From positions 62,001 through 126,000 of the forward strand of contig NZ_UCOB01000025.1 in the NCBI RefSeq assembly GCF_900474295.1: DNA of 64,000 nt, given 5' to 3'. Made by a program: the position numbers and the translations under genes. Positions 1 to 64,000 of the stretch are shown one piece after another. The notes under the pieces are model-generated. The model was not told the DNA's origin, searched no databases, and saw nothing but the letters and a program-made list of their open reading frames with translations. The stretch comes from Synechococcus sp. UW140. GTDB lineage: Bacteria; Cyanobacteriota; Cyanobacteriia; PCC-6307; Cyanobiaceae. Numbering within the stretch: the stretch's first letter is position 1; every line of letters starts with the position of its first letter.

Positions 1-137
1 GAGATAACCCTGACGCTTATCGATCACTGCCGCAGAGCCCCCAGAAGCTCGTGCAAGTATTGACGTCAATGTCTAAAAGTTGATCTTGTTTGAGTTTAAC
101 GTAATCGTCACCATTGCAATACAAAGTGAGAGATCAA

Positions 138-365
138 TCAAGTACCCGGCTCCTCAACATTGCCACCCATCGCATCGATCTGCTCGCGAAGAAGAGTGAT
201 GCGTGATTGATCACCGCGGGTGATCGCCACAGCAAGAGCGAACTCGAGTTTCTCGAGCTGATGGCCCCCTTCAATGAATCCACGCCCGGAACGACCGGCG
301 GGGAACGAACGAAAAGCACGACGGCTACCGCCGCTTGCACATGCACCGGGCTGAGGAATGGCCAT
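138..365 (-). CDS. small hypothetical protein (75 aa)
   Basis: I do not recognise a family. The protein has a basic, glycine/serine-rich N-terminus (about residues 10-33). A hydrophilic, probably helical C-terminal half (about 34-70) carries the segments QLEKLEFALAVA and LLREQIDAMGG, which read like real protein rather than a shadow frame. It follows the next minus-strand gene upstream (403-786) by 37 nt, so the two may be co-transcribed. No signal peptide or membrane segment is visible. The overlapping plus-strand frame (207-665) has low-complexity shadow composition. The function is unknown. Confidence 0.6.
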   Translation of the reverse strand: MAIPQPGACASGGSRRAFRSFPAGRSGRGFIEGGHQLEKLEFALAVAITRGDQSRITLLREQIDAMGGNVEEPGT

Positions 366-402
366 GGGTCACTTTCTTTTCATTTTGACACCTCCGGCCA
401 GC

Positions 403-786
403 TCATGCCGCCTCGTGATCGACCTGATTGCCATCCTCTGACCCAGAAAAGAGATCGGAGACAGCATCGCTTTCATCGCCATCATGAACAGAGTGATCGG
501 CGAAATGCTCTGTGGCCGTTGCCTCAGCGGGCATCTCAGCCATGGCCTCTGTGCTGCCGGCGGTGGATTGCAGCAGCGACTGACAGTCCATCAGGAGACG
601 ATCGACGTCATCAAGGCGGGCGAGTTCATCCGCAGGCATCTCGGGGGTGTCTTGTTGCTGCCTGACCTGCAGTTCAAGACTCTCGAGACGCTGCTCAAGC
701 TTCACCAATCGCTGCGACAGGGCATTGATCGCCTGAGCGACATCCTCTGCCGTGCGGGTGATCCGAAAAGACACGGACTGGGTCAT
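403..786 (-). CDS. hypothetical coiled-coil protein (127 aa)
   Basis: I chose the ATG at 786 because MTQSVSFRITRTAEDVAQAI begins the protein-like sequence; the reading frame stays open to 825. Residues 10-45 form a heptad-like helix rich in Leu and Glu (INALSQRLVKLEQRLESLEL), consistent with a short coiled coil. The C-terminal half is acidic and low in complexity, which suggests disorder. No enzymatic motif is visible. It is divergent from the AbrB-like gene with 63 nt between the two starts. It is probably a lineage-specific cytoplasmic protein of unknown function. Confidence 0.7.
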   Translation of the reverse strand: MTQSVSFRITRTAEDVAQAINALSQRLVKLEQRLESLELQVRQQQDTPEMPADELARLDDVDRLLMDCQSLLQSTAGSTEAMAEMPAEATATEHFADHSVHDGDESDAVSDLFSGSEDGNQVDHEAA

Positions 787-849
787 GGCCGATGCATGCC
801 AATGGGAATGTGCCGATGACAACACATCTGGGATCAGACTGAAACCCTT

Positions 850-1383
850 ATGCGATCGGAACGTCCAATGCCCCCTCTGGCAACTCTTCTGATCTATGCG
901 CTCGCTGGCACCTGCATGGGCCTGCTCGCTTTACGCACCGGCATCCCCGCCGCTCCCCTTGCCGGCGCCCTGCTGGGGGCAGGGATCGTGAGCATGAGCG
1001 GACGGCTGGATGTTGCAGAATGGCCTGCAGGAACGCGAACAACGATCGAGATCGCCATTGGCGTGGTCATCGGTACCAGCCTGACCCGCGCCTCACTGGA
1101 ACAACTACAGGAACTCTGGCGACCAGCCATCCTGATCACCCTCACTCTTGTGATGACAGGGATCGCCATCGGACTGTGGACCAGCCGCTTGCTAGGGATC
1201 GATCCAATGGTGGCCCTGCTGGGCGCCGCACCAGGGGGCATCAGTGGGATGAGCCTTGTTGGGGCGGAATTTGGCGTCGGCGCTGCAGTCGCTGCCCTAC
1301 ATGCGGTCAGGCTCATCACCGTGCTGCTGGTTCTGCCGCTGCTAGTCAAACTGCTAGTGCCTCTTGGCCTAGGGGAATCCTGA
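850..1383 (+). CDS. AbrB-family (duplication-type) membrane protein, single domain
   Basis: This is a hydrophobic protein of 177 aa with about five membrane segments and the family signature APGGISGMSLVGAE at residues 127-140, followed by a conserved His/Arg helix (HAVRLITVLL). This is the hallmark of the Gneg_AbrB_dup membrane family, which is often annotated as AbrB or ammonia-monooxygenase-like. It has nothing to do with the Bacillus transition-state regulator AbrB. The family's usual protein is about 350 aa with two such repeats. This gene encodes one repeat only, as cyanobacterial members often do, and it may work as a homodimer. An in-frame ATG at 868 is an alternative start. The transported substrate is unknown. 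Confidence 0.85.
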   Translation: MRSERPMPPLATLLIYALAGTCMGLLALRTGIPAAPLAGALLGAGIVSMSGRLDVAEWPAGTRTTIEIAIGVVIGTSLTRASLEQLQELWRPAILITLTLVMTGIAIGLWTSRLLGIDPMVALLGAAPGGISGMSLVGAEFGVGAAVAALHAVRLITVLLVLPLLVKLLVPLGLGES

Positions 1384-1442
1384 GGCCTGGACATCATCGG
1401 ACGAGTCGATACGTTGGCGCAGATCGACCACATCGTCCAGCC

Positions 1443-1862
1443 ATGGCCAGGAACCGTGCATGCTCCGTTCTCACCCTGTCCTTGGCGGGTCTTTGCCTCA
1501 GCAGCCTGCTGCCTGGAAATGCCCAGGCAGCCAACATCTCCCCGAACAAAGGGGCTCAGGTGTATTGCTTCATGCGCAGCAACGGCAACGATCACAACGT
1601 GAGCTGGGATGCCTCTTACGCCCTGATCAAGCGGCAGAAAAGTGGGATGTTCAAAACGTCGCCCGAACATGCGGCGGTCATGATCACCGAAGCGGTCGTG
1701 AATGACCCAGGCACGTACCCCGACTGCGGTCGCTACCTCGGCGATTTGTTCGGACCCCGGAAAAGCAACGCCTCTCTTCCCGAAAACCGCCCTCTAGGCG
1801 GCGACAGTAGCCAGTCCTCCTCTTCTGCCTCTTCTTACGGTGACCAGCGTTACAGCTACTAA
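1443..1862 (+). CDS. secreted hypothetical protein (139 aa)
   Basis: The ATG at 1443 gives a clean Sec signal peptide: a basic start (MARNR), a hydrophobic core, and a likely cleavage after NAQA near residue 29. The open frame runs further upstream, but that part is Arg/Asp/His-rich shadow sequence of the AbrB-like gene. The mature protein has two cysteines (Cys42 and Cys95) that could form a disulfide, and a Ser-rich tail (about 122-132). It is likely periplasmic or lumenal. The end overlaps the next gene's GTG start by 23 nt, which suggests co-transcription. I recognise it only as a cyanobacterial hypothetical; no function can be assigned. Confidence 0.8.
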   Translation: MARNRACSVLTLSLAGLCLSSLLPGNAQAANISPNKGAQVYCFMRSNGNDHNVSWDASYALIKRQKSGMFKTSPEHAAVMITEAVVNDPGTYPDCGRYLGDLFGPRKSNASLPENRPLGGDSSQSSSSASSYGDQRYSY

Positions 1863-2253
1863 AGCCAAGCGAGCACTGGGCGCAGCGCTACTCACCAGCC
1901 TGCTTCTCACCGGAGTGGGCTGCCGCAGCCGCTCGGCACCGACCTCCGGCCTCAGCGAGTTGGAATTGACGCCTCAAGCCTGTCTGCAGGAACTTGACCT
2001 CAGTCAACTGAATCAGGCACTCAATCGTTGCAATCAAGTGGTGAAAGCCCACCGCAGCGATCCAGCCCCGCTCACGGATCGCTCATTGCTGCATACCCTT
2101 CTGGGCCAAATCGATGAGGCATGCCTGGATGTGAATCGAGCCCTCACACTGGTGAAGGACCAGGGAAAAGCAGCCGACCCGATGATCAGTCATGAACTGA
2201 AAGTGCGTCAGGCGTCCTGCAAACAGCGCAAGAACATGGCAGGCAAGGGCTGA
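1840..2253 (+). CDS. predicted lipoprotein, TPR-like (137 aa)
   Basis: The gene starts with GTG inside the end of the preceding secreted-protein gene. The N-terminus has a lipoprotein signal with lipobox LTGVGC, and the lipidated residue would be Cys28. The rest is helical (AQACLQELDLSQLNQALNRC, then LLHTLLGQIDEACLDVNRAL). It looks like one or two degenerate tetratricopeptide-type hairpins, with several extra cysteines. It is presumably membrane anchored. Its last 46 nt overlap, convergently, the 3' end of the SNF2 helicase gene on the other strand. The function is unknown; a periplasmic scaffold is possible. Confidence 0.8.
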   Translation: MTSVTATKAKRALGAALLTSLLLTGVGCRSRSAPTSGLSELELTPQACLQELDLSQLNQALNRCNQVVKAHRSDPAPLTDRSLLHTLLGQIDEACLDVNRALTLVKDQGKAADPMISHELKVRQASCKQRKNMAGKG

Positions 2254-3815
2254 CGATCCAGCCTCAAGCGGCGCGTGCCAAGCAGCACCTCGATCTGCTT
2301 GGCCTTGCTGGCCACAAGCCCATCCACCAACTGATCAGCAACTCCCAGCTGCAGCCAGTGACTGGTCAGCCCACCATCCATTCCCAAGCGGTGACAGCGA
2401 TCCTCCGCCTGATCCACATCGCCGGGAGTCCAAGGCCGCTCCAACAGCAACACGTGGCGAGCCCGGTGGAGGGTAAAACCAAGCCCTCCGGCCCCATAGG
2501 TCGCAAGCAAAAGATCACTCTCTCCAGACTGGAACCGATCCACCACCGCCTGACGCTCCACAGGCTTGAGTCGCCCGGTGAGCAACTCCCCCCCGATCCG
2601 CTGCTGCAATAACTGCAACGGATCAACGAAGCCACTGAACAGCACCACAGACTGCTGTTGTCGGCGCAGCTCCTGAACAAGGCGCTCTGCAAAGGGCAAC
2701 TTGAACTCCGCTCCGATCCGCCGCAGGGCTGTGAGCACCGCAAAGGCCTCAGCATCAGAGCGCACCTGTCCCTCGCGAACGCGACGGCGGTAGTCATCGA
2801 TCACCTGAGACACTCGATGATCCAAACCGAGGGATTCCGCATCAGCGATGGCAATGGGATGAAAACAACGCTGCTTGGGGGGCAGGCCTAAGACCTGCTG
2901 TTTGCGACGGTGCAGAACAAGCGGCTTGGTAAGCCGACGGAGTTCCTCCAATTGACTGGCGCCTTTGGCTTGCCAGCGCCGGCTGTTGCCCTCATCGCGC
3001 CAATGCCCCTGACAAAACGTCTCCTCAAAAGCGCGTTGATCGCGAGCAATCGGATGATCGATCGCAGCGAGCAGGGGATAGAACTGATCAGGCCGCCCGT
3101 TCTTCATCGGTGTGCCTGTCAGCAACCAGATCGCCCTCAGCCGCGGATGGCGGGCAAGACGTAGGAGTGCCTGGGTGCGCTGGGCCAGCATCGACTGGCC
3201 GTAGTGGGCCTCATCCACCACCAGCAAGGTGCCGGCAGCAGGCAGGTCTTGAGGCAGCCGAGCCCAGCTGAGCAGGGTGATCCTCAGATCGAGAGCCTCC
3301 GCTTCCCGACGCCAATGACCGTGGAGTCCGACCGGTGCCACCACCATCAACCGCAACGACATTGCCCGCATCAGGGCCCTGGCAGCCAGCAAAGCCGTGA
3401 GTGTTTTGCCGAGACCCATCTCATCGGCCAGAACAGCACCACGACGAGCCAACAGCCATCGCGCTCCCGAACGCTGGTGAGGCAACGGCTGGCGACCGTC
3501 AGGGAGCACCTTCTTCAAGTCGGCCAACTCCACAAGCTGCCGATGGTCCGGCAGCGGTGGCAGCGGATGACGATGCCAATGGATCCAACGTGCGAGATCG
3601 TCGCGGGTGGGGAAACGGGATCCCAACTGCTCTTGAAGCGACTGCGCCGCAGCCAGGGGAAACTCCCAGCCTTTCTTGACTCCTCTCCAGATGCCACGAG
3701 GGCGAACCCGACCAATCTGGGCATGGGTCACCGCATCAAAGGGATGCATCACCTGCACCAGTCCTGAAGGGGAGAGGCCGAGATAACAGCGGGAGCTGGA
3801 GGACGCCGTAGCCAC
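2208..3815 (-). CDS. SNF2-family helicase/ATPase with HARP-like N-terminus
   Basis: This is a 535-aa DNA translocase of helicase superfamily 2. Visible motifs are Walker A ADEMGLGKT (130-138), Walker B DEAH (201-204), motif III LLTGTPMKN (231-239), motif V around 438-448 (LATYGAGGLGF), and the arginine-finger motif QAEDRCHRLG (469-478). Residues 15-65 (GLVQVMHPFDAV then GIWRGVKKGWEFPLAAAQ) resemble the HARP module of SMARCAL1-type annealing helicases, so a role in replication-fork or repair DNA is plausible. That part is my inference. It is divergent from an HNH nuclease gene 156 nt away. Its 3' end overlaps the lipoprotein gene by 46 nt. Confidence 0.9.
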   Translation of the reverse strand: MATASSSSRCYLGLSPSGLVQVMHPFDAVTHAQIGRVRPRGIWRGVKKGWEFPLAAAQSLQEQLGSRFPTRDDLARWIHWHRHPLPPLPDHRQLVELADLKKVLPDGRQPLPHQRSGARWLLARRGAVLADEMGLGKTLTALLAARALMRAMSLRLMVVAPVGLHGHWRREAEALDLRITLLSWARLPQDLPAAGTLLVVDEAHYGQSMLAQRTQALLRLARHPRLRAIWLLTGTPMKNGRPDQFYPLLAAIDHPIARDQRAFEETFCQGHWRDEGNSRRWQAKGASQLEELRRLTKPLVLHRRKQQVLGLPPKQRCFHPIAIADAESLGLDHRVSQVIDDYRRRVREGQVRSDAEAFAVLTALRRIGAEFKLPFAERLVQELRRQQQSVVLFSGFVDPLQLLQQRIGGELLTGRLKPVERQAVVDRFQSGESDLLLATYGAGGLGFTLHRARHVLLLERPWTPGDVDQAEDRCHRLGMDGGLTSHWLQLGVADQLVDGLVASKAKQIEVLLGTRRLRLDRQPLPAMFLRCLQDA

Positions 3816-3958
3816 AGGACCAGCGAAGAAGATCTTAGAGGCCTGCGCAGAGCAGACAAGGCATCAAAAACTTTCTTGATCAACAAACACCTGGAACTTG
3901 CAAAAATGCATTCTTCGACACATTGACGGCCGAGCAAAACGGGGCAAACTAGCTCTAA

Positions 3959-3971
3959 CCGAGATACTCGG
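3959..3971 (+). repeat. small hairpin directly against the HNH start codon
   Basis: The 13 bases CCGAGATACTCGG form a perfect 5-bp stem with a 3-nt loop and end one base before the ATG at 3972. It occupies the place where a ribosome binding site would be expected, and no good Shine-Dalgarno sequence is visible there. It could lower translation initiation, or it may be chance. Confidence 0.4.
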
Positions 3972-4406
3972 ATGCACAACAGGGACGCGGTTTTCCTCGA
4001 TGAACTCTGCCCCAAATTGCGCGTTCGACGATGGCGTCAATCCCTTCACACTTATACAGGTAAAAGTTGTATTTATTGTGGCAAACCCTCTGAATCAATT
4101 GATCACATTGTTCCCCAATGTCGCGGCGGCCTGAGCGTTACCGAAAACTGTGTTCCGGCTTGCCTCTCATGCAATGGGCACAAGTCTGATGCGGATGTTT
4201 TCGACTGGTATCGGCGTCAGCGCTTTTATGACCCACGTCGGGCGATGGCGATTCGCGCCTGGATGGATGGAGATCTACGCCTAGCGATGCGCTTGCTGCA
4301 ATGGGCCCAACCGGAACTCAACAACACCGCGTCGCCCCATCAGCACCAGCCCAAGCAACAAGGCGATGACCCTCTAACGGGCGACTGGAATCTGCAGGCA
4401 GCCTGA
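3972..4406 (+). CDS. HNH endonuclease
   Basis: This 144-aa protein has a complete HNH core: zinc cysteines CIYC (33-36), catalytic DH (44-45) in SIDHIVPQ, Asn59, and CLSCNGHK (64-71) with the second cysteine pair and the final H/N residues. Such small proteins are metal-dependent DNA nucleases; some act in restriction, mobile elements or repair. The C-terminal part (72-120) is Arg/Trp-rich and helical (YDPRRAMAIRAWMDG), followed by a Gln/His-rich tail. I recall close relatives widely conserved in marine Synechococcus, which argues for a housekeeping role. The divergent SNF2 helicase neighbour is suggestive. Confidence 0.88.
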   Translation: MHNRDAVFLDELCPKLRVRRWRQSLHTYTGKSCIYCGKPSESIDHIVPQCRGGLSVTENCVPACLSCNGHKSDADVFDWYRRQRFYDPRRAMAIRAWMDGDLRLAMRLLQWAQPELNNTASPHQHQPKQQGDDPLTGDWNLQAA

Positions 4407-4416
4407 ACTCAACAGC

Positions 4417-4626
4417 TCACCAAACGCGACAGGCCGACACTGAATGATGCCGTTCACAGATGGAGGCCTGCTGTTGAGGCTGCTCGGGAGCCAACACAAA
4501 GGCGCCAGTCAAAAGAGCCGCGGCCATCAAAGCACCGGCGCAATGGGGCAAAGCCAAGCGCGCAGATGGGCGCCGGGGCACCATAGAGGCAGTCGGTGAG
4601 ACCAAAGAAAGAGATGCGCCAGTCAT
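4417..4626 (-). CDS. small hypothetical membrane/secreted protein (69 aa)
   Basis: I chose the ATG at 4626 because the reading frame upstream of it is antisense to the epimerase gene. The protein has a hydrophilic N-terminus, one hydrophobic segment (about residues 26-44, LPHCAGALMAAALLTGAFVL) and a short Gln-rich and Cys-containing tail ending in CRVW. It could be a single-pass membrane protein or a cleaved secreted peptide. It is divergent from the epimerase-like gene with 31 nt between the two starts, where an imperfect SOS-box-like palindrome lies. The family is not recognised. Confidence 0.65.
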   Translation of the reverse strand: MTGASLSLVSPTASMVPRRPSARLALPHCAGALMAAALLTGAFVLAPEQPQQQASICERHHSVSACRVW

Positions 4627-4642
4627 GGCCGAATCGTGAACT

Positions 4643-4656
4643 AATACACTTGTACT
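4643..4656. promoter_or_regulatory. possible LexA (SOS) box, one mismatch
   Basis: AATACACTTGTACT is an imperfect palindrome. On either strand it matches the published cyanobacterial LexA consensus RGTACNNNDGTWCB with one mismatch. It lies between two divergent starts (4626 minus, 4658 plus), where a repressor would affect both promoters. The match is short and the position is the only supporting context. Confidence 0.3.
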
Positions 4657-4657
4657 G

Positions 4658-5590
4658 ATGGCGAGCGAAACTGTCAACCGTTCCCGTCCTTGGCCGGCCA
4701 ACGCCACCCTGCTGGTTCTTGGTGCAGGCTTCAGCGGGAAGCGAATCGCCTCCCTCGCACGCCAGAGCGGCGCCCGTGTTCTCACCACCCGTCGTCTAGT
4801 CGATGACAACGGCTCAGACGCAGACCTGTGCTTTGACAGCCAGCTGGGTCGCATTCCCACTCCAGAACAGCTCAAGGGAGTGACCCATCTGATCAGCACC
4901 ATCGCTCCAGAACGCGATGGGCAAGATCCCGTGCTGCGCTGCCTTGGCGATCGGCTCAGCTCGATGCCGCTGCAATGGGTGGGCTACCTCTCAACGACAG
5001 GGGTCTATGGCGACCGCCAGGGACATTGGGTGAGCGAAACAGACGCCCCCAACCCCAGCCAGGAACGCAGCAAGCGCAGACTTGCCTGTGAAGAGGCCTG
5101 GATGCAGACCGATCTTCCCGTTCAAATCATGCGTTTGCCAGGGATCTATGGCCCCGGGCGCTCTCCGCTGCAGGCCATTCTCCGCGGGGAGATCAAGCCA
5201 GTGGAGAAACCAGGGCAGGTGTTCTCCCGCATCCATGTGGATGACATTGCGGGAGCGTGTCTGCATCTGATCGATCGAGCCTCAAACGGCCAGAGGCCGG
5301 CGATCGTGAATGTGTGCGATGACCGACCGGCCCCGAGTGCGGAGATGCAGAGCTATGCCGCCGAGCTGCTGGGGATCACTCTCCCTGCCTGCCGCTCCTA
5401 CAACGCTGTGGAAGGGTCCATGAGCCCCATGGCGCGTTCCTTCTGGGCAGAAAATCGACGGGTGAGCAACCAGCTGCTCTGCCAGGAGCTTGGCTACCGA
5501 CTCGTTCACCCCGATTTCCGCAGTGGTATGCGTGACTGCTGGGAGCAAGAAGGATTCAGGGCTCGCGGGTCGGAGCCGGGGGCGGCTTGA
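4658..5590 (+). CDS. NAD(P)-dependent epimerase/dehydratase-like protein (YeeZ type)
   Basis: This 310-aa Rossmann-fold protein has a dinucleotide-binding motif GAGFSGKRIA (22-31) after a beta strand, and the SDR strand YLSTTGVYGD (110-119). The canonical YxxxK catalytic pair is not evident; the corresponding helix reads SKRRLACEEAW (138-148). This fits the atypical extended-SDR group containing E. coli YeeZ, whose substrate is unknown. Later segments MRLPGIYGPGRSPLQA and FSRIHVDDIAGA are typical of the family's substrate-domain boundary. Its 3' end overlaps the minus-strand 65-aa gene by 35 nt. It is likely a cytosolic sugar-nucleotide or metabolite oxidoreductase. Confidence 0.88.
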   Translation: MASETVNRSRPWPANATLLVLGAGFSGKRIASLARQSGARVLTTRRLVDDNGSDADLCFDSQLGRIPTPEQLKGVTHLISTIAPERDGQDPVLRCLGDRLSSMPLQWVGYLSTTGVYGDRQGHWVSETDAPNPSQERSKRRLACEEAWMQTDLPVQIMRLPGIYGPGRSPLQAILRGEIKPVEKPGQVFSRIHVDDIAGACLHLIDRASNGQRPAIVNVCDDRPAPSAEMQSYAAELLGITLPACRSYNAVEGSMSPMARSFWAENRRVSNQLLCQELGYRLVHPDFRSGMRDCWEQEGFRARGSEPGAA

Positions 5591-5753
5591 GGATCGGATG
5601 CTCATGCAGACGCAGCGGCTGCTCAGAGTCATCAAACCCAAGACCCGCATCTTCGAACAACTGCTGCCACTGCACCTCCAACCAGCCGTTCTTGAACGCA
5701 GTACCCAGTCCGTAGATCAGCAGCCCCAGAAGCAACCAGCGCAGCATCGTCAT
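5556..5753 (-). CDS. small single-pass membrane protein (65 aa)
   Basis: The ATG at 5753 overlaps the ATG of pdxA on the other strand (shared bases CATG, 5751-5754). An alternative ATG lies at 5747. The N-terminus is one hydrophobic helix (MLRWLLLGLLIYGLGTAF), then comes a short amphipathic part (WLEVQWQQLFEDAGLGFDD) and a Pro-rich tail. It resembles the many small membrane proteins of cyanobacteria, but I cannot name a family. The 3' end overlaps the epimerase-like gene convergently. Confidence 0.7.
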   Translation of the reverse strand: MTMLRWLLLGLLIYGLGTAFKNGWLEVQWQQLFEDAGLGFDDSEQPLRLHEHPILKPPPAPTREP

Positions 5754-6774
5754 GTCCCTTGAACCCACTGACGCTAATCAGCGCTTGGTGATTGCTCTCG
5801 GCGATCCAGCCGGTATCGGCATGGAAGTCACCCTCAAAGCCTTAGCCGAAAGCGCCTGTCCCAGCGAGATGTCTCCCCTCCTGGTGGGCTGCAGGCGCAG
5901 TCTTGAGATCACCTATGAGCAGCTAAGCCGGCGGGGAGCAATCCCCCTTGCCAACCCCGATCGACTCGAGATCGACGACATGCCCCTTGCAGAGCCTGTC
6001 AAGCCAGGAGAGCCCAGCCCTGCAGGAGGTGCCGCCAGCTTCCAGTGGCTGACACGTGCCGCCAGCCATGCACTCGAGGGCAGGGCCCGCGCTCTGGTCA
6101 CCGCGCCGATCGCCAAACACATCTGGCACGCTGCAGGTCATTCCTATCCCGGCCAGACCGAACGTCTGGCAGAACTAGGGGGCTGGGCTGAGGCCTCGAT
6201 GCTCTTCACCGCAGTCTCTCCCCATACCGGCTGGCGACTCAACACCCTGCTGGCCACAACGCACATCCCACTGGCAGAGGTACCCAGAGCGCTGACTCCA
6301 GAACGAGTTCACAACAAACTCAACACCCTGGCGGACTTCTGTCGGCGTTTCCAGCAACGACCAAAGCTGCACGTGGCCGGGCTCAATCCCCATGCCGGAG
6401 AGAACGGTCAACTGGGCCAGGAAGAAACCAGCTGGCTCAAACATGTGATGCAGCAGTGGGCCTCCGCCAACCCCGATGTGATGCTCATCGGCCCGCTCCC
6501 GCCAGACACCTGTTGGCTGAGCGCAGCTCAAGCCTGGGGAAGGGGCGCAGACGACACCAGTCCTGATGGATACCTAGCGCTCTATCACGATCAGGGGCTG
6601 ATCCCAGTGAAGCTGCTGGCCTTCGATCAAGCCGTGAATACCAGCCTCGGACTGCCTTTCCTTCGCACCTCACCAGATCACGGCACAGGATTTGATATCG
6701 CCGGGATGGGTGTGGCCCGCCCGGCAAGCATGCTTGCAGCAATTCAAGCCGCCTGGGAACTCAGCCAGGCTTGA
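5752..6774 (+). CDS. pdxA: 4-hydroxythreonine-4-phosphate dehydrogenase
   Basis: PdxA oxidises 4-phosphooxy-L-threonine with NAD(P) to give the substrate that PdxJ condenses into pyridoxine 5'-phosphate (vitamin B6). The 340-aa length is usual. The N-terminal signature ALGDPAGIGMEV (15-26) and the metal/substrate motif LNPHAGENG are present, as is the C-terminal YHDQGLIPVK (from about 278) with PDHGTGFDIAG. The three histidines expected to bind the divalent metal can be placed. The start codon overlaps the divergent 65-aa gene. The 3' end overlaps accB by 14 nt, convergently. Confidence 0.96.
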   Translation: MSLEPTDANQRLVIALGDPAGIGMEVTLKALAESACPSEMSPLLVGCRRSLEITYEQLSRRGAIPLANPDRLEIDDMPLAEPVKPGEPSPAGGAASFQWLTRAASHALEGRARALVTAPIAKHIWHAAGHSYPGQTERLAELGGWAEASMLFTAVSPHTGWRLNTLLATTHIPLAEVPRALTPERVHNKLNTLADFCRRFQQRPKLHVAGLNPHAGENGQLGQEETSWLKHVMQQWASANPDVMLIGPLPPDTCWLSAAQAWGRGADDTSPDGYLALYHDQGLIPVKLLAFDQAVNTSLGLPFLRTSPDHGTGFDIAGMGVARPASMLAAIQAAWELSQA

Positions 6775-7249
6775 CCCTCATCAGCACCTGGCCGAATTCC
6801 ACCGGAGTGCCATTGTCCACAAGAATCTCCACCACTTCGCCGGAGGTCTCCGCTTCCAACTCATTCATGAGCTTCATCGCCTCAAGAATGCACACCGTCT
6901 GACCCACACCGATGCGACTGCCCACCTCGACAAACGAGGGTTCACCCGGAGCAGGAGCTCGATAAAAAGTTCCAACCATCGGAGCGGTGACATCCACCAA
7001 ATCAGAGCGGGAGGCAGGCACCGGTGGTGGCGGTGTGCTTGGTGCCGACGACTCATGAGCAACCTCCATCGGAGCTGCTGGAGCCGCAGCTACTGCGGCC
7101 ACAGGAGCGGCAGACACTGCCACAGCGGGCAAATTGCGCCTTACCTCAAGACGGAAGTCGTCTCCTTCAAGACGGAATTCCTGGATATCGCTGTCTGAGA
7201 GGACCTCCAGCAAGCGATGAAGCTGGTCGTGATCAAGCTGCATGGTCAT
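6761..7249 (-). CDS. accB: biotin carboxyl carrier protein of acetyl-CoA carboxylase
   Basis: AccB carries biotin between AccC and the carboxyltransferase in the first step of fatty-acid synthesis. The 162-aa protein has an N-terminal helical region (1-40), an Ala/Pro-rich linker (41-85) and a C-terminal biotinyl domain. The biotin-acceptor lysine is Lys126 in EAMKLMNE. It is translationally coupled to efp by an ATGA overlap (7246-7249), the usual cyanobacterial efp-accB pair. A second in-frame ATG at 7243 is an alternative start. Confidence 0.96.
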
Positions 7250-7809
7250 CCGTTCTCCCGGCCCAGATAGGAATCATTGCGAGTATCAACCTTGATTTTC
7301 TCGCCAATGGAGAGAAAGAGAGGCACCATCACCTGGGCGCCGGTCTCAAGAATCGCAGGTTTCGTGCCACCGGTGGCTGTGTCGCCCTTCACACCGGGAT
7401 CAGTTTCGGTGATCTCAAGCACCACGGAGTTGGGCAGTTCCACCTCCAGCGGCTTCTCATTCCACGACACAACGCTGACCTCCATTCCTTCCTTGAGATA
7501 TTTGCGGCTATCACCGATCTGCTTTGCGGTGAGCCGAGTCTCCTCATAAGAGGACATGTCCATAAAGACATAGTCCTCACCTTCCATGTAGGTGTGCTGA
7601 AGGGTGGCCTTTTCAAGAATCGCCTGAGGCAGCATCTCCCCAGCGCGAAAGGTCTTCTCAACCACGTTGCCGCTCTGGACAGCCTTGAGCTTGGTGCGCA
7701 CGAAGGCGGAACCCTTGCCAGGCTTGACATGAAGGAACTCGACAACCCGCCAAACGGCACCATCAAGCTCGATGGTGGTACCGGTGCGAAAGTCGTTGCT
7801 GGAGATCAT
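7246..7809 (-). CDS. efp: translation elongation factor P
   Basis: EF-P relieves ribosome stalling at polyproline stretches. The ATG at 7809 gives [15 protein letters not shown] and 187 aa, the family's normal length; the frame upstream of it is not conserved-looking. The tip of domain I reads [11 protein letters not shown], with Lys32 at the position that is modified in many bacteria. The C-terminal OB domains end in a typical basic segment ([16 protein letters not shown]). It is first in an operon with accB and divergent from the cyclophilin gene, with 64 nt between starts. Confidence 0.97.
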
Positions 7810-7873
7810 TCCGGCTGGACGGTTCAGGGGATCATACGGCTGTGCCAAAGTCCAGGCAGCACCTGGCTTCCCC

Positions 7874-8947
7874 ATGGCCCATCAGCGTCTTGCCGCACTG
7901 CTGGCCGCCTTCATCACATCCCTTGGTCTTCTCGTTGCTGAGCCGGCCCATGCAGGCCTACCGCAGGGCAATGCGGTCAAGGACCCTGCCGCGATCCTGC
8001 GTGATGCTCTTCCCTTCGAACAGCCCGATTTGCGCGATCTCCAGCATCGGCTTGAAGGCACTAGCAATGACCTGCGGGCCAAACGTTGGAGCGCACTCAG
8101 CCGTTCACTGACCAAGAGCCAAGCCTTCCTGTCCACCCGCCGGGACAGCATCCTCGCGTCGATGGCAAGCGACGATCAAACCATCGCTGAGGGACTACTC
8201 GACGCAGTCGATGAAGGCATCACCGCCATGCAGACCGAAGTCGACCAGCAGAACAAAACCGGGTTGATTCAAGTGCGAAGGGAGACCCTCGCCACAGTTG
8301 GAGATCTGGAAGCTCTGCTCACCGATGAGACGATTCCAGCCATCCCGGCCGAGTTCGCTGCGCTGCCTCGTCTGAAGGGTCGCGCCACCGTGAGCATCAC
8401 CACGAGCCAAGGCGAACTGACCGCGGTGGTAGACGGTTACAACGCTCCACTCACCGCAGGCGCCTTCATCGACCTCAGCCTGAAAGGCTTCTACGACGGC
8501 CTTCCTTTCATCCGTGCAGAGGATTTCTACATCCTTCAAACCGGTGATCCGAAGGGTCCCGAGATCGGTTACATCGACCCAAAAACCAAGCAGGAGCGCC
8601 ACGTACCCCTCGAGATCCGTGTACCTGGTGAAGCCGAGACCCTTTACAACGAAACCTTCGAAGATGTGGGGCTGTACAAAGCCACACCAACTCTGCCCTT
8701 TGCCACCCTCGGCACCCTGGGATGGGCCCATTCCGATCAATCTCTTGGCGACGGTTCCTCCCAGTTCTTCATGTTTCTCTATGAAGCGGAACTCACCCCA
8801 GCAGGCCTGAATCTGGTGGATGGTCGCAATGCCGCCTTCGGCTATGTGGTGGACGGTTTTGATGTGCTCGAAGAACTGGGAGTCGATGACCGCGTCGTGA
8901 GCATCAAGGTGATCGACGGGGCAGATCGACTCCAGCCGCACGCCTGA
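7874..8947 (+). CDS. exported cyclophilin-type peptidyl-prolyl isomerase (CYP38/TLP40-like)
   Basis: This 357-aa protein has a Sec signal peptide (1-28, ending EPAHA). An N-terminal helical region (about 30-190) resembles the PsbQ-like bundle of plant CYP38, and a C-terminal cyclophilin domain follows (about 195-350; [20 protein letters not shown], later [15 protein letters not shown]). In plants the homologue sits in the thylakoid lumen and helps photosystem II assembly. A lumenal or periplasmic place here is inferred from the signal peptide. Several canonical isomerase residues look changed, so catalytic activity is uncertain, as for CYP38. I chose the start at 7874 because the signal peptide begins there. 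Confidence 0.92.
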
Positions 8948-8957
8948 GGTCTCAACC

Positions 8958-9944
8958 TTGGCTGAGACGCTGCAGTCACTAGGAGAAGCGGAGCTGCTGC
9001 GGCGGCTGGCCAAGTTTGCGCCGCCCGGTCAGCTCGATGACGACACGGCCCAACTCAAGAATCCCGCCGCCGACCTCCTGATCAACACAGACGTGTTGGT
9101 CGAGAACGTCCATTTCAGCGATGCCACCACAACCGCGGCCGACGTGGGATGGCGGGCCACAGCCGCCAATCTCTCCGATCTGGCCTCCAGTGGCGTGGAC
9201 ACCGTGCTTGGGGTCACCGTTGGGCTGGTCGCACCACCACAAACCCCATGGAGCTGGGTGGAGGGGGTCTACAGCGGCATCGAAGCGATGCTGCAGTCCA
9301 GCGGTGGGCAGCTGCTGGGAGGAGACTGCACCAGGGGCAGCGAACGAATCCTGTCCATTACGGCTCTGGGAACCCTGGGACCACTGCGTCTGCATCGCAA
9401 TCAAGCCCGAGCCGGAGATTGGATCGTGGTGAGTGGTGCCCATGGGCTGAGCCGGTTGGGGCTAGGCCTGCTTCAAAGGGAAGCAATGGCCATGCAGACC
9501 GACTTACCGGAAGCCTTAAAGACGATGGCCATCACACGGCATCAACGGCCTGAACCACGCCTGGATGCGCTGGCCCAACTGCTCGAGTGCAAACCGAACG
9601 ACCTTCCCTGGAGAGCCGGGGGAACAGACAGCAGCGATGGGCTACTGGCAGCAGTGCAAAACCTTTGCCAGAGCAGTGGCTGCGGTGCTGTGCTCGAACA
9701 AGAGCGCTTGCCACATGCCTCAGGTTGGCCCAAGGGTGACGCTTGGCGGGAATGGTGTCTGAGCGGAGGAGAGGACTTCGAACTAGTGCTGAGCCTGCCC
9801 CAAGCTTGGGCGCAGGCCTGGCTGACTGCACGTCCAGAAAGCAGTCAGGTGGGCTGGATCACTGACCAACCTGACGTGATCCAGTGGAAAGAGGGTGGCC
9901 GTCCAGTGAGGCTCAGTGGTTTTGATCACTTTCAAGGCCTCTGA
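8958..9944 (+). CDS. thiL: thiamine-monophosphate kinase
   Basis: ThiL phosphorylates thiamine monophosphate to the active cofactor thiamine pyrophosphate. The protein is 328 aa. Recognisable elements are the early Mg-binding DDDTAQL, LLINTDVLVENVHF, and the C-terminal GGEDFELVLSLP. The start is a TTG preceded by GAGGT with 7-nt spacing, a good Shine-Dalgarno arrangement; no ATG fits. It begins 10 nt after the cyclophilin stop, so the two probably share a transcript. Confidence 0.95.
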   Translation: MAETLQSLGEAELLRRLAKFAPPGQLDDDTAQLKNPAADLLINTDVLVENVHFSDATTTAADVGWRATAANLSDLASSGVDTVLGVTVGLVAPPQTPWSWVEGVYSGIEAMLQSSGGQLLGGDCTRGSERILSITALGTLGPLRLHRNQARAGDWIVVSGAHGLSRLGLGLLQREAMAMQTDLPEALKTMAITRHQRPEPRLDALAQLLECKPNDLPWRAGGTDSSDGLLAAVQNLCQSSGCGAVLEQERLPHASGWPKGDAWREWCLSGGEDFELVLSLPQAWAQAWLTARPESSQVGWITDQPDVIQWKEGGRPVRLSGFDHFQGL

Positions 9945-9961
9945 GATTCGGAGGCGATCAC

Positions 9962-9988
9962 AAAAAATCCCTCCCCGAGGGGAGGGAT
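9962..9988 (-). terminator. rho-independent terminator of gap2
   Basis: A perfect 10-base inverted repeat (9967-9976 with 9979-9988, G/C-rich) is followed on the minus strand by six T (AAAAAA at 9962-9967 on the plus strand). It lies 31 nt beyond the gap2 stop codon, in the convergent gap with thiL. The T-run orientation says it serves gap2. Confidence 0.88.
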
Positions 9989-10018
9989 CAAGCCAAACAG
10001 AGTCGGACGATCAGCTGA

Positions 10019-11044
10019 TCACTTCCAATTGCGAGCAACCACTTCAGCCAGATCAACAACACGCTGGCTATAGCCCCACTCATTGTCGTACCAGGAAACG
10101 ATCTTGAAGAAGTCGTCACCCATGGAGAGGGTCAGGTCGGCATCGAAGATCGTCGACTGATCGGTACCGGCGTAGTCGGTTGAGACCAAAGGCAGATCGC
10201 CGTACTTGATCACGTTGCTCATCGGGCCTTCGGCCGCGGCCTTGATGATCGACTTGATCTCATCAACAGACGAGGCGCGGGAGGACTGGAACACCAGGTC
10301 AACCGCGGACACGTTCGGGGTGGGAACGCGCATGGCAATACCGGTGAACTTGCCCTTCACAGCGGGATACACAAGAGCGACAGCTTGAGCTGCACCGGTT
10401 GAGGTGGGAACCATATTCACGGCTGCGGCTCGGGCCCGACGCAGGTCGCGGTGATTGTTGTCCAGGATCCTCTGGTCACCGGTGTAGCTGTGAATGGTGG
10501 TCATCAGACCACGGTTGATACCGATCGACTGATCAATCACTTTCACCAAAGGTGCCAGGCAATTGGTAGTGCAGCTGGCATTGCTGAGGATGTCCCAATC
10601 CTCATGGCGGTACTGGTCCTCATTCACACCGACGACGAAGGTGCCCACCTTCGGACCTTTGCCAGGAGCGGTGAGGATCACCTTCTTGGCACCAGCCTGG
10701 ATGTGCATGCTGGCTTTTTCATCGGTGTTGAAGACACCGGTGGACTCAATCACCAGATCCACACCCCATTCTTTCCAGGGGCAGTTGAGGGGATTGCGGT
10801 CGGAGAAAAACTTGACTTCTTTGCCATTGATGATCATGGAATCATCAGTGGTTTCGATCTTCACGCTGGGGTCGAGTTTGCCCAGAATGGAGTCGTAGGT
10901 CAGCAGATGAGCACTGGTCTTGGGGTCAGACGTGGCGTTGACGCCAACAATTTCAATACCGGTGTCAGCGCCACGGCTGATCCAACCCCGCATCACATTG
11001 CGACCGATTCGGCCGAATCCATTGATCGCAACGCGCAGGGTCAT
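10019..11044 (-). CDS. gap2: glyceraldehyde-3-phosphate dehydrogenase, Calvin-cycle type
   Basis: This enzyme reduces 1,3-bisphosphoglycerate in the Calvin cycle. The 341-aa protein has the Rossmann motif INGFGRIGRN (7-16), catalytic Cys158 in SNASCTTNCLAP, and the histidine in TTIHSYTGDQ. The segment GVNATSDPKTSAHLLTYDS (34-52) lacks the aspartate that favours NAD in Gap1 and resembles Gap2, which accepts NADPH. This is the basis for calling gap2. It is monocistronic between its own terminator and a 219-nt divergent intergenic region shared with murC. Confidence 0.96.
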   Translation of the reverse strand: MTLRVAINGFGRIGRNVMRGWISRGADTGIEIVGVNATSDPKTSAHLLTYDSILGKLDPSVKIETTDDSMIINGKEVKFFSDRNPLNCPWKEWGVDLVIESTGVFNTDEKASMHIQAGAKKVILTAPGKGPKVGTFVVGVNEDQYRHEDWDILSNASCTTNCLAPLVKVIDQSIGINRGLMTTIHSYTGDQRILDNNHRDLRRARAAAVNMVPTSTGAAQAVALVYPAVKGKFTGIAMRVPTPNVSAVDLVFQSSRASSVDEIKSIIKAAAEGPMSNVIKYGDLPLVSTDYAGTDQSTIFDADLTLSMGDDFFKIVSWYDNEWGYSQRVVDLAEVVARNWK

Positions 11045-11084
11045 TACTTAAGCGGAAATCCGCAGCTAGGTGGTTTGGCCGCCG

Positions 11085-11090
11085 ATCATA
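11085..11090 (-). promoter_or_regulatory. gap2: possible -10 element of gap2
   Basis: On the minus strand the hexamer is TATGAT, placed so that transcription would start about 35 nt before the gap2 ATG. I see no clear -35 hexamer at the usual distance. The rest of the 219-nt intergenic region (11045-11263) shows no other structure I can support. Confidence 0.3.
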
Positions 11091-11263
11091 CAGAAATTGG
11101 TGTTTTCTCTCGGGACCGCGTGCCACTCCACCCGACAGACCATCGTCAACCGCTCGGCCAGGCCTCCCCTAGATCAACCTCCAGGACCAACTGCTGACAA
11201 GCGTGTCGATGACAAGCTTTCGGCCAGATCCTGACCTATCTTTCGGACCCACGGTTCAACTCC

Positions 11264-12715
11264 TTGTCCAGTTTGCTCAGCCGCCAGCAACCCATCCATT
11301 TCATCGGAATCGGCGGCATCGGCATGTCAGCCCTTGCGCTGATTCTGGCCAAACGCGGACAACGCGTTTCCGGTTCAGAGCCCAAGCAATCATCCATCGT
11401 GCAGGAGCTGGCTGAGCTCGGAGTCCGGGTGTTCCCGCAGCAGATCGCAGAAACGATCAAGGCCGTCACTTCTGAAGATGGGCCTCAGCCCCATGTCGTC
11501 ATCAGCACCGCCATCCCCGATCACAACCCAGAGCTGATGGCAGCGCGAGCCCTCGGGCTCACCATTCTTCATCGCTCCGATGTTTTAGCGGCTCTGATTG
11601 CCGAACAGACGTCGATTGCCGTCGCCGGCAGCCACGGCAAAACAACCACGAGCACGGTGATCACCACGCTTCTGGCCGCCGCTGGAGAGGACCCAACGGC
11701 AGTCATCGGCGGCGTCGTGCCCTGCTACGGGAGCAATGGCCACGCCGGTGAAGGGCGCTTATTGGTGGCAGAAGCCGACGAATCCGACGGTTCGCTTGTC
11801 AAGTTCGCTGCTCACCTGGGCGTGATCACCAACCTCGAGCTGGACCATACGGATCACTACGCCGATCTCAACGATCTGATCGCCACCATGCAACGGTTCG
11901 GAGCCGGCTGTGATCGGCTGCTGGCCAACCATGACGACCCGATTCTCAGGGAGCATTTCCAGGCCACGCACTGGTGGTCTGTGAGCAACCCCGAAGGTGT
12001 GGATTACGCCGCCCTTCCCGTCGCACTGGAAGGGGACCGCACCGAGGCGGACTTCTACGAAGGTGGTGCTCGCATCGGTCGCATCACGCTGCCCATGCCC
12101 GGCCTGCACAACCTCAGCAATGCCACCGCTGCCCTTGCGGCCTGCCGCATGGAAGGCCTGCCCTTTGAACAACTGCAACTGGGTCTCAGCCAACTGCGCC
12201 CGCCCGGACGCCGCTTCGATTTCCGGGGGAGCTGGCAGGGACGGCTGGTGGTTGACGACTACGCCCATCACCCCAGTGAAGTGCGAGCCACTCTCGAAAT
12301 GGCGCAGTTGATGGTGAGCAGCGGTCGCAGCCCCCTGCCCCGGGCACCGCAACGGCTGCTGGTGGTGTTTCAGCCCCATCGCTACAGCCGCACCCAAGAA
12401 TTTCTCGACGCCTTTGCTCAGGCCCTCAGCAGTGCAGACACGGTGGTACTAGCACCGATCTATTCCGCCGGAGAATCAGCCATCGAAGGCATCAACAGCC
12501 ACACCCTGGGTCAAAAGCTGCAGCAGTTAATTCCAGAGCGCTCTGTTTTGGTAGCCGACACCATGGACCAACTCACGGCCCTGGTTCAAGAACACAGCCG
12601 ACCCGAGGATCTCGTGCTGGCGATGGGGGCTGGTGATGTGAACAGCCTCTGGAACCGTCTTTGCCCCGACGAATCGTCTGCTGACGCCACCCGGCCGTCG
12701 TCGCTAGCAGCCTGA
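11264..12715 (+). CDS. murC: UDP-N-acetylmuramate-L-alanine ligase
   Basis: MurC adds L-Ala to UDP-MurNAc in the cytoplasm, the first peptide step of peptidoglycan. The 483-aa length is usual. The N-terminal UDP-binding motif [14 protein letters not shown] (12-25), ATP loop GSHGKTTT (122-129) and ligand-binding LELDHTDHY are visible. The C-terminal domain contains [11 protein letters not shown] and FQPHRYSRT. The start is TTG at 11264 (another TTG at 11273), with no good ATG. The stop TGA overlaps the murB ATG by one base, so the two are translationally coupled. Confidence 0.95.
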
Positions 12716-13638
12716 TGGTTGATCACGACCCGGAACTGTTGCGTTCCCAGGTCTCCCTGGCTGACTACACCACCTGGCGAGTGGGTGGACCCGCCGAATG
12801 GCTAGCGGAACCAACGCACAAGGATCAGCTGATCGAATTGATCAGCTGGGCGCATCAGCACCAACTGTCCTGGAGAGTGATCGGTGCAGGCTCCAATTTG
12901 TTGATCAGTGATGCCGGCCTGACGGGTCTCACCATCTGCCTACGCAAGCTTCAAGGCATGAACCTCAACGGAGAGACCGGTGTGGTGGAAGCTTTAGCCG
13001 GTGAACCGATCCCGACCCTGGCCCGACGCGCGGCCCGTGCCGGTCTTCATGGCCTGGAATGGGCTGTGGGTATCCCTGGCACCGTGGGGGGCGCTGCCGT
13101 CATGAATGCCGGAGCTCAGGGAGGCTGCACCGCCGAGAGACTTCTTTCCGTTGAGGTGATCGATGCTTTGCCCAATGGCAACGAGAACGCTGCCATCCGC
13201 ATCTTGAACAATGCCGAGCTCGACTTTTCCTACCGCCATAGTCGCCTCCAAGACAGCGACCTGATGGTGATCTCAGCGCGCTTTCAGCTGGAGCCAGGCC
13301 ACGATCCCAAGGCACTCAGCCGCGCCACCAGCAGCAACCTCAGCCACCGCACCACAACGCAGCCGTATCAGTGGCCTAGTTGTGGCAGCGTCTTCCGCAA
13401 TCCCGAACCGCTTAAAGCCGGCCAGCTCATCGAAGCCTTAGGGCTGAAAGGCCACCGCATTGGCGGCGCTGAGGTGTCACCCGTGCACGCCAATTTCATC
13501 GTTAACAACGGTTCTGCGAGTGCGAAAGACATCCTCAGCCTGATTGCCCTGGTGCAAAAAGAAGTGGAAAACAACCACGGCATCACCCTTCACCCAGAAG
13601 TGAAACGACTCGGATTCAGTCAAACGATCACGCACTGA
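12715..13638 (+). CDS. murB: UDP-N-acetylenolpyruvoylglucosamine reductase
   Basis: MurB uses NADPH and FAD to reduce enolpyruvyl-UDP-GlcNAc to UDP-MurNAc. The 307-aa protein shows [12 protein letters not shown] (19-30), the FAD motif [11 protein letters not shown] (56-66), [16 protein letters not shown] (119-134), and the active-site segment SCGSVFRNP with the catalytic serine (near 223). Its order after murC (TGATG junction) means the two consecutive steps are made from one message, although MurB acts first. Confidence 0.96.
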
Positions 13639-13670
13639 CCGCTTAACCTGCCCGTTCTCCCTTAGGCGCC

Positions 13671-14012
13671 ATGGCAGGGTTCGGACTCCCCAACTTCGGA
13701 CAACTCACTGAGGCTTTCCGCAAGGCTCAGCAGATCCAGCAAGACGCCCAGAAGCTGCAGGAGGAACTCGATGGAATGGAAATCGAAGGAAGCAGCGATG
13801 ATGGCCGGGCAAGCATCTGGCTGTCAGGCAACCAGCAACCCCTGAGAGTGCGCCTGGACCCGTCCCTGCTGGCAGAGGGCCAGAGTGCCTGTGAAGCGGC
13901 CACTCTCGCGGCCCTCCAGTCGGCCTATGAGCACTCCACCGCCACGATGAAAGAGCGGATGGAAGAACTCACCGGAGGCCTCAACCTCAACCTCCCCGGG
14001 ATGGGCGGCTGA
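13671..14012 (+). CDS. YbaB/EbfC-family nucleoid-associated protein
   Basis: This 113-aa protein has the family layout: a long N-terminal helix ([20 protein letters not shown], 13-32), a beta sheet ([20 protein letters not shown]), a C-terminal helix and a Gly/Leu-rich tail. YbaB proteins dimerise and bind DNA with little specificity, and influence nucleoid structure. It lies 32 nt after murB in the same direction and may be on that transcript. The 3' end overlaps rsgA by 26 nt, convergently. Confidence 0.92.
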
Positions 14013-14892
14013 ATCCCATTAACTCCTCAACGGAACGCCGATAAATGCCGTAACGCTCCCAGTCACGACTGACCCCACAGCCTGGTTCATCCCGGTGCAG
14101 ACAGTCTCGGAAACGACAGGGATGGGTCTCGAGTTGACTGCGCAATTCGGGGAACAGCACCTCAAGGTTATGAATGTCATCCGGTAATTCGGGACGATTA
14201 AACCCCGGTGTATCGGCCACTCTCGCTCCAGGAGCAAGCGCATGCAATTCAACATGGCGCGTCGTGTGCCGCCCTCTTTGCAGGCGACCTGAGACCGCCC
14301 CAACTCTGAGCGACAACTGCGGTAGCAGGCTGTTGAGCAAAGAGCTTTTGCCCACACCGGAAGGACCACACAACACCGACAGGGCCTGACCCTTGAGGAG
14401 CGTGCGCAAAGACTCCATGCCTTCACCGGTCTCAGAGGACAGCAGCAACGGTGCATACCCCCAGCCCTGAAGCCGATCCGCCAATTGCCGTGAGGCCTTC
14501 TCCTGCAGGAGGTCGCATTTGGTCAGCAGCACCTGAACGACCAGGCCCGTTTGCTCAGCTGTGAGCAAGAACCGACTGGCCTGATCGGGATCAAACGTTG
14601 GTTGCTCCACCGAGAAAGCAACCACCACCGCGGTGACATTGGCAACGGGAGGGCGGCTCAACCAACTGAAGCGAGGTTCCACATCCGCCACCACAGCACG
14701 ACGCTGCTGCTGATCAATCGCCTCGACCCACACACGATCGCCAACATGAACGGCAGCGCCACGATGATTAAGGCGAGTGCGGCGGGTGCAGAGCAGTCGC
14801 GTGGCGGCGTCGGGCGGATCCAGTTCCACCTCGAGGTAGTTGGCCTGCAACGCCACCACCACACCCCTGAGGCGTTGCTCAACCACCCCCAC
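13987..14892 (-). CDS. rsgA: ribosome small-subunit maturation GTPase RsgA
   Basis: RsgA is a circularly permuted GTPase that checks late 30S maturation. The 301-aa protein has an OB-like N-domain (1-75), then motifs in permuted order: G4 TKCD (124-127), G1 GPSGVGKSS (176-184) and G3 DTPG (227-230). A C-terminal zinc module follows with Cys259, Cys264, His266 and Cys272. Its start overlaps the tusA end by 14 nt, so it belongs to the grpE-dnaJ-tusA-rsgA run. Confidence 0.95.
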
Positions 14893-15127
14893 AGGTCACC
14901 TTCAGCCTCACCCAGTCGTCAGTGCCGCCATCCAGCTGAACCTGATGGCCGTCCTGTTCCAAACCGGGCACCACCATCGCCTCCGGCTCGCCCCGATCCA
15001 GGCTGACCGCCAGAAGCTGTCCAGGGGCCATGGTCTCCAGCGTGAGGCGACAGCGAATGAAGTTCACCGGACACGGAGTGCCGCGGAGATCGAGCTGCTG
15101 ATCAACATCGGAGCCAGTCAACGTCAA
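14879..15127 (-). CDS. TusA/SirA-like sulfurtransferase (82 aa)
   Basis: The conserved active-site segment [17 protein letters not shown] carries the CP motif (Cys19) of the TusA family, small cysteine persulfide carriers used in tRNA thiolation and other sulfur trafficking. The length is as usual. The start is TTG, overlapping the dnaJ stop (TTGA, 15124-15127), which makes translational coupling to dnaJ likely. Which sulfur pathway it serves cannot be read from the window. Confidence 0.9.
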
Positions 15128-16257
15128 CCTTGACCAAACAGTCGTGCGAATAGACCGCTGTTGTGGTGGTGATGCTGCACACCTCGAGCTGAATGGTGAC
15201 CGGCCAACTGTTCCAGCAGCGTGCGCTCGTCCTCATTGAGACGAGTGGGCAACTGAACAGACACTGTGACCCTTTGATTGCCTCTGGCCACTGGGTTACC
15301 CAACTTGGGGATGCCCTTGTTCTCGAGGGTGAGCACCGCATTGGGCTGAGTGCCGACCGGAATCTCCAGACTGGTGGGTCCGTCAACGGTCTCCACCTCA
15401 ATCGTGTCTCCGAGAATGGCCTGGAGATAGCTCACCTTCACATCGGAGAGCACGGTGAGACCATCCCTGCGCAAACTGGGATGGCTTTTGACCGTGAGAA
15501 AGACGTAGAGATCACCGGAAGGACCACCACGGAGTCCTGCATTGCCTTCGCCCGCAACACGCAAGCGCGTGCCTGTATCAACACCAGCGGGAATATTGAT
15601 CCGCAGTTTCTTGCGCACCTGAATCACCCCTTGGCCACCACAGGCTGAACAAGGATCAGCGATGACCTGACCGCTGCCGCCACAGGTGGGACATTCCGCC
15701 ACCTGGGTGAAATTGCCGAAAGGAGTGCGGGTGGCGCGCCGCACCTGACCGACACCACCGCAGGTGGAGCAGGTGGTGGGACCACTTCCCGACTTAGCCC
15801 CAGAGCCGTTGCACGTGGTGCAGGTTTCCAGGTGAGGAATGCGGATCTCCCTCTCTTGGCCGAACACGGCCTGATTGAAGTCGATCGTTAGGTCGTAGCG
15901 AAGGTCATCGCCTTGCTGGGGGCCCCGCCGCCGCGGACGAGCTCCAGCACCTCCAGCAGCACCCCCGAACCCACTGAAAAAGGTCTCAAAGAGATCAGCA
16001 AAGCCGCCCATGTCGCCCATATCGGGCATCCCTGCGGCTCCACCAAGACCGGCTTCACCGAACTGGTCGTAACGGGCCTTGGTCTGTGGATCGCTGAGAA
16101 CCTCGTAAGCCCTACCGATCTCCTTGAAGCGATCCTCAGCTCCAGGATCCTTATTGATATCAGGGTGATACTGACGAGCAAGCCGCCGATAGGCACGCTT
16201 GAGCGTGTCGGCATCGGCGTCACGACTGACGCCGAGCAGGTCGTAGTAATCGGCCAT
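15124..16257 (-). CDS. dnaJ: chaperone DnaJ (type I Hsp40)
   Basis: DnaJ presents unfolded proteins to DnaK and stimulates its ATPase. The 377-aa protein has the J domain with HPD at 31-33, a Gly/Phe-rich linker (70-105), and four CxxCxGxG zinc motifs starting at Cys146, Cys163, Cys189 and Cys203. A C-terminal substrate domain follows and ends in a His-rich stretch. This full architecture marks a type I DnaJ. It follows grpE by 45 nt, the expected co-chaperone pairing; dnaK is not in the window. Confidence 0.96.
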
Positions 16258-16302
16258 CAGCTCGTCATCCCGTTCATCACCCTAAGGGCCAGCCCAGGGA
16301 GC

Positions 16303-17040
16303 TCAACTCTCCTGTTGGTTGGGTTCTCCCCCCATAGCAGGGCCAGAATCCTGAGCATCAGCGGGAGAAGGAGGCGCCGTTGCGGAGGAGACATCAGCTT
16401 GGGGTCCGGGCCCCATCGACACCTTCACCATGGCGTGGCGGAGCACACGGCCATTGAGGTGATACCCCCGCTGCAGCTCTTCGATCACCACGTCCTCATG
16501 GTGCTGGTCGCTCGGTTCCCGCAGAACAGCCTCATGCAGGCTGGGATCGAACTCCTGACCCACAACCCGCATCGGAGCAACACCAAGTTGCTTCAACACA
16601 TCCACCAGCTGCTTGTAGAGCCCCTGATAGCTGCGATGTAAAGCCTGGGCCTCTTCACCTTCGGGATTGAGCTGATGCCGGGCACGTTCGAAGTTGTCCA
16701 CGACCGGCAGGATCTCGCTCAATGTGCTGCAGGTGAGTTGCACCTTGAGATCATCCTGATCTCGGCTCTGACGCTTGCGGAAGTTGTCGAAATCAGCAGC
16801 GATGCGCATGTATTGAGTGCGCAGGGTCTCGTGTTCTTCGCGCAAGCTGCTGTGTTCGCGCTCCAACTGCTCCAAGCGCGCTTCATTGTCTTTGCCACCC
16901 GCTGCTGTTGGATCCGGAGAGGGAGCGCTGGCTGCATCACTCGGAGCCTCAACAGTCTCGGCCGCAGCCTCGGGACCTGGACCGGGTGCTGCAGCATCAG
17001 CGGCGGGATCGTGAGCTGATGAAGAGGGATCGCCACTCAT
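16303..17040 (-). CDS. grpE: nucleotide exchange factor GrpE
   Basis: GrpE releases ADP from DnaK. The ATG at 17040 gives [11 protein letters not shown] and 245 aa; the frame continues upstream but that part is not GrpE-like. A disordered Ala/Pro-rich region (1-60) precedes the long coiled-coil helix (about 65-120) and the beta-wing domain with [20 protein letters not shown]. The last part (about 215-245) is a Pro/Ala-rich tail, so both ends are extended compared with E. coli. I see no CIRCE inverted repeat upstream. Confidence 0.95.
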
Positions 17041-17149
17041 GCTGACCAGTTGCAGATTCACACCTAGACATGTTGATAGGTCAGGCTCACCTCCCACAAG
17101 CGGCGGAAGCCCGCACCTCCAGCAACAGATCCCTCGCCGCAGCCCCACC

Positions 17150-18886
17150 GTGAGAGACCAGCAGCGTTTTGTCCTGGAGCTGCTGTTGCAGGAACCGGTC
17201 CCGGAACGCCTGGATCAAGAGAGCCATCAGCAACTGCTGACAAGGCTTGAAGCCAAAGGACTTGTCCCCAACAAGCATCCACGCCTGGCCGCAGCCCTGA
17301 TGGCCCTCCAGAGCCAGGAGACCAACCAGACCACTGCCGCTTTGGCGGAGTCAAATCAAGCAGAAGCAGAGATCAACCTGCCGCAGAATCCTGGCCAGGA
17401 AACACTGGATGACACCCCAGAAAGCCAGGAAGAGAGCGAGGCACCCATCAACCTCGATTCACTCCTGTCCGGCTTCAACAGCGACGGGGTCCTGGAAGAA
17501 GAGCCCGAAGAAGCAGCCCAACTGGGGTCCAGACACGAAGACCTCGAACAGACCTTCCGAGACACGAACGCCTCACCAGTGGTGAATCTGGTGAACCGCA
17601 TCCTGCTTCAGGCCCTGCAACTTGGGGCAAGCGACATTCATGTGGAACCCCAACAAATCGGCCTCCAGGTGCGCTTCCGCCAGGACGGTGTGTTGCAGAG
17701 CTACAGCGAACCGCTGCCCAGTCGCCTGGTGCCAGCCGTGACCTCACGCTTCAAGATCATGGCCGACCTCGATATCGCCGAACGACGGCAAGCCCAAGAC
17801 GGTCGAATCCGCCGCCGCTTTCGCAAACGCAGCGTTGATTTCCGCGTCAGCAGTCTGCCGAGCCGCTTCGGGGAAAAGATCGTGCTGCGGCTCCTCGACA
17901 GCTCATCCACGCAACTAGGCCTCGACAAGCTGATCAGCAACCCGGAGGCACTCGAACTGGTGCGCAGCCTCGGTTCGAAGCCATTCGGCATGATCCTGGT
18001 GACTGGTCCCACAGGATCAGGAAAATCGACGACTCTCTACTCGCTGCTGGCGGAGCGCAACGATCCCGGGATCAATATCTCGACGGTGGAGGATCCAATC
18101 GAATACACCCTCCCGGGCATCACCCAGTGCCAGGTGAACCGAGAAAAGGGCTTCGACTTCAGCACGGCCCTACGGGCATTCATGCGACAAGACCCAGACG
18201 TACTTCTCGTGGGAGAAACCCGTGACCTAGAGACCGCCAAAACAGCGATCGAAGCCGCCCTCACTGGCCACCTTGTGCTCACCACCCTGCACTGCAACGA
18301 CGCCCCAAGCGCTATCGCGCGGCTTGGAGAGATGGGGGTGGAACCCTTCATGGTCAGCGCCTCCCTAATCGGGATCGTGTCGCAACGGCTGCTACGGCGT
18401 GTCTGTAGCCATTGCCGCGAGAGCTATCAACCCGATGCCACTGAACTCGGTCGATTCGGGCTCATGACGCACCATGAGACAGGTGTGCGCTTCTACCGAG
18501 CCCACCACCACGATGGCAATCGTGACCACAGTGGCGACCCCTGTCCCCACTGTCAGGGCAGCGGTTATCGAGGCCGGATCGGTGTGTACGAGGTGCTGCG
18601 CATGAACGAGCAGTTGGCCACCGCGGTGGCTAACGGTGCCACCACCGATGTGCTCCGTCGTCTGGCTCTGGAATCGGGCATGAAAACCCTGCTGGGCTAC
18701 AGCCTCGAGTTGGTGCGTCAGGGTCAGACCACCTTGGAGGAAGTGGGCCGAATGATCCTGACCGACTCAGGCCTGGAGTCGGAGCGACGGGCCAGAGCTC
18801 TCAGCACCGTCACCTGTGAACGATGTGGTGGCGGACTACAGGAAGGCTGGCTGGAATGTCCGTACTGTCTGACCCCTCGTCAGTGA
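17150..18886 (+). CDS. pilB: type IV pilus assembly ATPase PilB, with extra C-terminal zinc-ribbon-like tail
   Basis: PilB is the hexameric cytoplasmic motor that extends type IV pili. From the GTG at 17150 the protein has 578 aa; an ATG at 17039 in the same frame would overlap the grpE start and adds non-conserved sequence. An acidic region (to about 150) is followed by the GspE/PilB core with Walker [10 protein letters not shown] (from 286), Asp box LTTLHCNDA and the family tetracysteine (CSHC, CPHC). A further pair CERC (556-559) and CPYC (570-573) at the very end looks like an added zinc ribbon, which I do not know from standard PilB. Confidence 0.93.
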
Positions 18887-18896
18887 GGTGCCTGCC

Positions 18897-19973
18897 ATGG
18901 ATCTGATGATCGAAGACCTGATGGAGCAACTGGTCAAAGCCGAAGGCAGTGATCTGCATCTCGCCTGCGGCCAACCACCGTACGGCCGTTTCAGCGGCGA
19001 ACTGCGCCCCCTCTCCGACACACCGCTGAGTGAGGAGAGCTGCAACCGCCTGATCTTCTCAATGCTCAACAACAGCCAGCGCAAGACGCTGGAACAGACC
19101 TGGGAGCTCGACTGTGCCTACGGCCTCAAGGGCGTGGCACGCTTTCGCGTGAACGTCTATCGCCAGAAAGGCAGCTATGCCGCCTGCCTCAGGGCGCTCG
19201 GCAGTTCAATTCCCAGCATCGAGGCGCTCAACCTGCCCCCAGTGGTGGTGGAAACCTCTGCCCGCCCCCGTGGCCTTGTGCTGGTAACGGGACCGACCGG
19301 ATCCGGCAAAACCACGACCCTGGCAGCACTGCTCGACCACATCAACCACACCCGCAGCGAGCACATCCTCACGATCGAGGATCCGATCGAATTCGTGTAC
19401 CGCAGTGACCGCAGCATGGTGCACCAGCGCCAGTTGCATGAAGACACACGCAGCTTTGCCAATGCCCTTCGGGCTGCGCTGCGCGAAGACCCCGACGTGA
19501 TTCTGGTGGGTGAGATGCGCGATCTAGAAACAATTCAACTCGCCATCACTGCAGCCGAAACCGGTCACCTGGTCTTCGGCACCCTGCACACAAGCTCAGC
19601 CGCCCAAACCGTCGATCGCATGGTGGATGTGTTCCCACCTGGCCAGCAGACCCAAATCCGGGTGCAGCTATCGGGAAGTCTGACGGCCGTGTTCTCCCAG
19701 ACCCTGTGCCGTCGCGACAAGCCGCAGCCCGGCGAATTCGGACGGGTGATGGCTCAAGAGATCTTGATCAACACCCCGGCGATCGCAAACCTGATCCGTG
19801 AAGGCAAAACGGCTCAGCTCTATTCCCAGCTTCAGACCGGAGGTGAACTGGGCATGCAGACCCTGGAGCGAGCCCTGGCCAATCTCGTGGAAACCGGAGC
19901 AATCAGCCAGGCAGAAGCCATGACCAAGGCCGGAAAGCCAGGCGAACTGAATCGTCTCCTAGGGAACAGCTGA
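18897..19973 (+). CDS. pilT: type IV pilus retraction ATPase PilT
   Basis: PilT depolymerises pili, giving twitching and DNA uptake force. I prefer the ATG at 18897 because GAGGTG lies just before it; a GTG at 18888 is in frame. The 358-aa length is usual. Visible are Walker A GPTGSGKTTT (132-141), Walker B VILVGEMRD, the His box FGTLHTSSAAQT, and the retraction-specific LIREGK near the C-terminus, which separates it from PilB. It starts 11 nt after pilB and is followed 10 nt later by pilC. Confidence 0.95.
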   Translation: MDLMIEDLMEQLVKAEGSDLHLACGQPPYGRFSGELRPLSDTPLSEESCNRLIFSMLNNSQRKTLEQTWELDCAYGLKGVARFRVNVYRQKGSYAACLRALGSSIPSIEALNLPPVVVETSARPRGLVLVTGPTGSGKTTTLAALLDHINHTRSEHILTIEDPIEFVYRSDRSMVHQRQLHEDTRSFANALRAALREDPDVILVGEMRDLETIQLAITAAETGHLVFGTLHTSSAAQTVDRMVDVFPPGQQTQIRVQLSGSLTAVFSQTLCRRDKPQPGEFGRVMAQEILINTPAIANLIREGKTAQLYSQLQTGGELGMQTLERALANLVETGAISQAEAMTKAGKPGELNRLLGNS

Positions 19974-19983
19974 GCCGAACGCC

Positions 19984-21282
19984 ATGGCCAGCTTCGTTGC
20001 CACCTATCAGGCCACCAGTGGAGGAGACCGCACCCTGCGGATCCAAGCTCCTGATCTGGCGACGGCGCGCAAGCTGCTGCGTCGGCGGGGCATCAAGGCC
20101 ACAACGGTTCAGATGGAGGAGCCAACCGACCAAGGTGGAAGGCCACGGAAGCGTGGAAGCAACTCCAACAACACGAGCGAAGGACAGGCAAAAGGCGGCC
20201 TGCAAACCATGCTCACCTTCGATCTAAGTGCCGCCTTTGAAAAGGCACCCGGGGTGCGAGAAAAGGCGGTTTTTGCCAGCAAGCTGGCGGCACTTGTGGA
20301 TGCAGGGGTGCCGATTGTGCGCAGCCTGGATCTGATGGCCAGCCAGCAGCGACTGCCGATGTTCAAGCGAGCATTGCTGCAGATCGGCCTGGATGTGAAT
20401 CAAGGCACGGCCATGGCGACTGCCATGCGCCAATGGCCGAAGGTGTTCGACAAGCTCAGCATTGCCATGGTCGAAGCCGGTGAAGCAGGAGGCGTCCTGG
20501 ACGAATCACTGAAACGTCTAGCCAAGCTGCTTGAAGACAACGCCAGGCTGCAGAACCAGATCAAAGGAGCCCTGGGCTATCCAGTCGCCGTTCTGGCCAT
20601 CGCCATCCTGGTGTTTCTAGGAATGACGATCTTTTTGATTCCAACCTTCGCGGGAATCTTTGAAGACCTTGGAGCAGAGCTACCACTGTTCACTCAGCTG
20701 ATGGTGGATTTAAGCGCCTTATTGCGATCGTCTGTGTCCCTGCTGATTGCCGGCGCCGGGCTGATAGGGATCTGGCTGATCAGCCGGTACTACGCCACGC
20801 ACAACGGGCGACGTGTGATCGATCGCCTCATGCTGAAACTGCCTCTCTTTGGGGATCTGATCATGAAAACGGCCACCGCCCAGTTCTGTCGGATTTTCAG
20901 CTCCCTGACCCGGGCAGGAGTTCCGATCCTGATGTCATTAGAGATCTCGAGCGAAACCGCCGGCAACGCGATCATTTCCGACGCGATTCTTGAATCTCGC
21001 AACCGGGTGCAGGAAGGGGTGCTGCTGAGTGCAGCCCTGATCCGTCAAAAAGTTCTGCCCGATATGGCCTTGAGCATGCTGGCCATCGGCGAAGAAACCG
21101 GTGAGATGGATCAGATGCTGGGCAAGGTGGCCGACTTCTACGAAGACGAGGTCTCGGCAGCGGTCAAGGCCCTCACCTCCATGCTCGAACCGGCAATGAT
21201 CGTGGTCGTTGGCGGCATCGTTGGCTCCATTCTGCTGGCGATGTATCTACCGATGTTCACCGTGTTCGATCAAATCAACTGA
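19984..21282 (+). CDS. pilC: type IV pilus inner-membrane platform protein PilC
   Basis: PilC is the inner-membrane platform on which PilB and PilT act. The 432-aa protein has a soluble N-terminal region (1-85, with a typical FVATYQATSGGDRTLRI opening), then two repeated GspF/PilC domains. Membrane segments lie around residues 197-220 (GYPVAVLAIAILVFLGMTIF), 240-265 and the C-terminus (MIVVVGGIVGSILLAMYLPM). It closes the pilBTC operon; no pilin or PilM-Q genes are in the window, so they must lie elsewhere. Confidence 0.95.
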   Translation: MASFVATYQATSGGDRTLRIQAPDLATARKLLRRRGIKATTVQMEEPTDQGGRPRKRGSNSNNTSEGQAKGGLQTMLTFDLSAAFEKAPGVREKAVFASKLAALVDAGVPIVRSLDLMASQQRLPMFKRALLQIGLDVNQGTAMATAMRQWPKVFDKLSIAMVEAGEAGGVLDESLKRLAKLLEDNARLQNQIKGALGYPVAVLAIAILVFLGMTIFLIPTFAGIFEDLGAELPLFTQLMVDLSALLRSSVSLLIAGAGLIGIWLISRYYATHNGRRVIDRLMLKLPLFGDLIMKTATAQFCRIFSSLTRAGVPILMSLEISSETAGNAIISDAILESRNRVQEGVLLSAALIRQKVLPDMALSMLAIGEETGEMDQMLGKVADFYEDEVSAAVKALTSMLEPAMIVVVGGIVGSILLAMYLPMFTVFDQIN

Positions 21283-21285
21283 GCT

Positions 21286-21308
21286 TGCATCGCCTTCACA
21301 GCGATGCA
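21286..21308. terminator. hairpin between convergent pilC and flavoprotein genes
   Basis: TGCATCGC (21286-21293) and GCGATGCA (21301-21308) form a perfect 8-bp stem with a 7-nt loop, starting 4 nt after the pilC stop codon. There is no T-run on either side, so it may be a bidirectional or factor-assisted terminator or an RNA 3'-end stabiliser. Confidence 0.5.
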
Positions 21309-21319
21309 GGCCGTTCCGA

Positions 21320-22615
21320 TCAAGACAGAGACGCGGCAATGGCCTGACCAGCCAGCCAGCCGCTGCTCCAGCAGTGCTGAAAATTGAAACCTCCGGTGAC
21401 CCCATCAACATCCATCAGCTCACCAGCGAGATAAAGACCAGGCACCCGCCGACTCTCCATCGTGGCCAGATTGATCTCCCCGAGATCTACACCACCAGCT
21501 GTGACGAACTCCTCCCCGAACGGACCGCGACCGCGAATCGGGTAACGACTTGCGGTGAGAGCCTGGGCCAAAGCCCGCTCCCAGCTCCCGGGACAATCAG
21601 CCCAGCGCCGCTGCGAGTCGGCCCCCACCTGCGAGAGCAAAGCCAACCAGAGACGACGCGGCAAGCGTTCAGGCCAAGGCCTTGCCACCGCCAAACTGCG
21701 TCGTGGCTGCTGCCGGCGTAACTGCGCCAACTCAGAGGCGACCTGATCCAGTGTGTAGCCCCCAACCCAGCGCACTAGCAAGGCGCCCCGATAACGCTGG
21801 CCGTGCAAAGCGCGCGCTGCAAAAGCACTCAGGCGCAGGGTGGCGGGTCCGCTGAGACCCCAATGAGTGATCAGCACACGACCGGTCTGCCGAAAACGCT
21901 GCTGCTCACATTTCACTTCGAGGCTGACATCATCAAGAGCGATCCCACTGCAAGCCGTAATCGCAGGTGCTTCCAGAGCCAACGTGAACAAGGAAGGCAA
22001 CGGAGGCGTCACCCCATGCCCCAAATGCTGAGCAAAGCGTCGGCCACTGGGGTGGCCACCGGTGGCTAGCAACAGCCTGCAGCCACGCCAGACCCGACCA
22101 CCAGAACCATGCACCACGAAACCGGCTTGGGTGGTCTCCAAGCTGCGCACCGGAGCACGGCATTCCAATGCCACACCAACTGCACGGGAAGCCTTGAGCA
22201 GGCAATCGATCACCGCCTCGGAACGGTTGGCCTGGGGGAACATGCGGCCATCGGGTTCCTCCACCAGCTCCAGGCCATGGTCTGAGAACCAGCCCACGGC
22301 ATCACCACAGGCAAAACGGCTGAACGGCCCGCGCAGTGGGCGGCTACCGCGTGGGTAATGACCAACCAGTTCCCGGGGATCCCAGCAAGCATGGGTGACA
22401 TTGCACCGGCCCCCTCCGCTGATCCGAACCTTGGTCAACGGGTCCGGTGTGGCCTCCAGCACCAGCACTCTCTGGCAGCCCTGCTCCGCCGCCGTGATCG
22501 CTGCCATGAAACCGGCGGGACCCCCACCGATCACAATCAAATCATGGGGAGGGCTGGAATCGCAGTGCGACTCCGTTGTTGCAGAAACGCTTGCCGGTGG
22601 GTTTGGGCCCGTCAT
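21320..22615 (-). CDS. FAD-dependent oxidoreductase, HI0933/YhiN family
   Basis: This 431-aa flavoprotein has the N-terminal Rossmann motif LIVIGGGPAGFMAAITAA, the family motif KVRISGGGRCNVTHA, and the C-terminal FAD segment SRRVPGLYLAGELMDVDGVTGGFNFQ (shown here in parts: GLYLAGELMD, GGFNFQHCWSSG). The family is widespread but its physiological substrate is unsettled; one member, BaiN, acts on bile acids, which is irrelevant here. I chose the ATG at 22615; no start closer to the FAD motif exists. The gene therefore begins inside msrB, overlapping its 3' end by 74 nt in another frame. Confidence 0.9.
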   Translation of the reverse strand: MTGPNPPASVSATTESHCDSSPPHDLIVIGGGPAGFMAAITAAEQGCQRVLVLEATPDPLTKVRISGGGRCNVTHACWDPRELVGHYPRGSRPLRGPFSRFACGDAVGWFSDHGLELVEEPDGRMFPQANRSEAVIDCLLKASRAVGVALECRAPVRSLETTQAGFVVHGSGGRVWRGCRLLLATGGHPSGRRFAQHLGHGVTPPLPSLFTLALEAPAITACSGIALDDVSLEVKCEQQRFRQTGRVLITHWGLSGPATLRLSAFAARALHGQRYRGALLVRWVGGYTLDQVASELAQLRRQQPRRSLAVARPWPERLPRRLWLALLSQVGADSQRRWADCPGSWERALAQALTASRYPIRGRGPFGEEFVTAGGVDLGEINLATMESRRVPGLYLAGELMDVDGVTGGFNFQHCWSSGWLAGQAIAASLS

Positions 22616-23066
22616 TAAACACATGGCCCTGATGACCACCACAGCGACGGCAGTGGTATTCGGTGCGGGGAATGATCAGCTTGAAATCTATCTTTGTGGC
22701 GATCGCCCCAGGCAGTGCCTGCCAAAAGCTGGGCCAGCCGGTGCCGCTGTTGAACTTGGCCTCAGAGGAGAACAGAGGCAGATCACAACCACTGCAGTGA
22801 AAGGTGCCTGGTCGCTTTTCATCATTGAGAGCACTGCTAAACGGTGGTTCCGTTCCTTCCTGTCGCAAAACGCGATAAGCCTCCGGAGACAAGCGGCGCT
22901 TCCACTCCGCATCACTGAGATCCCAGGCCGTTTCATCAGCCTTGGAGGCAGCCAGCACCGGCTTCGGCGACCTGAACAGACCGACCGATCCCGCCAAAAT
23001 CGTTAGCAGCAGGGAACGGCGACTGAGCCACCAGTGCTGGAGTGAAGAGGCCATGGCTTCAGGCAT
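22542..23066 (-). CDS. msrB: exported peptide-methionine (R)-S-oxide reductase
   Basis: MsrB reduces the R form of methionine sulfoxide in oxidised proteins. The 174-aa precursor has an N-terminal signal with SRRSLLLTILAGS, which looks like a twin-arginine (Tat) signal, ending near VLAA (about residue 40). The catalytic domain has zinc pairs CSGC and CRRCGG, the motif FNSGTGWPSFW, and catalytic Cys in RFCNNGVAL. An alternative ATG is at 23054. A periplasmic or lumenal place is inferred. The downstream flavoprotein gene overlaps its end. Confidence 0.94.
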   Translation of the reverse strand: MPEAMASSLQHWWLSRRSLLLTILAGSVGLFRSPKPVLAASKADETAWDLSDAEWKRRLSPEAYRVLRQEGTEPPFSSALNDEKRPGTFHCSGCDLPLFSSEAKFNSGTGWPSFWQALPGAIATKIDFKLIIPRTEYHCRRCGGHQGHVFNDGPKPTGKRFCNNGVALRFQPSP

Positions 23067-23125
23067 GAATCGATCAACACCCCTTATCTAAGTGCTTCGA
23101 TCCAAGGGAAGGGAAGAATGGAGCG

Positions 23126-24130
23126 ATGGATTCCCCACCCCCTGTTGATCGGGAACCCGCCTGGCGGTTCAGCGTCGCGCCGATGCTCGACTGCACCGAT
23201 CGACACTTCCGAGTGCTGATGCGGCAGATCAGCCGCCGAGCTCTGCTCTATTCAGAGATGGTGGTCGCTCAAGCCCTGCACCACAGCAAGCGTCGGGAAC
23301 GCCTGTTGGCGTTCGATCCGGTGGAACATCCCATTGCCCTACAGGTCGGGGGGGATGACCCCGACCTGCTGGCTGAAGCCACAAAAATGGCTGCCGACTG
23401 GGGCTACGACGAGATCAACCTCAATGTGGGCTGCCCTAGCCCCAGGGTCCAAGCAGGCAATTTCGGTGCCTGCCTGATGGCGGAACCAGAACAGGTCGCT
23501 CGCTGCGTAGAAGCGATGTGCCAGGCCTCCGCGCTGCCGGTGACCGTGAAACACCGTGTGGGCATCGACGACCTCGATAGTGATGCCCTGCTCGAGACCT
23601 TTGTCGACCTGGTTGCTGCCGGCGGTGCCTCACGCTTCGCGATTCATGCCCGCAAAGCCTGGCTAGAGGGACTCGACCCCAAACAGAACCGCACAATTCC
23701 ACCGCTGCAACATGACCGGGTCATCGCCCTGAAACAACGCAGACCCGAGCTGACGATCGAACTCAACGGTGGACTCGACACCCCGGAACAGTGTCTGGAT
23801 GCACTGCGCAGCTGTGATGGCGCCATGGTGGGGCGATCGGCCTATGCCCATCCTCTGCGTTGGGGATGTGTCGACCAACTGATCTACGGCGAGAGTGAGC
23901 GCAACATCACCGCCTCAGGAGTGGTGCTTGGCCTGATCCCCCATGCCCAAGCCCATCTCGAACGGGGCGGGAGGCTCTGGGACCTCTGCCGGCATCTGGT
24001 GCAACTGGTGGAAGGAGTCCCTGGAGCCCGACACTGGAGACGCAACCTCGGTCTCAAAGCTCAACGCCGTGGGGCTGACATCGCGGTGCTGGAGGAAGCA
24101 GCCCGCCAACTGCTTGATGCCGGGCTGTAA
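23126..24130 (+). CDS. dusA: tRNA-dihydrouridine synthase A
   Basis: DusA is an FMN enzyme that reduces uridines in the tRNA D-loop. The 334-aa protein shows the DusA opening SVAPMLDCTDRHFRVLMRQI, the FMN-barrel segment EINLNVGCPSPRVQ with the catalytic cysteine in NFGACLM, the substrate-binding VKHRVGIDD, and FAIHARKAWLEGL. The C-terminal helical RNA-binding domain is complete. It is divergent from msrB (59 nt between starts) and convergent with the RNA-binding protein gene. Confidence 0.95.
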   Translation: MDSPPPVDREPAWRFSVAPMLDCTDRHFRVLMRQISRRALLYSEMVVAQALHHSKRRERLLAFDPVEHPIALQVGGDDPDLLAEATKMAADWGYDEINLNVGCPSPRVQAGNFGACLMAEPEQVARCVEAMCQASALPVTVKHRVGIDDLDSDALLETFVDLVAAGGASRFAIHARKAWLEGLDPKQNRTIPPLQHDRVIALKQRRPELTIELNGGLDTPEQCLDALRSCDGAMVGRSAYAHPLRWGCVDQLIYGESERNITASGVVLGLIPHAQAHLERGGRLWDLCRHLVQLVEGVPGARHWRRNLGLKAQRRGADIAVLEEAARQLLDAGL

Positions 24131-24139
24131 AAGCAGAGA

Positions 24140-24670
24140 TCAGCCCTCAGCACCGCCGTAACTGTCACCACCAGCACCGCTGCGACGGCGACGACTGCGA
24201 CCGTCGTCATAGTCAGTGGACTGACCACCAGCTCCGCCGCCGCCACCAGCGCCACCGCCGTAACTGCGATCTTCCCAGCCACGGGCGCCAGAGCCACCGC
24301 CATAACCGCCACCACCAGCGCCACCGCTGCGGTAACCACCTCCTTCCGAACCACCACCGCGGTAACCACCGCCACCGCCACCGCCACCGCCGCCATAGCC
24401 ACCACCCCCGCCACGACGTGGAGCGCTGCCTCGAGGCTCGGCTTTATTGATCCTCAGGGGACGACCCATGAGCTCAACACCCTGGAGCGCCTCGATCGCA
24501 GCGTCTTCGGCAGCTTCATCGACCATTTCGATGAAGGCGAAGCCACGCTTCCGACCGGTGTCCCGTTCCAAGGGAAGGGCGCAGTTTGAGACCTCGCCAT
24601 GGGTCGCAAACAATTCAATGATGTCTTCCTGCTCAGCGCGGAAGGGCAGATTGCCGACGAAGATGCTCAC
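24140..24670 (-). CDS. glycine-rich RNA-binding protein, single RRM
   Basis: This 176-aa protein has an N-terminal RRM with RNP2 IFVGNLPF (3-10) and RNP1 KRGFAFIEM (41-49), then a long Gly/Tyr/Arg/Ser-rich tail (87-176) of the type found in cyanobacterial Rbp proteins, many of which are cold-induced. The tail is made of short GGG/GYGGG units and is probably disordered and able to self-associate. The coding DNA there is a degenerate CCACCG-type repeat. Its 5' leader contains a strong hairpin (24696-24726), which suggests post-transcriptional control, perhaps by temperature or by the protein itself. Confidence 0.94.
   Translation of the reverse strand: MSIFVGNLPFRAEQEDIIELFATHGEVSNCALPLERDTGRKRGFAFIEMVDEAAEDAAIEALQGVELMGRPLRINKAEPRGSAPRRGGGGGYGGGGGGGGGGYRGGGSEGGGYRSGGAGGGGYGGGSGARGWEDRSYGGGAGGGGGAGGQSTDYDDGRSRRRRSGAGGDSYGGAEG
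24180..24415. repeat. degenerate triplet/hexamer repeats coding the Gly-rich tail
   Basis: The plus strand is dominated by CCACCG, GCCGCC and CCACCA words, the complement of GGC/GGT glycine codons in the RRM protein's tail. Copies are degenerate and in frame, so protein composition explains them. The tract is likely prone to length change. Confidence 0.7.
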
Positions 24671-24695
24671 TTTCCTAGTGGACCGTTGATGAAGG

Positions 24696-24726
24696 GGACC
24701 GATGGGACCTGACCTGCCATCGGTTC
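24696..24726 (-). promoter_or_regulatory. hairpin in the 5' leader of the RNA-binding-protein gene
   Basis: ACCGATGG (24698-24705) and CCATCGGT (24717-24724) pair perfectly, and the stem extends by one G-T and one G-C pair to about 10 bp. The 11-nt loop contains a direct repeat of CAGGT. On the minus strand it lies 26-56 nt before the ATG of the RRM gene, in its presumed 5' untranslated region. No T-run follows, so it does not look like an attenuator terminator. Confidence 0.55.
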
Positions 24727-24800
24727 ATGCTCCGGAAAGGAATCAATGGCCTTTGGCCTACTCAGCGTAGACCTAGTCAGTCACTTCGTTTCATCCACCT

Positions 24801-26201
24801 TCATGCCAACCGCGATTCCCAACGTTTCAACTGTTCCTCAACACGCACAAAACCAGTGCCACCTTCACTGACGCGGGCCGCCACCACTTGACGCGGAGCT
24901 AGAGCCTCGAACAGATCCGCCTCAAACACTGGGTGAAAGCTTTTCCACTGCTCGAGGCTGAGATCAAGCAACAACACACCGTCCTGCAGACAGCGTTTGA
25001 CCACGGCCCCGACTAATTGGTAGGCCTCCCGGAAAGGCACACCGCGGGCCACCAGATAATCAGCGACATCCGTGGCATTGGAAAAATCAGACGCCACCGC
25101 ACGTTCGAGCCGCTCAGGACGAAACTCGACTCCTTCCTCCATCAGGATCGCCATCGCCTCAAGACAATCGGATGTGGTGCGAACCAGATCGAACAGGGCT
25201 TCCTTGTCTTCCTGAAAATCCTTGTTGTACGCGAGGGGAAGACCCTTAATCATCGTCAGCAAACCTTGCAGGTGACCGAAAACGCGCCCGCACTTACCCC
25301 GCACCAATTCGGGCACATCAGGATTCTTCTTCTGGGGCATCAGGCTGCTGCCGGTGGCACAGCGATCACTGAGTCGCACAAAGCCACACTCCTCACTCGC
25401 CCAGAAAATCACCTCTTCCGCAAGACGACTGAGGTGCACCATCACCAGCGCCGCAGCCGATGCGAACTCAACAGCAAAATCTCGGTCACTAACAGCATCA
25501 AGACTGTTGGCATAGATCGCCTCGAAACCAAGGGCCTCGGCTGTGCTGCGGCGGTTGATCGGCACCGGAGTCCCTGCCAAAGCTGCAGCCCCAAGTGGTG
25601 AAACATTGACCCTGCCGCGCACATCAGCCAGGCGCTGGCGATCACGCTCCAGCATCTCCACATAAGCAAGAAGATGATGCGCCAGACAAACGGGCTGTGC
25701 CCGCTGCAGGTGCGTGTAGCCGGGGATCAAAGTGGTGCGCTGATCCAAGGCCTGTTGCAGCAGCGCCCGCTGAAAACGGAGAACGCCATCGTTCAGCTCA
25801 TCAAGACGACGGCGCAACCAAAGGCGCAGGTCGGTACCCACTTGGTCGTTACGACTGCGACCGGTATGAAGCTTCTTTCCGACCGGTCCGAGCAGGGTGA
25901 TCAAACGCCGCTCAACGGCAAAGTGAACGTCCTCATCCGCAAGGCCGGGACGGAAGGATCCGGCCGCGGCCTCATCGCGTATCGTCTCCAGCCCTGCGCA
26001 GAGCTGGCTGGCTTCTTCCGCACTGATCACACCACATTCCGCCAACATGCGGGCATGGGCGATGGAACCGTCGAGATCCTCCTGAAGAAGAGTGATGTCG
26101 AACCCGATCGAGGCATTGAACCTTTCGATCGCAGGGTGGAGGCCCTGATCAAAGCGGTCACTCCAGGTGCCGGAGCCTCCACCCGTCACTCCCCCAGCCA
26201 T
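24801..26201 (-). CDS. argH: argininosuccinate lyase
   Basis: ArgH splits argininosuccinate into arginine and fumarate, the last step of arginine synthesis. The 466-aa protein carries the fumarase-superfamily signature [11 protein letters not shown] (284-294) with the catalytic Ser, [10 protein letters not shown] (112-121) and [10 protein letters not shown] (161-170). The partner argG lies about 34 kb away at 60324, so the two are not an operon. It follows the phosphatase gene by 65 nt in the same direction. Confidence 0.97.
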
Positions 26202-26266
26202 ACCGTCATCCGAGCTCAGCGTGCAGTCAGCTTGTCAGGCCGAGGGATCCCAACGGTGCCGAACAA

Positions 26267-27676
26267 TCAGAGCGCAGCCCGGGGAACAGAAGGCAACATC
26301 ACCTCCTCCGGGACCTTCATCACCACCATCGAGGCATCATCTTCCAGCTGGCGATCCACTCCAACGAAGCGATCCAGACGGGTGAAGAGCTGATCGAGGA
26401 TGCCCTGAGACCCGGTGCCGGATCGACAAGCCGCCTCAAGGCTGCGCATCAGACGCTCCTCATCAAAGCGATCGCCTGTGATCCCAGGTGCCTCGGTCAC
26501 CCCATCGGTGTAATAGAGCAGCACATCACCAGGTTCAAGCACCACCTCACCACAACCGTATTCCGCCTCCGCCTGCAAACCAATCAGCAGACCCGGGGCA
26601 TCCAACCGACTGATACTGCGCTGCTGCGCCCTCCAAATCAGGGGCGGATTGTGGGCAGCATTGGCGAAGCGCAAGCGTCGGGTACGGGGATCGAAATCGG
26701 AATAGAACAGCGTGACAAAACGGTGCGACTGAGCCAGATCCTCCTGGGCCAGCTGGTTGAGATCGTGGAGGATCCGATCAGGAGGCAGGCCGCTCAGAAC
26801 CTCGGCCCGCAACATCCCGCGCAGCATGGTCATCAGTAGACCGGCGGGGACTCCCTTCCCCATCACATCACCCATCAACAGAGCCCAGCGTCCACGCTCA
26901 CGGCGCCGACCCATCAACTCCGGACGCGTGGGAATGAAGTCGTAGTAGTCACCACCCACCTGAAAGGCGGGACGACAACGAGCGGCAAGCTCCACCCCTT
27001 CGATCACCGGACAATGATCGGGAAGCAATTGCGCCTGAATTTCGGCACCAATGCTGAGCTGGCGATCCACACGCTCATGACGGCGCGCTTCCTGAAGCAT
27101 CAAGTCGTGTTCGACAGCGACACCAGTGAGATCAGCCACCAGTTGCACATGGCGCCGGTGCACGTCACTCCAAACCAGAGGACCGGTACTGCTGAACACA
27201 TACAGACGGCCCCGCTGACGGCCGCGAGCCACCAGAGATGTGGCAAACAGACCGGCCCGGCCGAGATGGCGCTGGACTAGATGGTCGAGAGCGAGCACCT
27301 GGCGTTCATCCGAACCGAAGCCCACCGCTGTGCCCGGATCAAAGGCAGCGATTTGTCGCAACAGCTCTGGAGACCGCTGATCCGGCAACATCTGCAATTG
27401 CTCGCGCCAGATCCTGCCATCAGCTGTAAAAGGAACCAGCAGGGAACCGTCAACACCCACGAGGCGGGAGGCCACCACAGGCACCAACTCCAAGAAGCGA
27501 TGCAGGTTGGTGAAGCTACGCAGGGCAAATCCCAAAGAGGCCAGAAGCTCCTGGCTGGATCGCTGCTCCCTGGAAAAGCTGTCGAACAGTTCTCGCAGCG
27601 AAGCAGTCGCCGTTAAGGGCTGAGCCACGTTGCGTTGATGCGGCGTGGAATGGCGACGGGTTGACTTGCTGCTCAC
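26267..27676 (-). CDS. GAF-domain PP2C/SpoIIE-type serine phosphatase (RsbU-like)
   Basis: This 469-aa protein has an N-terminal helical and GAF-like sensor region (about 30-200; RELFDSFSREQRSSQELLAS, later GRLYVFSS) and a C-terminal SpoIIE/PP2C phosphatase domain (about 235-460). Metal-binding aspartates are visible in QVGGDYYDFI, LMGDVMGKGVPAGLL, YTDGVTEA and EDDASMVVMK. Such proteins dephosphorylate anti-sigma-factor antagonists in partner-switching cascades. No STAS or kinase partner is in the window, so the target is unknown. Confidence 0.92.
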   Translation of the reverse strand: MSSKSTRRHSTPHQRNVAQPLTATASLRELFDSFSREQRSSQELLASLGFALRSFTNLHRFLELVPVVASRLVGVDGSLLVPFTADGRIWREQLQMLPDQRSPELLRQIAAFDPGTAVGFGSDERQVLALDHLVQRHLGRAGLFATSLVARGRQRGRLYVFSSTGPLVWSDVHRRHVQLVADLTGVAVEHDLMLQEARRHERVDRQLSIGAEIQAQLLPDHCPVIEGVELAARCRPAFQVGGDYYDFIPTRPELMGRRRERGRWALLMGDVMGKGVPAGLLMTMLRGMLRAEVLSGLPPDRILHDLNQLAQEDLAQSHRFVTLFYSDFDPRTRRLRFANAAHNPPLIWRAQQRSISRLDAPGLLIGLQAEAEYGCGEVVLEPGDVLLYYTDGVTEAPGITGDRFDEERLMRSLEAACRSGTGSQGILDQLFTRLDRFVGVDRQLEDDASMVVMKVPEEVMLPSVPRAAL

Positions 27677-27714
27677 GGCCGTCCATGGCAGTGCGCGAAC
27701 GCTAGCTACGGCGA

Positions 27715-29382
27715 TCAGCGGCCGGCCAACAAAGCCTCCACAAACTCAAAGCTGTTGAACGGTCGAAGGTCACGGATTCCCTCTCCGGCGCCGATGAACC
27801 TGATCGGAAGACCCGCCTCAGAGGAAACAGCCAGAGCCACTCCACCGCGGGAGGTTCCATCGAGTTTGGTGATCACCACCCCCGTTAGATCAGCAGCCTT
27901 GGCGAAAGCCAGCGCCTGTTTCAACCCGTTCTGACCCTGACTGGCATCAAGGACGAGGAGAGATTCCACCTTCGATTCCGGAGCTAAACGATCAACGATG
28001 CGCCGAATCTTCTGAAGCTCCTCCATCAAATTGTGCTTTGTCTGCAGACGACCAGCAGTGTCGACCAACAGCAGATCTGTCTCTTTGGAGCGGGCCGCTC
28101 CGATCGCATCGAACACCACAGCAGCAGGGTCGGCGTTGGCTGTGGGATTGGACACCACGGGCACATCGCTGCGTTGCCCCCACACCTCCACCTGCTGCAC
28201 TGCAGCAGCTCGGAACGTATCCGCAGCGGCGATCATGGCGCTGTAACCACTACGCACCGCCAGGTTGGCAAGCTTGCCAAGGGTCGTGGTCTTACCAACT
28301 CCGTTGACACCCACCATCAACCAGATATTCAGACGCCCGCGCTCAGGGGCAAGTAGCTCAAAGCCACTGGCCTGAATCGGCTCATCCAGCAAGTTTCGCA
28401 GCTGCTCCTTTAAGAAACGGATTCCTTCGCTGGGATCCACCACCTCTTCATTGAGGCGTTTTCTGAGCGCCTCCATCACCTGATCGGTCGCCACAACACC
28501 AGCATCTGCACGGAGCAGAAGGGCCTCAAGGTCATCCACCACCTCAGGGGTGAGGGGATCATCCCCAAGGCTGTCGAGAAGACCAGTAACAAAGCCTTGT
28601 CGGGTTTTTTCCAGGCCACGACGAAGGCGAACGAGCCAGTCGATTTCCTCAAGCGAGACCTGCTCGGCCTCACGACCTTGGGCCGCCAAAACCTCGGCAG
28701 ACCAAGTGAAGCTGTCATCGAACTCGCCAAGCTGAGGTTGATCAGAACCATCAGCCAGAACAGGCTCAACCGAGGGAGCTGCCGGTGCAGGCATCGACAC
28801 CGGTGCGGACGTGGCACGGGCCTCAAGCTCCTGCTGGCGTTGCTGCCGCTCAGCGGCGGCCTGCTCGAGAAGAGAGAGCCTTGGTGCGGGAGTGCTGCTG
28901 GACTCCGGAGTGACAATCGGGGTCGAAAGCGGAGTGGCAGACGAAGCGGTGCTCACCGGTGATTCAGGTGAGGCCACCTCAGACACTTCTTCAGCTGAGG
29001 GCTGCTCTGGTGAAGGCTGCTTTGGTGAAGGCTGCTCTGGCGCGACGGGCGTCTGAATTTGTTCGGCTTCTGCCGCCTGCTGCGCCTTCAGACGGGCATA
29101 GGCCTGACGAGCCCATTCCAAGGGATCGTCGTCCACATCAGCGGTCGACGCAGCTTCGGCAGCTGTTGGAGCTGCCTCATCCACTGCCTGATCCACTGCC
29201 GCAACTGATGGCTGTGATGCAGGGATACTGGGCTCAGGCTCAGGTAATTGTGCGTTGGCCGGCTCGTCTAATGCGGAAGGCTCTGGTGCCTCGCCATCAC
29301 TTTCGATCGGTGATGCCGGGTCACTCTCCGCTGGAGTCGGCTCGGGTTGAGCGGAGCGACGCTGGAACCAGTCGAAAACCAT
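27715..29382 (-). CDS. ftsY: signal recognition particle receptor FtsY
   Basis: FtsY is the membrane-associated GTPase that receives SRP-ribosome complexes for membrane protein insertion. The 555-aa protein has an acidic, Pro/Ser/Glu-rich A domain (1-250) and the conserved NG domain with G1 GVNGVGKTTTLGKL (about 358), DTAGRLQTKHNLMEEL, and G4 TKLDGTSRGG. The A domain contains a short tandem PEQPS repeat. The NG domain ends normally at FVEALLAGR. It lies between nusB and the phosphatase gene, all on the minus strand. Confidence 0.96.
   Translation of the reverse strand: MVFDWFQRRSAQPEPTPAESDPASPIESDGEAPEPSALDEPANAQLPEPEPSIPASQPSVAAVDQAVDEAAPTAAEAASTADVDDDPLEWARQAYARLKAQQAAEAEQIQTPVAPEQPSPKQPSPEQPSAEEVSEVASPESPVSTASSATPLSTPIVTPESSSTPAPRLSLLEQAAAERQQRQQELEARATSAPVSMPAPAAPSVEPVLADGSDQPQLGEFDDSFTWSAEVLAAQGREAEQVSLEEIDWLVRLRRGLEKTRQGFVTGLLDSLGDDPLTPEVVDDLEALLLRADAGVVATDQVMEALRKRLNEEVVDPSEGIRFLKEQLRNLLDEPIQASGFELLAPERGRLNIWLMVGVNGVGKTTTLGKLANLAVRSGYSAMIAAADTFRAAAVQQVEVWGQRSDVPVVSNPTANADPAAVVFDAIGAARSKETDLLLVDTAGRLQTKHNLMEELQKIRRIVDRLAPESKVESLLVLDASQGQNGLKQALAFAKAADLTGVVITKLDGTSRGGVALAVSSEAGLPIRFIGAGEGIRDLRPFNSFEFVEALLAGR
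29000..29040. repeat. ftsY: 15-bp tandem repeat, 2.7 copies, inside ftsY
   Basis: The unit GGCTGCTCTGGTGAA occurs at 29000-29014, with one change at 29015-29029, and partially at 29030-29040. In the ftsY frame it encodes PEQPS/PKQPS repeats in the acidic A domain, so copy changes keep the frame. Confidence 0.8.
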
Positions 29383-29406
29383 CGAAACTGCCGAAGCGAA
29401 ACGAAA

Positions 29407-30048
29407 TCAGGAGCCTGCGGATGAAGCCGGAGCCGCATTCTGCAGACGCCGCAGAACGCCATTGATCATGCGACGACCTTGATCATCGCTGTAGCGGTTA
29501 GCGAGTTCGACCGCCTCATTGCAGGCGACAGCGGAAGGTGTCTTCAAACTGGTGAGATCAACTACGGCCAGGCGCAAGATGTCACGGTCGATGCGGGGCA
29601 AACGACTCAAACGCCAACCCTCCATTACCCCGTCTAGACGAGCATCGATGCCACTCCGCTGTTCCAACACCAGACTGACCCGACGCATTGCTCCGTGGCG
29701 CACGGTCTCCTGATCAGCCAAGGCAAGCAGACGCGGCAGCTCCAGGCTTCCGGAGAGACTGTTCAACACCTGTTCAGCGGTGGTCAGCGCGGCCTTGAGG
29801 TGATCCCGCACCACGGATGAACTGTGATCGCCACCATCTTGAAGCTCACTATCGAGCAGAGACTGCTGAGCCTTTTCAAGATCCTGAGCCGAGGCATCAA
29901 GCGACTCTCGCCAATGCTGCTGCAAAGTCTCAAGAGCTTTCTGGAGAACGGAATCCAGCTGCAAATCCGCAGCATCCTGATGATCACGATCAGAGAGCTG
30001 ACCAAGCACGAGCAGTGCCAGCTCACGGGCTAGAGAACGGGACTGCAT
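29407..30048 (-). CDS. nusB: transcription antitermination factor NusB
   Basis: NusB, with S10 (NusE), binds boxA RNA in rRNA operons. The 213-aa protein is longer than the E. coli version (139 aa) because of an inserted helical region (about 35-95, EKAQQSLLDSELQDGGDH), usual for cyanobacteria. The family ends are clear: SLARELALLVLGQLSD at the start and DRDILRLAVVDLTSLKTP, ACNEAVELANRYSDDQGRRM at the C-terminus. It lies 24 nt upstream of ftsY and probably shares its transcript. Confidence 0.94.
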   Translation of the reverse strand: MQSRSLARELALLVLGQLSDRDHQDAADLQLDSVLQKALETLQQHWRESLDASAQDLEKAQQSLLDSELQDGGDHSSSVVRDHLKAALTTAEQVLNSLSGSLELPRLLALADQETVRHGAMRRVSLVLEQRSGIDARLDGVMEGWRLSRLPRIDRDILRLAVVDLTSLKTPSAVACNEAVELANRYSDDQGRRMINGVLRRLQNAAPASSAGS

Positions 30049-30076
30049 GAAAGCAAGTAAAAAACGAAGGGATGGG

Positions 30077-30826
30077 TCAGACCCCTGACGTGGACGACGA
30101 GGGGGATACCGATGCTCGCAGCTGGGAGATCAGACTTGAAAAACTGCGATTGACCGGAGCCTCCCGCTCATCGGGATTGACGATGCCAGCCGAAATAATC
30201 GTTCGGAAGGCATCCTCCACCGAGATCTCGAGATCCCGCACCGAGGATTCAGGAACCAGGGTGTACCAGCCAGTGGTGGGATTGGGAGCTGTGGGAATGA
30301 AGACGCTGAGCAACGGTTCTTTCAAATCGGCCTGGAGTGAAGGACCAACCACTCCGGTAACGAATCCCACGCTGAAGAGTCCTTCACGGGGATATTCCAC
30401 GAGGACAACCCGGCGAAAACGACTGGAGTTGTCTCGCAGAAAGGTCTCAAGCAACTGCTTAAGCGTCTTGTAAACGGAGCCTGCCAGGGGGATGCGTTGC
30501 AAGGTCCCCTCACCGAACTCAAGCAACCAGCGGCCAACGATGTTGCGAGCCATCAGGCCGATCAACAAGATCCCGAGCAGAGGCACCGTTAAACCCAGCG
30601 CCAGGTTGATCAGATCCTGTAGAAGCGGATTGAGGGTGATAAAAGGATTGAACTGCTTCGGAATCGACGTCAAAAACGCGAGTACAAAGCGGCTGACCGT
30701 TGTCGCCAACCAAATCGTGGTGGCAAGCGGAATGACCACCAGCAGACCGGCGATCAGATCATTTTTCAGATCCTTCTGAAGTCTGTCGCCGAGCGGCAGA
30801 TCAGGTCTGGGGTTGGACTGCACCAA
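30077..30826 (-). CDS. DUF502-family membrane protein
   Basis: This 249-aa protein has two hydrophobic spans near the N-terminus (about 28-50, LIAGLLVVIPLATTIWLATT, and 75-105, LINLALGLTVPLLGILLIGL). A soluble domain follows with the family's VYKTLKQLLETF and RVVLVEYPREGLFSVGFVTG segments and a PTTGWY motif. DUF502 proteins are found in bacteria and in plant chloroplasts/endomembranes (COV1/LCV); the molecular role is not established. It ends 28 nt before nusB, so it may be the first gene of that run. Confidence 0.92.
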   Translation of the reverse strand: MVQSNPRPDLPLGDRLQKDLKNDLIAGLLVVIPLATTIWLATTVSRFVLAFLTSIPKQFNPFITLNPLLQDLINLALGLTVPLLGILLIGLMARNIVGRWLLEFGEGTLQRIPLAGSVYKTLKQLLETFLRDNSSRFRRVVLVEYPREGLFSVGFVTGVVGPSLQADLKEPLLSVFIPTAPNPTTGWYTLVPESSVRDLEISVEDAFRTIISAGIVNPDEREAPVNRSFSSLISQLRASVSPSSSTSGV

Positions 30827-30893
30827 GGAACGACCAGGGCTTGGAGCCGACGTGATCTGCCCAACCTAACCAGCTGCCAGCGAAAACCCGCCT

Positions 30894-31559
30894 TCATAGA
30901 ACCGAGGCGAGAGCAAGCAGCACAAAGGCCACAGCCAGAACGACCGCACTGAAAGTGCCCCCAAAGCGCCGCTGATTCACAGCCAGATTGCGCTGGCGTT
31001 CAGCCTGCTGGATCTGGTCGTCCATCTGAGCAAGCTGACCATCAATAAACCTCTGGGCAGCCTTGGTCTTGTCGTCATCGCTGGCACCTGCAGGCAGCTG
31101 CCCAGCCTGGGCCAGCTGTTCACCCAACATCTTCACGCCTTCAGGATCCTTGGACTGCTGGCGGGCCATCTCCAACTGACCACGCTTTTGCTCGAGGGTC
31201 TGATCAGCCTGACCAGCAAGGGTCTGGTTACCGGTGATCGCCATGGGGACGACACCGATCAGGGCGATTGTGAGCAAAGAGGAGAGGACGCAGACCACCC
31301 AGCGAATCGGCGTGCGCGCAGCACCTGGATGATCAAGGCGCGAACCAATCAACATCAACATCAGACCCACCAAACCCATCGGTGCCTGATTCACCAGGCG
31401 CTCAATCAGCACCTGCTGAAACGCTGGATCACTCCATTCAGCAGCACTGAAGATCACCACAAGCTGGAGAATCAGCAGCACCACGAGGGTGATGCCGAGC
31501 CAGCGAAGCACGGCCGCCAGGCGCAGGTTGGAGGAAAGACCCGTAGCTGAAGCAGACAC
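30894..31559 (-). CDS. HpsJ-like membrane protein
   Basis: I chose the GTG at 31559 (VSASATGLSSNLRLAAVLRW, with V as the start); a TTG at 31583 is further upstream. The protein of 221 aa has two or three N-terminal membrane spans (about 20-42, 58-80 and 88-110), a charged coiled-coil middle (about 115-195, TLEQKRGQLEMARQQ and DDQIQQAERQRNLAV) and a final membrane span. This layout matches the cyanobacterial HpsJ family, named after a gene needed for hormogonium polysaccharide in filamentous strains. Its role in a unicellular strain is unknown. It is divergent from queG. Confidence 0.8.
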   Translation of the reverse strand: MSASATGLSSNLRLAAVLRWLGITLVVLLILQLVVIFSAAEWSDPAFQQVLIERLVNQAPMGLVGLMLMLIGSRLDHPGAARTPIRWVVCVLSSLLTIALIGVVPMAITGNQTLAGQADQTLEQKRGQLEMARQQSKDPEGVKMLGEQLAQAGQLPAGASDDDKTKAAQRFIDGQLAQMDDQIQQAERQRNLAVNQRRFGGTFSAVVLAVAFVLLALASVL

Positions 31560-31600
31560 GGCAAACTGCCAGAAGGTGCCCAACTTTAGAGTCAGTTTCC

Positions 31601-32578
31601 GTGGAGGCTCTGTCTGCTCAGAAGGAACTCAGCAGCGCTCTGAAGCATCAGGCCCGAGCACAGGGATTCGAACCCGTCGGAATCGCCCGACTGCCAGGAA
31701 GCGCTCGGCTGCGCTTACGCAGCGCAGCTCTGGAACGGTGGCTGGACGCGGGGTACCAAGCCGACATGGGCTGGATGGCAGCACCGCGACGAAAGGATGC
31801 GACTCAATTGCTGGAGGGCGCTACAAGCTTGCTGGCCGTAGGCCTCAACTACCACGTGAAACAGGAACGGATGCCAGGCCGTCTGGCAATCGCGCGCTAT
31901 GGCTGGGGGCGGGACTACCACCGGGTGGTGAGCCAACGACTGAAACGATTGGGACGGTGGCTGGAAAGCCAGAAACCTGGCACCCGCTGGCGGGCTTGTG
32001 TGGATGCCGATCCCTTGCTGGACAAAGCCTGGGCGGAAGAAGCTGGCCTGGGCTGGATCGGAAAGCACAGCAACCTGATCCACCACGAACGCGGCTCCTG
32101 GATGGTGATTGGCCATCTCCTCTGCGACATCGAGCTCAGCCCCGATCCCCCCGCAGCACCCCTTTGCGGTCGCTGCACGCTCTGTATGGAGGCCTGCCCG
32201 ACCCAGGCGATCCGAGAACCGTTCGTGGTCGATTCAGGGCTCTGCCTTGCGTATCACACGATTGAAAATCGAGACGCCGAGCTACCCGAAACAATCAAGG
32301 CAGCGATGGGCCCCTGGGTGGCTGGTTGCGACATCTGCCAAGACGTCTGCCCCTGGAATCGAGGCGACATACCGAGCAACGACGATCCAGATCTGCAACC
32401 ACGCCAATGGATGCTTGATCTCAGCCGTGAACAGGCGATGTCATGGGATGACGCCACCTGGCAAGAGCAACTGCGCGGTTCGGCACTGCGCCGGATTAAA
32501 CCCTGGATGTGGCGCCGAAATGCCGCCGCGGCAGAGCCGAAGGACGTGCCTACGCTGGACAAATCTGGATCAAGGTGA
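31601..32578 (+). CDS. queG: epoxyqueuosine reductase
   Basis: QueG carries out the last step of queuosine synthesis in tRNA, using cobalamin and two [4Fe-4S] clusters. The 325-aa protein begins at GTG 31601. Cluster cysteines are in CGRCTLCMEACPTQAI (from about 190) and CDICQDVCPWN (from about 243). The N-terminal GFEPVGIARL and active-site DADPLLDKAWAEEAGLGW are typical. The C-terminal HEAT-like domain of long QueG is absent, as in many cyanobacteria. Its TGA overlaps the next gene's ATG by one base. Confidence 0.94.
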   Translation: MEALSAQKELSSALKHQARAQGFEPVGIARLPGSARLRLRSAALERWLDAGYQADMGWMAAPRRKDATQLLEGATSLLAVGLNYHVKQERMPGRLAIARYGWGRDYHRVVSQRLKRLGRWLESQKPGTRWRACVDADPLLDKAWAEEAGLGWIGKHSNLIHHERGSWMVIGHLLCDIELSPDPPAAPLCGRCTLCMEACPTQAIREPFVVDSGLCLAYHTIENRDAELPETIKAAMGPWVAGCDICQDVCPWNRGDIPSNDDPDLQPRQWMLDLSREQAMSWDDATWQEQLRGSALRRIKPWMWRRNAAAAEPKDVPTLDKSGSR

Positions 32579-33456
32579 TGGGGAGACGTCAACGTTGGTG
32601 GTGCTCAGCCCTGGTGCTGTCGATGGCCAGCAGCATCAGCACACTGCCCGCTCAGGCGCTTGTACCCACGGTTTACCTACCCAGTGCCCAGGAATTGGAG
32701 GGTTCAGCCATCGGCATCGGCCGAACCGCCGCCCAACTTCTGAGCCTGGGACAACCCGAGGAAGCAGCCCGACTCGCAGCCCTGGCCGTACGCCTGCGTC
32801 CGAATGATGAACGCTTATGGGCCGTGCTGGCAGAAGCCCAGCTACGCAGCAAACAGCTCAAACCGGCCGCCGACTCCCTGGCCCGCGCCAAAAAACTCGA
32901 CCCCAAGAATGCAGGACTCTGGTTTGCCGAAGCCTCTCTAGCCCTTCGGGACAATCGACCGAAGGATGCCATCCCGCTCCTGGACCAAGGGCTAAAGCTG
33001 GATCCGAAGAACCCCAGTGCCTACTTCGACCTTGGCAATGCACGGGTGATGCAAACCGAATTCCGTGCCGCCCTCAGCGCCTTTGAAAAGGCGTCATCCC
33101 TCAAACCAACATTCTGGGAAGCGCTGAACAACCAGGGCATCGTGTTGTTCGAAATGGGGAACACGCGAGAAGCGATCCAGCGTTGGCGCCATGTCCTAAC
33201 AATCGAACGCAACGCCGAACCGATGCTGGCCCTGGCCGCAGCTCTGAATCGACAGAAAGACGGAGATGAAGAAGCGATCACTCTTGCTCAACAGGCCCTA
33301 AAACAAGATCCCAACTACGTTCTGCCTGATCATCAGAAGCAGCAACTCTGGGGTCTCAGCCTGCGCCTCGCCACCCGAGATCTGCTGACCAACCCCGGGC
33401 TTAAAACGGCGGTTGAACGTGCCCAAGCCAATGCGGATCCCTCCAGCAGTCCTTGA
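32578..33456 (+). CDS. exported TPR-repeat protein (292 aa)
   Basis: The start ATG overlaps the queG stop (TGATG). A signal peptide or anchor (1-27, MGRRQRWWCSALVLSMASS to PAQA) precedes at least five tetratricopeptide repeats (about 50-235). Repeat cores are visible as AARLAALAVRLRPNDERLWA, DPKNAGLWFAEASLALRDNR and DPKNPSAYFDLGNARVMQTE. TPRs bind proteins and do not catalyse. The place would be periplasmic, lumenal or membrane-anchored. It is a conserved neighbour of the topoisomerase gene in picocyanobacteria; the partner is unknown. Confidence 0.9.
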   Translation: MGRRQRWWCSALVLSMASSISTLPAQALVPTVYLPSAQELEGSAIGIGRTAAQLLSLGQPEEAARLAALAVRLRPNDERLWAVLAEAQLRSKQLKPAADSLARAKKLDPKNAGLWFAEASLALRDNRPKDAIPLLDQGLKLDPKNPSAYFDLGNARVMQTEFRAALSAFEKASSLKPTFWEALNNQGIVLFEMGNTREAIQRWRHVLTIERNAEPMLALAAALNRQKDGDEEAITLAQQALKQDPNYVLPDHQKQQLWGLSLRLATRDLLTNPGLKTAVERAQANADPSSSP

Positions 33457-33470
33457 ACAGGGCTGTTCAA
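33453..33470. repeat. inverted repeat over the TPR gene stop codon
   Basis: TTGAACAG (33453-33460) and CTGTTCAA (33463-33470) are perfect complements with a 2-base centre and span the TGA at 33454-33456. No T-run follows. It may be a weak terminator before the topoisomerase gene or an operator-like palindrome. Confidence 0.45.
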
Positions 33471-33525
33471 ACAGAAAGACATCTGTAGGCTGAGCCCCGT
33501 TCGGCCTCGGTAGTTCCAGACACGG

Positions 33526-36033
33526 ATGGCAGAGGAGCGCGTTCAACCGATCGCCCTGCATCAAGAGATGCAGCGCTCCTACCTCGAATACGCGATGAGC
33601 GTGATCGTGGGTCGGGCGCTTCCTGATGCCCGTGACGGTCTCAAACCCGTGCAGCGCCGCATCCTGTTTGCGATGCATGAACTGGGGCTCACCCCAGACC
33701 GCCCCTATCGCAAATGCGCCCGCGTGGTGGGTGACGTGCTGGGCAAGTATCACCCCCATGGTGACCAAGCGGTCTACGACGCCCTGGTGCGCTTGGTTCA
33801 GACCTTCTCGAGCCGCCATCCACTGCTGGATGGCCATGGCAACTTCGGATCGGTGGACGATGACCCACCGGCAGCCATGCGTTACACCGAAACGCGGTTA
33901 GCTCCCATCGCCCATCAAGGCCTTCTCGATGAGATAGGCGATGACACAGTTGATTTTGCCTCCAACTTCGACGGGTCCCAACAAGAACCAACGGTGCTTC
34001 CGGCCCAGCTGCCGTTCCTTCTCCTGAACGGTTGCTCCGGTATCGCCGTGGGCATGGCCACCAGCATCCCGCCACACAACCTGGGCGAAGTCGTCGATGG
34101 CTTGATCGCAATGGTGCGCAAGCCCGATCTAAGTGACGAGAAGCTGCTATCGATGATCCCTGGGCCCGATTTCCCCACAGGCGGTGAGGTGCTGCTGGGA
34201 ACCGGCGTCCGTGAAACGTATCTGCGCGGGCGGGGAAGCATTCCGATGCGGGGCGTCGCCCACATCGAGGAAATCCAACCGGGAAAAGGGCGCCACAAAC
34301 GAGGCGCAGTGATCATCACCGAACTGCCTTACCAACTCAGCAAGGCCGGCTGGATCGAAAAACTCGCCGACCAAGTCAATGACGGCAAGATCGGAGGGAT
34401 TGCCGACATCCGGGATGAAAGCGATCGCGAAGGCATGCGCGTCGTGGTGGAACTTCGCCGCGATGCTGAACCCGACAAAGTGCTCGCCGAATTGCAACGC
34501 CGAACGTCGCTGCAAAGCAATTTCGGCGCCATTCTCCTGGCCCTGGTGAATGGACAACCACAACAGCTGTCGTTGCGACAGCTGATGCAGACCTTCCTGG
34601 AATACCGGGAACTGACGCTGATCCGGCGTACCAGTCATGCCCTACGCAAGACGGAAGACCGGCTTGAGGTCGTGGAAGGTCTGATCACGGCCCTGGATTC
34701 ACTCCAACGGGTGATCGCCATGATTCAAGAGGCCAAGGATGCCGCCTCCGCCAGGGCAAGCCTGATGGTGCATCTCGATCTGACCGAACGACAGGCTGAT
34801 GCCGTTCTGGCAATGCCCTTACGCCGGCTCACAGGGCTCGAACAAGAAAGCCTGCGCAATGAAGCAGAGGATCTGCGCCGTGAACGGGAACGCCTTCAGC
34901 TGCTGTTAAAGGAACGAGATCAACTGCTCGATGCGATGGTGCAGGAACTGAAGCAACTGAAAAAACGCTTCGCCACACCGCGACGCACCCGTCTCATCGA
35001 AGGAGGCGACCACTTGCTGGCCGAAAAGGCTGCGAGTCAGCGCCCCAATGCCGAACTACAGCGACGTCAAGCGCTTGGAGCCCTGCCCTCGGACGTACGT
35101 CTCCTAATCCAGACCGATGGTCAGGTGAAAGTGGTGAGCCCTCAGCTGCTCGGTCGGCTGCATCTGAACGAACCAGTGGAACTGGGTGATGAACCCTCTC
35201 CGGCCCGTCTGATCCTGCCTATCAAGCCTGAGCCCCGATTGCTGGCCGTGACCAGCAGCGGACGCATGGCCTTGGTGCGCTGGGAATTCGCCGGCCAGCA
35301 ACCGGGAGGGCTGGAACGCTTCCTGCCAACCGCCATGGAAGGCGATCGAGTAGTCAGCCTGCTGCGCCTGCCGGCCTCTGACGACGACAACGCCAACCGT
35401 TGCCGCTCCTTAGGACTCCTCAGCAGCGATGGACGCTTTAAACGACTTCCTCTGCAAGAGGTACAGGATCTCTCAGGACGTGCCACCAGCATCGTGAAAT
35501 TGAAAGAAGGCGTCTCGCTGCTCTCGGCTGTGGTGTGTGAAGACGACGGAACAGTTGCCCTGGTCAGCGACATCGGCAGGGTGCTCTGCCTACCTGTCGA
35601 GGAACAAGCGCTGCCATTGATGGGGAAATTGGCTCAGGGTCCAATGACAATGCGAATGCTGCCGGGAGAATCTCTGGTCGGGGCAGTCAGTCAACCAGCC
35701 CAAAACGACAACACTGCTGAATCACTAGGAAACAGTGGTGAGATTCTTGTGGGTAGCCGTCAGGGGAAAGTGATACGCCTGTCACTGAGCGATTTACGCC
35801 GGTGCAAAAGGGGCGATATGGGCGACATGATCATGCAGCTCGAAAGCAAAGAGAACGATCCAGACCGCCTCGTTTCCATCTGTGCTGTCGAAGAGCTTGT
35901 GGGAGTGGTCAGCAACAAAAACCGCCATGGCCGACTGCTCAGCGCCAATCTGAGCAACAACCTCGACCAACCCAGCCAACTGACTCTGAAGGGCGATGAA
36001 AGCCTCGCCGAGCTGGTGCCATTGCTGAGCTAA
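33526..36033 (+). CDS. type IIA topoisomerase subunit A, ParC-like
   Basis: This 835-aa DNA breakage-reunion subunit has its catalytic tyrosine at Tyr120 ([10 protein letters not shown]). The winged-helix segment [17 protein letters not shown] follows the family. Gln81 stands where E. coli GyrA has Ser83 in the quinolone-resistance region. The C-terminal beta-pinwheel begins near residue 520, but the GyrA-box QRRGGKG, needed for gyrase wrapping, is not there; the site reads [14 protein letters not shown]. This favours a topoisomerase IV-like (ParC) role over true gyrase, although such genes are often annotated gyrA. The B subunit is not in the window. Confidence 0.93.
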
Positions 36034-36068
36034 ATCCCTACCCAGATTCGAATCGAAGCTTCCTTTGC

Positions 36069-37595
36069 TCAGCCTTTGGACGCTGCCACACCGGAGGGTT
36101 CGAGCATCAATTTGCTGGAACGAACCGAGTCATCCATGGGAATGGGATAGCTGCCATCAAAACAAGCCGTGCAGAAATGTTCAGAGCTGGCGTGAGCGGC
36201 TTCAACCATGCCTTCCTTGCTGAGATAAGCGAGGGTGTCAACCTTGAGATGGTCCTCGATCTGCTTCACGGTCAACCGAGCGGCAATTAACTGATCCTGC
36301 GTATCGGTATCGATGCCGTAGAAGCAAGGATGGGTGACTGGCGGTGAACTGATCCGCATGTGCACCTCAGTGGCGCCTGCATCACGCAAAGCCTGCACCA
36401 ATTTGCGACTGGTCGTACCGCGCACGATGGAGTCATCAATCACCACCACCCTCTTACCAGCCAATACATCCGGCAGCGGATTGAGCTTGACGCGGATTCC
36501 CGCCTCACGCATCGCCTGAGTGGGCTGAATGAAGGTGCGACCCACATAGCGATTCTTGATCAGACCATCAGCGAAGGTGATGCCACTGGCCTGAGAGAAA
36601 CCAATCGCTGCCGGAATCCCAGAATCCGGTACACCGATCACCAAATCAGCCTCAACACCCGATTCACGGGCCAGAATCTGACCAATCCGTTGGCGATAGC
36701 TATACAGCGACTCACCGAAGAAGCGACTGTCTGGACGAGCGAAATAAATCATCTCGAACACACACATCCGCGCTGAAGGCTCCGCCCATTGCTCCCGCTT
36801 GGGCTCAGTGTCTCCAAGCCGAAAGGTGATCAACTCGCCAGGATCGACGTCGGCCTCAAAGGCTGCACCGATGATGTCGAGACCACAGCTTTCACTGCTC
36901 ACCACCCAGTGACCACTCTGGGCATCTCCCAACCGCCCGAAGACCAACGGTCGGATGCCATAGCTGTCCCGAAGGGCATACAACGCATCGACGGTACCGA
37001 TGACCAAGCTGAAGGCTCCGCGGCACATGGCAGCGGCTTCGATGATGGCCGGCTTCCAATCCATCCCACGGTTCACGGCCTGCTGAATCGCGAAAGCAAT
37101 TAATTCCGAATCAGTGGTGGAGGTGAACTCGGTCTGGCCATCGTCGAGCTTGTCCCGGAGCTCAGCGGCATTGACAAGATTGCCGTTGTGAGCAAAAGCA
37201 AAAGGCCCCAGACGGGTCATCAACACCACAGGCTGCGCATTGCAAGCCTTGCTGCTGCCCGTTGTGGAATAGCGGTTATGGCCGATAGCGAGGTTGCCGG
37301 GCATTCGCGCCAGCACGTCCTGGTCGAACACCTGGCTGACCAAACCCATGTCTTTGTGCAAGCGCACCTTGCCGTGATTGAAGACGGCGATACCGGCCGA
37401 TTCCTGGCCGCGATGCTGCAGTGAATACAGACCGAAGTAAGTGAGATTGGCAACAGGTTGCCCATCGGCCAACACCGCATAAACCCCGCACGCCTCCTCC
37501 ATCCGATCGGGTCGCTCTGCGATGGGCTGATGCACAGGGCGCCTCAACTTCTGACTTCCGTCATGATTTTGCATCACGCCCCAACGGCCGCTCAC
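36069..37595 (-). CDS. purF: amidophosphoribosyltransferase
   Basis: PurF makes phosphoribosylamine from PRPP and glutamine, the first step of purine synthesis. The 508-aa precursor has a propeptide ending MEEA before catalytic Cys36 ([11 protein letters not shown]). The PRPP loop is [17 protein letters not shown]. Cysteines in THPCFYGID and [12 protein letters not shown] match the [4Fe-4S] ligands of the Bacillus-type, oxygen-sensitive enzyme. The GTG start overlaps the purL stop (GTGA, 37592-37595); an ATG at 37574 is an alternative. It forms an operon with purL. Confidence 0.95.
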
Positions 37596-39916
37596 GAGGC
37601 CTCAAGGCGACGGGGCAACGCCTGCTCATAGGTGGATGCCAACGCATCCACCGACAGAGTCAACACAGACTGCCCCTCACAGGTGATGGAGAGCTGATCA
37701 TGATCAGCCACGGATCCCAGTCGCTGCAGCGGAACATCGACAGAGGACAGCAAAGCTTGCCAGTCCTCCCATCGCTCCGATTTCACCGACACCACAATGC
37801 GGGCTCCACCTTCTGCAAACAAACGTCGCTGCAACGACGCCGAAGATGCTCCCAACTTGATCTCAACGCCTTGCCCAGAAGCTAACGACGCTTCCGCCAG
37901 CGTTACCGCCAGACCTCCATCACTGCAGTCATGAGAGGAAGCGAGCAACCCTTGAGCAATGGCTTCACGCACAAGGGCCTGGACGCTGACCTCCAAGCCG
38001 AGATCGATCCGTGGGGGACGACCGGTGAGCAAGCCGTGAATGACACCTTGGTAAGCGCTACCCCCAAACCCGACCCGATCATCCTCAGGCTGCTCACCCG
38101 AGACCCCAAGCATCACAATCGGATCACCGGGCTGACGCCAAGCCATACCGCACACCCGATTGATGTCGTCCACCAAGCCCACCATGCCCACCACAGGAGT
38201 GGGATGAATGGGTGTGAGGATGCCGTCGTCGCCGCGAGTTTCGTTGTAGAGAGAAACGTTGCCTCCAGTCACCGGGGTGTTGAGCGCACGACACGCTTCT
38301 GACAATCCTCGACAAGCCAGGGCGAGCTGCCAATAACCACGATCGGTCTCTGGGGAGGGGAAGTTGAGGTTGTCGGTGACAGCGAGGGGCTCAGCACCGA
38401 CACAACTGAGATTGCGAGCAGACTCAGCCACCGCTGCCATGGCGCCGCGTTCTGGATCAAGAGCCACCCAGCGGTTGGGACAATCGACCGTGGCAGCCAC
38501 TCCGCGCACCGTGGTTTGCAAGGAGGCCTCACCTTGCTGTGGTCGAAGCCGCACCACAGCGGCATCAGCCCCACCGGATGGAACCACGGTGTTGGCCAAA
38601 ACCTGCTGGTCGTACTGGCGATAGACCCAACGCTTACTGGCGATCGTGGGATCATCCAGCAGCTTGAGAAGGTCAGTACCCCAGTCATGGCCAAGAGGCG
38701 CCGGAGGGAGATCGGCATCACACCAGGTCCAGTGCTGCTGGAGATCAGCGGGGGGTTCAGCCAGCAGTTCGTGATGGTTGATCGGGGTGTCCTCCGCCAG
38801 AGCCCGAGAGGGCACCTCAGCAGCAACCTCGCCATGCTGCAACACCCGCACAACCGGTTCCTCCAACACACGACCGACCACAGCAGCCTGAAGGCCCCAG
38901 CGCCGGAAACGTTCCATCAGCGGCTCCTCCCGACCGGCACGCACCACAAACAACATGCGCTCCTGAGATTCGGACAGGAGGTACTCATAAGCAGTCATGC
39001 CCTCTTCACGGGCAGGAACTTTGTCGAGGTCGAGCTCCACACCCACATCCCCCTTCGCAGCCATCTCTGAGCAGCTGCAGGTCAACCCTGCAGCCCCCAT
39101 GTCCTGGGCAGCCACCACATCTCCACTCTGGAACGCCTCCAGACAGGCTTCAATCAAACCTTTCTCTAAAAAAGGATCACCCACCTGAACAGCGGGGCGG
39201 TCATCCAAAGAAGCAGCGCTGAGTTCAGCACTGGCGAAACTGGCTCCACCCATGCCATCACGACCGGTGGTGCTGCCGACATAGACGACGGGATTACCAA
39301 CACCGGAGGCGCCGGACTTGACGATGTCGTCGGTCTCCATCAAGCCCAAAGCCATGGCATTCACCAAGGGATTGCCGCTGTAGGAGGCATCGAACGCCAC
39401 CTCTCCTCCCACGGTGGGCACGCCAACGCAGTTGCCGTAATGGGCGATGCCGGCAACCACACCCTCAACGAGACCGCAGGTGCTGGGTTCCTCCAAGGGC
39501 CCGAAGCGGAGGGCATTGAGCAGGGCGATCGGGCGAGCACCCATGGTGAAGATGTCTCGGAGAATGCCACCCACACCAGTGGCTGCGCCCTGGAAGGGCT
39601 CAACAGCAGAGGGATGGTTGTGGCTTTCGATCTTGAAGGCAAGGCGATGGCCATCGCCTAGATCCACCACTCCTGCGTTTTCTCCGGGACCCACCAAGAT
39701 GCGCGGTCCTTCCGTGGGGAAACCACTGAGCAGAGGCCGGGAATTGCGATAACAGCAGTGCTCCGACCACATCACGCCAAACATCCCCAGCTCCGCACGG
39801 TTGGGATCTCGACCAAGACGACGCTGAATCTCCAGGTAATCGTCCTCGGTAAGTCCCTCCTGGCGGAGAGCGGCGGCCACATCAAACGGCATTGCCGATT
39901 CAAGGGACTGGACCAC
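37592..39916 (-). CDS. purL: phosphoribosylformylglycinamidine synthase, large subunit
   Basis: PurL makes FGAM from FGAR using ATP and ammonia from the PurQ subunit. At 774 aa it is the small type that needs separate PurS and PurQ, neither of which is in the window. Typical segments are [18 protein letters not shown], the Mg/ATP-binding [18 protein letters not shown] and [18 protein letters not shown], and the second-half [18 protein letters not shown]. The start may be the GTG at 39916 or an internal ATG eight codons in. It is coupled to purF by a 4-nt overlap. Confidence 0.96.
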
Positions 39917-39957
39917 AGGGTGGATTTCAGCTTCTACCAGTGTTGCCGACTGTGGTC

Positions 39958-40857
39958 TCAGACCCAGGGATCAGAATCCGACTCCTCCAGCGGATCTGGA
40001 GCGGACGAATGGGGGGGACCCCGGCGAGGTCGCCTGGAGCGAGGGGGATCATCTCTCCAATCAGACTCATCCCAACCATTGAGAGGATCATCACGATCCT
40101 CATTGAGAGACTCGAGAGGCGACGCAAATCCAGCTGTCTGATCCCGATCGGACTCAGGTGCCGCGGCATAGGAACCCTGCCAATCACCGGAGTCATCCCA
40201 ATGTTCTGGATTGGCCTGATCACGCTCCACCCAACCAGCGGTGCCATCCCAAGGAGGCTCTTCCAGCCAGCCTTCCAAGCGCTCACCGGCCCGATCTCCA
40301 ATTTGCTGAATCTGCTCACGCCAATGCTTGGATCGACGCAGCAGGTCCTGACGGACGCTTGAGCGTGCAAGCGGTAGGTCATCGAGAGCAGAGAGCCCGG
40401 TGGTGACCAACCCCGGCTGCTGATCGAGAATCCGATCCGTCGTCAACCGCCAGCGACTGCTACCAGGAAGACGCGGATCGCTTCGAGACACGAGGTAGTG
40501 GAGGATCTTGCCGGTGGCAGGCACGAACGTGAGATCGGCAATCTGACCAAGACGCTCACCATGCCGATCCACCAAATCAGCATCAATCAGAGTCGGAAGC
40601 CGCTCCAAGGTGAGCTGATCACTGACCGAGGGAAGCCCTTTCACAAACACTTCCTGGTCGGTGATGCCACGCCATTGATCCAGACGCCAAACATCCCGAC
40701 TGTTGCGAAGGGCAGAAGGACGGCTCACCCAACCAAGCAATCGATGCACTGGCGGATGCATCCAAGCCATCACACCAGCTCCATGATCGATACCCTGATC
40801 ACAACGCACCCTGTGGTGCAGCAGATCACTCAACAGGACCTGATCCGGAAGCTCCAC
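39958..40857 (-). CDS. PRC-barrel domain protein (299 aa)
   Basis: The start is GTG at 40857. Residues about 75-140 form a PRC-barrel (DQEVFVKGL, then [20 protein letters not shown] and [13 protein letters not shown]), a small fold that binds RNA or proteins, as in RimM and photosystem reaction centre H subunits. The C-terminal third (about 215-299) is acidic, Asp/Ser/Pro/Arg-rich and probably disordered. The gene always sits next to dnaN in picocyanobacteria as I recall, but no function is known. It follows dnaN by 21 nt. Confidence 0.85.
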
Positions 40858-40878
40858 GGTGACGGTCGTTCGAGGGTG

Positions 40879-42054
40879 TCAATTGCGGATCTGAACGGGC
40901 ATCACCAGATAGGTGAAGCCTGCTGCATTATCGGCGGGTGTGAGGATCGCCGGGGTGGTTGGGGCATTGCACTGGAGCGAGATCCGATCTCCTTCCATGG
41001 CTTTGAGGCCATCGAGGACATAGCGCACATTGAAGGCAATCTGCACAGCCTCTCCAGTGAGCGTGGCAGGTAGTGATTCCGATCCACTACCCACATCCTG
41101 TGCATCAGCACTGATCTGCACCAGACCCGCAGTGGGATCCGTGCTGATCCTCACCACATTGTTGTGCTGATCAGCAAGCACAGCCACCCGTTCCAAGGCC
41201 GCCATGAATGGACGGCGTTCCAAATCAATCGTGCGGGTGAACCCATCGGGGATGAGCTGCCGATAATTCGGATAGGTGCCTTCCAGGGTGCGGCTCGTGA
41301 CCATCTGGTCAGCAGCGAGCACAACCACCTGGCCGCGGTCATAAAAGAGCGTGACTGGATCATCACTTTTCCAGCCAGCAATCAGACGTTCCACCTCACG
41401 CAAGGAACGAGCTGGCAGGGTAACGGCAAGAGATCCATCGTCAGAAGTCATCCCCTCCGCTGATCCAGCGGCCGTTGGATCGTCCTGTAACGCATCCTTC
41501 ACCGTCAGCACGGCAAGGCGGTGGCCATCGGTAGACGCCGCTTCGAGATGACGCCCTTCAAAGCGGAGGTGAACACCGGTGAGGAGCTGTTTTGCTTCGT
41601 CAGCGCTACTCGCAAACAACGTTCCTCGCAGAGCCTGAACCAGCGAGACTGCATCCACACGCAGAGCGGTGCCGTTTTCAACCAGCGGCAGATCAGGAAA
41701 TTCATCAGCCGGCATAGCGCGCATTTGGTAGCTGCCGCTCAAGCTGGTGAGCTCGACCTGCTCGGATGCTTCATCCGTGGCCAGGGTGATTGGTGAATCA
41801 ACAGAAAGCCGTGAAACGATCTCACCTAGCAAACGGGCAGGCAGTGTCACGGCGCCGCTCGCTTCAACCGATGCCGATAGCGAAGTCTGAATGCCGAGAT
41901 TGAGATCAAATCCGGTCAGGCTGAGGCGACCCGTGCCTGCATCGGCAGTGAGCAGAACATTGGCAAGCACGGGGTGGGTTGGGCGAGATGCCACAGCACG
42001 GCTTACCAGTTGGAGGGCTGTATTGAGCTCCGCCTGGGAACAGACCAGTTTCAT
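40879..42054 (-). CDS. dnaN: DNA polymerase III beta sliding clamp
   Basis: DnaN is the ring that tethers the replicative polymerase. The ATG at 42054 gives MKLVCSQAELNTALQLVSRA and 391 aa, the cyanobacterial size; the frame stays open 16 codons upstream without conservation. Three clamp domains are present, ending YLVMPVQIRN, close to the consensus C-terminal MPMRL region that lines the ligand pocket. It is transcribed away from the candidate origin at 42055-42465. In marine Synechococcus genomes dnaN is conventionally gene 1. Confidence 0.97.
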   Translation of the reverse strand: MKLVCSQAELNTALQLVSRAVASRPTHPVLANVLLTADAGTGRLSLTGFDLNLGIQTSLSASVEASGAVTLPARLLGEIVSRLSVDSPITLATDEASEQVELTSLSGSYQMRAMPADEFPDLPLVENGTALRVDAVSLVQALRGTLFASSADEAKQLLTGVHLRFEGRHLEAASTDGHRLAVLTVKDALQDDPTAAGSAEGMTSDDGSLAVTLPARSLREVERLIAGWKSDDPVTLFYDRGQVVVLAADQMVTSRTLEGTYPNYRQLIPDGFTRTIDLERRPFMAALERVAVLADQHNNVVRISTDPTAGLVQISADAQDVGSGSESLPATLTGEAVQIAFNVRYVLDGLKAMEGDRISLQCNAPTTPAILTPADNAAGFTYLVMPVQIRN

Positions 42055-42155
42055 GGAGTCAACGTCCCGACCAAGTGTCCTGAGGAGCTCCCACGGTTTC
42101 ACAGGCTGAGGAGATGTGCAACGGCAAGAGCATCTGGATCGGCATCATCCGTCTC

Positions 42156-42190
42156 TTGGATTTGATGATTTTTAAAACCAAACAAAACAG
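42156..42190. other. A/T-rich tract, candidate DNA unwinding element
   Basis: This 35-base tract has only about ten G or C, in a G+C-rich genome, and lies immediately beside the DnaA-like boxes on the dnaN side. That is the expected position of a DNA unwinding element in a bacterial origin. Confidence 0.5.
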
Positions 42191-42201
42191 CCGTAGTCGG
42201 T

Positions 42202-42331
42202 CCTGGGGAAAGCGTGGAAAACCGTTCAGAATCCAGTTGGATCCTGATTGGTTGCTTTCACAGGCCTGGGGAAGTGGCTTCAGCGAATGCGGAGAACCTC
42301 TCGTTTTGCACAGCTTCCACAACCTGGGGAA
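42202..42331 (+). repeat. three spaced copies of CCTGGGGAA
   Basis: Exact 9-base copies lie at 42202-42210, 42265-42273 and 42323-42331, with 63 and 58 bases between successive starts, about six helical turns and a little less. The first and third extend to CCTGGGGAAAG. The reverse complement contains TTTCCCCA, one base from the TTTCCACA core of a DnaA box, so they may be weak DnaA sites or sites for another origin-binding protein. Confidence 0.6.
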
Positions 42332-42376
42332 AGAATCCCTTGTCGAAGCGGGGGGAGTTGGCAGGCGTTTTCCACC
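42213..42376. promoter_or_regulatory. cluster of DnaA-box-like 9-mers
   Basis: Relative to TTTTCCACA, the sites are: 42213-42221 minus TTTTCCACG (one mismatch), 42304-42312 plus TTTTGCACA (one), 42313-42321 plus GCTTCCACA (two, directly abutting the former) and 42368-42376 plus TTTTCCACC (one). Four such sites within 164 bases are more than I expect by chance at this base composition, but this was not tested. Confidence 0.55.
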
Positions 42377-42465
42377 ATTTTTTGGTGGCTTTTCTGGCGT
42401 CTTCCGCAGCCGCTTTGTCGGCTGGTTCGCCGAAGAGCAACCTCCAAGAGGGACGTTGACCCATC

Positions 42466-42488
42466 AAAAAGCCCCTACGCAGAGGGGC
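42466..42488 (-). terminator. rho-independent terminator of thrC
   Basis: GCCCCT (42471-42476) pairs with AGGGGC (42483-42488) around a 6-nt loop. On the minus strand five T follow (AAAAA at 42466-42470 on the plus strand). It lies 32 nt past the thrC stop and would shield the origin region from thrC transcription. Confidence 0.85.
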
Positions 42489-42520
42489 CAGATCGAGAGA
42501 TTGATCCAGAGCCGCTCGGC

Positions 42521-43579
42521 TCAGAAACCCATCACCTTGGCGACCGTGTCGAGATTGGGATCCAGATCGGTATGGAAGGCTGCGTCGTTGTTGTTGATCG
42601 CACAGTCTGGATCCTTGAGCCCATTGCCGGTCAGTACACACACCACCGTGGCGCCTTCAGGCACTTCAGCAGCCCGCTTCAGTAAACCTGCGACGGAGGC
42701 AGCGCTGGCTGGTTCGCAGAAGATCCCTTCTTGGCCACCCAGCAGCTTGTAGGCCTCGATGATTTCAGCGTCCGTCACGTCGAGGAAGGCTCCGTTGCTG
42801 CCTTCGCGGGCGGCGAGTGCCTTGGCTCGGTTCACTGGGTTACCGATTCGGATCGCGGTGGCGATCGTGTTGGGATCCTCCACGGTGGTGTTGTGGACGA
42901 GAGGAGCTGATCCGCTGGCCTGGAAACCCATCATTCGGGGCAGTGTGCGGCTGTGGCCGGCCTGGTAGTACTCCTGGAAGCCCATCCAATACGCCGTGAT
43001 GTTGCCGGCATTCCCCATCGGAATGCAAAGCCAGTCGGGGGCATCTCCAAGGGCATCAATGACCTCAAAAGCAGCGGTTTTTTGACCCTGCAGACGGTAG
43101 GGGTTCACCGAGTTCACCAGGGTGACCGGATAGCTTTCGGCTGCTTCCCTCACGATGTCGAGAGCACGGTCGAAGTTGCCACGGATCGCCAGGACCTCAG
43201 CTCCGTAGACGAGAGCCTGGGCCAGTTTTCCCTGGGCGACATAGCCATCTGGGATTAAGACAAATGCCCGCATCCCGGCACGCCTTGCATAGGCGGCTGC
43301 AGCTGCGGACGTGTTGCCAGTGCTGGCGCAGATCACTGCTTCACAGCCGACTTCCTTGGCTTTGCTGATTGCCATGGTCATGCCCCGGTCTTTGAAGGAG
43401 CCGGTGGGGTTGAGACCGTCGTATTTGACGAACACCTTGACGCCTCGACCAATCCGTTCGGCAACAGAAGGGACGGGAATGAGGGGAGTGGCACCTTCAT
43501 GCAGGGTCACCACCGGCGTGGCATCTGAAACCGGCAACCAGCCTCGATAGGCTTCAATCAGGCCGGGCCAGTCCTGCAT
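42521..43579 (-). CDS. thrC: threonine synthase
   Basis: ThrC converts O-phosphohomoserine to threonine with pyridoxal phosphate. I prefer the ATG at 43579 (MQDWPGLIEAYRGWLP, 352 aa); a GTG at 43627 would add 16 residues. The PLP lysine is in NPTGSFKDRGMT (Lys63 from this start), the phosphate loop is MGNAGNITAYW, and CEPASAASVAGLLK is conserved. The short length fits the bacterial/plastid-type shorter class. It ends in its own terminator beside the origin candidate. Confidence 0.95.
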   Translation of the reverse strand: MQDWPGLIEAYRGWLPVSDATPVVTLHEGATPLIPVPSVAERIGRGVKVFVKYDGLNPTGSFKDRGMTMAISKAKEVGCEAVICASTGNTSAAAAAYARRAGMRAFVLIPDGYVAQGKLAQALVYGAEVLAIRGNFDRALDIVREAAESYPVTLVNSVNPYRLQGQKTAAFEVIDALGDAPDWLCIPMGNAGNITAYWMGFQEYYQAGHSRTLPRMMGFQASGSAPLVHNTTVEDPNTIATAIRIGNPVNRAKALAAREGSNGAFLDVTDAEIIEAYKLLGGQEGIFCEPASAASVAGLLKRAAEVPEGATVVCVLTGNGLKDPDCAINNNDAAFHTDLDPNLDTVAKVMGF

Positions 43580-43661
43580 TACGGGTCCGGTGATCAGACG
43601 CCTGCGAAGGTTCTGCAGCAGAGACACCGGCGAATGGCAAGGGACCAGAGGAATCTATGTC

Positions 43662-44276
43662 TCAGGGTTGGGCGTCCTTCAGGCCGTCGAGTGGGGATTC
43701 TGAGAAGAATTGCACCAGACCTGAAATTGATTGAGCCTTTTCAATCACTGCCATCAACGCCGGGATGTTGACCTCCATCACTTCAGCCGGGTAGGCCTCT
43801 AGAAACTTGATGGCTGTTAGGCCTCCGTCTCCGATTTGTAGGCCGTTGATCACTCCGGCTCTGATTGCAGGCACGCTCACTTCCGGTGCAGGAACCATCA
43901 GCGGATAGATGATTCGCGCCACCCGGCGGATGATCACATCACCGATTCGCGTCGACATCAGGCGACTGGTGAGTACAAGGGGCAGATTCAGTTCCTGATT
44001 GAGCAGTTTGGCCACGTCTTCAGGATCCTGTTTGCTCAGGCGGAGGATATCCACCATCAGTCCTCTGGGCTTACCGGTCTCAGCCAGGTAGGCAAGATCG
44101 GCCACGGAGATCGAACGACGAAAGGCTCCACTCACCAGGGCAACATCCTTGGCGGCCTGGCTGGGTGGGCTGACGATGGCACCAAGGCCGGTCAGAGTTA
44201 CTCCCACGCCAGTGAACAGTGCCAGCAGCCGGCGGCGACGCGTCTTGGACGAATGATTCACAGCTGACTGGCGCAT
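43662..44276 (-). CDS. exported DUF1400-like protein (204 aa)
   Basis: The N-terminus is a strongly basic start (RRRR around residue 15) with a hydrophobic core and a likely cleavage after SQAA (about 42). The mature part contains FRRSISVADLAYLAETGKP and LNQELNLPLVLTSRLMST, which match my memory of the cyanobacterial DUF1400 domain, usually the N-terminal cap of alpha/beta hydrolases. Here the hydrolase part is missing. The protein would be periplasmic or lumenal. It ends 34 nt before the thrC region on the same strand. The function is unknown. Confidence 0.8.
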   Translation of the reverse strand: MRQSAVNHSSKTRRRRLLALFTGVGVTLTGLGAIVSPPSQAAKDVALVSGAFRRSISVADLAYLAETGKPRGLMVDILRLSKQDPEDVAKLLNQELNLPLVLTSRLMSTRIGDVIIRRVARIIYPLMVPAPEVSVPAIRAGVINGLQIGDGGLTAIKFLEAYPAEVMEVNIPALMAVIEKAQSISGLVQFFSESPLDGLKDAQP

Positions 44277-44299
44277 GGCCTTTTCTTTGTCTGTGAAAT

Positions 44300-46168
44300 T
44301 TAGGCAGGGATTCCAGCTGCAACCTTCACTAGGCGGACAACTCCGCGTTCGGCCAGTCCCTTCGCTACTTGTGCTCCCATCCGGCGGGCATCCGGTTCGC
44401 GTATTAATCGCGGCAGACGTTTGAGGACAAGATCGGGGCTGAAGCCCGGTAATTGCTGCAACACGATCAGGAGTTGCCGGATTGGTTCGAGGTCAAGCAA
44501 CTGTTCTTGTTCGATGCCCCAGCTGGTCGTGTTGCTGATCAGCGCTGGTTGCAGAGCGCGCGGAAGTTGGCGTCCGAGACGTTGAACGGTCAGCCAGCCA
44601 AGAGCATCGAGTCGCTCCACCACGGCCTCCACCAACTGGGTACGCAACATGCCGCCGTTGGCGGAGAAAAGAAAATCCAGCACTTGATCCAGAAGGGTGT
44701 CTAAATCGAGTTGGGCCTGACTGGCTGCACTGGCCACCAGATTCTCCAGCCGAGTCCAGCGGAAGGCTTCACCGTCGAACAGCATTTCCTTGAGGCTTTG
44801 ACGCAGCTGGGGATCCGGGTCCTCCATCAGGCGCTGGGCGAAATATGGATAGGCGGCCCCAAGAATTTTGAACTCTGGATCCACACTCAGGGCAATGCCC
44901 TCCAGCGTGACCAATGAGCGGATGATCAGGGCGTAATAGGGCGGCACCCGGAATGGGAATTTGTACATCACCCCCGACATGTCGTCGGTGACGCTCTTGA
45001 AGTCCATGCGGTTGACCCCCATTTCCAGGGCTTGGCTGAACACCGATTCGAAGGCCGGAACGATCGGTTCGAGATTCACATCTTCAGCGAGGAAACCGAG
45101 GGTGACGAAATCTTTGGAGAGCTGAGCGAAATTGCGGTTCACCAGGTGCACAACAGCCTGGATTAAGCCGGTGCGCGATTCTCGGCTCACCTCACTCATC
45201 ATTCCGAAATCGAGATAGCAGAGGCGGCCGTCCTCGAGGGCTAGCAGGTTGCCTGGGTGTGGATCGGCATGGAAAAAACCATGTTCCAGTAATTGCTGCA
45301 GGCTGCAGCTCACGCCCACTTCGACCATGTCATCTGGATCGATGCCGAGGGCGCGCACGGCACTGAGATTGGTCAGTTTCACGCCGTCAATCCACTCCAT
45401 CGTCAGCACCCGGCGACTGGTGGAGTCCTGATAGATGGCAGGAACGGCGATGCGCGGATTTTGGTGGTGCAGTTCGCGGAATCGTTCGGCGTTCGCTGCC
45501 TCGTTCAAGTAGTCCATCTCTTCGAACACCCGTCGACCTAGTTCGTCGATCAGAGCCACCAGATCACTGCGGATTAGGCCGATATTGCTGTTCAGCCAGG
45601 CGGCGATATTCCTAACGATGTAGAGATCCAGAGTGATTTGCTCGCGTAGACCCGGTCGTTGCACCTTCACAGCGACGGCCTGGCCGCTCATCAGCACACC
45701 GCGGTGCACCTGGCCGAGAGAGGCCGCGGAAATTGGCTCACGCTCGAGATCCTTGAAAATTTCTTCGATTGGAGCGCCAAGGTCCTCTTCGATGCACGCC
45801 ATCGCCAGATCACTGTCGAATCCAGGCAGTTGATCTTGTAGTTGGGCTAGTTCCTCCAGCAGAACGGGGGGAATGATGTCTGGACGCGTGGACAAGGCCT
45901 GTCCAGCCTTAATAAAGGCAGGCCCCAGTTCGACCAACAGTTCGGCGCATTCTTTTGCACGGTTACGGGCTCGTTCAGGACTCTTCAACAGACCCAGAAC
46001 CCAATCAGTCGCTAATCCCAGCAGAAGTAGGCCGATGGGTAATAGGGTTTGCCACAGCCTTCGCAGCAGCCGTTGGGGGTGACCGGCATAAATGCGTGTG
46101 ATCGCAGCTGGGTCATAGCTGAGCAGACCAGCGGCTTCGATGAAATCACCTAGTTCCTGTTCGATCAC
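44300..46168 (-). CDS. ABC1/UbiB-family atypical kinase
   Basis: This 622-aa protein belongs to the ADCK/UbiB kinase-like family, which supports quinone and prenyl-lipid metabolism in bacteria, mitochondria and plastids. Visible are the atypical N-terminal KxGQ region (AFIKAGQALSTRPDIIPP), Ala/Lys nucleotide segment AVKVQRPG, EMDYLNEAANAERF, catalytic loop FFHADPHPGNLLAL and YLDFGMMSE in place of DFG. The C-terminal third is helical with one possible membrane region. Cyanobacteria have several paralogues, and which quinone or lipid this one serves is not clear. Confidence 0.92.
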   Translation of the reverse strand: MIEQELGDFIEAAGLLSYDPAAITRIYAGHPQRLLRRLWQTLLPIGLLLLGLATDWVLGLLKSPERARNRAKECAELLVELGPAFIKAGQALSTRPDIIPPVLLEELAQLQDQLPGFDSDLAMACIEEDLGAPIEEIFKDLEREPISAASLGQVHRGVLMSGQAVAVKVQRPGLREQITLDLYIVRNIAAWLNSNIGLIRSDLVALIDELGRRVFEEMDYLNEAANAERFRELHHQNPRIAVPAIYQDSTSRRVLTMEWIDGVKLTNLSAVRALGIDPDDMVEVGVSCSLQQLLEHGFFHADPHPGNLLALEDGRLCYLDFGMMSEVSRESRTGLIQAVVHLVNRNFAQLSKDFVTLGFLAEDVNLEPIVPAFESVFSQALEMGVNRMDFKSVTDDMSGVMYKFPFRVPPYYALIIRSLVTLEGIALSVDPEFKILGAAYPYFAQRLMEDPDPQLRQSLKEMLFDGEAFRWTRLENLVASAASQAQLDLDTLLDQVLDFLFSANGGMLRTQLVEAVVERLDALGWLTVQRLGRQLPRALQPALISNTTSWGIEQEQLLDLEPIRQLLIVLQQLPGFSPDLVLKRLPRLIREPDARRMGAQVAKGLAERGVVRLVKVAAGIPA

Positions 46169-46243
46169 AGCCGGCGTTGGCAGTGACCCCCTTCTAAACG
46201 AGCTGAGCAGCCGCTACGGTCAATCCGATCACCAGGAGCTGCC

Positions 46244-47950
46244 GTGCTAGCCGGTCTGCGACTGCACAACATTGCTCTGATTGAGAGCCTGGAGCTTGAT
46301 TTCGAGCCGGGTTTCACGGTGCTGACCGGTGAAACGGGTGCTGGTAAATCGCTGTTGCTTGACGCCCTTGATGCCGTGCTCGGCGGACTTCAGGGAACAG
46401 CGGCCACTCGTTTAGTGCGTGGTGGTGAGCCACGAGCCGGAATCGAAGCCCGTTTCACTCCCAGTGATGGCGTCATCGATTGGTTACAGCAGCAGCAACT
46501 GGCTTGGGACGCTGATGACGACGATGGGTCTGATGCTCTGGTGGTGAGCCGTGAGTGGCGCCGACAGGATGAGCGTCTCTCCTGTCGCTTTCGGATCAAC
46601 GGTGTGGCGGTCAATCGCCAGCAGGTGCTTGGGCTGCGGCCACTGCTCATCGATCTCACTGTTCAGGGGCAGACCCAGCAGTTAGCTCGGCCGGGTCAGC
46701 AACGTCGCTGGCTGGATCGGCTTGGGGCAGCACCATTGGCATCGGCTTTAGCTCAGGTGCGCCTCACGTGGCTTCAATGGCGAGAAGCCTCTGCGCTGTT
46801 GGACCAGGCGCGTCAACAGGCGGATCAGTGGCAGGAGCAGCTGGAGGAACGTCAGGCGTTGCTGGCGGAGCTGGAGGCCGCGGCCCTCAACGATGGCGAT
46901 GAGCTCAAACAACTCAGTGCTGAACAGGATCGCCTCGTGCATGGTGTGCGTCTGCAGGAGGGCCTGGCGCAATTGATCGGACGCCTTCAGGACGGTGCCG
47001 ACCAGGCTCCGTCCGCCATGGATCATTTGTTGGCCTGTTGCCATGAGCTCCAGCAGATGCAACTGCTGGATCCTTCTTTGCAGTCCCTCAGTGGGCAATG
47101 CCTTGATTTGGAGTCTGGATTACGGGATCTGATTCGAGAGCTCGAGAGCTATGGAGCTGTTCTCGATAGTGATCCCGCCCGGCTGAGTGAATTGCAGGAT
47201 CGGCTTGCCCTGCTCAAGCGGTTGGAGCGTCGTCATGGCTTGGATCTGGCGGGTCTGTGTCGGTTGACCGATGCACTGCGGGATCAGCTGACAGAAGGTG
47301 GTGCAGATGCGGCTCTTGATCAGTTGCTTGCCGATGAGACCAAGGCACGTCTTGAAAGGGATGCGGCTAATCATCGTTTGACGCAGTTGCGGGAGCAGGC
47401 TGCCAGTGATCTGGAGCAGAACCTGCTCAATCACCTTCGGCCGATGGGGTTGGCGAATGTTCGCTTTCAAGTGGCAATCACAGCCTGTGATCCCAGTGAA
47501 CTAGGTGCTGATGCCGTCAATTTCCTCTTTTCCGCCAATCCCGGTCAGGCTCTCGCTCCACTGGCTGAAGTGGCTTCAGGCGGTGAGATGTCTCGGTTTC
47601 TGCTGGCGCTCAAAACCTGTCTTGCCGGTGTGGATGGTTCCAGTTCTTTGCTCTTCGATGAGATCGACTCTGGTGTGAGTGGTCGCGTCAGTGGGGCGAT
47701 GGCTGATTTGCTGCGCACGATGGCTCGCCGTCGACAGGTCTTCTGTGTGACCCATCAACCGTTGGTCGCTGCTGCTGCCGATCACCATTTCCGTGTCAGT
47801 AAAACCGTCGTTGACGGTCAGACCCGTTCGCGAGTGTCCCAGCTGCGGGACACTCAGGCCAGGCAGCAGGAACTGGCGGAGCTTGCCGGCGGTGATCTTG
47901 GTGAAGCGCGTGCTTATGCCGCCAGTCTTTTGGATCAGCGGGCGGCCTGA
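46244..47950 (+). CDS. recN: DNA repair protein RecN
   Basis: RecN is an SMC-like ATPase acting in double-strand break repair. The 568-aa protein starts at GTG 46244 and shows Walker A GETGAGKSLLLDAL (29-42), a long coiled coil (about 180-400, QARQQADQWQEQLEERQALL), the signature SGGEMSRFLLALK and Walker B SLLFDEIDSGVSGRV. Length and order are normal. The 75-nt gap before it contains no recognisable SOS box. It points away from the origin candidate, as does uvrA, 51 nt downstream. Confidence 0.95.
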   Translation: MLAGLRLHNIALIESLELDFEPGFTVLTGETGAGKSLLLDALDAVLGGLQGTAATRLVRGGEPRAGIEARFTPSDGVIDWLQQQQLAWDADDDDGSDALVVSREWRRQDERLSCRFRINGVAVNRQQVLGLRPLLIDLTVQGQTQQLARPGQQRRWLDRLGAAPLASALAQVRLTWLQWREASALLDQARQQADQWQEQLEERQALLAELEAAALNDGDELKQLSAEQDRLVHGVRLQEGLAQLIGRLQDGADQAPSAMDHLLACCHELQQMQLLDPSLQSLSGQCLDLESGLRDLIRELESYGAVLDSDPARLSELQDRLALLKRLERRHGLDLAGLCRLTDALRDQLTEGGADAALDQLLADETKARLERDAANHRLTQLREQAASDLEQNLLNHLRPMGLANVRFQVAITACDPSELGADAVNFLFSANPGQALAPLAEVASGGEMSRFLLALKTCLAGVDGSSSLLFDEIDSGVSGRVSGAMADLLRTMARRRQVFCVTHQPLVAAAADHHFRVSKTVVDGQTRSRVSQLRDTQARQQELAELAGGDLGEARAYAASLLDQRAA

Positions 47951-48001
47951 CCAATCGGTCCGTCAGTCTCTCTACACTGCTGGGCTGCTGACGAGCGCTG
48001 C

Positions 48002-50977
48002 ATGCGGCCTGTTGCTTCCAACTCGACGGATGCTGAGTTCAGGCCTCCGGTGAATCTTGCTGGAAGTTCATCGGAAGGTGTGATCCGGGTGCGTGGAGCC
48101 CGTCAGCACAATCTCAAGAACGTCGACGTCACCATCCCTCGCAACAAGATGGTGGTGTTCACCGGTGTGAGCGGGAGCGGTAAGAGCTCGTTGGCTTTCG
48201 ACACGATCTTCGCTGAAGGGCAGCGACGGTACGTGGAGAGTCTTTCCGCCTACGCCCGCCAGTTCCTCGGACAGGTGGATAAGCCGGATGTGGATGCGAT
48301 TGAGGGGCTTTCCCCTGCGATCTCCATCGATCAGAAATCCACTAGCCATAACCCCCGTTCCACGGTGGGAACGGTCACTGAGATTCAGGACTATCTGCGC
48401 TTGCTCTTCGGTCGAGCAGGAGAGCCTCATTGCCCGAAGTGTGGGCGTTCAATCCGGCCTCAGACCATCGATGAGATGGTCGATCAGATCCTCACCTTGC
48501 CGGAGGCCACCCGGTATCAGCTGCTGGCACCGGTGGTGCGCGGTAAGAAGGGCACCCACAGCAAGTTGATTAGTGGTTTGGCTGCTGAGGGGTTTGCTCG
48601 TGTTCGCATCAACGGAGAGGTGCGTGAGCTTGCCGACAACATTGAGCTGGATAAGAACCAGAGCCACAACATCGAAGTGGTCGTGGATCGTTTGGTGGCT
48701 CGGGAGGGAATCCAGGAACGCCTCACCGATTCTCTGCGCACAGCGTTGAAGCGCGGCGACGGCTTGGCCTTAGTGGAGGTGGTGCCGAAGAAAGGCGAAG
48801 AGCTTCCCGAAGGTCTGGAACGCGAGCGTCTTTATTCCGAGAACTTTGCGTGTCCGGTTCACGGCGCCGTGATGGAAGAGCTTTCACCACGGTTGTTTTC
48901 CTTCAACAGCCCTTATGGAGCCTGTGAGGCTTGCCATGGCATCGGTCATTTGCGCAAGTTCACCGCGGAGAGGGTGGTGCCCGATCCATCCTTGCCCGTC
49001 TATGCCGCTGTTGCTCCCTGGGCAGAGAAAGATAATTCCTACTACTTCTCTTTGCTGTACTCCGTTGGCGAAGCCTTCGGCTTCGAGATCAAGACCCCCT
49101 GGCAAGAGCTCACAGATGAGCAGCGAGATGTGTTGCTGCATGGCAGTCGTGAACCGATTCTGATCCAGGCCGATAGCCGCTTTCGCAAGAGCTCTGGCTA
49201 CACGCGCCCATTCGAGGGCATTCTCCCCATCTTGGAGCGACAACTCCGCGATGCCAGCGGTGAGGCCCAGCGCCAAAAGTTGGAGAAGTATCTCGAACTG
49301 GTGCCGTGCTCCAGTTGCGCTGGCCAGCGCCTGCGGCCAGAGGCCTTGGCAGTCAAGGTTGGCCCATTCAGGATTCCTGAGCTCACGGCTGTGAGTGTGG
49401 GTCAGACCCTGGAGAGAATTGAACAGCTGATGGGTGTGGGGGCTTCCGAGGGATGTGAGCCCCTGCTGAATCCTCGCCAGATGCAAATCGGTGATCTGGT
49501 GCTTCGGGAGATCCGCATGCGTCTGCGCTTTCTGCTGGATGTGGGCCTCGACTACCTGAGTTTGGATCGCCCGGCGATGACGCTTTCAGGTGGTGAAGCG
49601 CAGCGCATCCGGCTCGCGACTCAGATCGGTGCCGGACTCACCGGCGTGCTCTATGTGCTCGATGAACCCAGCATCGGCTTGCATCAGCGTGATAACGATC
49701 GACTGCTGGCCACGCTGCATCGTTTGCGCGACCTGGGAAACACGCTGGTGGTGGTGGAGCACGATGAGGACACGATCCGGGCCGCCGACCATTTGGTTGA
49801 TATCGGCCCTGGAGCGGGTGTGCACGGTGGTCATATCGTTGCTGAGGGCAATCTGAAGGAACTGCTTGAGGCTGAGCAGTCACTCACCGGTGCCTATCTC
49901 AGCGGTCGGCGATCCATTCCGACGCCGGCAGAGCGGCGCCATGGTGGTAGCCGCAGCCTCAAGCTGCTCAATTGCACGCGCAACAACCTTTGCGATGTGA
50001 GTGTCGAGTTTCCGCTTGGCAAGCTCGTTTCGGTCACCGGTGTGAGCGGGAGCGGTAAGAGCACTCTGGTGAACGAGCTGTTGCATCCCGCGCTGGAGAA
50101 CGGTTTGGGTCACAAGGTGCCTTTCCCAGCCGGTTTGGGTGAATTGCGTGGTCTCAAATCGATCGACAAGGTGATCGTGATTGATCAGTCACCGATTGGT
50201 CGCACCCCTCGCTCTAATCCAGCCACTTACACGGGTGCTTTTGATCCGATTCGTCAGGTGTTCGCTGCCACGGTGGAGGCCAAGGCCCGCGGCTATCAGG
50301 TGGGTCAGTTCAGCTTCAACGTCAAGGGTGGCCGCTGCGAGGCCTGTCGTGGGCAGGGCGTGAACGTGATTGAGATGAATTTTCTGCCGGATGTCTATGT
50401 GCAATGCGACGTCTGTAAAGGGGCTCGCTTCAACCGCGAAACCTTGCAGGTCACCTACAAGGGCCACACCATCGCTGACGTTCTGCAGATGACGGTGGAG
50501 CAGGCCGCTGAAGTGTTCTCTGCGATCCCCCAGGCAGCGGACCGTCTGCGCACCCTGGTGGATGTGGGGCTCGGCTACGTCAAACTTGGGCAGCCGGCGC
50601 CCACGTTGTCCGGCGGCGAGGCCCAGCGCGTGAAGCTGGCGACGGAGTTGTCCCGGCGGGCCACTGGCAAGACCCTCTACCTGATCGATGAGCCAACCAC
50701 AGGTTTGAGCTTCTATGACGTGCACAAGCTCATGGATGTGATGCAGCGGCTTGTGGATAAGGGCAATTCGATTATCTGCATCGAGCACAATCTGGATGTG
50801 ATTCGTTGTTCCGACTGGTTGATCGATCTTGGTCCTGAAGGGGGCGACAAGGGTGGCCAAGTTCTGGTCTGTGGCACGCCGGAGGAGGTGGCCCAGCATC
50901 CGACCAGTCATACGGGTCGTTATCTGGCCAAGGTGCTTCAACAACATCCAGCGGAGATCCTTCCGGAGGCTGCGTGA
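48002..50977 (+). CDS. uvrA: excinuclease ABC subunit A
   Basis: UvrA finds bulky DNA lesions such as UV photoproducts and loads UvrB. The 991-aa protein has two ABC modules: Walker A GVSGSGKSSLAFD (from 55) and GVSGSGKSTLVNE, with signatures LSGGEAQRIRLATQIG and LSGGEAQRVKLATELS. Zinc-finger cysteines occur in CPKCGRS, CPVHG, CEACHG and CEACRGQG. The N-terminal 25 residues are variable. The stop overlaps the next gene's GTG by 4 nt (GTGA). UV protection is expected in a surface-ocean phototroph. Confidence 0.97.
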   Translation: MRPVASNSTDAEFRPPVNLAGSSSEGVIRVRGARQHNLKNVDVTIPRNKMVVFTGVSGSGKSSLAFDTIFAEGQRRYVESLSAYARQFLGQVDKPDVDAIEGLSPAISIDQKSTSHNPRSTVGTVTEIQDYLRLLFGRAGEPHCPKCGRSIRPQTIDEMVDQILTLPEATRYQLLAPVVRGKKGTHSKLISGLAAEGFARVRINGEVRELADNIELDKNQSHNIEVVVDRLVAREGIQERLTDSLRTALKRGDGLALVEVVPKKGEELPEGLERERLYSENFACPVHGAVMEELSPRLFSFNSPYGACEACHGIGHLRKFTAERVVPDPSLPVYAAVAPWAEKDNSYYFSLLYSVGEAFGFEIKTPWQELTDEQRDVLLHGSREPILIQADSRFRKSSGYTRPFEGILPILERQLRDASGEAQRQKLEKYLELVPCSSCAGQRLRPEALAVKVGPFRIPELTAVSVGQTLERIEQLMGVGASEGCEPLLNPRQMQIGDLVLREIRMRLRFLLDVGLDYLSLDRPAMTLSGGEAQRIRLATQIGAGLTGVLYVLDEPSIGLHQRDNDRLLATLHRLRDLGNTLVVVEHDEDTIRAADHLVDIGPGAGVHGGHIVAEGNLKELLEAEQSLTGAYLSGRRSIPTPAERRHGGSRSLKLLNCTRNNLCDVSVEFPLGKLVSVTGVSGSGKSTLVNELLHPALENGLGHKVPFPAGLGELRGLKSIDKVIVIDQSPIGRTPRSNPATYTGAFDPIRQVFAATVEAKARGYQVGQFSFNVKGGRCEACRGQGVNVIEMNFLPDVYVQCDVCKGARFNRETLQVTYKGHTIADVLQMTVEQAAEVFSAIPQAADRLRTLVDVGLGYVKLGQPAPTLSGGEAQRVKLATELSRRATGKTLYLIDEPTTGLSFYDVHKLMDVMQRLVDKGNSIICIEHNLDVIRCSDWLIDLGPEGGDKGGQVLVCGTPEEVAQHPTSHTGRYLAKVLQQHPAEILPEAA

Positions 50978-52494
50978 TCACAGTTCCGAAGCATGGTGTG
51001 CTGACGTCCACTCTGGTGGCGTTGAGCGGCGTTCTGATTGCCCTGATGCCTCTGCCGAGTCGTGCTTTTGAACGCTTGCGCATGATCTTGCCCCTGTTGG
51101 AGACCGAGGTGAGCTTTGAGCTCGGGCAGGCGGAGACGGCTCAGCAGTTGTTACTGGCGAATCCAGACCTCGCGGAGCTCGATCGCGTTGGCGAGGGGGC
51201 GGTGACTCGGGTTCTGGAGCAGATGCTGACGGCTCCGCTGCCGGAGCAGAGTGTTGGTTTCGTCAGCGAATCGGCCGGTCAGCCTTTGTTTGAGCAGGCC
51301 CTACTGGCGGCTTCAGAACTGATGGATGTTGAGGGTCTGTCGGGTCCCCTCACCGGTGCAGATCTGAGATCAGCGCTGAAGGCGGCCTACCGGGATGACC
51401 AGCCCAATCTCCTTGGTTTACTGCGCCATCTGCCGGGAACGACGGCATCGATTGATCTGCAGGCCTTGGTGTTCTATGCCAACCGTTTGGCACGTCATCA
51501 GCGTTCGGCTCAGCGTCTGATCGCTGCTGGCCGAGAGGAGCAGTCGGTTGATGCTGCTCGCGCGGCCGAGCTGTTGCAACGGCGAGGCTGGAGGCGCATG
51601 CAGACATCAATCGCGACGGCCCATCGATCGCAGCCGCTTGAGCTGGTGATCCTTCAGCCCAGTGCTGAAGCCAATGGTCAGTTAGTGGTGATCTCCCATG
51701 GCCTCTGGGATGAACCGGCCAGTTTTGAGGGTTGGGGGCAGTGGTTGGCGTCCCGTGGTTACACGGTGGTATTGCCAGTTCATCAAGGCAGTGATCTGGC
51801 TCAGCAGCAGGCGATGCTGATGGGAGATCAGCCGCCACCGCAAGCCGATGAGTTGCGTCTTAGGCCGCTCGATGTAACCGCCTTGATTGATGCGGTGGCG
51901 GCCGGTGATCTCTTGCCTGGTGTTGGGCTCGATACCGATGCGGTGGCGATGGTGGGGCATTCCTGGGGAGCCACCACCACGTTGCAAGTGGCTGGTCTGC
52001 GCACGACCGATGAACAGCTGATGTCCCGTTGTCAGGATCCTCGAGATCCTGAACGCAACCTCAGTTGGCTGCTCCAGTGCAGTTGGCTCAAAGTGGCTTC
52101 GGATGGTTCTTTGGGGGACCCGCGTATCAAGGTGGCGGTTGCGGTTAGCCCGCCTTTGCGTCTTTTGTTTGATCCTGGTAGCGGCCATGAGCTCACGGCC
52201 AAGGTGCTTTTGGTGAGTGGGAGTAGTGATTGGTTGGTGCCTTCCGGTCCGGAAGCAGTTACCCCACTGCGCAACGGTCGACCTTTGGCCAATGGCCACC
52301 GATTGGTTTTGGCATCGGGTGGTGGGCATTTCAATCTGCGTGCTCCCAGCACAGCCACAACATCACCCGTGTTGGCACCCTTGATCGAGGCTTGGATCAA
52401 TCAGCAGCTTCAGCCTGCCTCGTCCTTTCGGTTTGATCGTGGAGGTTGGGGCAGCGATCGCATTCCCTTGGTGGATGTCACCTCCCAGCTATGA
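50974..52494 (+). CDS. exported alpha/beta hydrolase (506 aa)
   Basis: The start GTG overlaps the uvrA stop. A signal peptide (about 1-30, VLTSTLVALSGVLIALMPLP) precedes a helical region (about 30-195) that resembles the DUF1400 cap of cyanobacterial hydrolases. An alpha/beta hydrolase domain follows with the nucleophile elbow VGHSWGATTT (Ser in GHSWG, about 330) and a late histidine in SGGGHFNLRAP. It would act in the periplasm or lumen on an unknown ester or lipid. Compare the shorter DUF1400-like gene at 43662. Confidence 0.85.
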   Translation: MITVPKHGVLTSTLVALSGVLIALMPLPSRAFERLRMILPLLETEVSFELGQAETAQQLLLANPDLAELDRVGEGAVTRVLEQMLTAPLPEQSVGFVSESAGQPLFEQALLAASELMDVEGLSGPLTGADLRSALKAAYRDDQPNLLGLLRHLPGTTASIDLQALVFYANRLARHQRSAQRLIAAGREEQSVDAARAAELLQRRGWRRMQTSIATAHRSQPLELVILQPSAEANGQLVVISHGLWDEPASFEGWGQWLASRGYTVVLPVHQGSDLAQQQAMLMGDQPPPQADELRLRPLDVTALIDAVAAGDLLPGVGLDTDAVAMVGHSWGATTTLQVAGLRTTDEQLMSRCQDPRDPERNLSWLLQCSWLKVASDGSLGDPRIKVAVAVSPPLRLLFDPGSGHELTAKVLLVSGSSDWLVPSGPEAVTPLRNGRPLANGHRLVLASGGGHFNLRAPSTATTSPVLAPLIEAWINQQLQPASSFRFDRGGWGSDRIPLVDVTSQL

Positions 52495-52596
52495 GTTGCG
52501 TCGGTCACTAAACCACTTGCGTCGATCAGGCAACCGCTGAAAGTTTGCATTTGCTTAGCATTAAGACTGATCCTTGTTTTGACATCAATCCCAGAA

Positions 52597-52612
52597 ATGC
52601 CTGTGCTGGCAT
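52597..52612. repeat. short inverted repeat upstream of sucrose-phosphate synthase
   Basis: ATGCC and GGCAT face each other over six bases, in the 238-nt gap (52495-52732) before the sucrose-phosphate synthase start. This gap is clearly more A/T-rich than the flanking genes and contains TTGACA at 52579-52584, but I see no matching -10 at the right distance. The palindrome could be an operator. Confidence 0.3.
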
Positions 52613-52732
52613 GGATTTGCGAGATTTCTTTGTTGGAGTTCGGTTGATTTCTCAGCTTTTTTTCACATTTTTGATGGTGGATGCCCCTAACCCTTGATCA
52701 GGCCTTTTGGTCTGTCGCGTTGTGCATTAGGG

Positions 52733-54877
52733 GTGAGTGTGGGCTTCAAGTTGTTGCAACTACACCTGCACGGTCTCTTCCGTTCCCGTGATCTTGAGCT
52801 TGGCCGTGATGCCGATACCGGTGGCCAGACCCTCTACGTTCTTGAACTGGCCCGTGGCCTGGCTGCTCGTCCGGAGGTCGAACGGGTCGAAGTGGTGACA
52901 CGTTTGGTTCAGGACCGACGGGTCTCCCAGGACTATGCACAGCCACAGGAGGAGATTGCTCCTGGAGCGTCCATCCTGCGCTTTCCTTTCGGACCGCGTC
53001 GTTATCTGCGCAAGGAGCAGCTCTGGCCCCATCTTGATGATCTGGCCGATCAGCTTGTGGCCCGGCTGCAGCAGCCTGAGCACCGACCCGACTGGATTCA
53101 TGCTCATTACGCCGATGCTGGATATGTCGGGGCATTAGTGAGTCGTCGCCTCGGAATCCCGCTGGTGTTCACCGGTCATTCCCTTGGTCGCGAGAAGTTG
53201 CGACGCTTGCTCGCGGCAGGAGGCGATCACGATCAGATTGAGCAGTCGTATTCGATTAGTCGTCGTATCGATGCCGAGGAGCTGGCCTTGGCGCATGCGG
53301 ATCTGGTGGTGACCAGTACCCGTCAAGAGGTCCAGGAGCAGTACGCCCGTTATGGCCGTTTTCAGGTTGAGCGCGCTGAGGTGGTTCCTCCTGGAGTGGA
53401 TGCCCGTCGTTTTCATCCCCAATCCACCGGCGCAGAAGCCGAGGCATTGGATGCTCTGCTGGGGCCGTTCTTACGGCATCCGGAGTTGCCGCCCCTCTTG
53501 GCGATCTCCCGGGCTGTGCGACGTAAAAACATTCCGGCATTGGTTGAGGCTTTCGGACGTTCCGCCGTCCTGCGTGAACGCCACAATCTGGTGCTCGTGC
53601 TGGGTTGCCGGGAGGACCCCCGCCAGCTCGAGAAGCAGCAACGGGATGTGTTCCAGCAGGTTTTCGATCTGGTTGATCGCTATGACCTTTACGGCCAGGT
53701 GGCTTATCCGAAGCAACATCGCCGTGAGCAGATCCCCGCCATTTATCGCTGGGCGGCGCAGCGTCAGGGTCTGTTTGTGAATCCGGCTCTCACCGAGCCC
53801 TTTGGGCTCACCCTGCTTGAGGCTGCAGCCTGTGGTCTGCCCATGGTGGCCACTGATGACGGAGGCCCGCGCGACATCCTGGCCCGCTGCGAGAACGGAT
53901 TGTTGGTGGATGTCACTGACCTCGAGGCGGTGCAGGACGGTCTTGAACAGGCTGGAGCGGATCAGGCCCGTTGGCATCGCTGGCGTGACAACGGCATTGA
54001 AGCCGTCAGCCGTCATTTCAGTTGGGATGCCCATATCTGCTCCTATCTCGCCCTAATGCAAGGAAAGCTGGAGGCACGTCAGCCGGCCGTGGCGCGCTCT
54101 GGTGATTCTTCAGCAGTTGCCAGTCGTCTGGCCGATCGCCTTCTCCTTCTCGATCTCGATCACAGCCTCGAGCTGCCGGCTGGGGATGGCTTGGTGGCTC
54201 TGCGCCAGCATCTGGAGAAGGACGCTCGGTCAGGACGCCCAAGTGCCCTTGGCATTCTCACTGGTCGGTCATTGGCTGTGGCCAGACATCGGTTCACTGA
54301 GTTACATCTGCCCGATCCAGGCGTGTGGATCACGCGAGCTGGCACAGAGATCGTTTATGGCCAGGAGAACAGCTCCGATCCAGAGTGGTCGCGCATGATC
54401 GCGGTGGATTGGAACCGCGAGCGGGTGGAAACGACCCTTCAGGATCTTGGAGCCCATTTGAAGCTGCAGGAACCTGAACATCAGGGGGACTTCAAAGTCA
54501 GTTACCTGCTCCGTCAGTCTGGAGAAGGGATCCTTCCTCTGGTGCGCCAGCGATTGCGCCAGCGTCAACAGGCAGCGCGTCCGTCGCTGCGCTGCCATTG
54601 GTTTTTGGATGTGGTGCCGATGCGGGCTTCGCGCAGCGAGGCGATTCGTTTTCTTTCCCTCCGTTGGGGTCTTCCCCTCGAGCGCATCTTGGTGGTGGCC
54701 AGTGAGCAGGGTGATGGTGAATTGGTTCGGGGGCTCCCCGCCACTGTGGTGTTGGCGGAGCACGACCCCAGCCTGGACAGCTTTCGCCATCAACAAAGGG
54801 TGTTCTTCGCGAGCCGTCAGTCGATGTCAGGAGTGCTGGAGGGTCTCCAGCACTACCGATTCCTCAGCCGTCGTTGA
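52733..54877 (+). CDS. spsA: sucrose-phosphate synthase, two-domain
   Basis: The enzyme makes sucrose-6-phosphate from UDP-glucose and fructose-6-phosphate; sucrose is a compatible solute in marine Synechococcus. I chose GTG 52733, giving MSVGFKLLQLHLHGLFRSRD and 714 aa; the frame upstream is open without conservation. The GT-B glycosyltransferase domain (about 1-465) has RDADTGGQTLYVLELARG, HAHYADAGYVG and the nucleotide motif ALTEPFGLTLLEAAACGLP. A C-terminal phosphatase-like domain (about 475-714) has LLLLDLDHSL where an active phosphatase has DxDxT, so dephosphorylation may be lost. Confidence 0.93.
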   Translation: MSVGFKLLQLHLHGLFRSRDLELGRDADTGGQTLYVLELARGLAARPEVERVEVVTRLVQDRRVSQDYAQPQEEIAPGASILRFPFGPRRYLRKEQLWPHLDDLADQLVARLQQPEHRPDWIHAHYADAGYVGALVSRRLGIPLVFTGHSLGREKLRRLLAAGGDHDQIEQSYSISRRIDAEELALAHADLVVTSTRQEVQEQYARYGRFQVERAEVVPPGVDARRFHPQSTGAEAEALDALLGPFLRHPELPPLLAISRAVRRKNIPALVEAFGRSAVLRERHNLVLVLGCREDPRQLEKQQRDVFQQVFDLVDRYDLYGQVAYPKQHRREQIPAIYRWAAQRQGLFVNPALTEPFGLTLLEAAACGLPMVATDDGGPRDILARCENGLLVDVTDLEAVQDGLEQAGADQARWHRWRDNGIEAVSRHFSWDAHICSYLALMQGKLEARQPAVARSGDSSAVASRLADRLLLLDLDHSLELPAGDGLVALRQHLEKDARSGRPSALGILTGRSLAVARHRFTELHLPDPGVWITRAGTEIVYGQENSSDPEWSRMIAVDWNRERVETTLQDLGAHLKLQEPEHQGDFKVSYLLRQSGEGILPLVRQRLRQRQQAARPSLRCHWFLDVVPMRASRSEAIRFLSLRWGLPLERILVVASEQGDGELVRGLPATVVLAEHDPSLDSFRHQQRVFFASRQSMSGVLEGLQHYRFLSRR

Positions 54878-54883
54878 GCCTTG

Positions 54884-56050
54884 TTAACCGGGCATGACCT
54901 TGATCCTGCCGGCTGCCCGGTCAGCCTTGGTCTGCGCTTCAGAGACGTCTTTGCCGCGGGCTAACACCACCCCCATGCGCCGGCCGGGGCGAGCATCAGG
55001 TTTGCCGAACAACAGCACCTGGCTATCGGGTTCTGCCAGGGCCTCTCCCACTCCGGAATAACGGACGCTAGGCAGCTGGGCATCCGCCAAGATCACACGG
55101 CTCGCTGAGGGGCTTTGGCATTGGATTGAAGGTATCGGTAGCCCTAGCACTGCCCTGAGGTGCAATTCGAACTCGCTCAGGTTCTGGCTGGTCAGCGTGA
55201 CTAGACCCGTGTCATGGGGCCGGGGCGAGAGTTCAGAGAACACCATCTCATCGCCGCATAGAAAGAATTCAACTCCGAACAGTCCCACGCCGCCGAGATT
55301 GTCGGTGACAGTGCGAGCCATGGTTTGAGCCTGGTTCAGTTGGGCGGTACTTAAAGCTGCGGGTTGCCAGCTGCACTGATAGTCTCCGCCGCTCTGTTCA
55401 TGGCCGATCGGTGGGCAGAACAGGGTGGGGCCGTTGGCCTGGCGGATGGTGAGCAAGGTGATCTCTAATTCGAAGTTCAAGAATTCCTCGACGATCACCC
55501 GCTCGCTGCTGCCTCTGGCTCCCGAGACGGCGGTCTGCCAGGCCTGTTCCAGTTCGTCGGCGTTGTGAACCACGCTTTGGCCCTTGCCGGATGAGCTCAT
55601 CACCGGCTTCACCACCACGGGCCAGCCCAGGGGAGTGGCGGCTGATCTCAGTTCTTCAAGGTTGGTGGCATAGGCGAAGCGGGCCGTGCGCAGCCCCAGT
55701 GCATCGGAGGCCAGATCCCTGATGCGGTCGCGGTTCATGGTTACCGCCGTGGCTCTAGCCGTGGGGATCACCTGGATCCCCTCATCTTCGAGAGATTGCA
55801 AGGCGTCGACCGCCAGGGCTTCGATCTCGGGAATCACCACATCAGGTTTGTGGCGGCGCACCACGTCCTGCAAGGCCGCGGCATCTGTCATGGCGAACAC
55901 CTCGGCTTGATCGGCAACTTGCATGGCAGGTGCCTGGGCATAGCGGTCGCAGGCGATTACCCGGCAGCCAAGGCGTTGGGCAGCGATCACCACTTCTTTG
56001 CCCAGTTCGCCGCTGCCTAGAAGCATCACGGTTTTGGGAAATACGGTCAT
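54884..56050 (-). CDS. purT: formate-dependent phosphoribosylglycinamide formyltransferase
   Basis: PurT formylates GAR in purine synthesis using formate and ATP instead of formyl-tetrahydrofolate. The ATG at 56050 gives MTVFPKTVMLLGSGELGKEV and 388 aa, as expected for this ATP-grasp enzyme; upstream frame residues are not conserved. Motifs VVKPVMSSSGKGQSVV, VIVEEFLNFELEITLL and FSELSPRPHDTGLVTL are typical. Its 3' end is 6 nt from the end of the convergent sucrose-phosphate synthase gene. It is not linked to purF/purL here. Confidence 0.96.
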   Translation of the reverse strand: MTVFPKTVMLLGSGELGKEVVIAAQRLGCRVIACDRYAQAPAMQVADQAEVFAMTDAAALQDVVRRHKPDVVIPEIEALAVDALQSLEDEGIQVIPTARATAVTMNRDRIRDLASDALGLRTARFAYATNLEELRSAATPLGWPVVVKPVMSSSGKGQSVVHNADELEQAWQTAVSGARGSSERVIVEEFLNFELEITLLTIRQANGPTLFCPPIGHEQSGGDYQCSWQPAALSTAQLNQAQTMARTVTDNLGGVGLFGVEFFLCGDEMVFSELSPRPHDTGLVTLTSQNLSEFELHLRAVLGLPIPSIQCQSPSASRVILADAQLPSVRYSGVGEALAEPDSQVLLFGKPDARPGRRMGVVLARGKDVSEAQTKADRAAGRIKVMPG

Positions 56051-56096
56051 GGACGGCCAGGCATCAGCATGGTGCGATCTTCGCTCTTCGCCGGCC

Positions 56097-56258
56097 ATGG
56101 CCTTCACCCTTGCCTTCACCACTGCCGGGGATGCGGCCGATGGTCTTTTGTTCGGCTGGGAGATGGCCAGCCTGCAGAAGTGGGCCCTGATTTATCTCGG
56201 AGTCTCGTCGTTGGCGTTTGTGGTGGTGTGGATTGTCGGTTACGTCCGTGAGCAGTGA
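56097..56258 (+). CDS. small membrane protein (53 aa)
   Basis: I chose the ATG at 56097 because the open frame upstream is antisense to purT. The peptide has an N-terminal mixed segment (MAFTLAFTTAGDAADGLLFG) and one clear membrane helix (about 30-48, LIYLGVSSLAFVVVWIVGYV) followed by RE. It is divergent from purT with 46 nt between starts. Small single-span proteins of this kind are frequent in cyanobacteria, some attached to photosynthetic complexes; nothing specific is visible here. Confidence 0.65.
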   Translation: MAFTLAFTTAGDAADGLLFGWEMASLQKWALIYLGVSSLAFVVVWIVGYVREQ

Positions 56259-56269
56259 CCGTTTGCGGC

Positions 56270-56518
56270 TCAGCGGGGAAGATCAGGTATCAGGGTGAGC
56301 TGACGCTCTGGAGATTCCTCATTAACGAAGCCCCAGGCATCAAAAACGTCTGGGGTGGGATGGGTGATGCGCTGTAGTCCTTTGCTGCGTTCCAGCTGGA
56401 ACCCTTCCTTGGCCATCCTGCGCATCAGGCTGGCGGCTTCCTCAAAGCGGGCGGCCATGGCTTCGAGGCTGGCGCAGTCGCTGGTGAGACCGGCTTCCTT
56501 CCAGGTGAAATAGGCCAT
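56270..56518 (-). CDS. conserved cyanobacterial hypothetical protein (82 aa)
   Basis: The sequence opens MAYFTWKEAGLTSDCASLEA and continues with an amphipathic helix (AARFEEAASLMRRMAKEG) and a short strand region (FQLERSKGLQRITHP, then VFDAWGFVNEE). I recall near relatives in marine Synechococcus and Prochlorococcus, all without a known function. It is cytosolic by composition. It converges with the 53-aa gene, 11 nt apart. Confidence 0.8.
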   Translation of the reverse strand: MAYFTWKEAGLTSDCASLEAMAARFEEAASLMRRMAKEGFQLERSKGLQRITHPTPDVFDAWGFVNEESPERQLTLIPDLPR

Positions 56519-56631
56519 GATTTGAACTGACTCCTATGACAAGAACTGTCGTTGTGGTTTGAGGGATTCATCGTTACTTAAGCACCGTTTCAGTTGTCTC
56601 AGGTGCGATCCCCATGGGGTCGTTTGTTTGG

Positions 56632-56652
56632 TCGATCTAGACTGAAGATCGA
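56632..56652. repeat. perfect 7-bp inverted repeat
   Basis: TCGATCT (56632-56638) and AGATCGA (56646-56652) pair perfectly over a 7-nt loop, about 20 nt before the possible TTG start of the next plus-strand gene and in the 154-nt gap downstream of the divergent 82-aa gene start. It could be an operator or an RNA hairpin; no T-run follows. Confidence 0.4.
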
Positions 56653-56672
56653 GCGAATGTTTCTGTCACAGC

Positions 56673-56981
56673 TTGGCAAGGCGGTTTTGGCTTCAGGTTG
56701 CGCTCACGGCTGCTGTCGTCAGCTTCATGCTTGAGACGGCCAACAAGCCCAGCCATCAGGACGTGATGGCGCAGTGCTCTCACTACAATTTGGCTCATTA
56801 CCAAGGCATCCAAGGTTTTGAGAACGGAACCTTCTCAGGATGTTTGACCGAAAGCAAAAGAGATCTAGTCTGGTTTGTGTGGCGAGGCCAAAAGAAGCTG
56901 CATTGGCGTTATCAACAAGGGACCTACCGAGTCAGACCGTCACGATCAAAACCTGAGTCGTTGAAGCCGGGCTTGATCTGA
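56673..56981 (+). CDS. possible small exported hypothetical protein (102 aa)
   Basis: The frame opens with TTG at 56673 and reads MARRFWLQVALTAAVVSFML, which looks like a signal peptide or membrane anchor. The mature part contains SHYNLAHYQGIQGFENGTFS and LVWFVWRGQKKLHWRYQQG, natural-looking aromatic-rich sequence with two cysteines. No ATG fits upstream and no Shine-Dalgarno is evident. The region begins to be A/T-richer. I do not recognise the family; it may be a lineage-specific gene. Confidence 0.5.
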   Translation: MARRFWLQVALTAAVVSFMLETANKPSHQDVMAQCSHYNLAHYQGIQGFENGTFSGCLTESKRDLVWFVWRGQKKLHWRYQQGTYRVRPSRSKPESLKPGLI

Positions 56982-57226
56982 CTCAAGCAGAGTCACAAGC
57001 TCCGTCACGATCTTACAATTTTTTGATCGGATTATTCGAGATGAGCCTCTCAGCTTGCGGATCGTGCTCTTGTGCCATTTGATCTTGATGGCCATGATCA
57101 GGTCAGTCGCTCAATAGATTTATGACCTCTAGACGTTTAAGCCTCTAATTAGAGCAGGTTTAGGTCTCTCAATTCACGTGGCAGACATGGTGAGACGACA
57201 AGTTGCTGAGATTGCCTTTCAATCAC

Positions 57227-58366
57227 TCATGCCGATGATGTTGACTTCACGTTAGAAGCAGCATTGAGGATAATCTTAGCGACTTGTTTTGATGCATTTC
57301 CAATATTATAGCCAAACAAATCCCTTACTTGTTTGAGCATGTTGTCTCGATTGCTGGGAAACTCAACGCCATTCATAAATGCTTGCATCAGGTCATCTGC
57401 ACCCTCAAATTGGACGCTTATGTTTTTGTAGATTTCATACAGCTGGTTATTGCGAAACGAGTCTTTGTTGATATTTAATAGAAGTGGCTTCTCGAGTAAT
57501 GCTGCTTCGATCACAATTGAGCTGATGTCACCGATGACGATGTCAGAAGCCAGAAGAGCACTGGCATCACTCACTCCAAGGCTTAGCGAAGCCGCACCTC
57601 TGTCTCTTTCGTGACAGAGAGATCGATAGATCCATTCTGATGTTTGAGTACTCACGTGATTCGTCCATAAGTTCGGATGTGCACCTTGAATGATATGAAC
57701 TTTGTCTCCAAGTGTTGACAATGCTTGTATCAGACTGGTGCCAAATCGTCTTAAGATTCCACGTGATGTCCAGTGAGAAGCAATAAAAACCACTGCTTTA
57801 TCGCTGGAAATGTTCATCGCTTGTTTGATTTCATATTTTATTTGATGCCTTTTTTCTTGTGAGCCGGATATGTAGTCAGAGAAGATATCGTTTTTCGGGC
57901 ATCCTGTGGCAATAAATAGTGCTTCTTTTCTTGCAATCTCGCCGATTGAGTTGGTGATATATTCTCCTTCTGTTGGTGATACTCCGCAATAGATATTTGA
58001 GGCTTTATAGCAGGACAATAAATAATCCGAAACCATATTGTTGCCAAAGGCAGAGCCATGCGGAACATGGATATACAAGCCATTGTTTAATCCATGGCTT
58101 TCGTCAGGGATATGGGTGGTGACTAATGCGTATTCGTACTCATTGGGATTGCGCAACGTGTCTTCACGTGGCTTGCGGAATTTTCCCTTTAAAAATTCAA
58201 ATAGATCTTTTGAGGTCTCGTTTCTGAACTCATAGCGATCACAAGGTGCGCAAACGCTCATCCAGTTTTTTGCGTTTGGTTCTTGGGCCAAGATCTCCTT
58301 GATGATGGGGAAATACGAATCCCAACTCTGCGAGCTAAATGCATAAAAGATGATTTTTTCTTTCAT
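57227..58366 (-). CDS. CDP-glycerol glycerophosphotransferase-like protein
   Basis: This 379-aa protein has a GT-B-like layout. N-terminal YAFSSQSWDSYFPIIKEILA, the acceptor-side HVPHGSAFGNNM, VSPTEGEYITNSIG, FIATGCPKNDIFSDY and the donor-side SDIVIGDISSIVIEAALLEK are features of the CDP-glycerol glycerophosphotransferase (TagF/TagB) superfamily, which builds polyol-phosphate or related surface polymers. The exact acceptor is unknown. Base composition is far from its neighbours (18 of 60 bases are G or C at 57421-57480), so it was probably acquired. No other surface-polymer gene adjoins it. A 245-nt A/T-rich gap (56982-57226) precedes its 3' end. Confidence 0.78.
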   Translation of the reverse strand: MKEKIIFYAFSSQSWDSYFPIIKEILAQEPNAKNWMSVCAPCDRYEFRNETSKDLFEFLKGKFRKPREDTLRNPNEYEYALVTTHIPDESHGLNNGLYIHVPHGSAFGNNMVSDYLLSCYKASNIYCGVSPTEGEYITNSIGEIARKEALFIATGCPKNDIFSDYISGSQEKRHQIKYEIKQAMNISSDKAVVFIASHWTSRGILRRFGTSLIQALSTLGDKVHIIQGAHPNLWTNHVSTQTSEWIYRSLCHERDRGAASLSLGVSDASALLASDIVIGDISSIVIEAALLEKPLLLNINKDSFRNNQLYEIYKNISVQFEGADDLMQAFMNGVEFPSNRDNMLKQVRDLFGYNIGNASKQVAKIILNAASNVKSTSSA

Positions 58367-58591
58367 CTGTGCTTGGTTTCTGCTGTTGGGATGCTCAGGG
58401 GGATTGAGTCAGTTGATCGATGTTATCGCATTTATTTTGCTTCTCAACATTCACGATATTTGTAACCATGAATGTTGCTGGCTTTTACGTTCATCCCCAA
58501 TCGCCAGTTGCGGCTGCCAATGCACTGTTTTTGGGCTTGATTGCCTCGCGATTGAGACTGCGACTGCGATTCGTTTCCGTTGGGTGCTGCC

Positions 58592-59692
58592 CTAGCTGTG
58601 AGGTCGCAACAACACTCCTGCCATCACGAGTAAAGCGGTGATCAACCAGAAAGCTCTTACCACCTGTTGTTCACTGGCACTGCCCAGCTCGAAGTGATGG
58701 TGCAGGGGCGCCATCCGGAACACCCGTTTGCCTTCTCCATCCGATCCCTTGGTGGCTTTGAACACCCAGACCTGAATGATCACAGAAAGCGATTCGGCTA
58801 GAAACACTCCTCCCATCACCAGCAGGGGCCAGAGGCTGTTGCTGAGCAGGGCTACAGCGGTGAGGGCCGCTCCCATCGCCAGTGATCCTGTGTCTCCCAT
58901 GAACACTCGGGCTGGATTACGGTTGTGCACCAGGAATCCGATCCAGGTTCCGGCCATCGCCATACAGAAACCCGCCAGAGCTGGGTCACCGCCATTGCCG
59001 CGCAGCATCAGTTGCAATGCCAAGCCGCTGAACACCAAGGCTCCGCAACCGGCGGCGAGGCCGTCGAGCCCATCGGTGAGATTTGTGGCGTTGCTCTCGG
59101 CTAGAAACACGAATAGAGCCAGAGGCCAGATCAACCATCCCAGGGCCAGGTTGAGCCCGAAGGGAAAGGCAATCGTGCCGATGATCCAGCCTTGCCAGCC
59201 CGCTACAGCCAGAAACAAGCCAGCCGCACTTGCCTGCAGAAACAGTTTGCCCCGGGGCGTCAGGCCGGTGTTGGTCTGACGGGTGAGGCTGCGCCAATCA
59301 TCGATCCCGCCGATCAGCATGAAGGCCAGGGTGACGGCGGCGACTGCAAGCAGTCGTTTGTCGTCGCCGTTCATCACGCTTACCAGGGCACCGATGATTA
59401 CACCGACTGGCACCACCAGTAGGCCTCCCATGGTCGGTGTGCCGGACTTGCTCAGATGGGCCTGGGGGCCGTCTTCGCGGATGACTTGCCCCATTTTGAG
59501 GGCCCGAAGCCAGGGGATTCCTAGCCAAGCCACCACGCTTGCCACCAGTGTTGTGATCAGCAACGGCAGGCTGAGCAGGCTGCCGGGTATGAGGCGATCG
59601 CTGGCGAAAGCGAGGCCAAACACGGCTGTGGCAAGGACCATCGCTGGCAAACGACCGTCCATCACCTGGGACGCTTCCGTTGTTTGATCCAC
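58592..59692 (-). CDS. mraY: phospho-N-acetylmuramoyl-pentapeptide-transferase
   Basis: MraY transfers phospho-MurNAc-pentapeptide to undecaprenyl phosphate, forming lipid I in the inner membrane. The 366-aa protein has about ten membrane spans and the family motifs [32 protein letters not shown] with the Mg aspartates, [18 protein letters not shown] and [12 protein letters not shown]. The GTG at 59692 is the likely start, with an ATG 11 codons later as an alternative. Other cell-wall genes (murB, murC) are 46 kb away. Confidence 0.96.
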
Positions 59693-59700
59693 AGCTGCGT

Positions 59701-59734
59701 GTCTGGGAGCCGTGAGATTAAGAGAGCCCCAGAC
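59701..59734 (-). repeat. 7-bp inverted repeat just upstream of mraY
   Basis: GTCTGGG (59701-59707) and CCCAGAC (59728-59734) pair perfectly around a 20-nt spacer, 8 nt before the mraY GTG on the minus strand. As RNA it would fold close to the ribosome binding site. No function can be claimed. Confidence 0.35.
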
Positions 59735-59782
59735 TTGCTTGATCCGATCAGGGTCAGTCAGACCGCCAGGAGACCTGTTGTT

Positions 59783-60034
59783 TCAGTCTTCCCAGTTCTC
59801 TTCCTGCTCATCATCTTTGTTGTAGTCCTCTTTTTCGCCCATCAATGCAGACAGTTCCTCTTCCTCGACGGTGCTCACGTCGCTGGAGGAGGATTCCTCG
59901 TCTTCGACCAGGCGGCCACTGGTCTCCAGCCAGCTGAGGAGATCAGGCTCTTCGCGCAGGGGCAGCACCGGTGCAGGCTCCTTGCGCCCGTAACGGGTCA
60001 GGGCTGGATTGATGTTATCGAGTGCGCTGCTCAT
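59783..60034 (-). CDS. DUF3134-type protein (83 aa)
   Basis: The ATG at 60034 gives MSSALDNINPALTRYGRKEP. The core VLPLREEPDLLSWLETSGRL and the later EEEELSALMGEKE match the small cyanobacterial DUF3134 family as I know it. The C-terminal half is very acidic (runs of Glu, Asp and Ser) and likely disordered. Soluble, function unknown. It precedes mraY on the same strand with a 90-nt gap and is divergent from the 74-aa gene. Confidence 0.85.
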   Translation of the reverse strand: MSSALDNINPALTRYGRKEPAPVLPLREEPDLLSWLETSGRLVEDEESSSSDVSTVEEEELSALMGEKEDYNKDDEQEENWED

Positions 60035-60099
60035 CGCCGAGGACAAAGTCCAATTAGTCCAATCAACCAGCATAGTGGACGGCAACAGCAAGATTCAGC

Positions 60100-60324
60100 T
60101 TGAGCGGCAAATCTCCTGCCCTGTTGCTGCTCTGGGCACTTGCTTTGCTCATCAGTGCCGGTCTACGCCGTTGGGGAGCTCTCCATCCGGGCCCCCCGAT
60201 TGTTGACGACCCCACTGTGGCGTGGCTGGTGTTTGCTCCTTCTGTGCTTGTTGTGATTTGGCTGTTGGTGGGCCTGACCGGCGGGGAGAGAGAATCAGAC
60301 GATTGTGATCAGGAGTCGCATTGA
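60100..60324 (+). CDS. small membrane protein upstream of argG (74 aa)
   Basis: The TTG at 60100 is the only start giving the full hydrophobic N-terminus ([20 protein letters not shown]). A second span follows at about 43-62 ([20 protein letters not shown]), then an acidic tail. The stop TGA overlaps the argG ATG by one base (TGATG), so translation of argG is probably coupled to it. No family is recognised. Confidence 0.75.
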
Positions 60325-61529
60325 TGGGCCGTGCGAAGAAGGTCGTGCTCGCCTATTCCGGGGGAGTCGATACCAGCGTTTGCATTCCTTACCTGAAGGA
60401 GGAGTGGGGCGTGGAGGAGGTGATCACCTTCGCTGCCGATCTGGGTCAGGGTGATGAGCTCGAACCAATCCGCCTCAAGGCACTTGAGGCCGGCGCCAGC
60501 CAGTCGCTGGTGGGTGATCTGATTCAACCGTTCATTGAGGAGTTCGCCTTCCCGGCGATCCGGGCCAATGCTCTTTATGAGGGTCGCTATCCCTTGTCCA
60601 CAGCCCTGGCCCGTCCTCTAATCGCCCGCCGTTTGGTTGAGGTGGCCCGGGAGGTGGGTGCTGATGCCGTGGCCCATGGTTGCACCGGCAAGGGCAACGA
60701 TCAGGTGCGTTTTGATGTGGCGATCGCCGCTTTGGCGCCGGATCTCAAGGTGCTCACCCCTGCGCGCGAATGGGGGATGAGCCGTGAGGAGACCATCGCC
60801 TATGGCGAGCGCTGCGGCATTCCGGCGCCGGTGAGCAAGAAGTCGCCCTATTCGATCGACCTCAACTTGTTGGGTCGCAGCATTGAAGCCGGCCCCCTTG
60901 AGGATCCGATGGTGGCACCCCCTGAAGAGGTGTTCGCCATGACCCGCTCGATTGGCGAGACGCCTGATGACCCCGACGAGATTGAGATCAGCTTCGAAGC
61001 CGGAAACCCTGTGGCGATCAACGGCCAGCGTCTGGACCCGATTGCCCTGATCCGCGAAGCCAACCGTTTGGCTGGAACCCATGGCATCGGTCGCCTCGAC
61101 ATGATCGAGAACCGGGTGGTCGGCATCAAGAGTCGTGAGATCTACGAAACCCCTGGCCTGCTTCTGCTCATCCAGGCCCATCAAGAGCTGGAAAGCCTGA
61201 CTCTCGCCGCCGATGTGCTGCGCAGCAAGCGCCAGCTGGAGATGCAGTGGGCTGACCTGGTGTATCAGGGTCTTTGGTTCGGGCCGCTCAAGGATGCCCT
61301 TGATGGCTTCATGGATCGCACCCAGGTGCACGTCAACGGTGTCGTGCGGCTGCGGCTGCACAAGGGCACTGCCACCGTCACCGGTCGTTGCTCTGCGGGC
61401 AGCAGCCTCTATGTTCCGGAAATGGCCTCCTATGGCAGCGAGGATCAATTCGATCACCGCGCTGCAGAAGGATTCATCTACGTCTGGGGGTTGCCAACCC
61501 GTCTTTGGGCAGCGACCCATCGCCGTTGA
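60324..61529 (+). CDS. argG: argininosuccinate synthase
   Basis: ArgG joins citrulline and aspartate using ATP; ArgH (24801) completes arginine synthesis. The ATG at 60324 gives [20 protein letters not shown] and 401 aa. The PP-loop motif AYSGGVDTS (10-18) and the family segments [15 protein letters not shown] and [14 protein letters not shown] are present. A TTG one codon earlier (60321) is in frame but less likely. It is coupled to the small membrane protein upstream. Confidence 0.97.
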
Positions 61530-61560
61530 GGCTGGCAAGCACTCAGAGCAGGAACGGTCA

Positions 61561-61575
61561 GCCTGATCGTCAGGC
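61561..61575. repeat. perfect 6-bp hairpin between argG and the convergent gene
   Basis: GCCTGA and TCAGGC enclose TCG, overlapping the stop codon (61570-61572) of the minus-strand gene and 31 nt past the argG stop. There is no T-run, so it is at best a weak bidirectional terminator. Confidence 0.35.
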
Positions 61576-61968
61576 GGCGTTCTGTTCTGAGTCTTGATTG
61601 TTGAAGCTAATGCGCCTCACTCTGGGCCAGCTCCATCGCAGTGCTGCTTTCTGTAAGGGTGCCTGGGGTGAGTGCAAGTCCTGGGCTTGAGCGAGCAGGC
61701 GATAGCGTTCCAGCAGCGGTTCAAGTCGCTGCTGGAACTTGCGTTCGAAGAGATCAGGGAGTTCCTCGAGCAGGGCTTCGTAATCGGCAACGTTGGCTTC
61801 TAGTTCCTGCACTCGTGCGCGTAGACGCTTCAGTTCAGCGTCGCTTGCTTCGCTGTGTCCAGTGCTTTGTTGCATTGAGCTGGATATGGGCTCTGATCGT
61901 TCCAATGGATCCGTCGAGGCTTGCCACAAGGGTGTTGGAGCCTGATGGTGATCAGAAAAAAAGTCCAT
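61570..61968 (-). CDS. hypothetical coiled-coil protein (132 aa)
   Basis: The ATG at 61968 gives MDFFSDHHQAPTPLWQASTD; a GTG at 61992 would add eight residues. A central heptad region (about 42-95, AELKRLRARVQELEANVADY, then EALLEELPDLFERKFQQRLE) predicts a coiled coil. The basic C-terminal segment contains SWPRVRRISF. Soluble and of unknown function; it looks like a conserved marine Synechococcus gene. It is next to rpsF on the same strand. Confidence 0.75.
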   Translation of the reverse strand: MDFFSDHHQAPTPLWQASTDPLERSEPISSSMQQSTGHSEASDAELKRLRARVQELEANVADYEALLEELPDLFERKFQQRLEPLLERYRLLAQAQDLHSPQAPLQKAALRWSWPRVRRISFNNQDSEQNAA

Positions 61969-62028
61969 GGCCAGACGGTATCGCTGGGCCACGGACTGAA
62001 CAATCCCTGCACTGAGCAGGAGTTGGAA

Positions 62029-62406
62029 TCAGGCTGGGGTGCTGGCAGGCTCTTGCTCTTCCTGTTGCGCGGGTGCTTCCGTGCCGGGCATGACGCGAGG
62101 AGCGGGCAGCGGGCCGTCTTGCTTGACGGTGAGATAGCGGATCACGTCTTCGCTCAAGCGCATTGCTTTCTCAAGCACGGCCACCTGCTGGCCATCGCCG
62201 TTGTGGCTCAGCTGCACGTAGATGCCTTCTTTGTTCTTGTTGATCGCATAAGCCAGTCGGCGCTTGCCACGCATCTGGTTATCGAGCACCTCGGCACCGG
62301 CCTCAACGATGATGTCGCGGTACTTGAGAAGATGAGACTCAACTTCCTCTTCCGGAATATCCGGACGGAGGATGTACATGGTCTCGTAGTAAGGCTGCTG
62401 GGTCAT
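62029..62406 (-). CDS. rpsF: 30S ribosomal protein S6
   Basis: S6 binds S18 and the central domain of 16S rRNA. The 125-aa protein has the fold [20 protein letters not shown], with [20 protein letters not shown] and [17 protein letters not shown]. Residues about 100-125 are an added Pro/Ala/Glu-rich tail, as in many cyanobacteria. rpsR is not adjacent here. Its leader has a 7-bp hairpin (62434-62449), which could be an autoregulatory site. Confidence 0.95.
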
Positions 62407-62433
62407 GGAAGGTCACTCCGACAGGGACTCAAG

Positions 62434-62449
62434 GCTCACCAAGGTGAGC
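62434..62449 (-). promoter_or_regulatory. rpsF: hairpin in the rpsF leader
   Basis: GCTCACC (62434-62440) and GGTGAGC (62443-62449) are perfect complements with only two bases between them, so the practical structure is a 6-bp stem with a 4-nt loop. It lies 27-43 nt before the rpsF ATG. S6:S18-binding rpsF leaders are known in other bacteria; I could not match that consensus here. Confidence 0.4.
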
Positions 62450-62487
62450 GACGGATCAATCACCTTATCGTCTGGGGGGTTGACAGC

Positions 62488-62976
62488 TCAGTAGAGCTGC
62501 ATCCGCACGGCCTGGCTGATCCCAGGAAGATCGGGCTCTCGACCGCGCAGGCACTCGATCAGGGCGAAGATCACGATCCCCAGTACACCTAGCAATACTG
62601 TGCTGCCCAGTGTGCGGATCACGAGGCCATCCCCGAGGCTGCCTAGCTGCAGCGACAGCGGTCTGTAGACGTAGGTGATCAGGATCACCACGATGTCTAT
62701 CAAGAGTGCCTGAAGTGTGTTGAAACGCAGGAAGTAAGGCACGTTGGGATTGCGCACGACCCCCAGGAACAGCACGAAGAACAACAGCAAGCCACCAAGA
62801 GCTAGCGGTCCAAAGCGGATGCTTTGCTCGAGGATCACCAACGGGACTGCCGGAAGCAGGAACAGTCCCAAAATTGGGTACTGCGTCACGAGAGACTCTC
62901 CGAAGGGCAGAGCATCGCTCAGGGGTAGGAGGTACACCAACAGTCCGAGCAACCGCTGCCAGACGGGAATCGACAT
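62488..62976 (-). CDS. Tic20-family membrane protein
   Basis: This 162-aa protein has four predicted membrane helices (about 8-26, 30-52, 60-78 and 120-142) and the family segments RLLGLLVYLLPLSDALPFGE, YFLRFNTLQALLIDIVVIL and GIVIFALIECLRGREPDLPG. Tic20 is a component of the chloroplast inner-envelope import channel; the cyanobacterial version's role is unresolved. The stop codon lies in a 6-bp hairpin (62484-62499, CAGCTC/GAGCTG). Confidence 0.9.
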   Translation of the reverse strand: MSIPVWQRLLGLLVYLLPLSDALPFGESLVTQYPILGLFLLPAVPLVILEQSIRFGPLALGGLLLFFVLFLGVVRNPNVPYFLRFNTLQALLIDIVVILITYVYRPLSLQLGSLGDGLVIRTLGSTVLLGVLGIVIFALIECLRGREPDLPGISQAVRMQLY

Positions 62977-63000
62977 AGGGGCCTTTGTGCTGGGCTGACG

Positions 63001-63900
63001 CTAGGTGGTCAGTTGTTGGAGGGCTGCATCACGCATGGCTGCCACTGGCACATCGTCGCGACCAGACCAGAGACGCAGGGCCGCTGCCCCCTGTTGAACA
63101 AGCATCTCGAGGCCGTCGATGCTGCGGCATCCGTGGTTCGTTGCCAGCTGCAGCAGTCGGGTCGGTCTTGGGGTGTAAATGATGTCGTACACCCAGGATT
63201 CTTGCTTCAGTCGGCCAATCAGATTGGGGCTGAGGGGACTGGCGAGGGCTGCGTTCGGGTCATTGGGCGAAGCCATCCCCACCGGCGTTGTATTCACGAC
63301 AAGATCCGCCTGCTCCAGGCTCGTGGCCAAAGCAGCTTCATCGCTCAAGCACACGGTCTTCAGCTGGGGTGCCCAGTCAAGGCACTCCCGTTGGAATGCG
63401 ATCAGGGCTTCGTTCCGACGTCCTGCGATTTCAACGCAGGAGCATCCCAGCTCGATCAGTCCCGCTACGACCGCTCTGGCACTCCCTCCACAGCCCAGCA
63501 CTAGGGCCCGTCGACCGTTCCAGCCTGACTCCGCATCGCGCAGGGGTCGACAGAAGCCTTCGACGTCGGTGTTGGTGCCGAACCAACCGCCATCGGCATG
63601 GGGGACCAGCACGTTCACTGCCCCCAGACGCTGCGCCAGTGGGCTGAGCGTCTTGCAGAGAGCGGCCACAGTTTGTTTATGGGGAATGGTCACGTTCAGG
63701 CCGCGGCAGCCGATCGCTTCCAGTCCCTTCAAGACGCTGCTGAGCTGGTCGGCCGCCGTTGGCATGGCCAGAAAGACCCAGTCGAGTTGCATGGCTGTTA
63801 ACGCCGCGTTTTGCAACGCCGGAGACAGTGAGTGATGCACTGGATCGCCGAGAAGGCCCACCAGTGCTGTGCTGGCCCCGATTGTTCCTGGGCTGGTCAT
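63001..63900 (-). CDS. aroE: shikimate dehydrogenase
   Basis: AroE reduces 3-dehydroshikimate to shikimate with NADPH for aromatic amino acids. The ATG at 63900 gives 299 aa beginning MTSPGTIGASTALVGLLGDP; upstream frame is not conserved. The shikimate-binding SLSPALQNAA and NVTIPHKQTVA with the catalytic Lys, the NADP motif LGCGGSARAVV and the basic AGRR specificity loop are clear. VYDIIYTPRPTRLL and DGLEMLVQQGAAAL complete the C-terminal domain. It lies 24 nt after the Tic20 gene region on the same strand. The 100 nt beyond its start show no supported feature. Confidence 0.96.
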   Translation of the reverse strand: MTSPGTIGASTALVGLLGDPVHHSLSPALQNAALTAMQLDWVFLAMPTAADQLSSVLKGLEAIGCRGLNVTIPHKQTVAALCKTLSPLAQRLGAVNVLVPHADGGWFGTNTDVEGFCRPLRDAESGWNGRRALVLGCGGSARAVVAGLIELGCSCVEIAGRRNEALIAFQRECLDWAPQLKTVCLSDEAALATSLEQADLVVNTTPVGMASPNDPNAALASPLSPNLIGRLKQESWVYDIIYTPRPTRLLQLATNHGCRSIDGLEMLVQQGAAALRLWSGRDDVPVAAMRDAALQQLTT

Positions 63901-64000
63901 AGGCGGCTGCCTGCTCTGATGACCAGCCTGCCGCCCCGGCTGTTCGGGAACCACACCTCGTCTTGAGACCACTGCTCTGGAGAAGATGCAGAGGTTCAAG

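Follow-up and report, generated by a model that had tools for sequence, protein, structure and literature searches.

Background

Where does replication of the chromosome start in Synechococcus sp. UW140, and which elements would allow DnaA to open the strands there? An earlier reading of the DNA (the sequence-only reading) proposed the gap between dnaN and thrC as the probable origin (oriC). The Methods of a 2010 study locate the origins of Prochlorococcus in the interval that separates dnaN from threonine synthase, close to DnaA boxes (PMC2836286); the position of the origin is already predictable, having been published as a prediction for the related Prochlorococcus. The cyanobacterial DnaA box is given as TTTTCCACA in PMC4674748, which names dnaN as the usual neighbour of the origin (S. 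elongatus, Anabaena, and Cyanothece), and the same box is given in PMC10225481.

The basal unwinding system (BUS), in which DnaA boxes are followed by DnaA-trios, is active in vitro with the S. elongatus DnaA, and deviant trios were foreseen in the same report (PMC8287927). In B. subtilis, the amine of the middle adenine of the trio contacts Asn187 of DnaA; cytosine substitutes for this adenine in vitro, and in vivo engineered cytosine is better than guanine or thymine, so that DnaA homologs might read a range of sequences (PMC10721633). We take the engineered A-to-C trios to be functional in B. subtilis because the amine contacts Asn187. Our search by title or abstract opening of the DnaA-trio literature in open-licence papers found no publication on natural C-trios.

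In the present study, we analyzed a stretch of 64,000 nucleotides from UW140 (the window) and compared the gap with those of its relatives. The tandem boxes and DnaA-trios described below are a feature beyond the sequence-only reading.

Methods

The gaps compared (79) are those of the 78 relatives with thrC upstream of dnaN plus that of the window. A first regular expression for the BUS recognized 35 of the 79 gaps and was superseded by a profile. As the genome of UW140 consists of 35 contigs, the chromosome-wide skew was sampled in a closed relative, WH7803, whose record starts 173 bp ahead of dnaN; twenty 12-kb samples were taken. The hypothesis that DnaA reads the amine of the trio middle base was set down before the comparison with PMC10721633.

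Results

The neighbours of the gap named in the sequence-only reading, dnaN and thrC, were confirmed, Pfam assigning a beta clamp and a PALP-family enzyme (Table 1). From a scan of 160 relatives for DnaN, the 80 best loci were taken, and thrC lay upstream of dnaN in 78 of them; only 173 and 490 bases of upstream sequence were available in the remaining two. Inspection by eye of 21 aligned gaps showed hairpins resembling that at the thrC edge in many of them, and some gaps were without one. Rfam at gathering scores gave no match in the window; therefore, a conserved RNA was rejected.

The gap had been described as the only gene-free stretch of more than 300 bases in 64 kb. This did not hold when the window was crudely tiled with ORFs of 100 aa or more: 666-1019 and 56123-56672 were likewise left uncovered, with short ORFs readable inside the latter. 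Nor did the genes mostly point away from the gap, as had been stated: the same tiling, which may contain spurious ORFs, gave 18 minus-strand and 19 plus-strand ORFs to the left of the gap, and 8 plus-strand and 9 minus-strand ORFs to its right, and the nearest genes or ORFs on the right (thrC, 43662-44276, and 44300-46168) face the gap. Elsewhere in the window, the GC content is low at 56000-59000 (0.46-0.49 in 2-kb blocks), where a glycerophosphotransferase-like ORF (57227-58366) adjoins a glycosyltransferase family 4 ORF (58592-59692); this stretch was possibly acquired.

Table 1. Positions of the features in and around the dnaN-thrC gap, in window coordinates
Feature	Position	Strand	Remarks
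Predicted oriC (dnaN-thrC intergenic region)	42055..42520	.	466 bp
dnaN, DNA polymerase III beta clamp	40879..42054	-	ATG at 42054; Pfam
thrC, threonine synthase (PALP family)	42521..43627	-	translation and Pfam
thrC terminator-like hairpin GGCCCCTCTGCGTAGGGGCTTTTT	42466..42489	-	thrC edge of the gap; read from sequence
BUS DnaA box 1, TTTTCCACG	42213..42221	-	distal to the trios; 1 mismatch to TTTTCCACA; profile match
BUS DnaA box 2, CTTTCCCCA	42204..42212	-	head to tail with box 1; profile match
GC-rich 4-bp spacer GGAC	42200..42203	-
Four DnaA-trio units, printed strand CGA CTA CGG CTG	42188..42199	-	DnaA-bound strand 3'-GCT GAT GCC GAC-5'
A/T-rich tract, presumed duplex-unwinding element	42148..42187	-	directly after the trios
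DnaA-box-like TTTTGCACA	42304..42312	+	1 mismatch to TTTTCCACA
DnaA-box-like GCTTCCACA	42313..42321	+	head to tail with TTTTGCACA; 2 mismatches
DnaA-box-like CTTTCCCCA	42325..42333	-	second exact copy of BUS box 2
DnaA-box-like TTTTCCACC	42368..42376	+	1 mismatch
DnaA-box-like TCTTCCGCA	42400..42408	+	in block conserved near thrC; 2 mismatches; 21-gap alignment
Direct repeat CCTGGGGAA	42202..42331	+	copies at 42202, 42265, and 42323

In the window, the cumulative GC skew has its minimum at 41660, at the end of dnaN, and the AT skew has its maximum at 42231, within the gap. When 60 kb of the adjoining sequence of the contig were added (124 kb in total), both extremes were unchanged and no other extreme appeared. 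The check proposed with the sequence-only reading, a GC-skew minimum near the gap, was thus borne out over 124 kb, and the chromosome-wide form of the check was made in WH7803. There, the GC skew is positive in the samples between base 1 and about 1.08 Mb, and from 1.18 Mb onward all samples are negative; the sign flips once at about 1.1-1.2 Mb and once between the end of the record and base 1, beside dnaN. The gap therefore lies at the GC-skew minimum in the contig and, by the 20 samples, in WH7803.

Compared with TTTTCCACA, the segment 42055-42465 contains three nine-mers with one mismatch and eight with at most two mismatches, including those three; at the rate of the window, 0.08 and 0.79 would be expected. 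Four near-consensus nine-mers had been noted previously; the cluster stands, and its number is eight, not four. Among 411-base stretches taken in 50-base steps, the gap is the densest TTTTCCACA-like cluster in the 64 kb, and the next one outside has five. Sites for TTTTCCMCA with at most one mismatch number five, with 0.20 expected. Hence, the gap carries a cluster of putative DnaA boxes. There was no exact copy of TTTTCCACA, the consensus of the standard cyanobacterial oriC, in the window, and exact TTTTCCACA was present in 10 of the 79 gaps. As the whole genome has 13 exact copies and the reversed control 22, closeness to the standard box is weak support for an origin; of the arguments of the sequence-only reading, the place of the gap stood, and both this one and gene polarity proved weak. 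The direct repeats that it reported are present (CCTGGGGAA three times and TTTCACAGGC twice). The commonest nine-mer among the 79 gaps is CTGGGGAAA (= TTTCCCCAG), found in 62 of them; TGGGGAAA is found in 68. The UW140 genome has 23 copies of CTGGGGAAA, two of which are in the gap (13 in the reversed control).

Several other sequences were observed. Near dnaN, 12-mers of CCTGTGAAACCGTGGG (minus strand, 42090-42105) are conserved in 23-29 of the 79 gaps; this may be a leader or promoter element of dnaN, or an additional box. On the thrC side, the GACAAAGCGGCTGCGGAAGA block (minus strand, 42400-42419) is well conserved in many marine relatives in the 21-gap alignment, and may be an additional site for DnaA or another protein. 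GTCAACGTCCC forms a perfect 11-nt inverted repeat (42058-42068 and 42450-42460) that brackets the gap; its thrC-side arm is altered in the near relative L010, so that it is perhaps due to chance. Outside the origin, contig C3 of the same genome (64508-64561; G000, L002 and L003) carries two oppositely oriented exact copies of TTTTCCACA separated by 36 bases, possibly a DnaA titration or regulatory site.

On the strand that reads toward dnaN, tandem boxes, a spacer, and trios follow one another and lead into an A/T-rich tract (Table 1), the order seen in the BUS. Box 2 has two mismatches to TTTTCCACA and one to TTTTCCMCA. The first trio, CGA, is rare, occurring in 2 of 77 origins (the window and the near-identical L010). 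An A/T-rich tract had been noted before, and only 0.18% of the 40-mers in the window are as A/T-rich as that at about 42148-42187. Under the published search rule, a box must have three or more 3'-NAN-5' trios no farther than 16 bases away (PMC8287927). In the family-wide register, the middle base is A in two of the four units of the window and C in the other two; by eye, another register within the T-rich tract could yield three 3'-NAN-5' trios.

The alignment of 21 gaps showed two box-like nine-mers followed by GGCCC-CTACTACG. With the leave-one-out profile, a BUS-like element was found in 79/79 gaps, always on the dnaN-pointing strand and starting 150-205 bases ahead of dnaN; as the profile was seeded from 35 of these gaps, model and gap set are not independent of each other, though each gap was left out when scored. 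The lowest score was 10.4 bits, compared with a maximum of -0.66 in 237 dinucleotide shuffles. In the two lowest scorers, L041 (10.4 bits) and L088 (15.8 bits), one box or trio was hard to recognize, and both were excluded from the trio counts, leaving 77 origins. The 45 bases past the last trio are more A/T-rich than the remaining gap in all 79 cases (means 0.67 and 0.43).

Over the family, the BUS pattern with up to three mismatches was found in 207 of 300 genomes, with two matches in 2 of the 207 (reversed control, 1 genome), and a second pattern, with the middles of trios 2 and 3 open and up to two mismatches, in 230 of 400 (reversed control, 8). The two patterns missed 93 and 170 genomes, respectively. 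We chose by hand 30 genomes missed by one or both; dnaN was found in 29, and the element could be read 146-228 bases before dnaN in 25 of these. In this hand-picked set, most misses are explained by failure of the pattern. L194 was counted, since its trios and box-like nine-mers are visible, although its score (-3.2) is under the best of 175 shuffles (-1.1); L195 and L196 scored 8.9 and 8.6. L176 has the second box and the trios and is truncated by the contig start, L175 is truncated inside the element, L202 is ambiguous, and the element is absent from L191. In several genomes, the first contig starts within 83 bases of the element. The boxes in genus g56 (L193-L196, L233, and L234) are mostly AACCACA, not TTCCACA.

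Among 31 other cyanobacteria of the class, an A-type element was found within 800 bases before dnaN in seven, two of which are near-identical; the other 24 gave no clear element within this distance. These seven carry TTTTCCACA-type boxes and a middle A in trios 1-3, which suggests that the A-type trio is ancestral.

In the family, the trio reads C-(T/G)-(A/G) on the printed strand, corresponding to 3'-G(A/C)(T/C)-5' on the strand that DnaA would bind. The middle base is T or G in 75/2, 37/40, 27/48, and 31/44 of the 77 origins for trios 1 to 4; A occurs twice in trio 3 and twice in trio 4, and C never. On the DnaA-bound strand, 304 of the 308 middle bases are thus A or C, and none is G. Parsimony on the dnaN tree gave 24 T-G and three A-G changes at the trio middles and no change involving C (on the DnaA-bound strand, 24 A-C and 0 A-G). 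Trios 2 and 3 of the 150 open-pattern matches listed (300 cells) had T in 160, G in 128, A in 11, and C in 1; two of the 11 A come from the second match in G162, which resembles a non-origin hit. Exceptions to the T/G middle exist, at about 3-4%. A-centred trios become fewer as G+C rises (rho -0.63 against GC3 of dnaN). GC content was considered as the driver of C-trios and rejected: the correlation is strong, but there are only two independent pairs on the tree.

Position 7 of the BUS boxes is most commonly C (48/77 and 49/77), and A-C exchanges account for 7.0 of 14 and 8.6 of 16 inferred changes there. At the centre of the major groove, exchange of A:T for C:G preserves the donor and the acceptor. 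A change in the DnaA recognition helix fitting the C-type boxes was sought in 20 genomes and rejected: DHTTV and DHSTV both occur, with no clean link to position 7. The UW140 genome has dnaA, with one PF00308 match on another contig (C29). The trio-contacting residues Asn187, Ile190, Ile193, Arg202, and Glu228 (B. subtilis numbering) are conserved in 30/30 family DnaAs read, those of the 30 genomes that matched best among 60 with a match.

One lineage of the same family, G025 (L191, L209, and L210; a draft of 20 contigs, 95% complete), gave no DnaA by protein or Pfam search. It retains thrC next to dnaN, the gap being about 150 bp long (153 if the stop codon is included) and devoid of the BUS, and its GC skew, at -0.015 to 0.045 in 22 samples of a 1.58-Mb contig, shows no V. 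A PF00308 match was absent in 12 of 334 family genomes, 10 of which have dnaN; the match of G284 is a C-terminal piece and was left out of the scan. As the element is kept in 8 of the 9 genomes scanned (two at low scores, 3.0 and 3.2), the co-loss is a single event, that of G025; the other eight probably reflect gaps in draft assemblies. Initiation that depends on DnaA seems to have been given up in G025. Symbiotic and some free-living cyanobacteria are known to have lost dnaA (PMC7198777).

Discussion

The skew extreme, the dnaN/thrC context, the BUS-like element in 79/79 gaps, and the co-loss in G025 support the proposal that the gap is the probable origin, and so does the fact that BUS-pattern hits are nearly always single per genome. 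We are confident that the dnaN-thrC gap is the chromosomal oriC, in which weak, clade-specific boxes and trios would open the A/T tract. By analogy with the work on B. subtilis and S. elongatus, DnaA would bind the cluster of weak boxes, and the tandem pair (42204-42221) would anchor two DnaA molecules, from which DnaA would polymerise onto the 3'-G(A/C)(T/C)-5' trio strand (42188-42199), capturing the trio G and the amine of its middle base (A or C); the dnaN-side A/T-rich tract would then open, the helicase would be loaded there, and forks would depart both ways.

Every element lies upstream of dnaN, and could instead serve regulation only, DnaA or another protein controlling dnaN, with replication initiating at another place or at multiple sites, as has been reported for Synechocystis 6803; some dnaA-bearing cyanobacteria do replicate independently of DnaA and oriC (PMC7198777). 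However, the contig skew extremes fall at the gap and a V is centred there in closed WH7803, the trio periodicity and the A/T tract are strand-opening features, and the samples of G025, for which no dnaA was found, show a flat skew, so that we regard a purely regulatory role as very improbable. The identity of the binding protein is a separate matter: the repeated TTTCCCCAG motif (TTTTCCCCA-type sites) differs from TTTTCCACA and might be bound by a factor other than DnaA. This is quite unlikely in our opinion, as TTTCCCCAG sits at the position of the DnaA box beside the trios, about half of the changes at position 7 are A-C, and 7/31 outgroup cyanobacteria carry TTTTCCACA-type boxes at that very place.

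Returning to the reading of the gap as a DnaA-dependent oriC, we consider it probable that the trio of the family evolved from 3'-GAT-5' to 3'-G(A/C)(T/C)-5' under a rule that preserves the amine, that a parallel drift took position 7 of the boxes from A to C, and that one lineage lost dnaA and the element together. A mutation bias toward G+C, instead of readout by DnaA, would also restrict the trio middle, and the scarcity of A-centred trios in high-G+C species speaks for it, though with only the two independent pairs mentioned above. Such a bias should nevertheless act on other columns: among fourfold dnaN columns on the same strand, the 48 with T in low-GC species show, in high-GC species, C in 48%, G in 33%, and T in 14%, compared with C 0, G 127, T 70, and A 4 of 201 at the middles of trios 2-4. 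Likewise, T-C makes up 51% of the T-involving changes in 184 control columns and none of the 24 at the trio middles, a chance of about 4e-8 if the changes are independent. We therefore think it unlikely that mutation bias explains the restriction to A and C.

If the amine-preserving reading is true, the rule known from B. subtilis mutants has governed the evolution of origins in nature. Dozens of natural origins vary at a DnaA-read base known from engineering, a ready mutational series in abundant phototrophs. Rules requiring TTTTCCACA and A-centred trios may score such origins poorly, and G025, a relative seemingly without DnaA-dependent initiation, is on offer for study.

Like the predicted origins of Prochlorococcus (PMC2836286), the UW140 locus combines a GC-skew origin, the 3' dnaN, the 5' threonine synthase, and nearby DnaA boxes; the text on origins in that report, unlike the present analysis, describes no trios, box variants, or unwinding anatomy. 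The locus also resembles the standard cyanobacterial oriC (PMC4674748) in lying next to dnaN and in having its box pair where 7/31 outgroups have TTTTCCACA-type pairs, whereas exact TTTTCCACA is missing from the window and the BUS boxes mostly have C at position 7. With the BUS of B. subtilis (PMC10721633) and S. elongatus (PMC8287927), it shares two co-oriented DnaA boxes, a short spacer, and DnaA-trios; in contrast to these, it has four conserved trio units with a middle A or C instead of A, and degenerate boxes, and the variation extends over the whole family. The substitution patterns support the view that, with its C-trios across the family and its drifted boxes, the locus represents a novel form of this known system.
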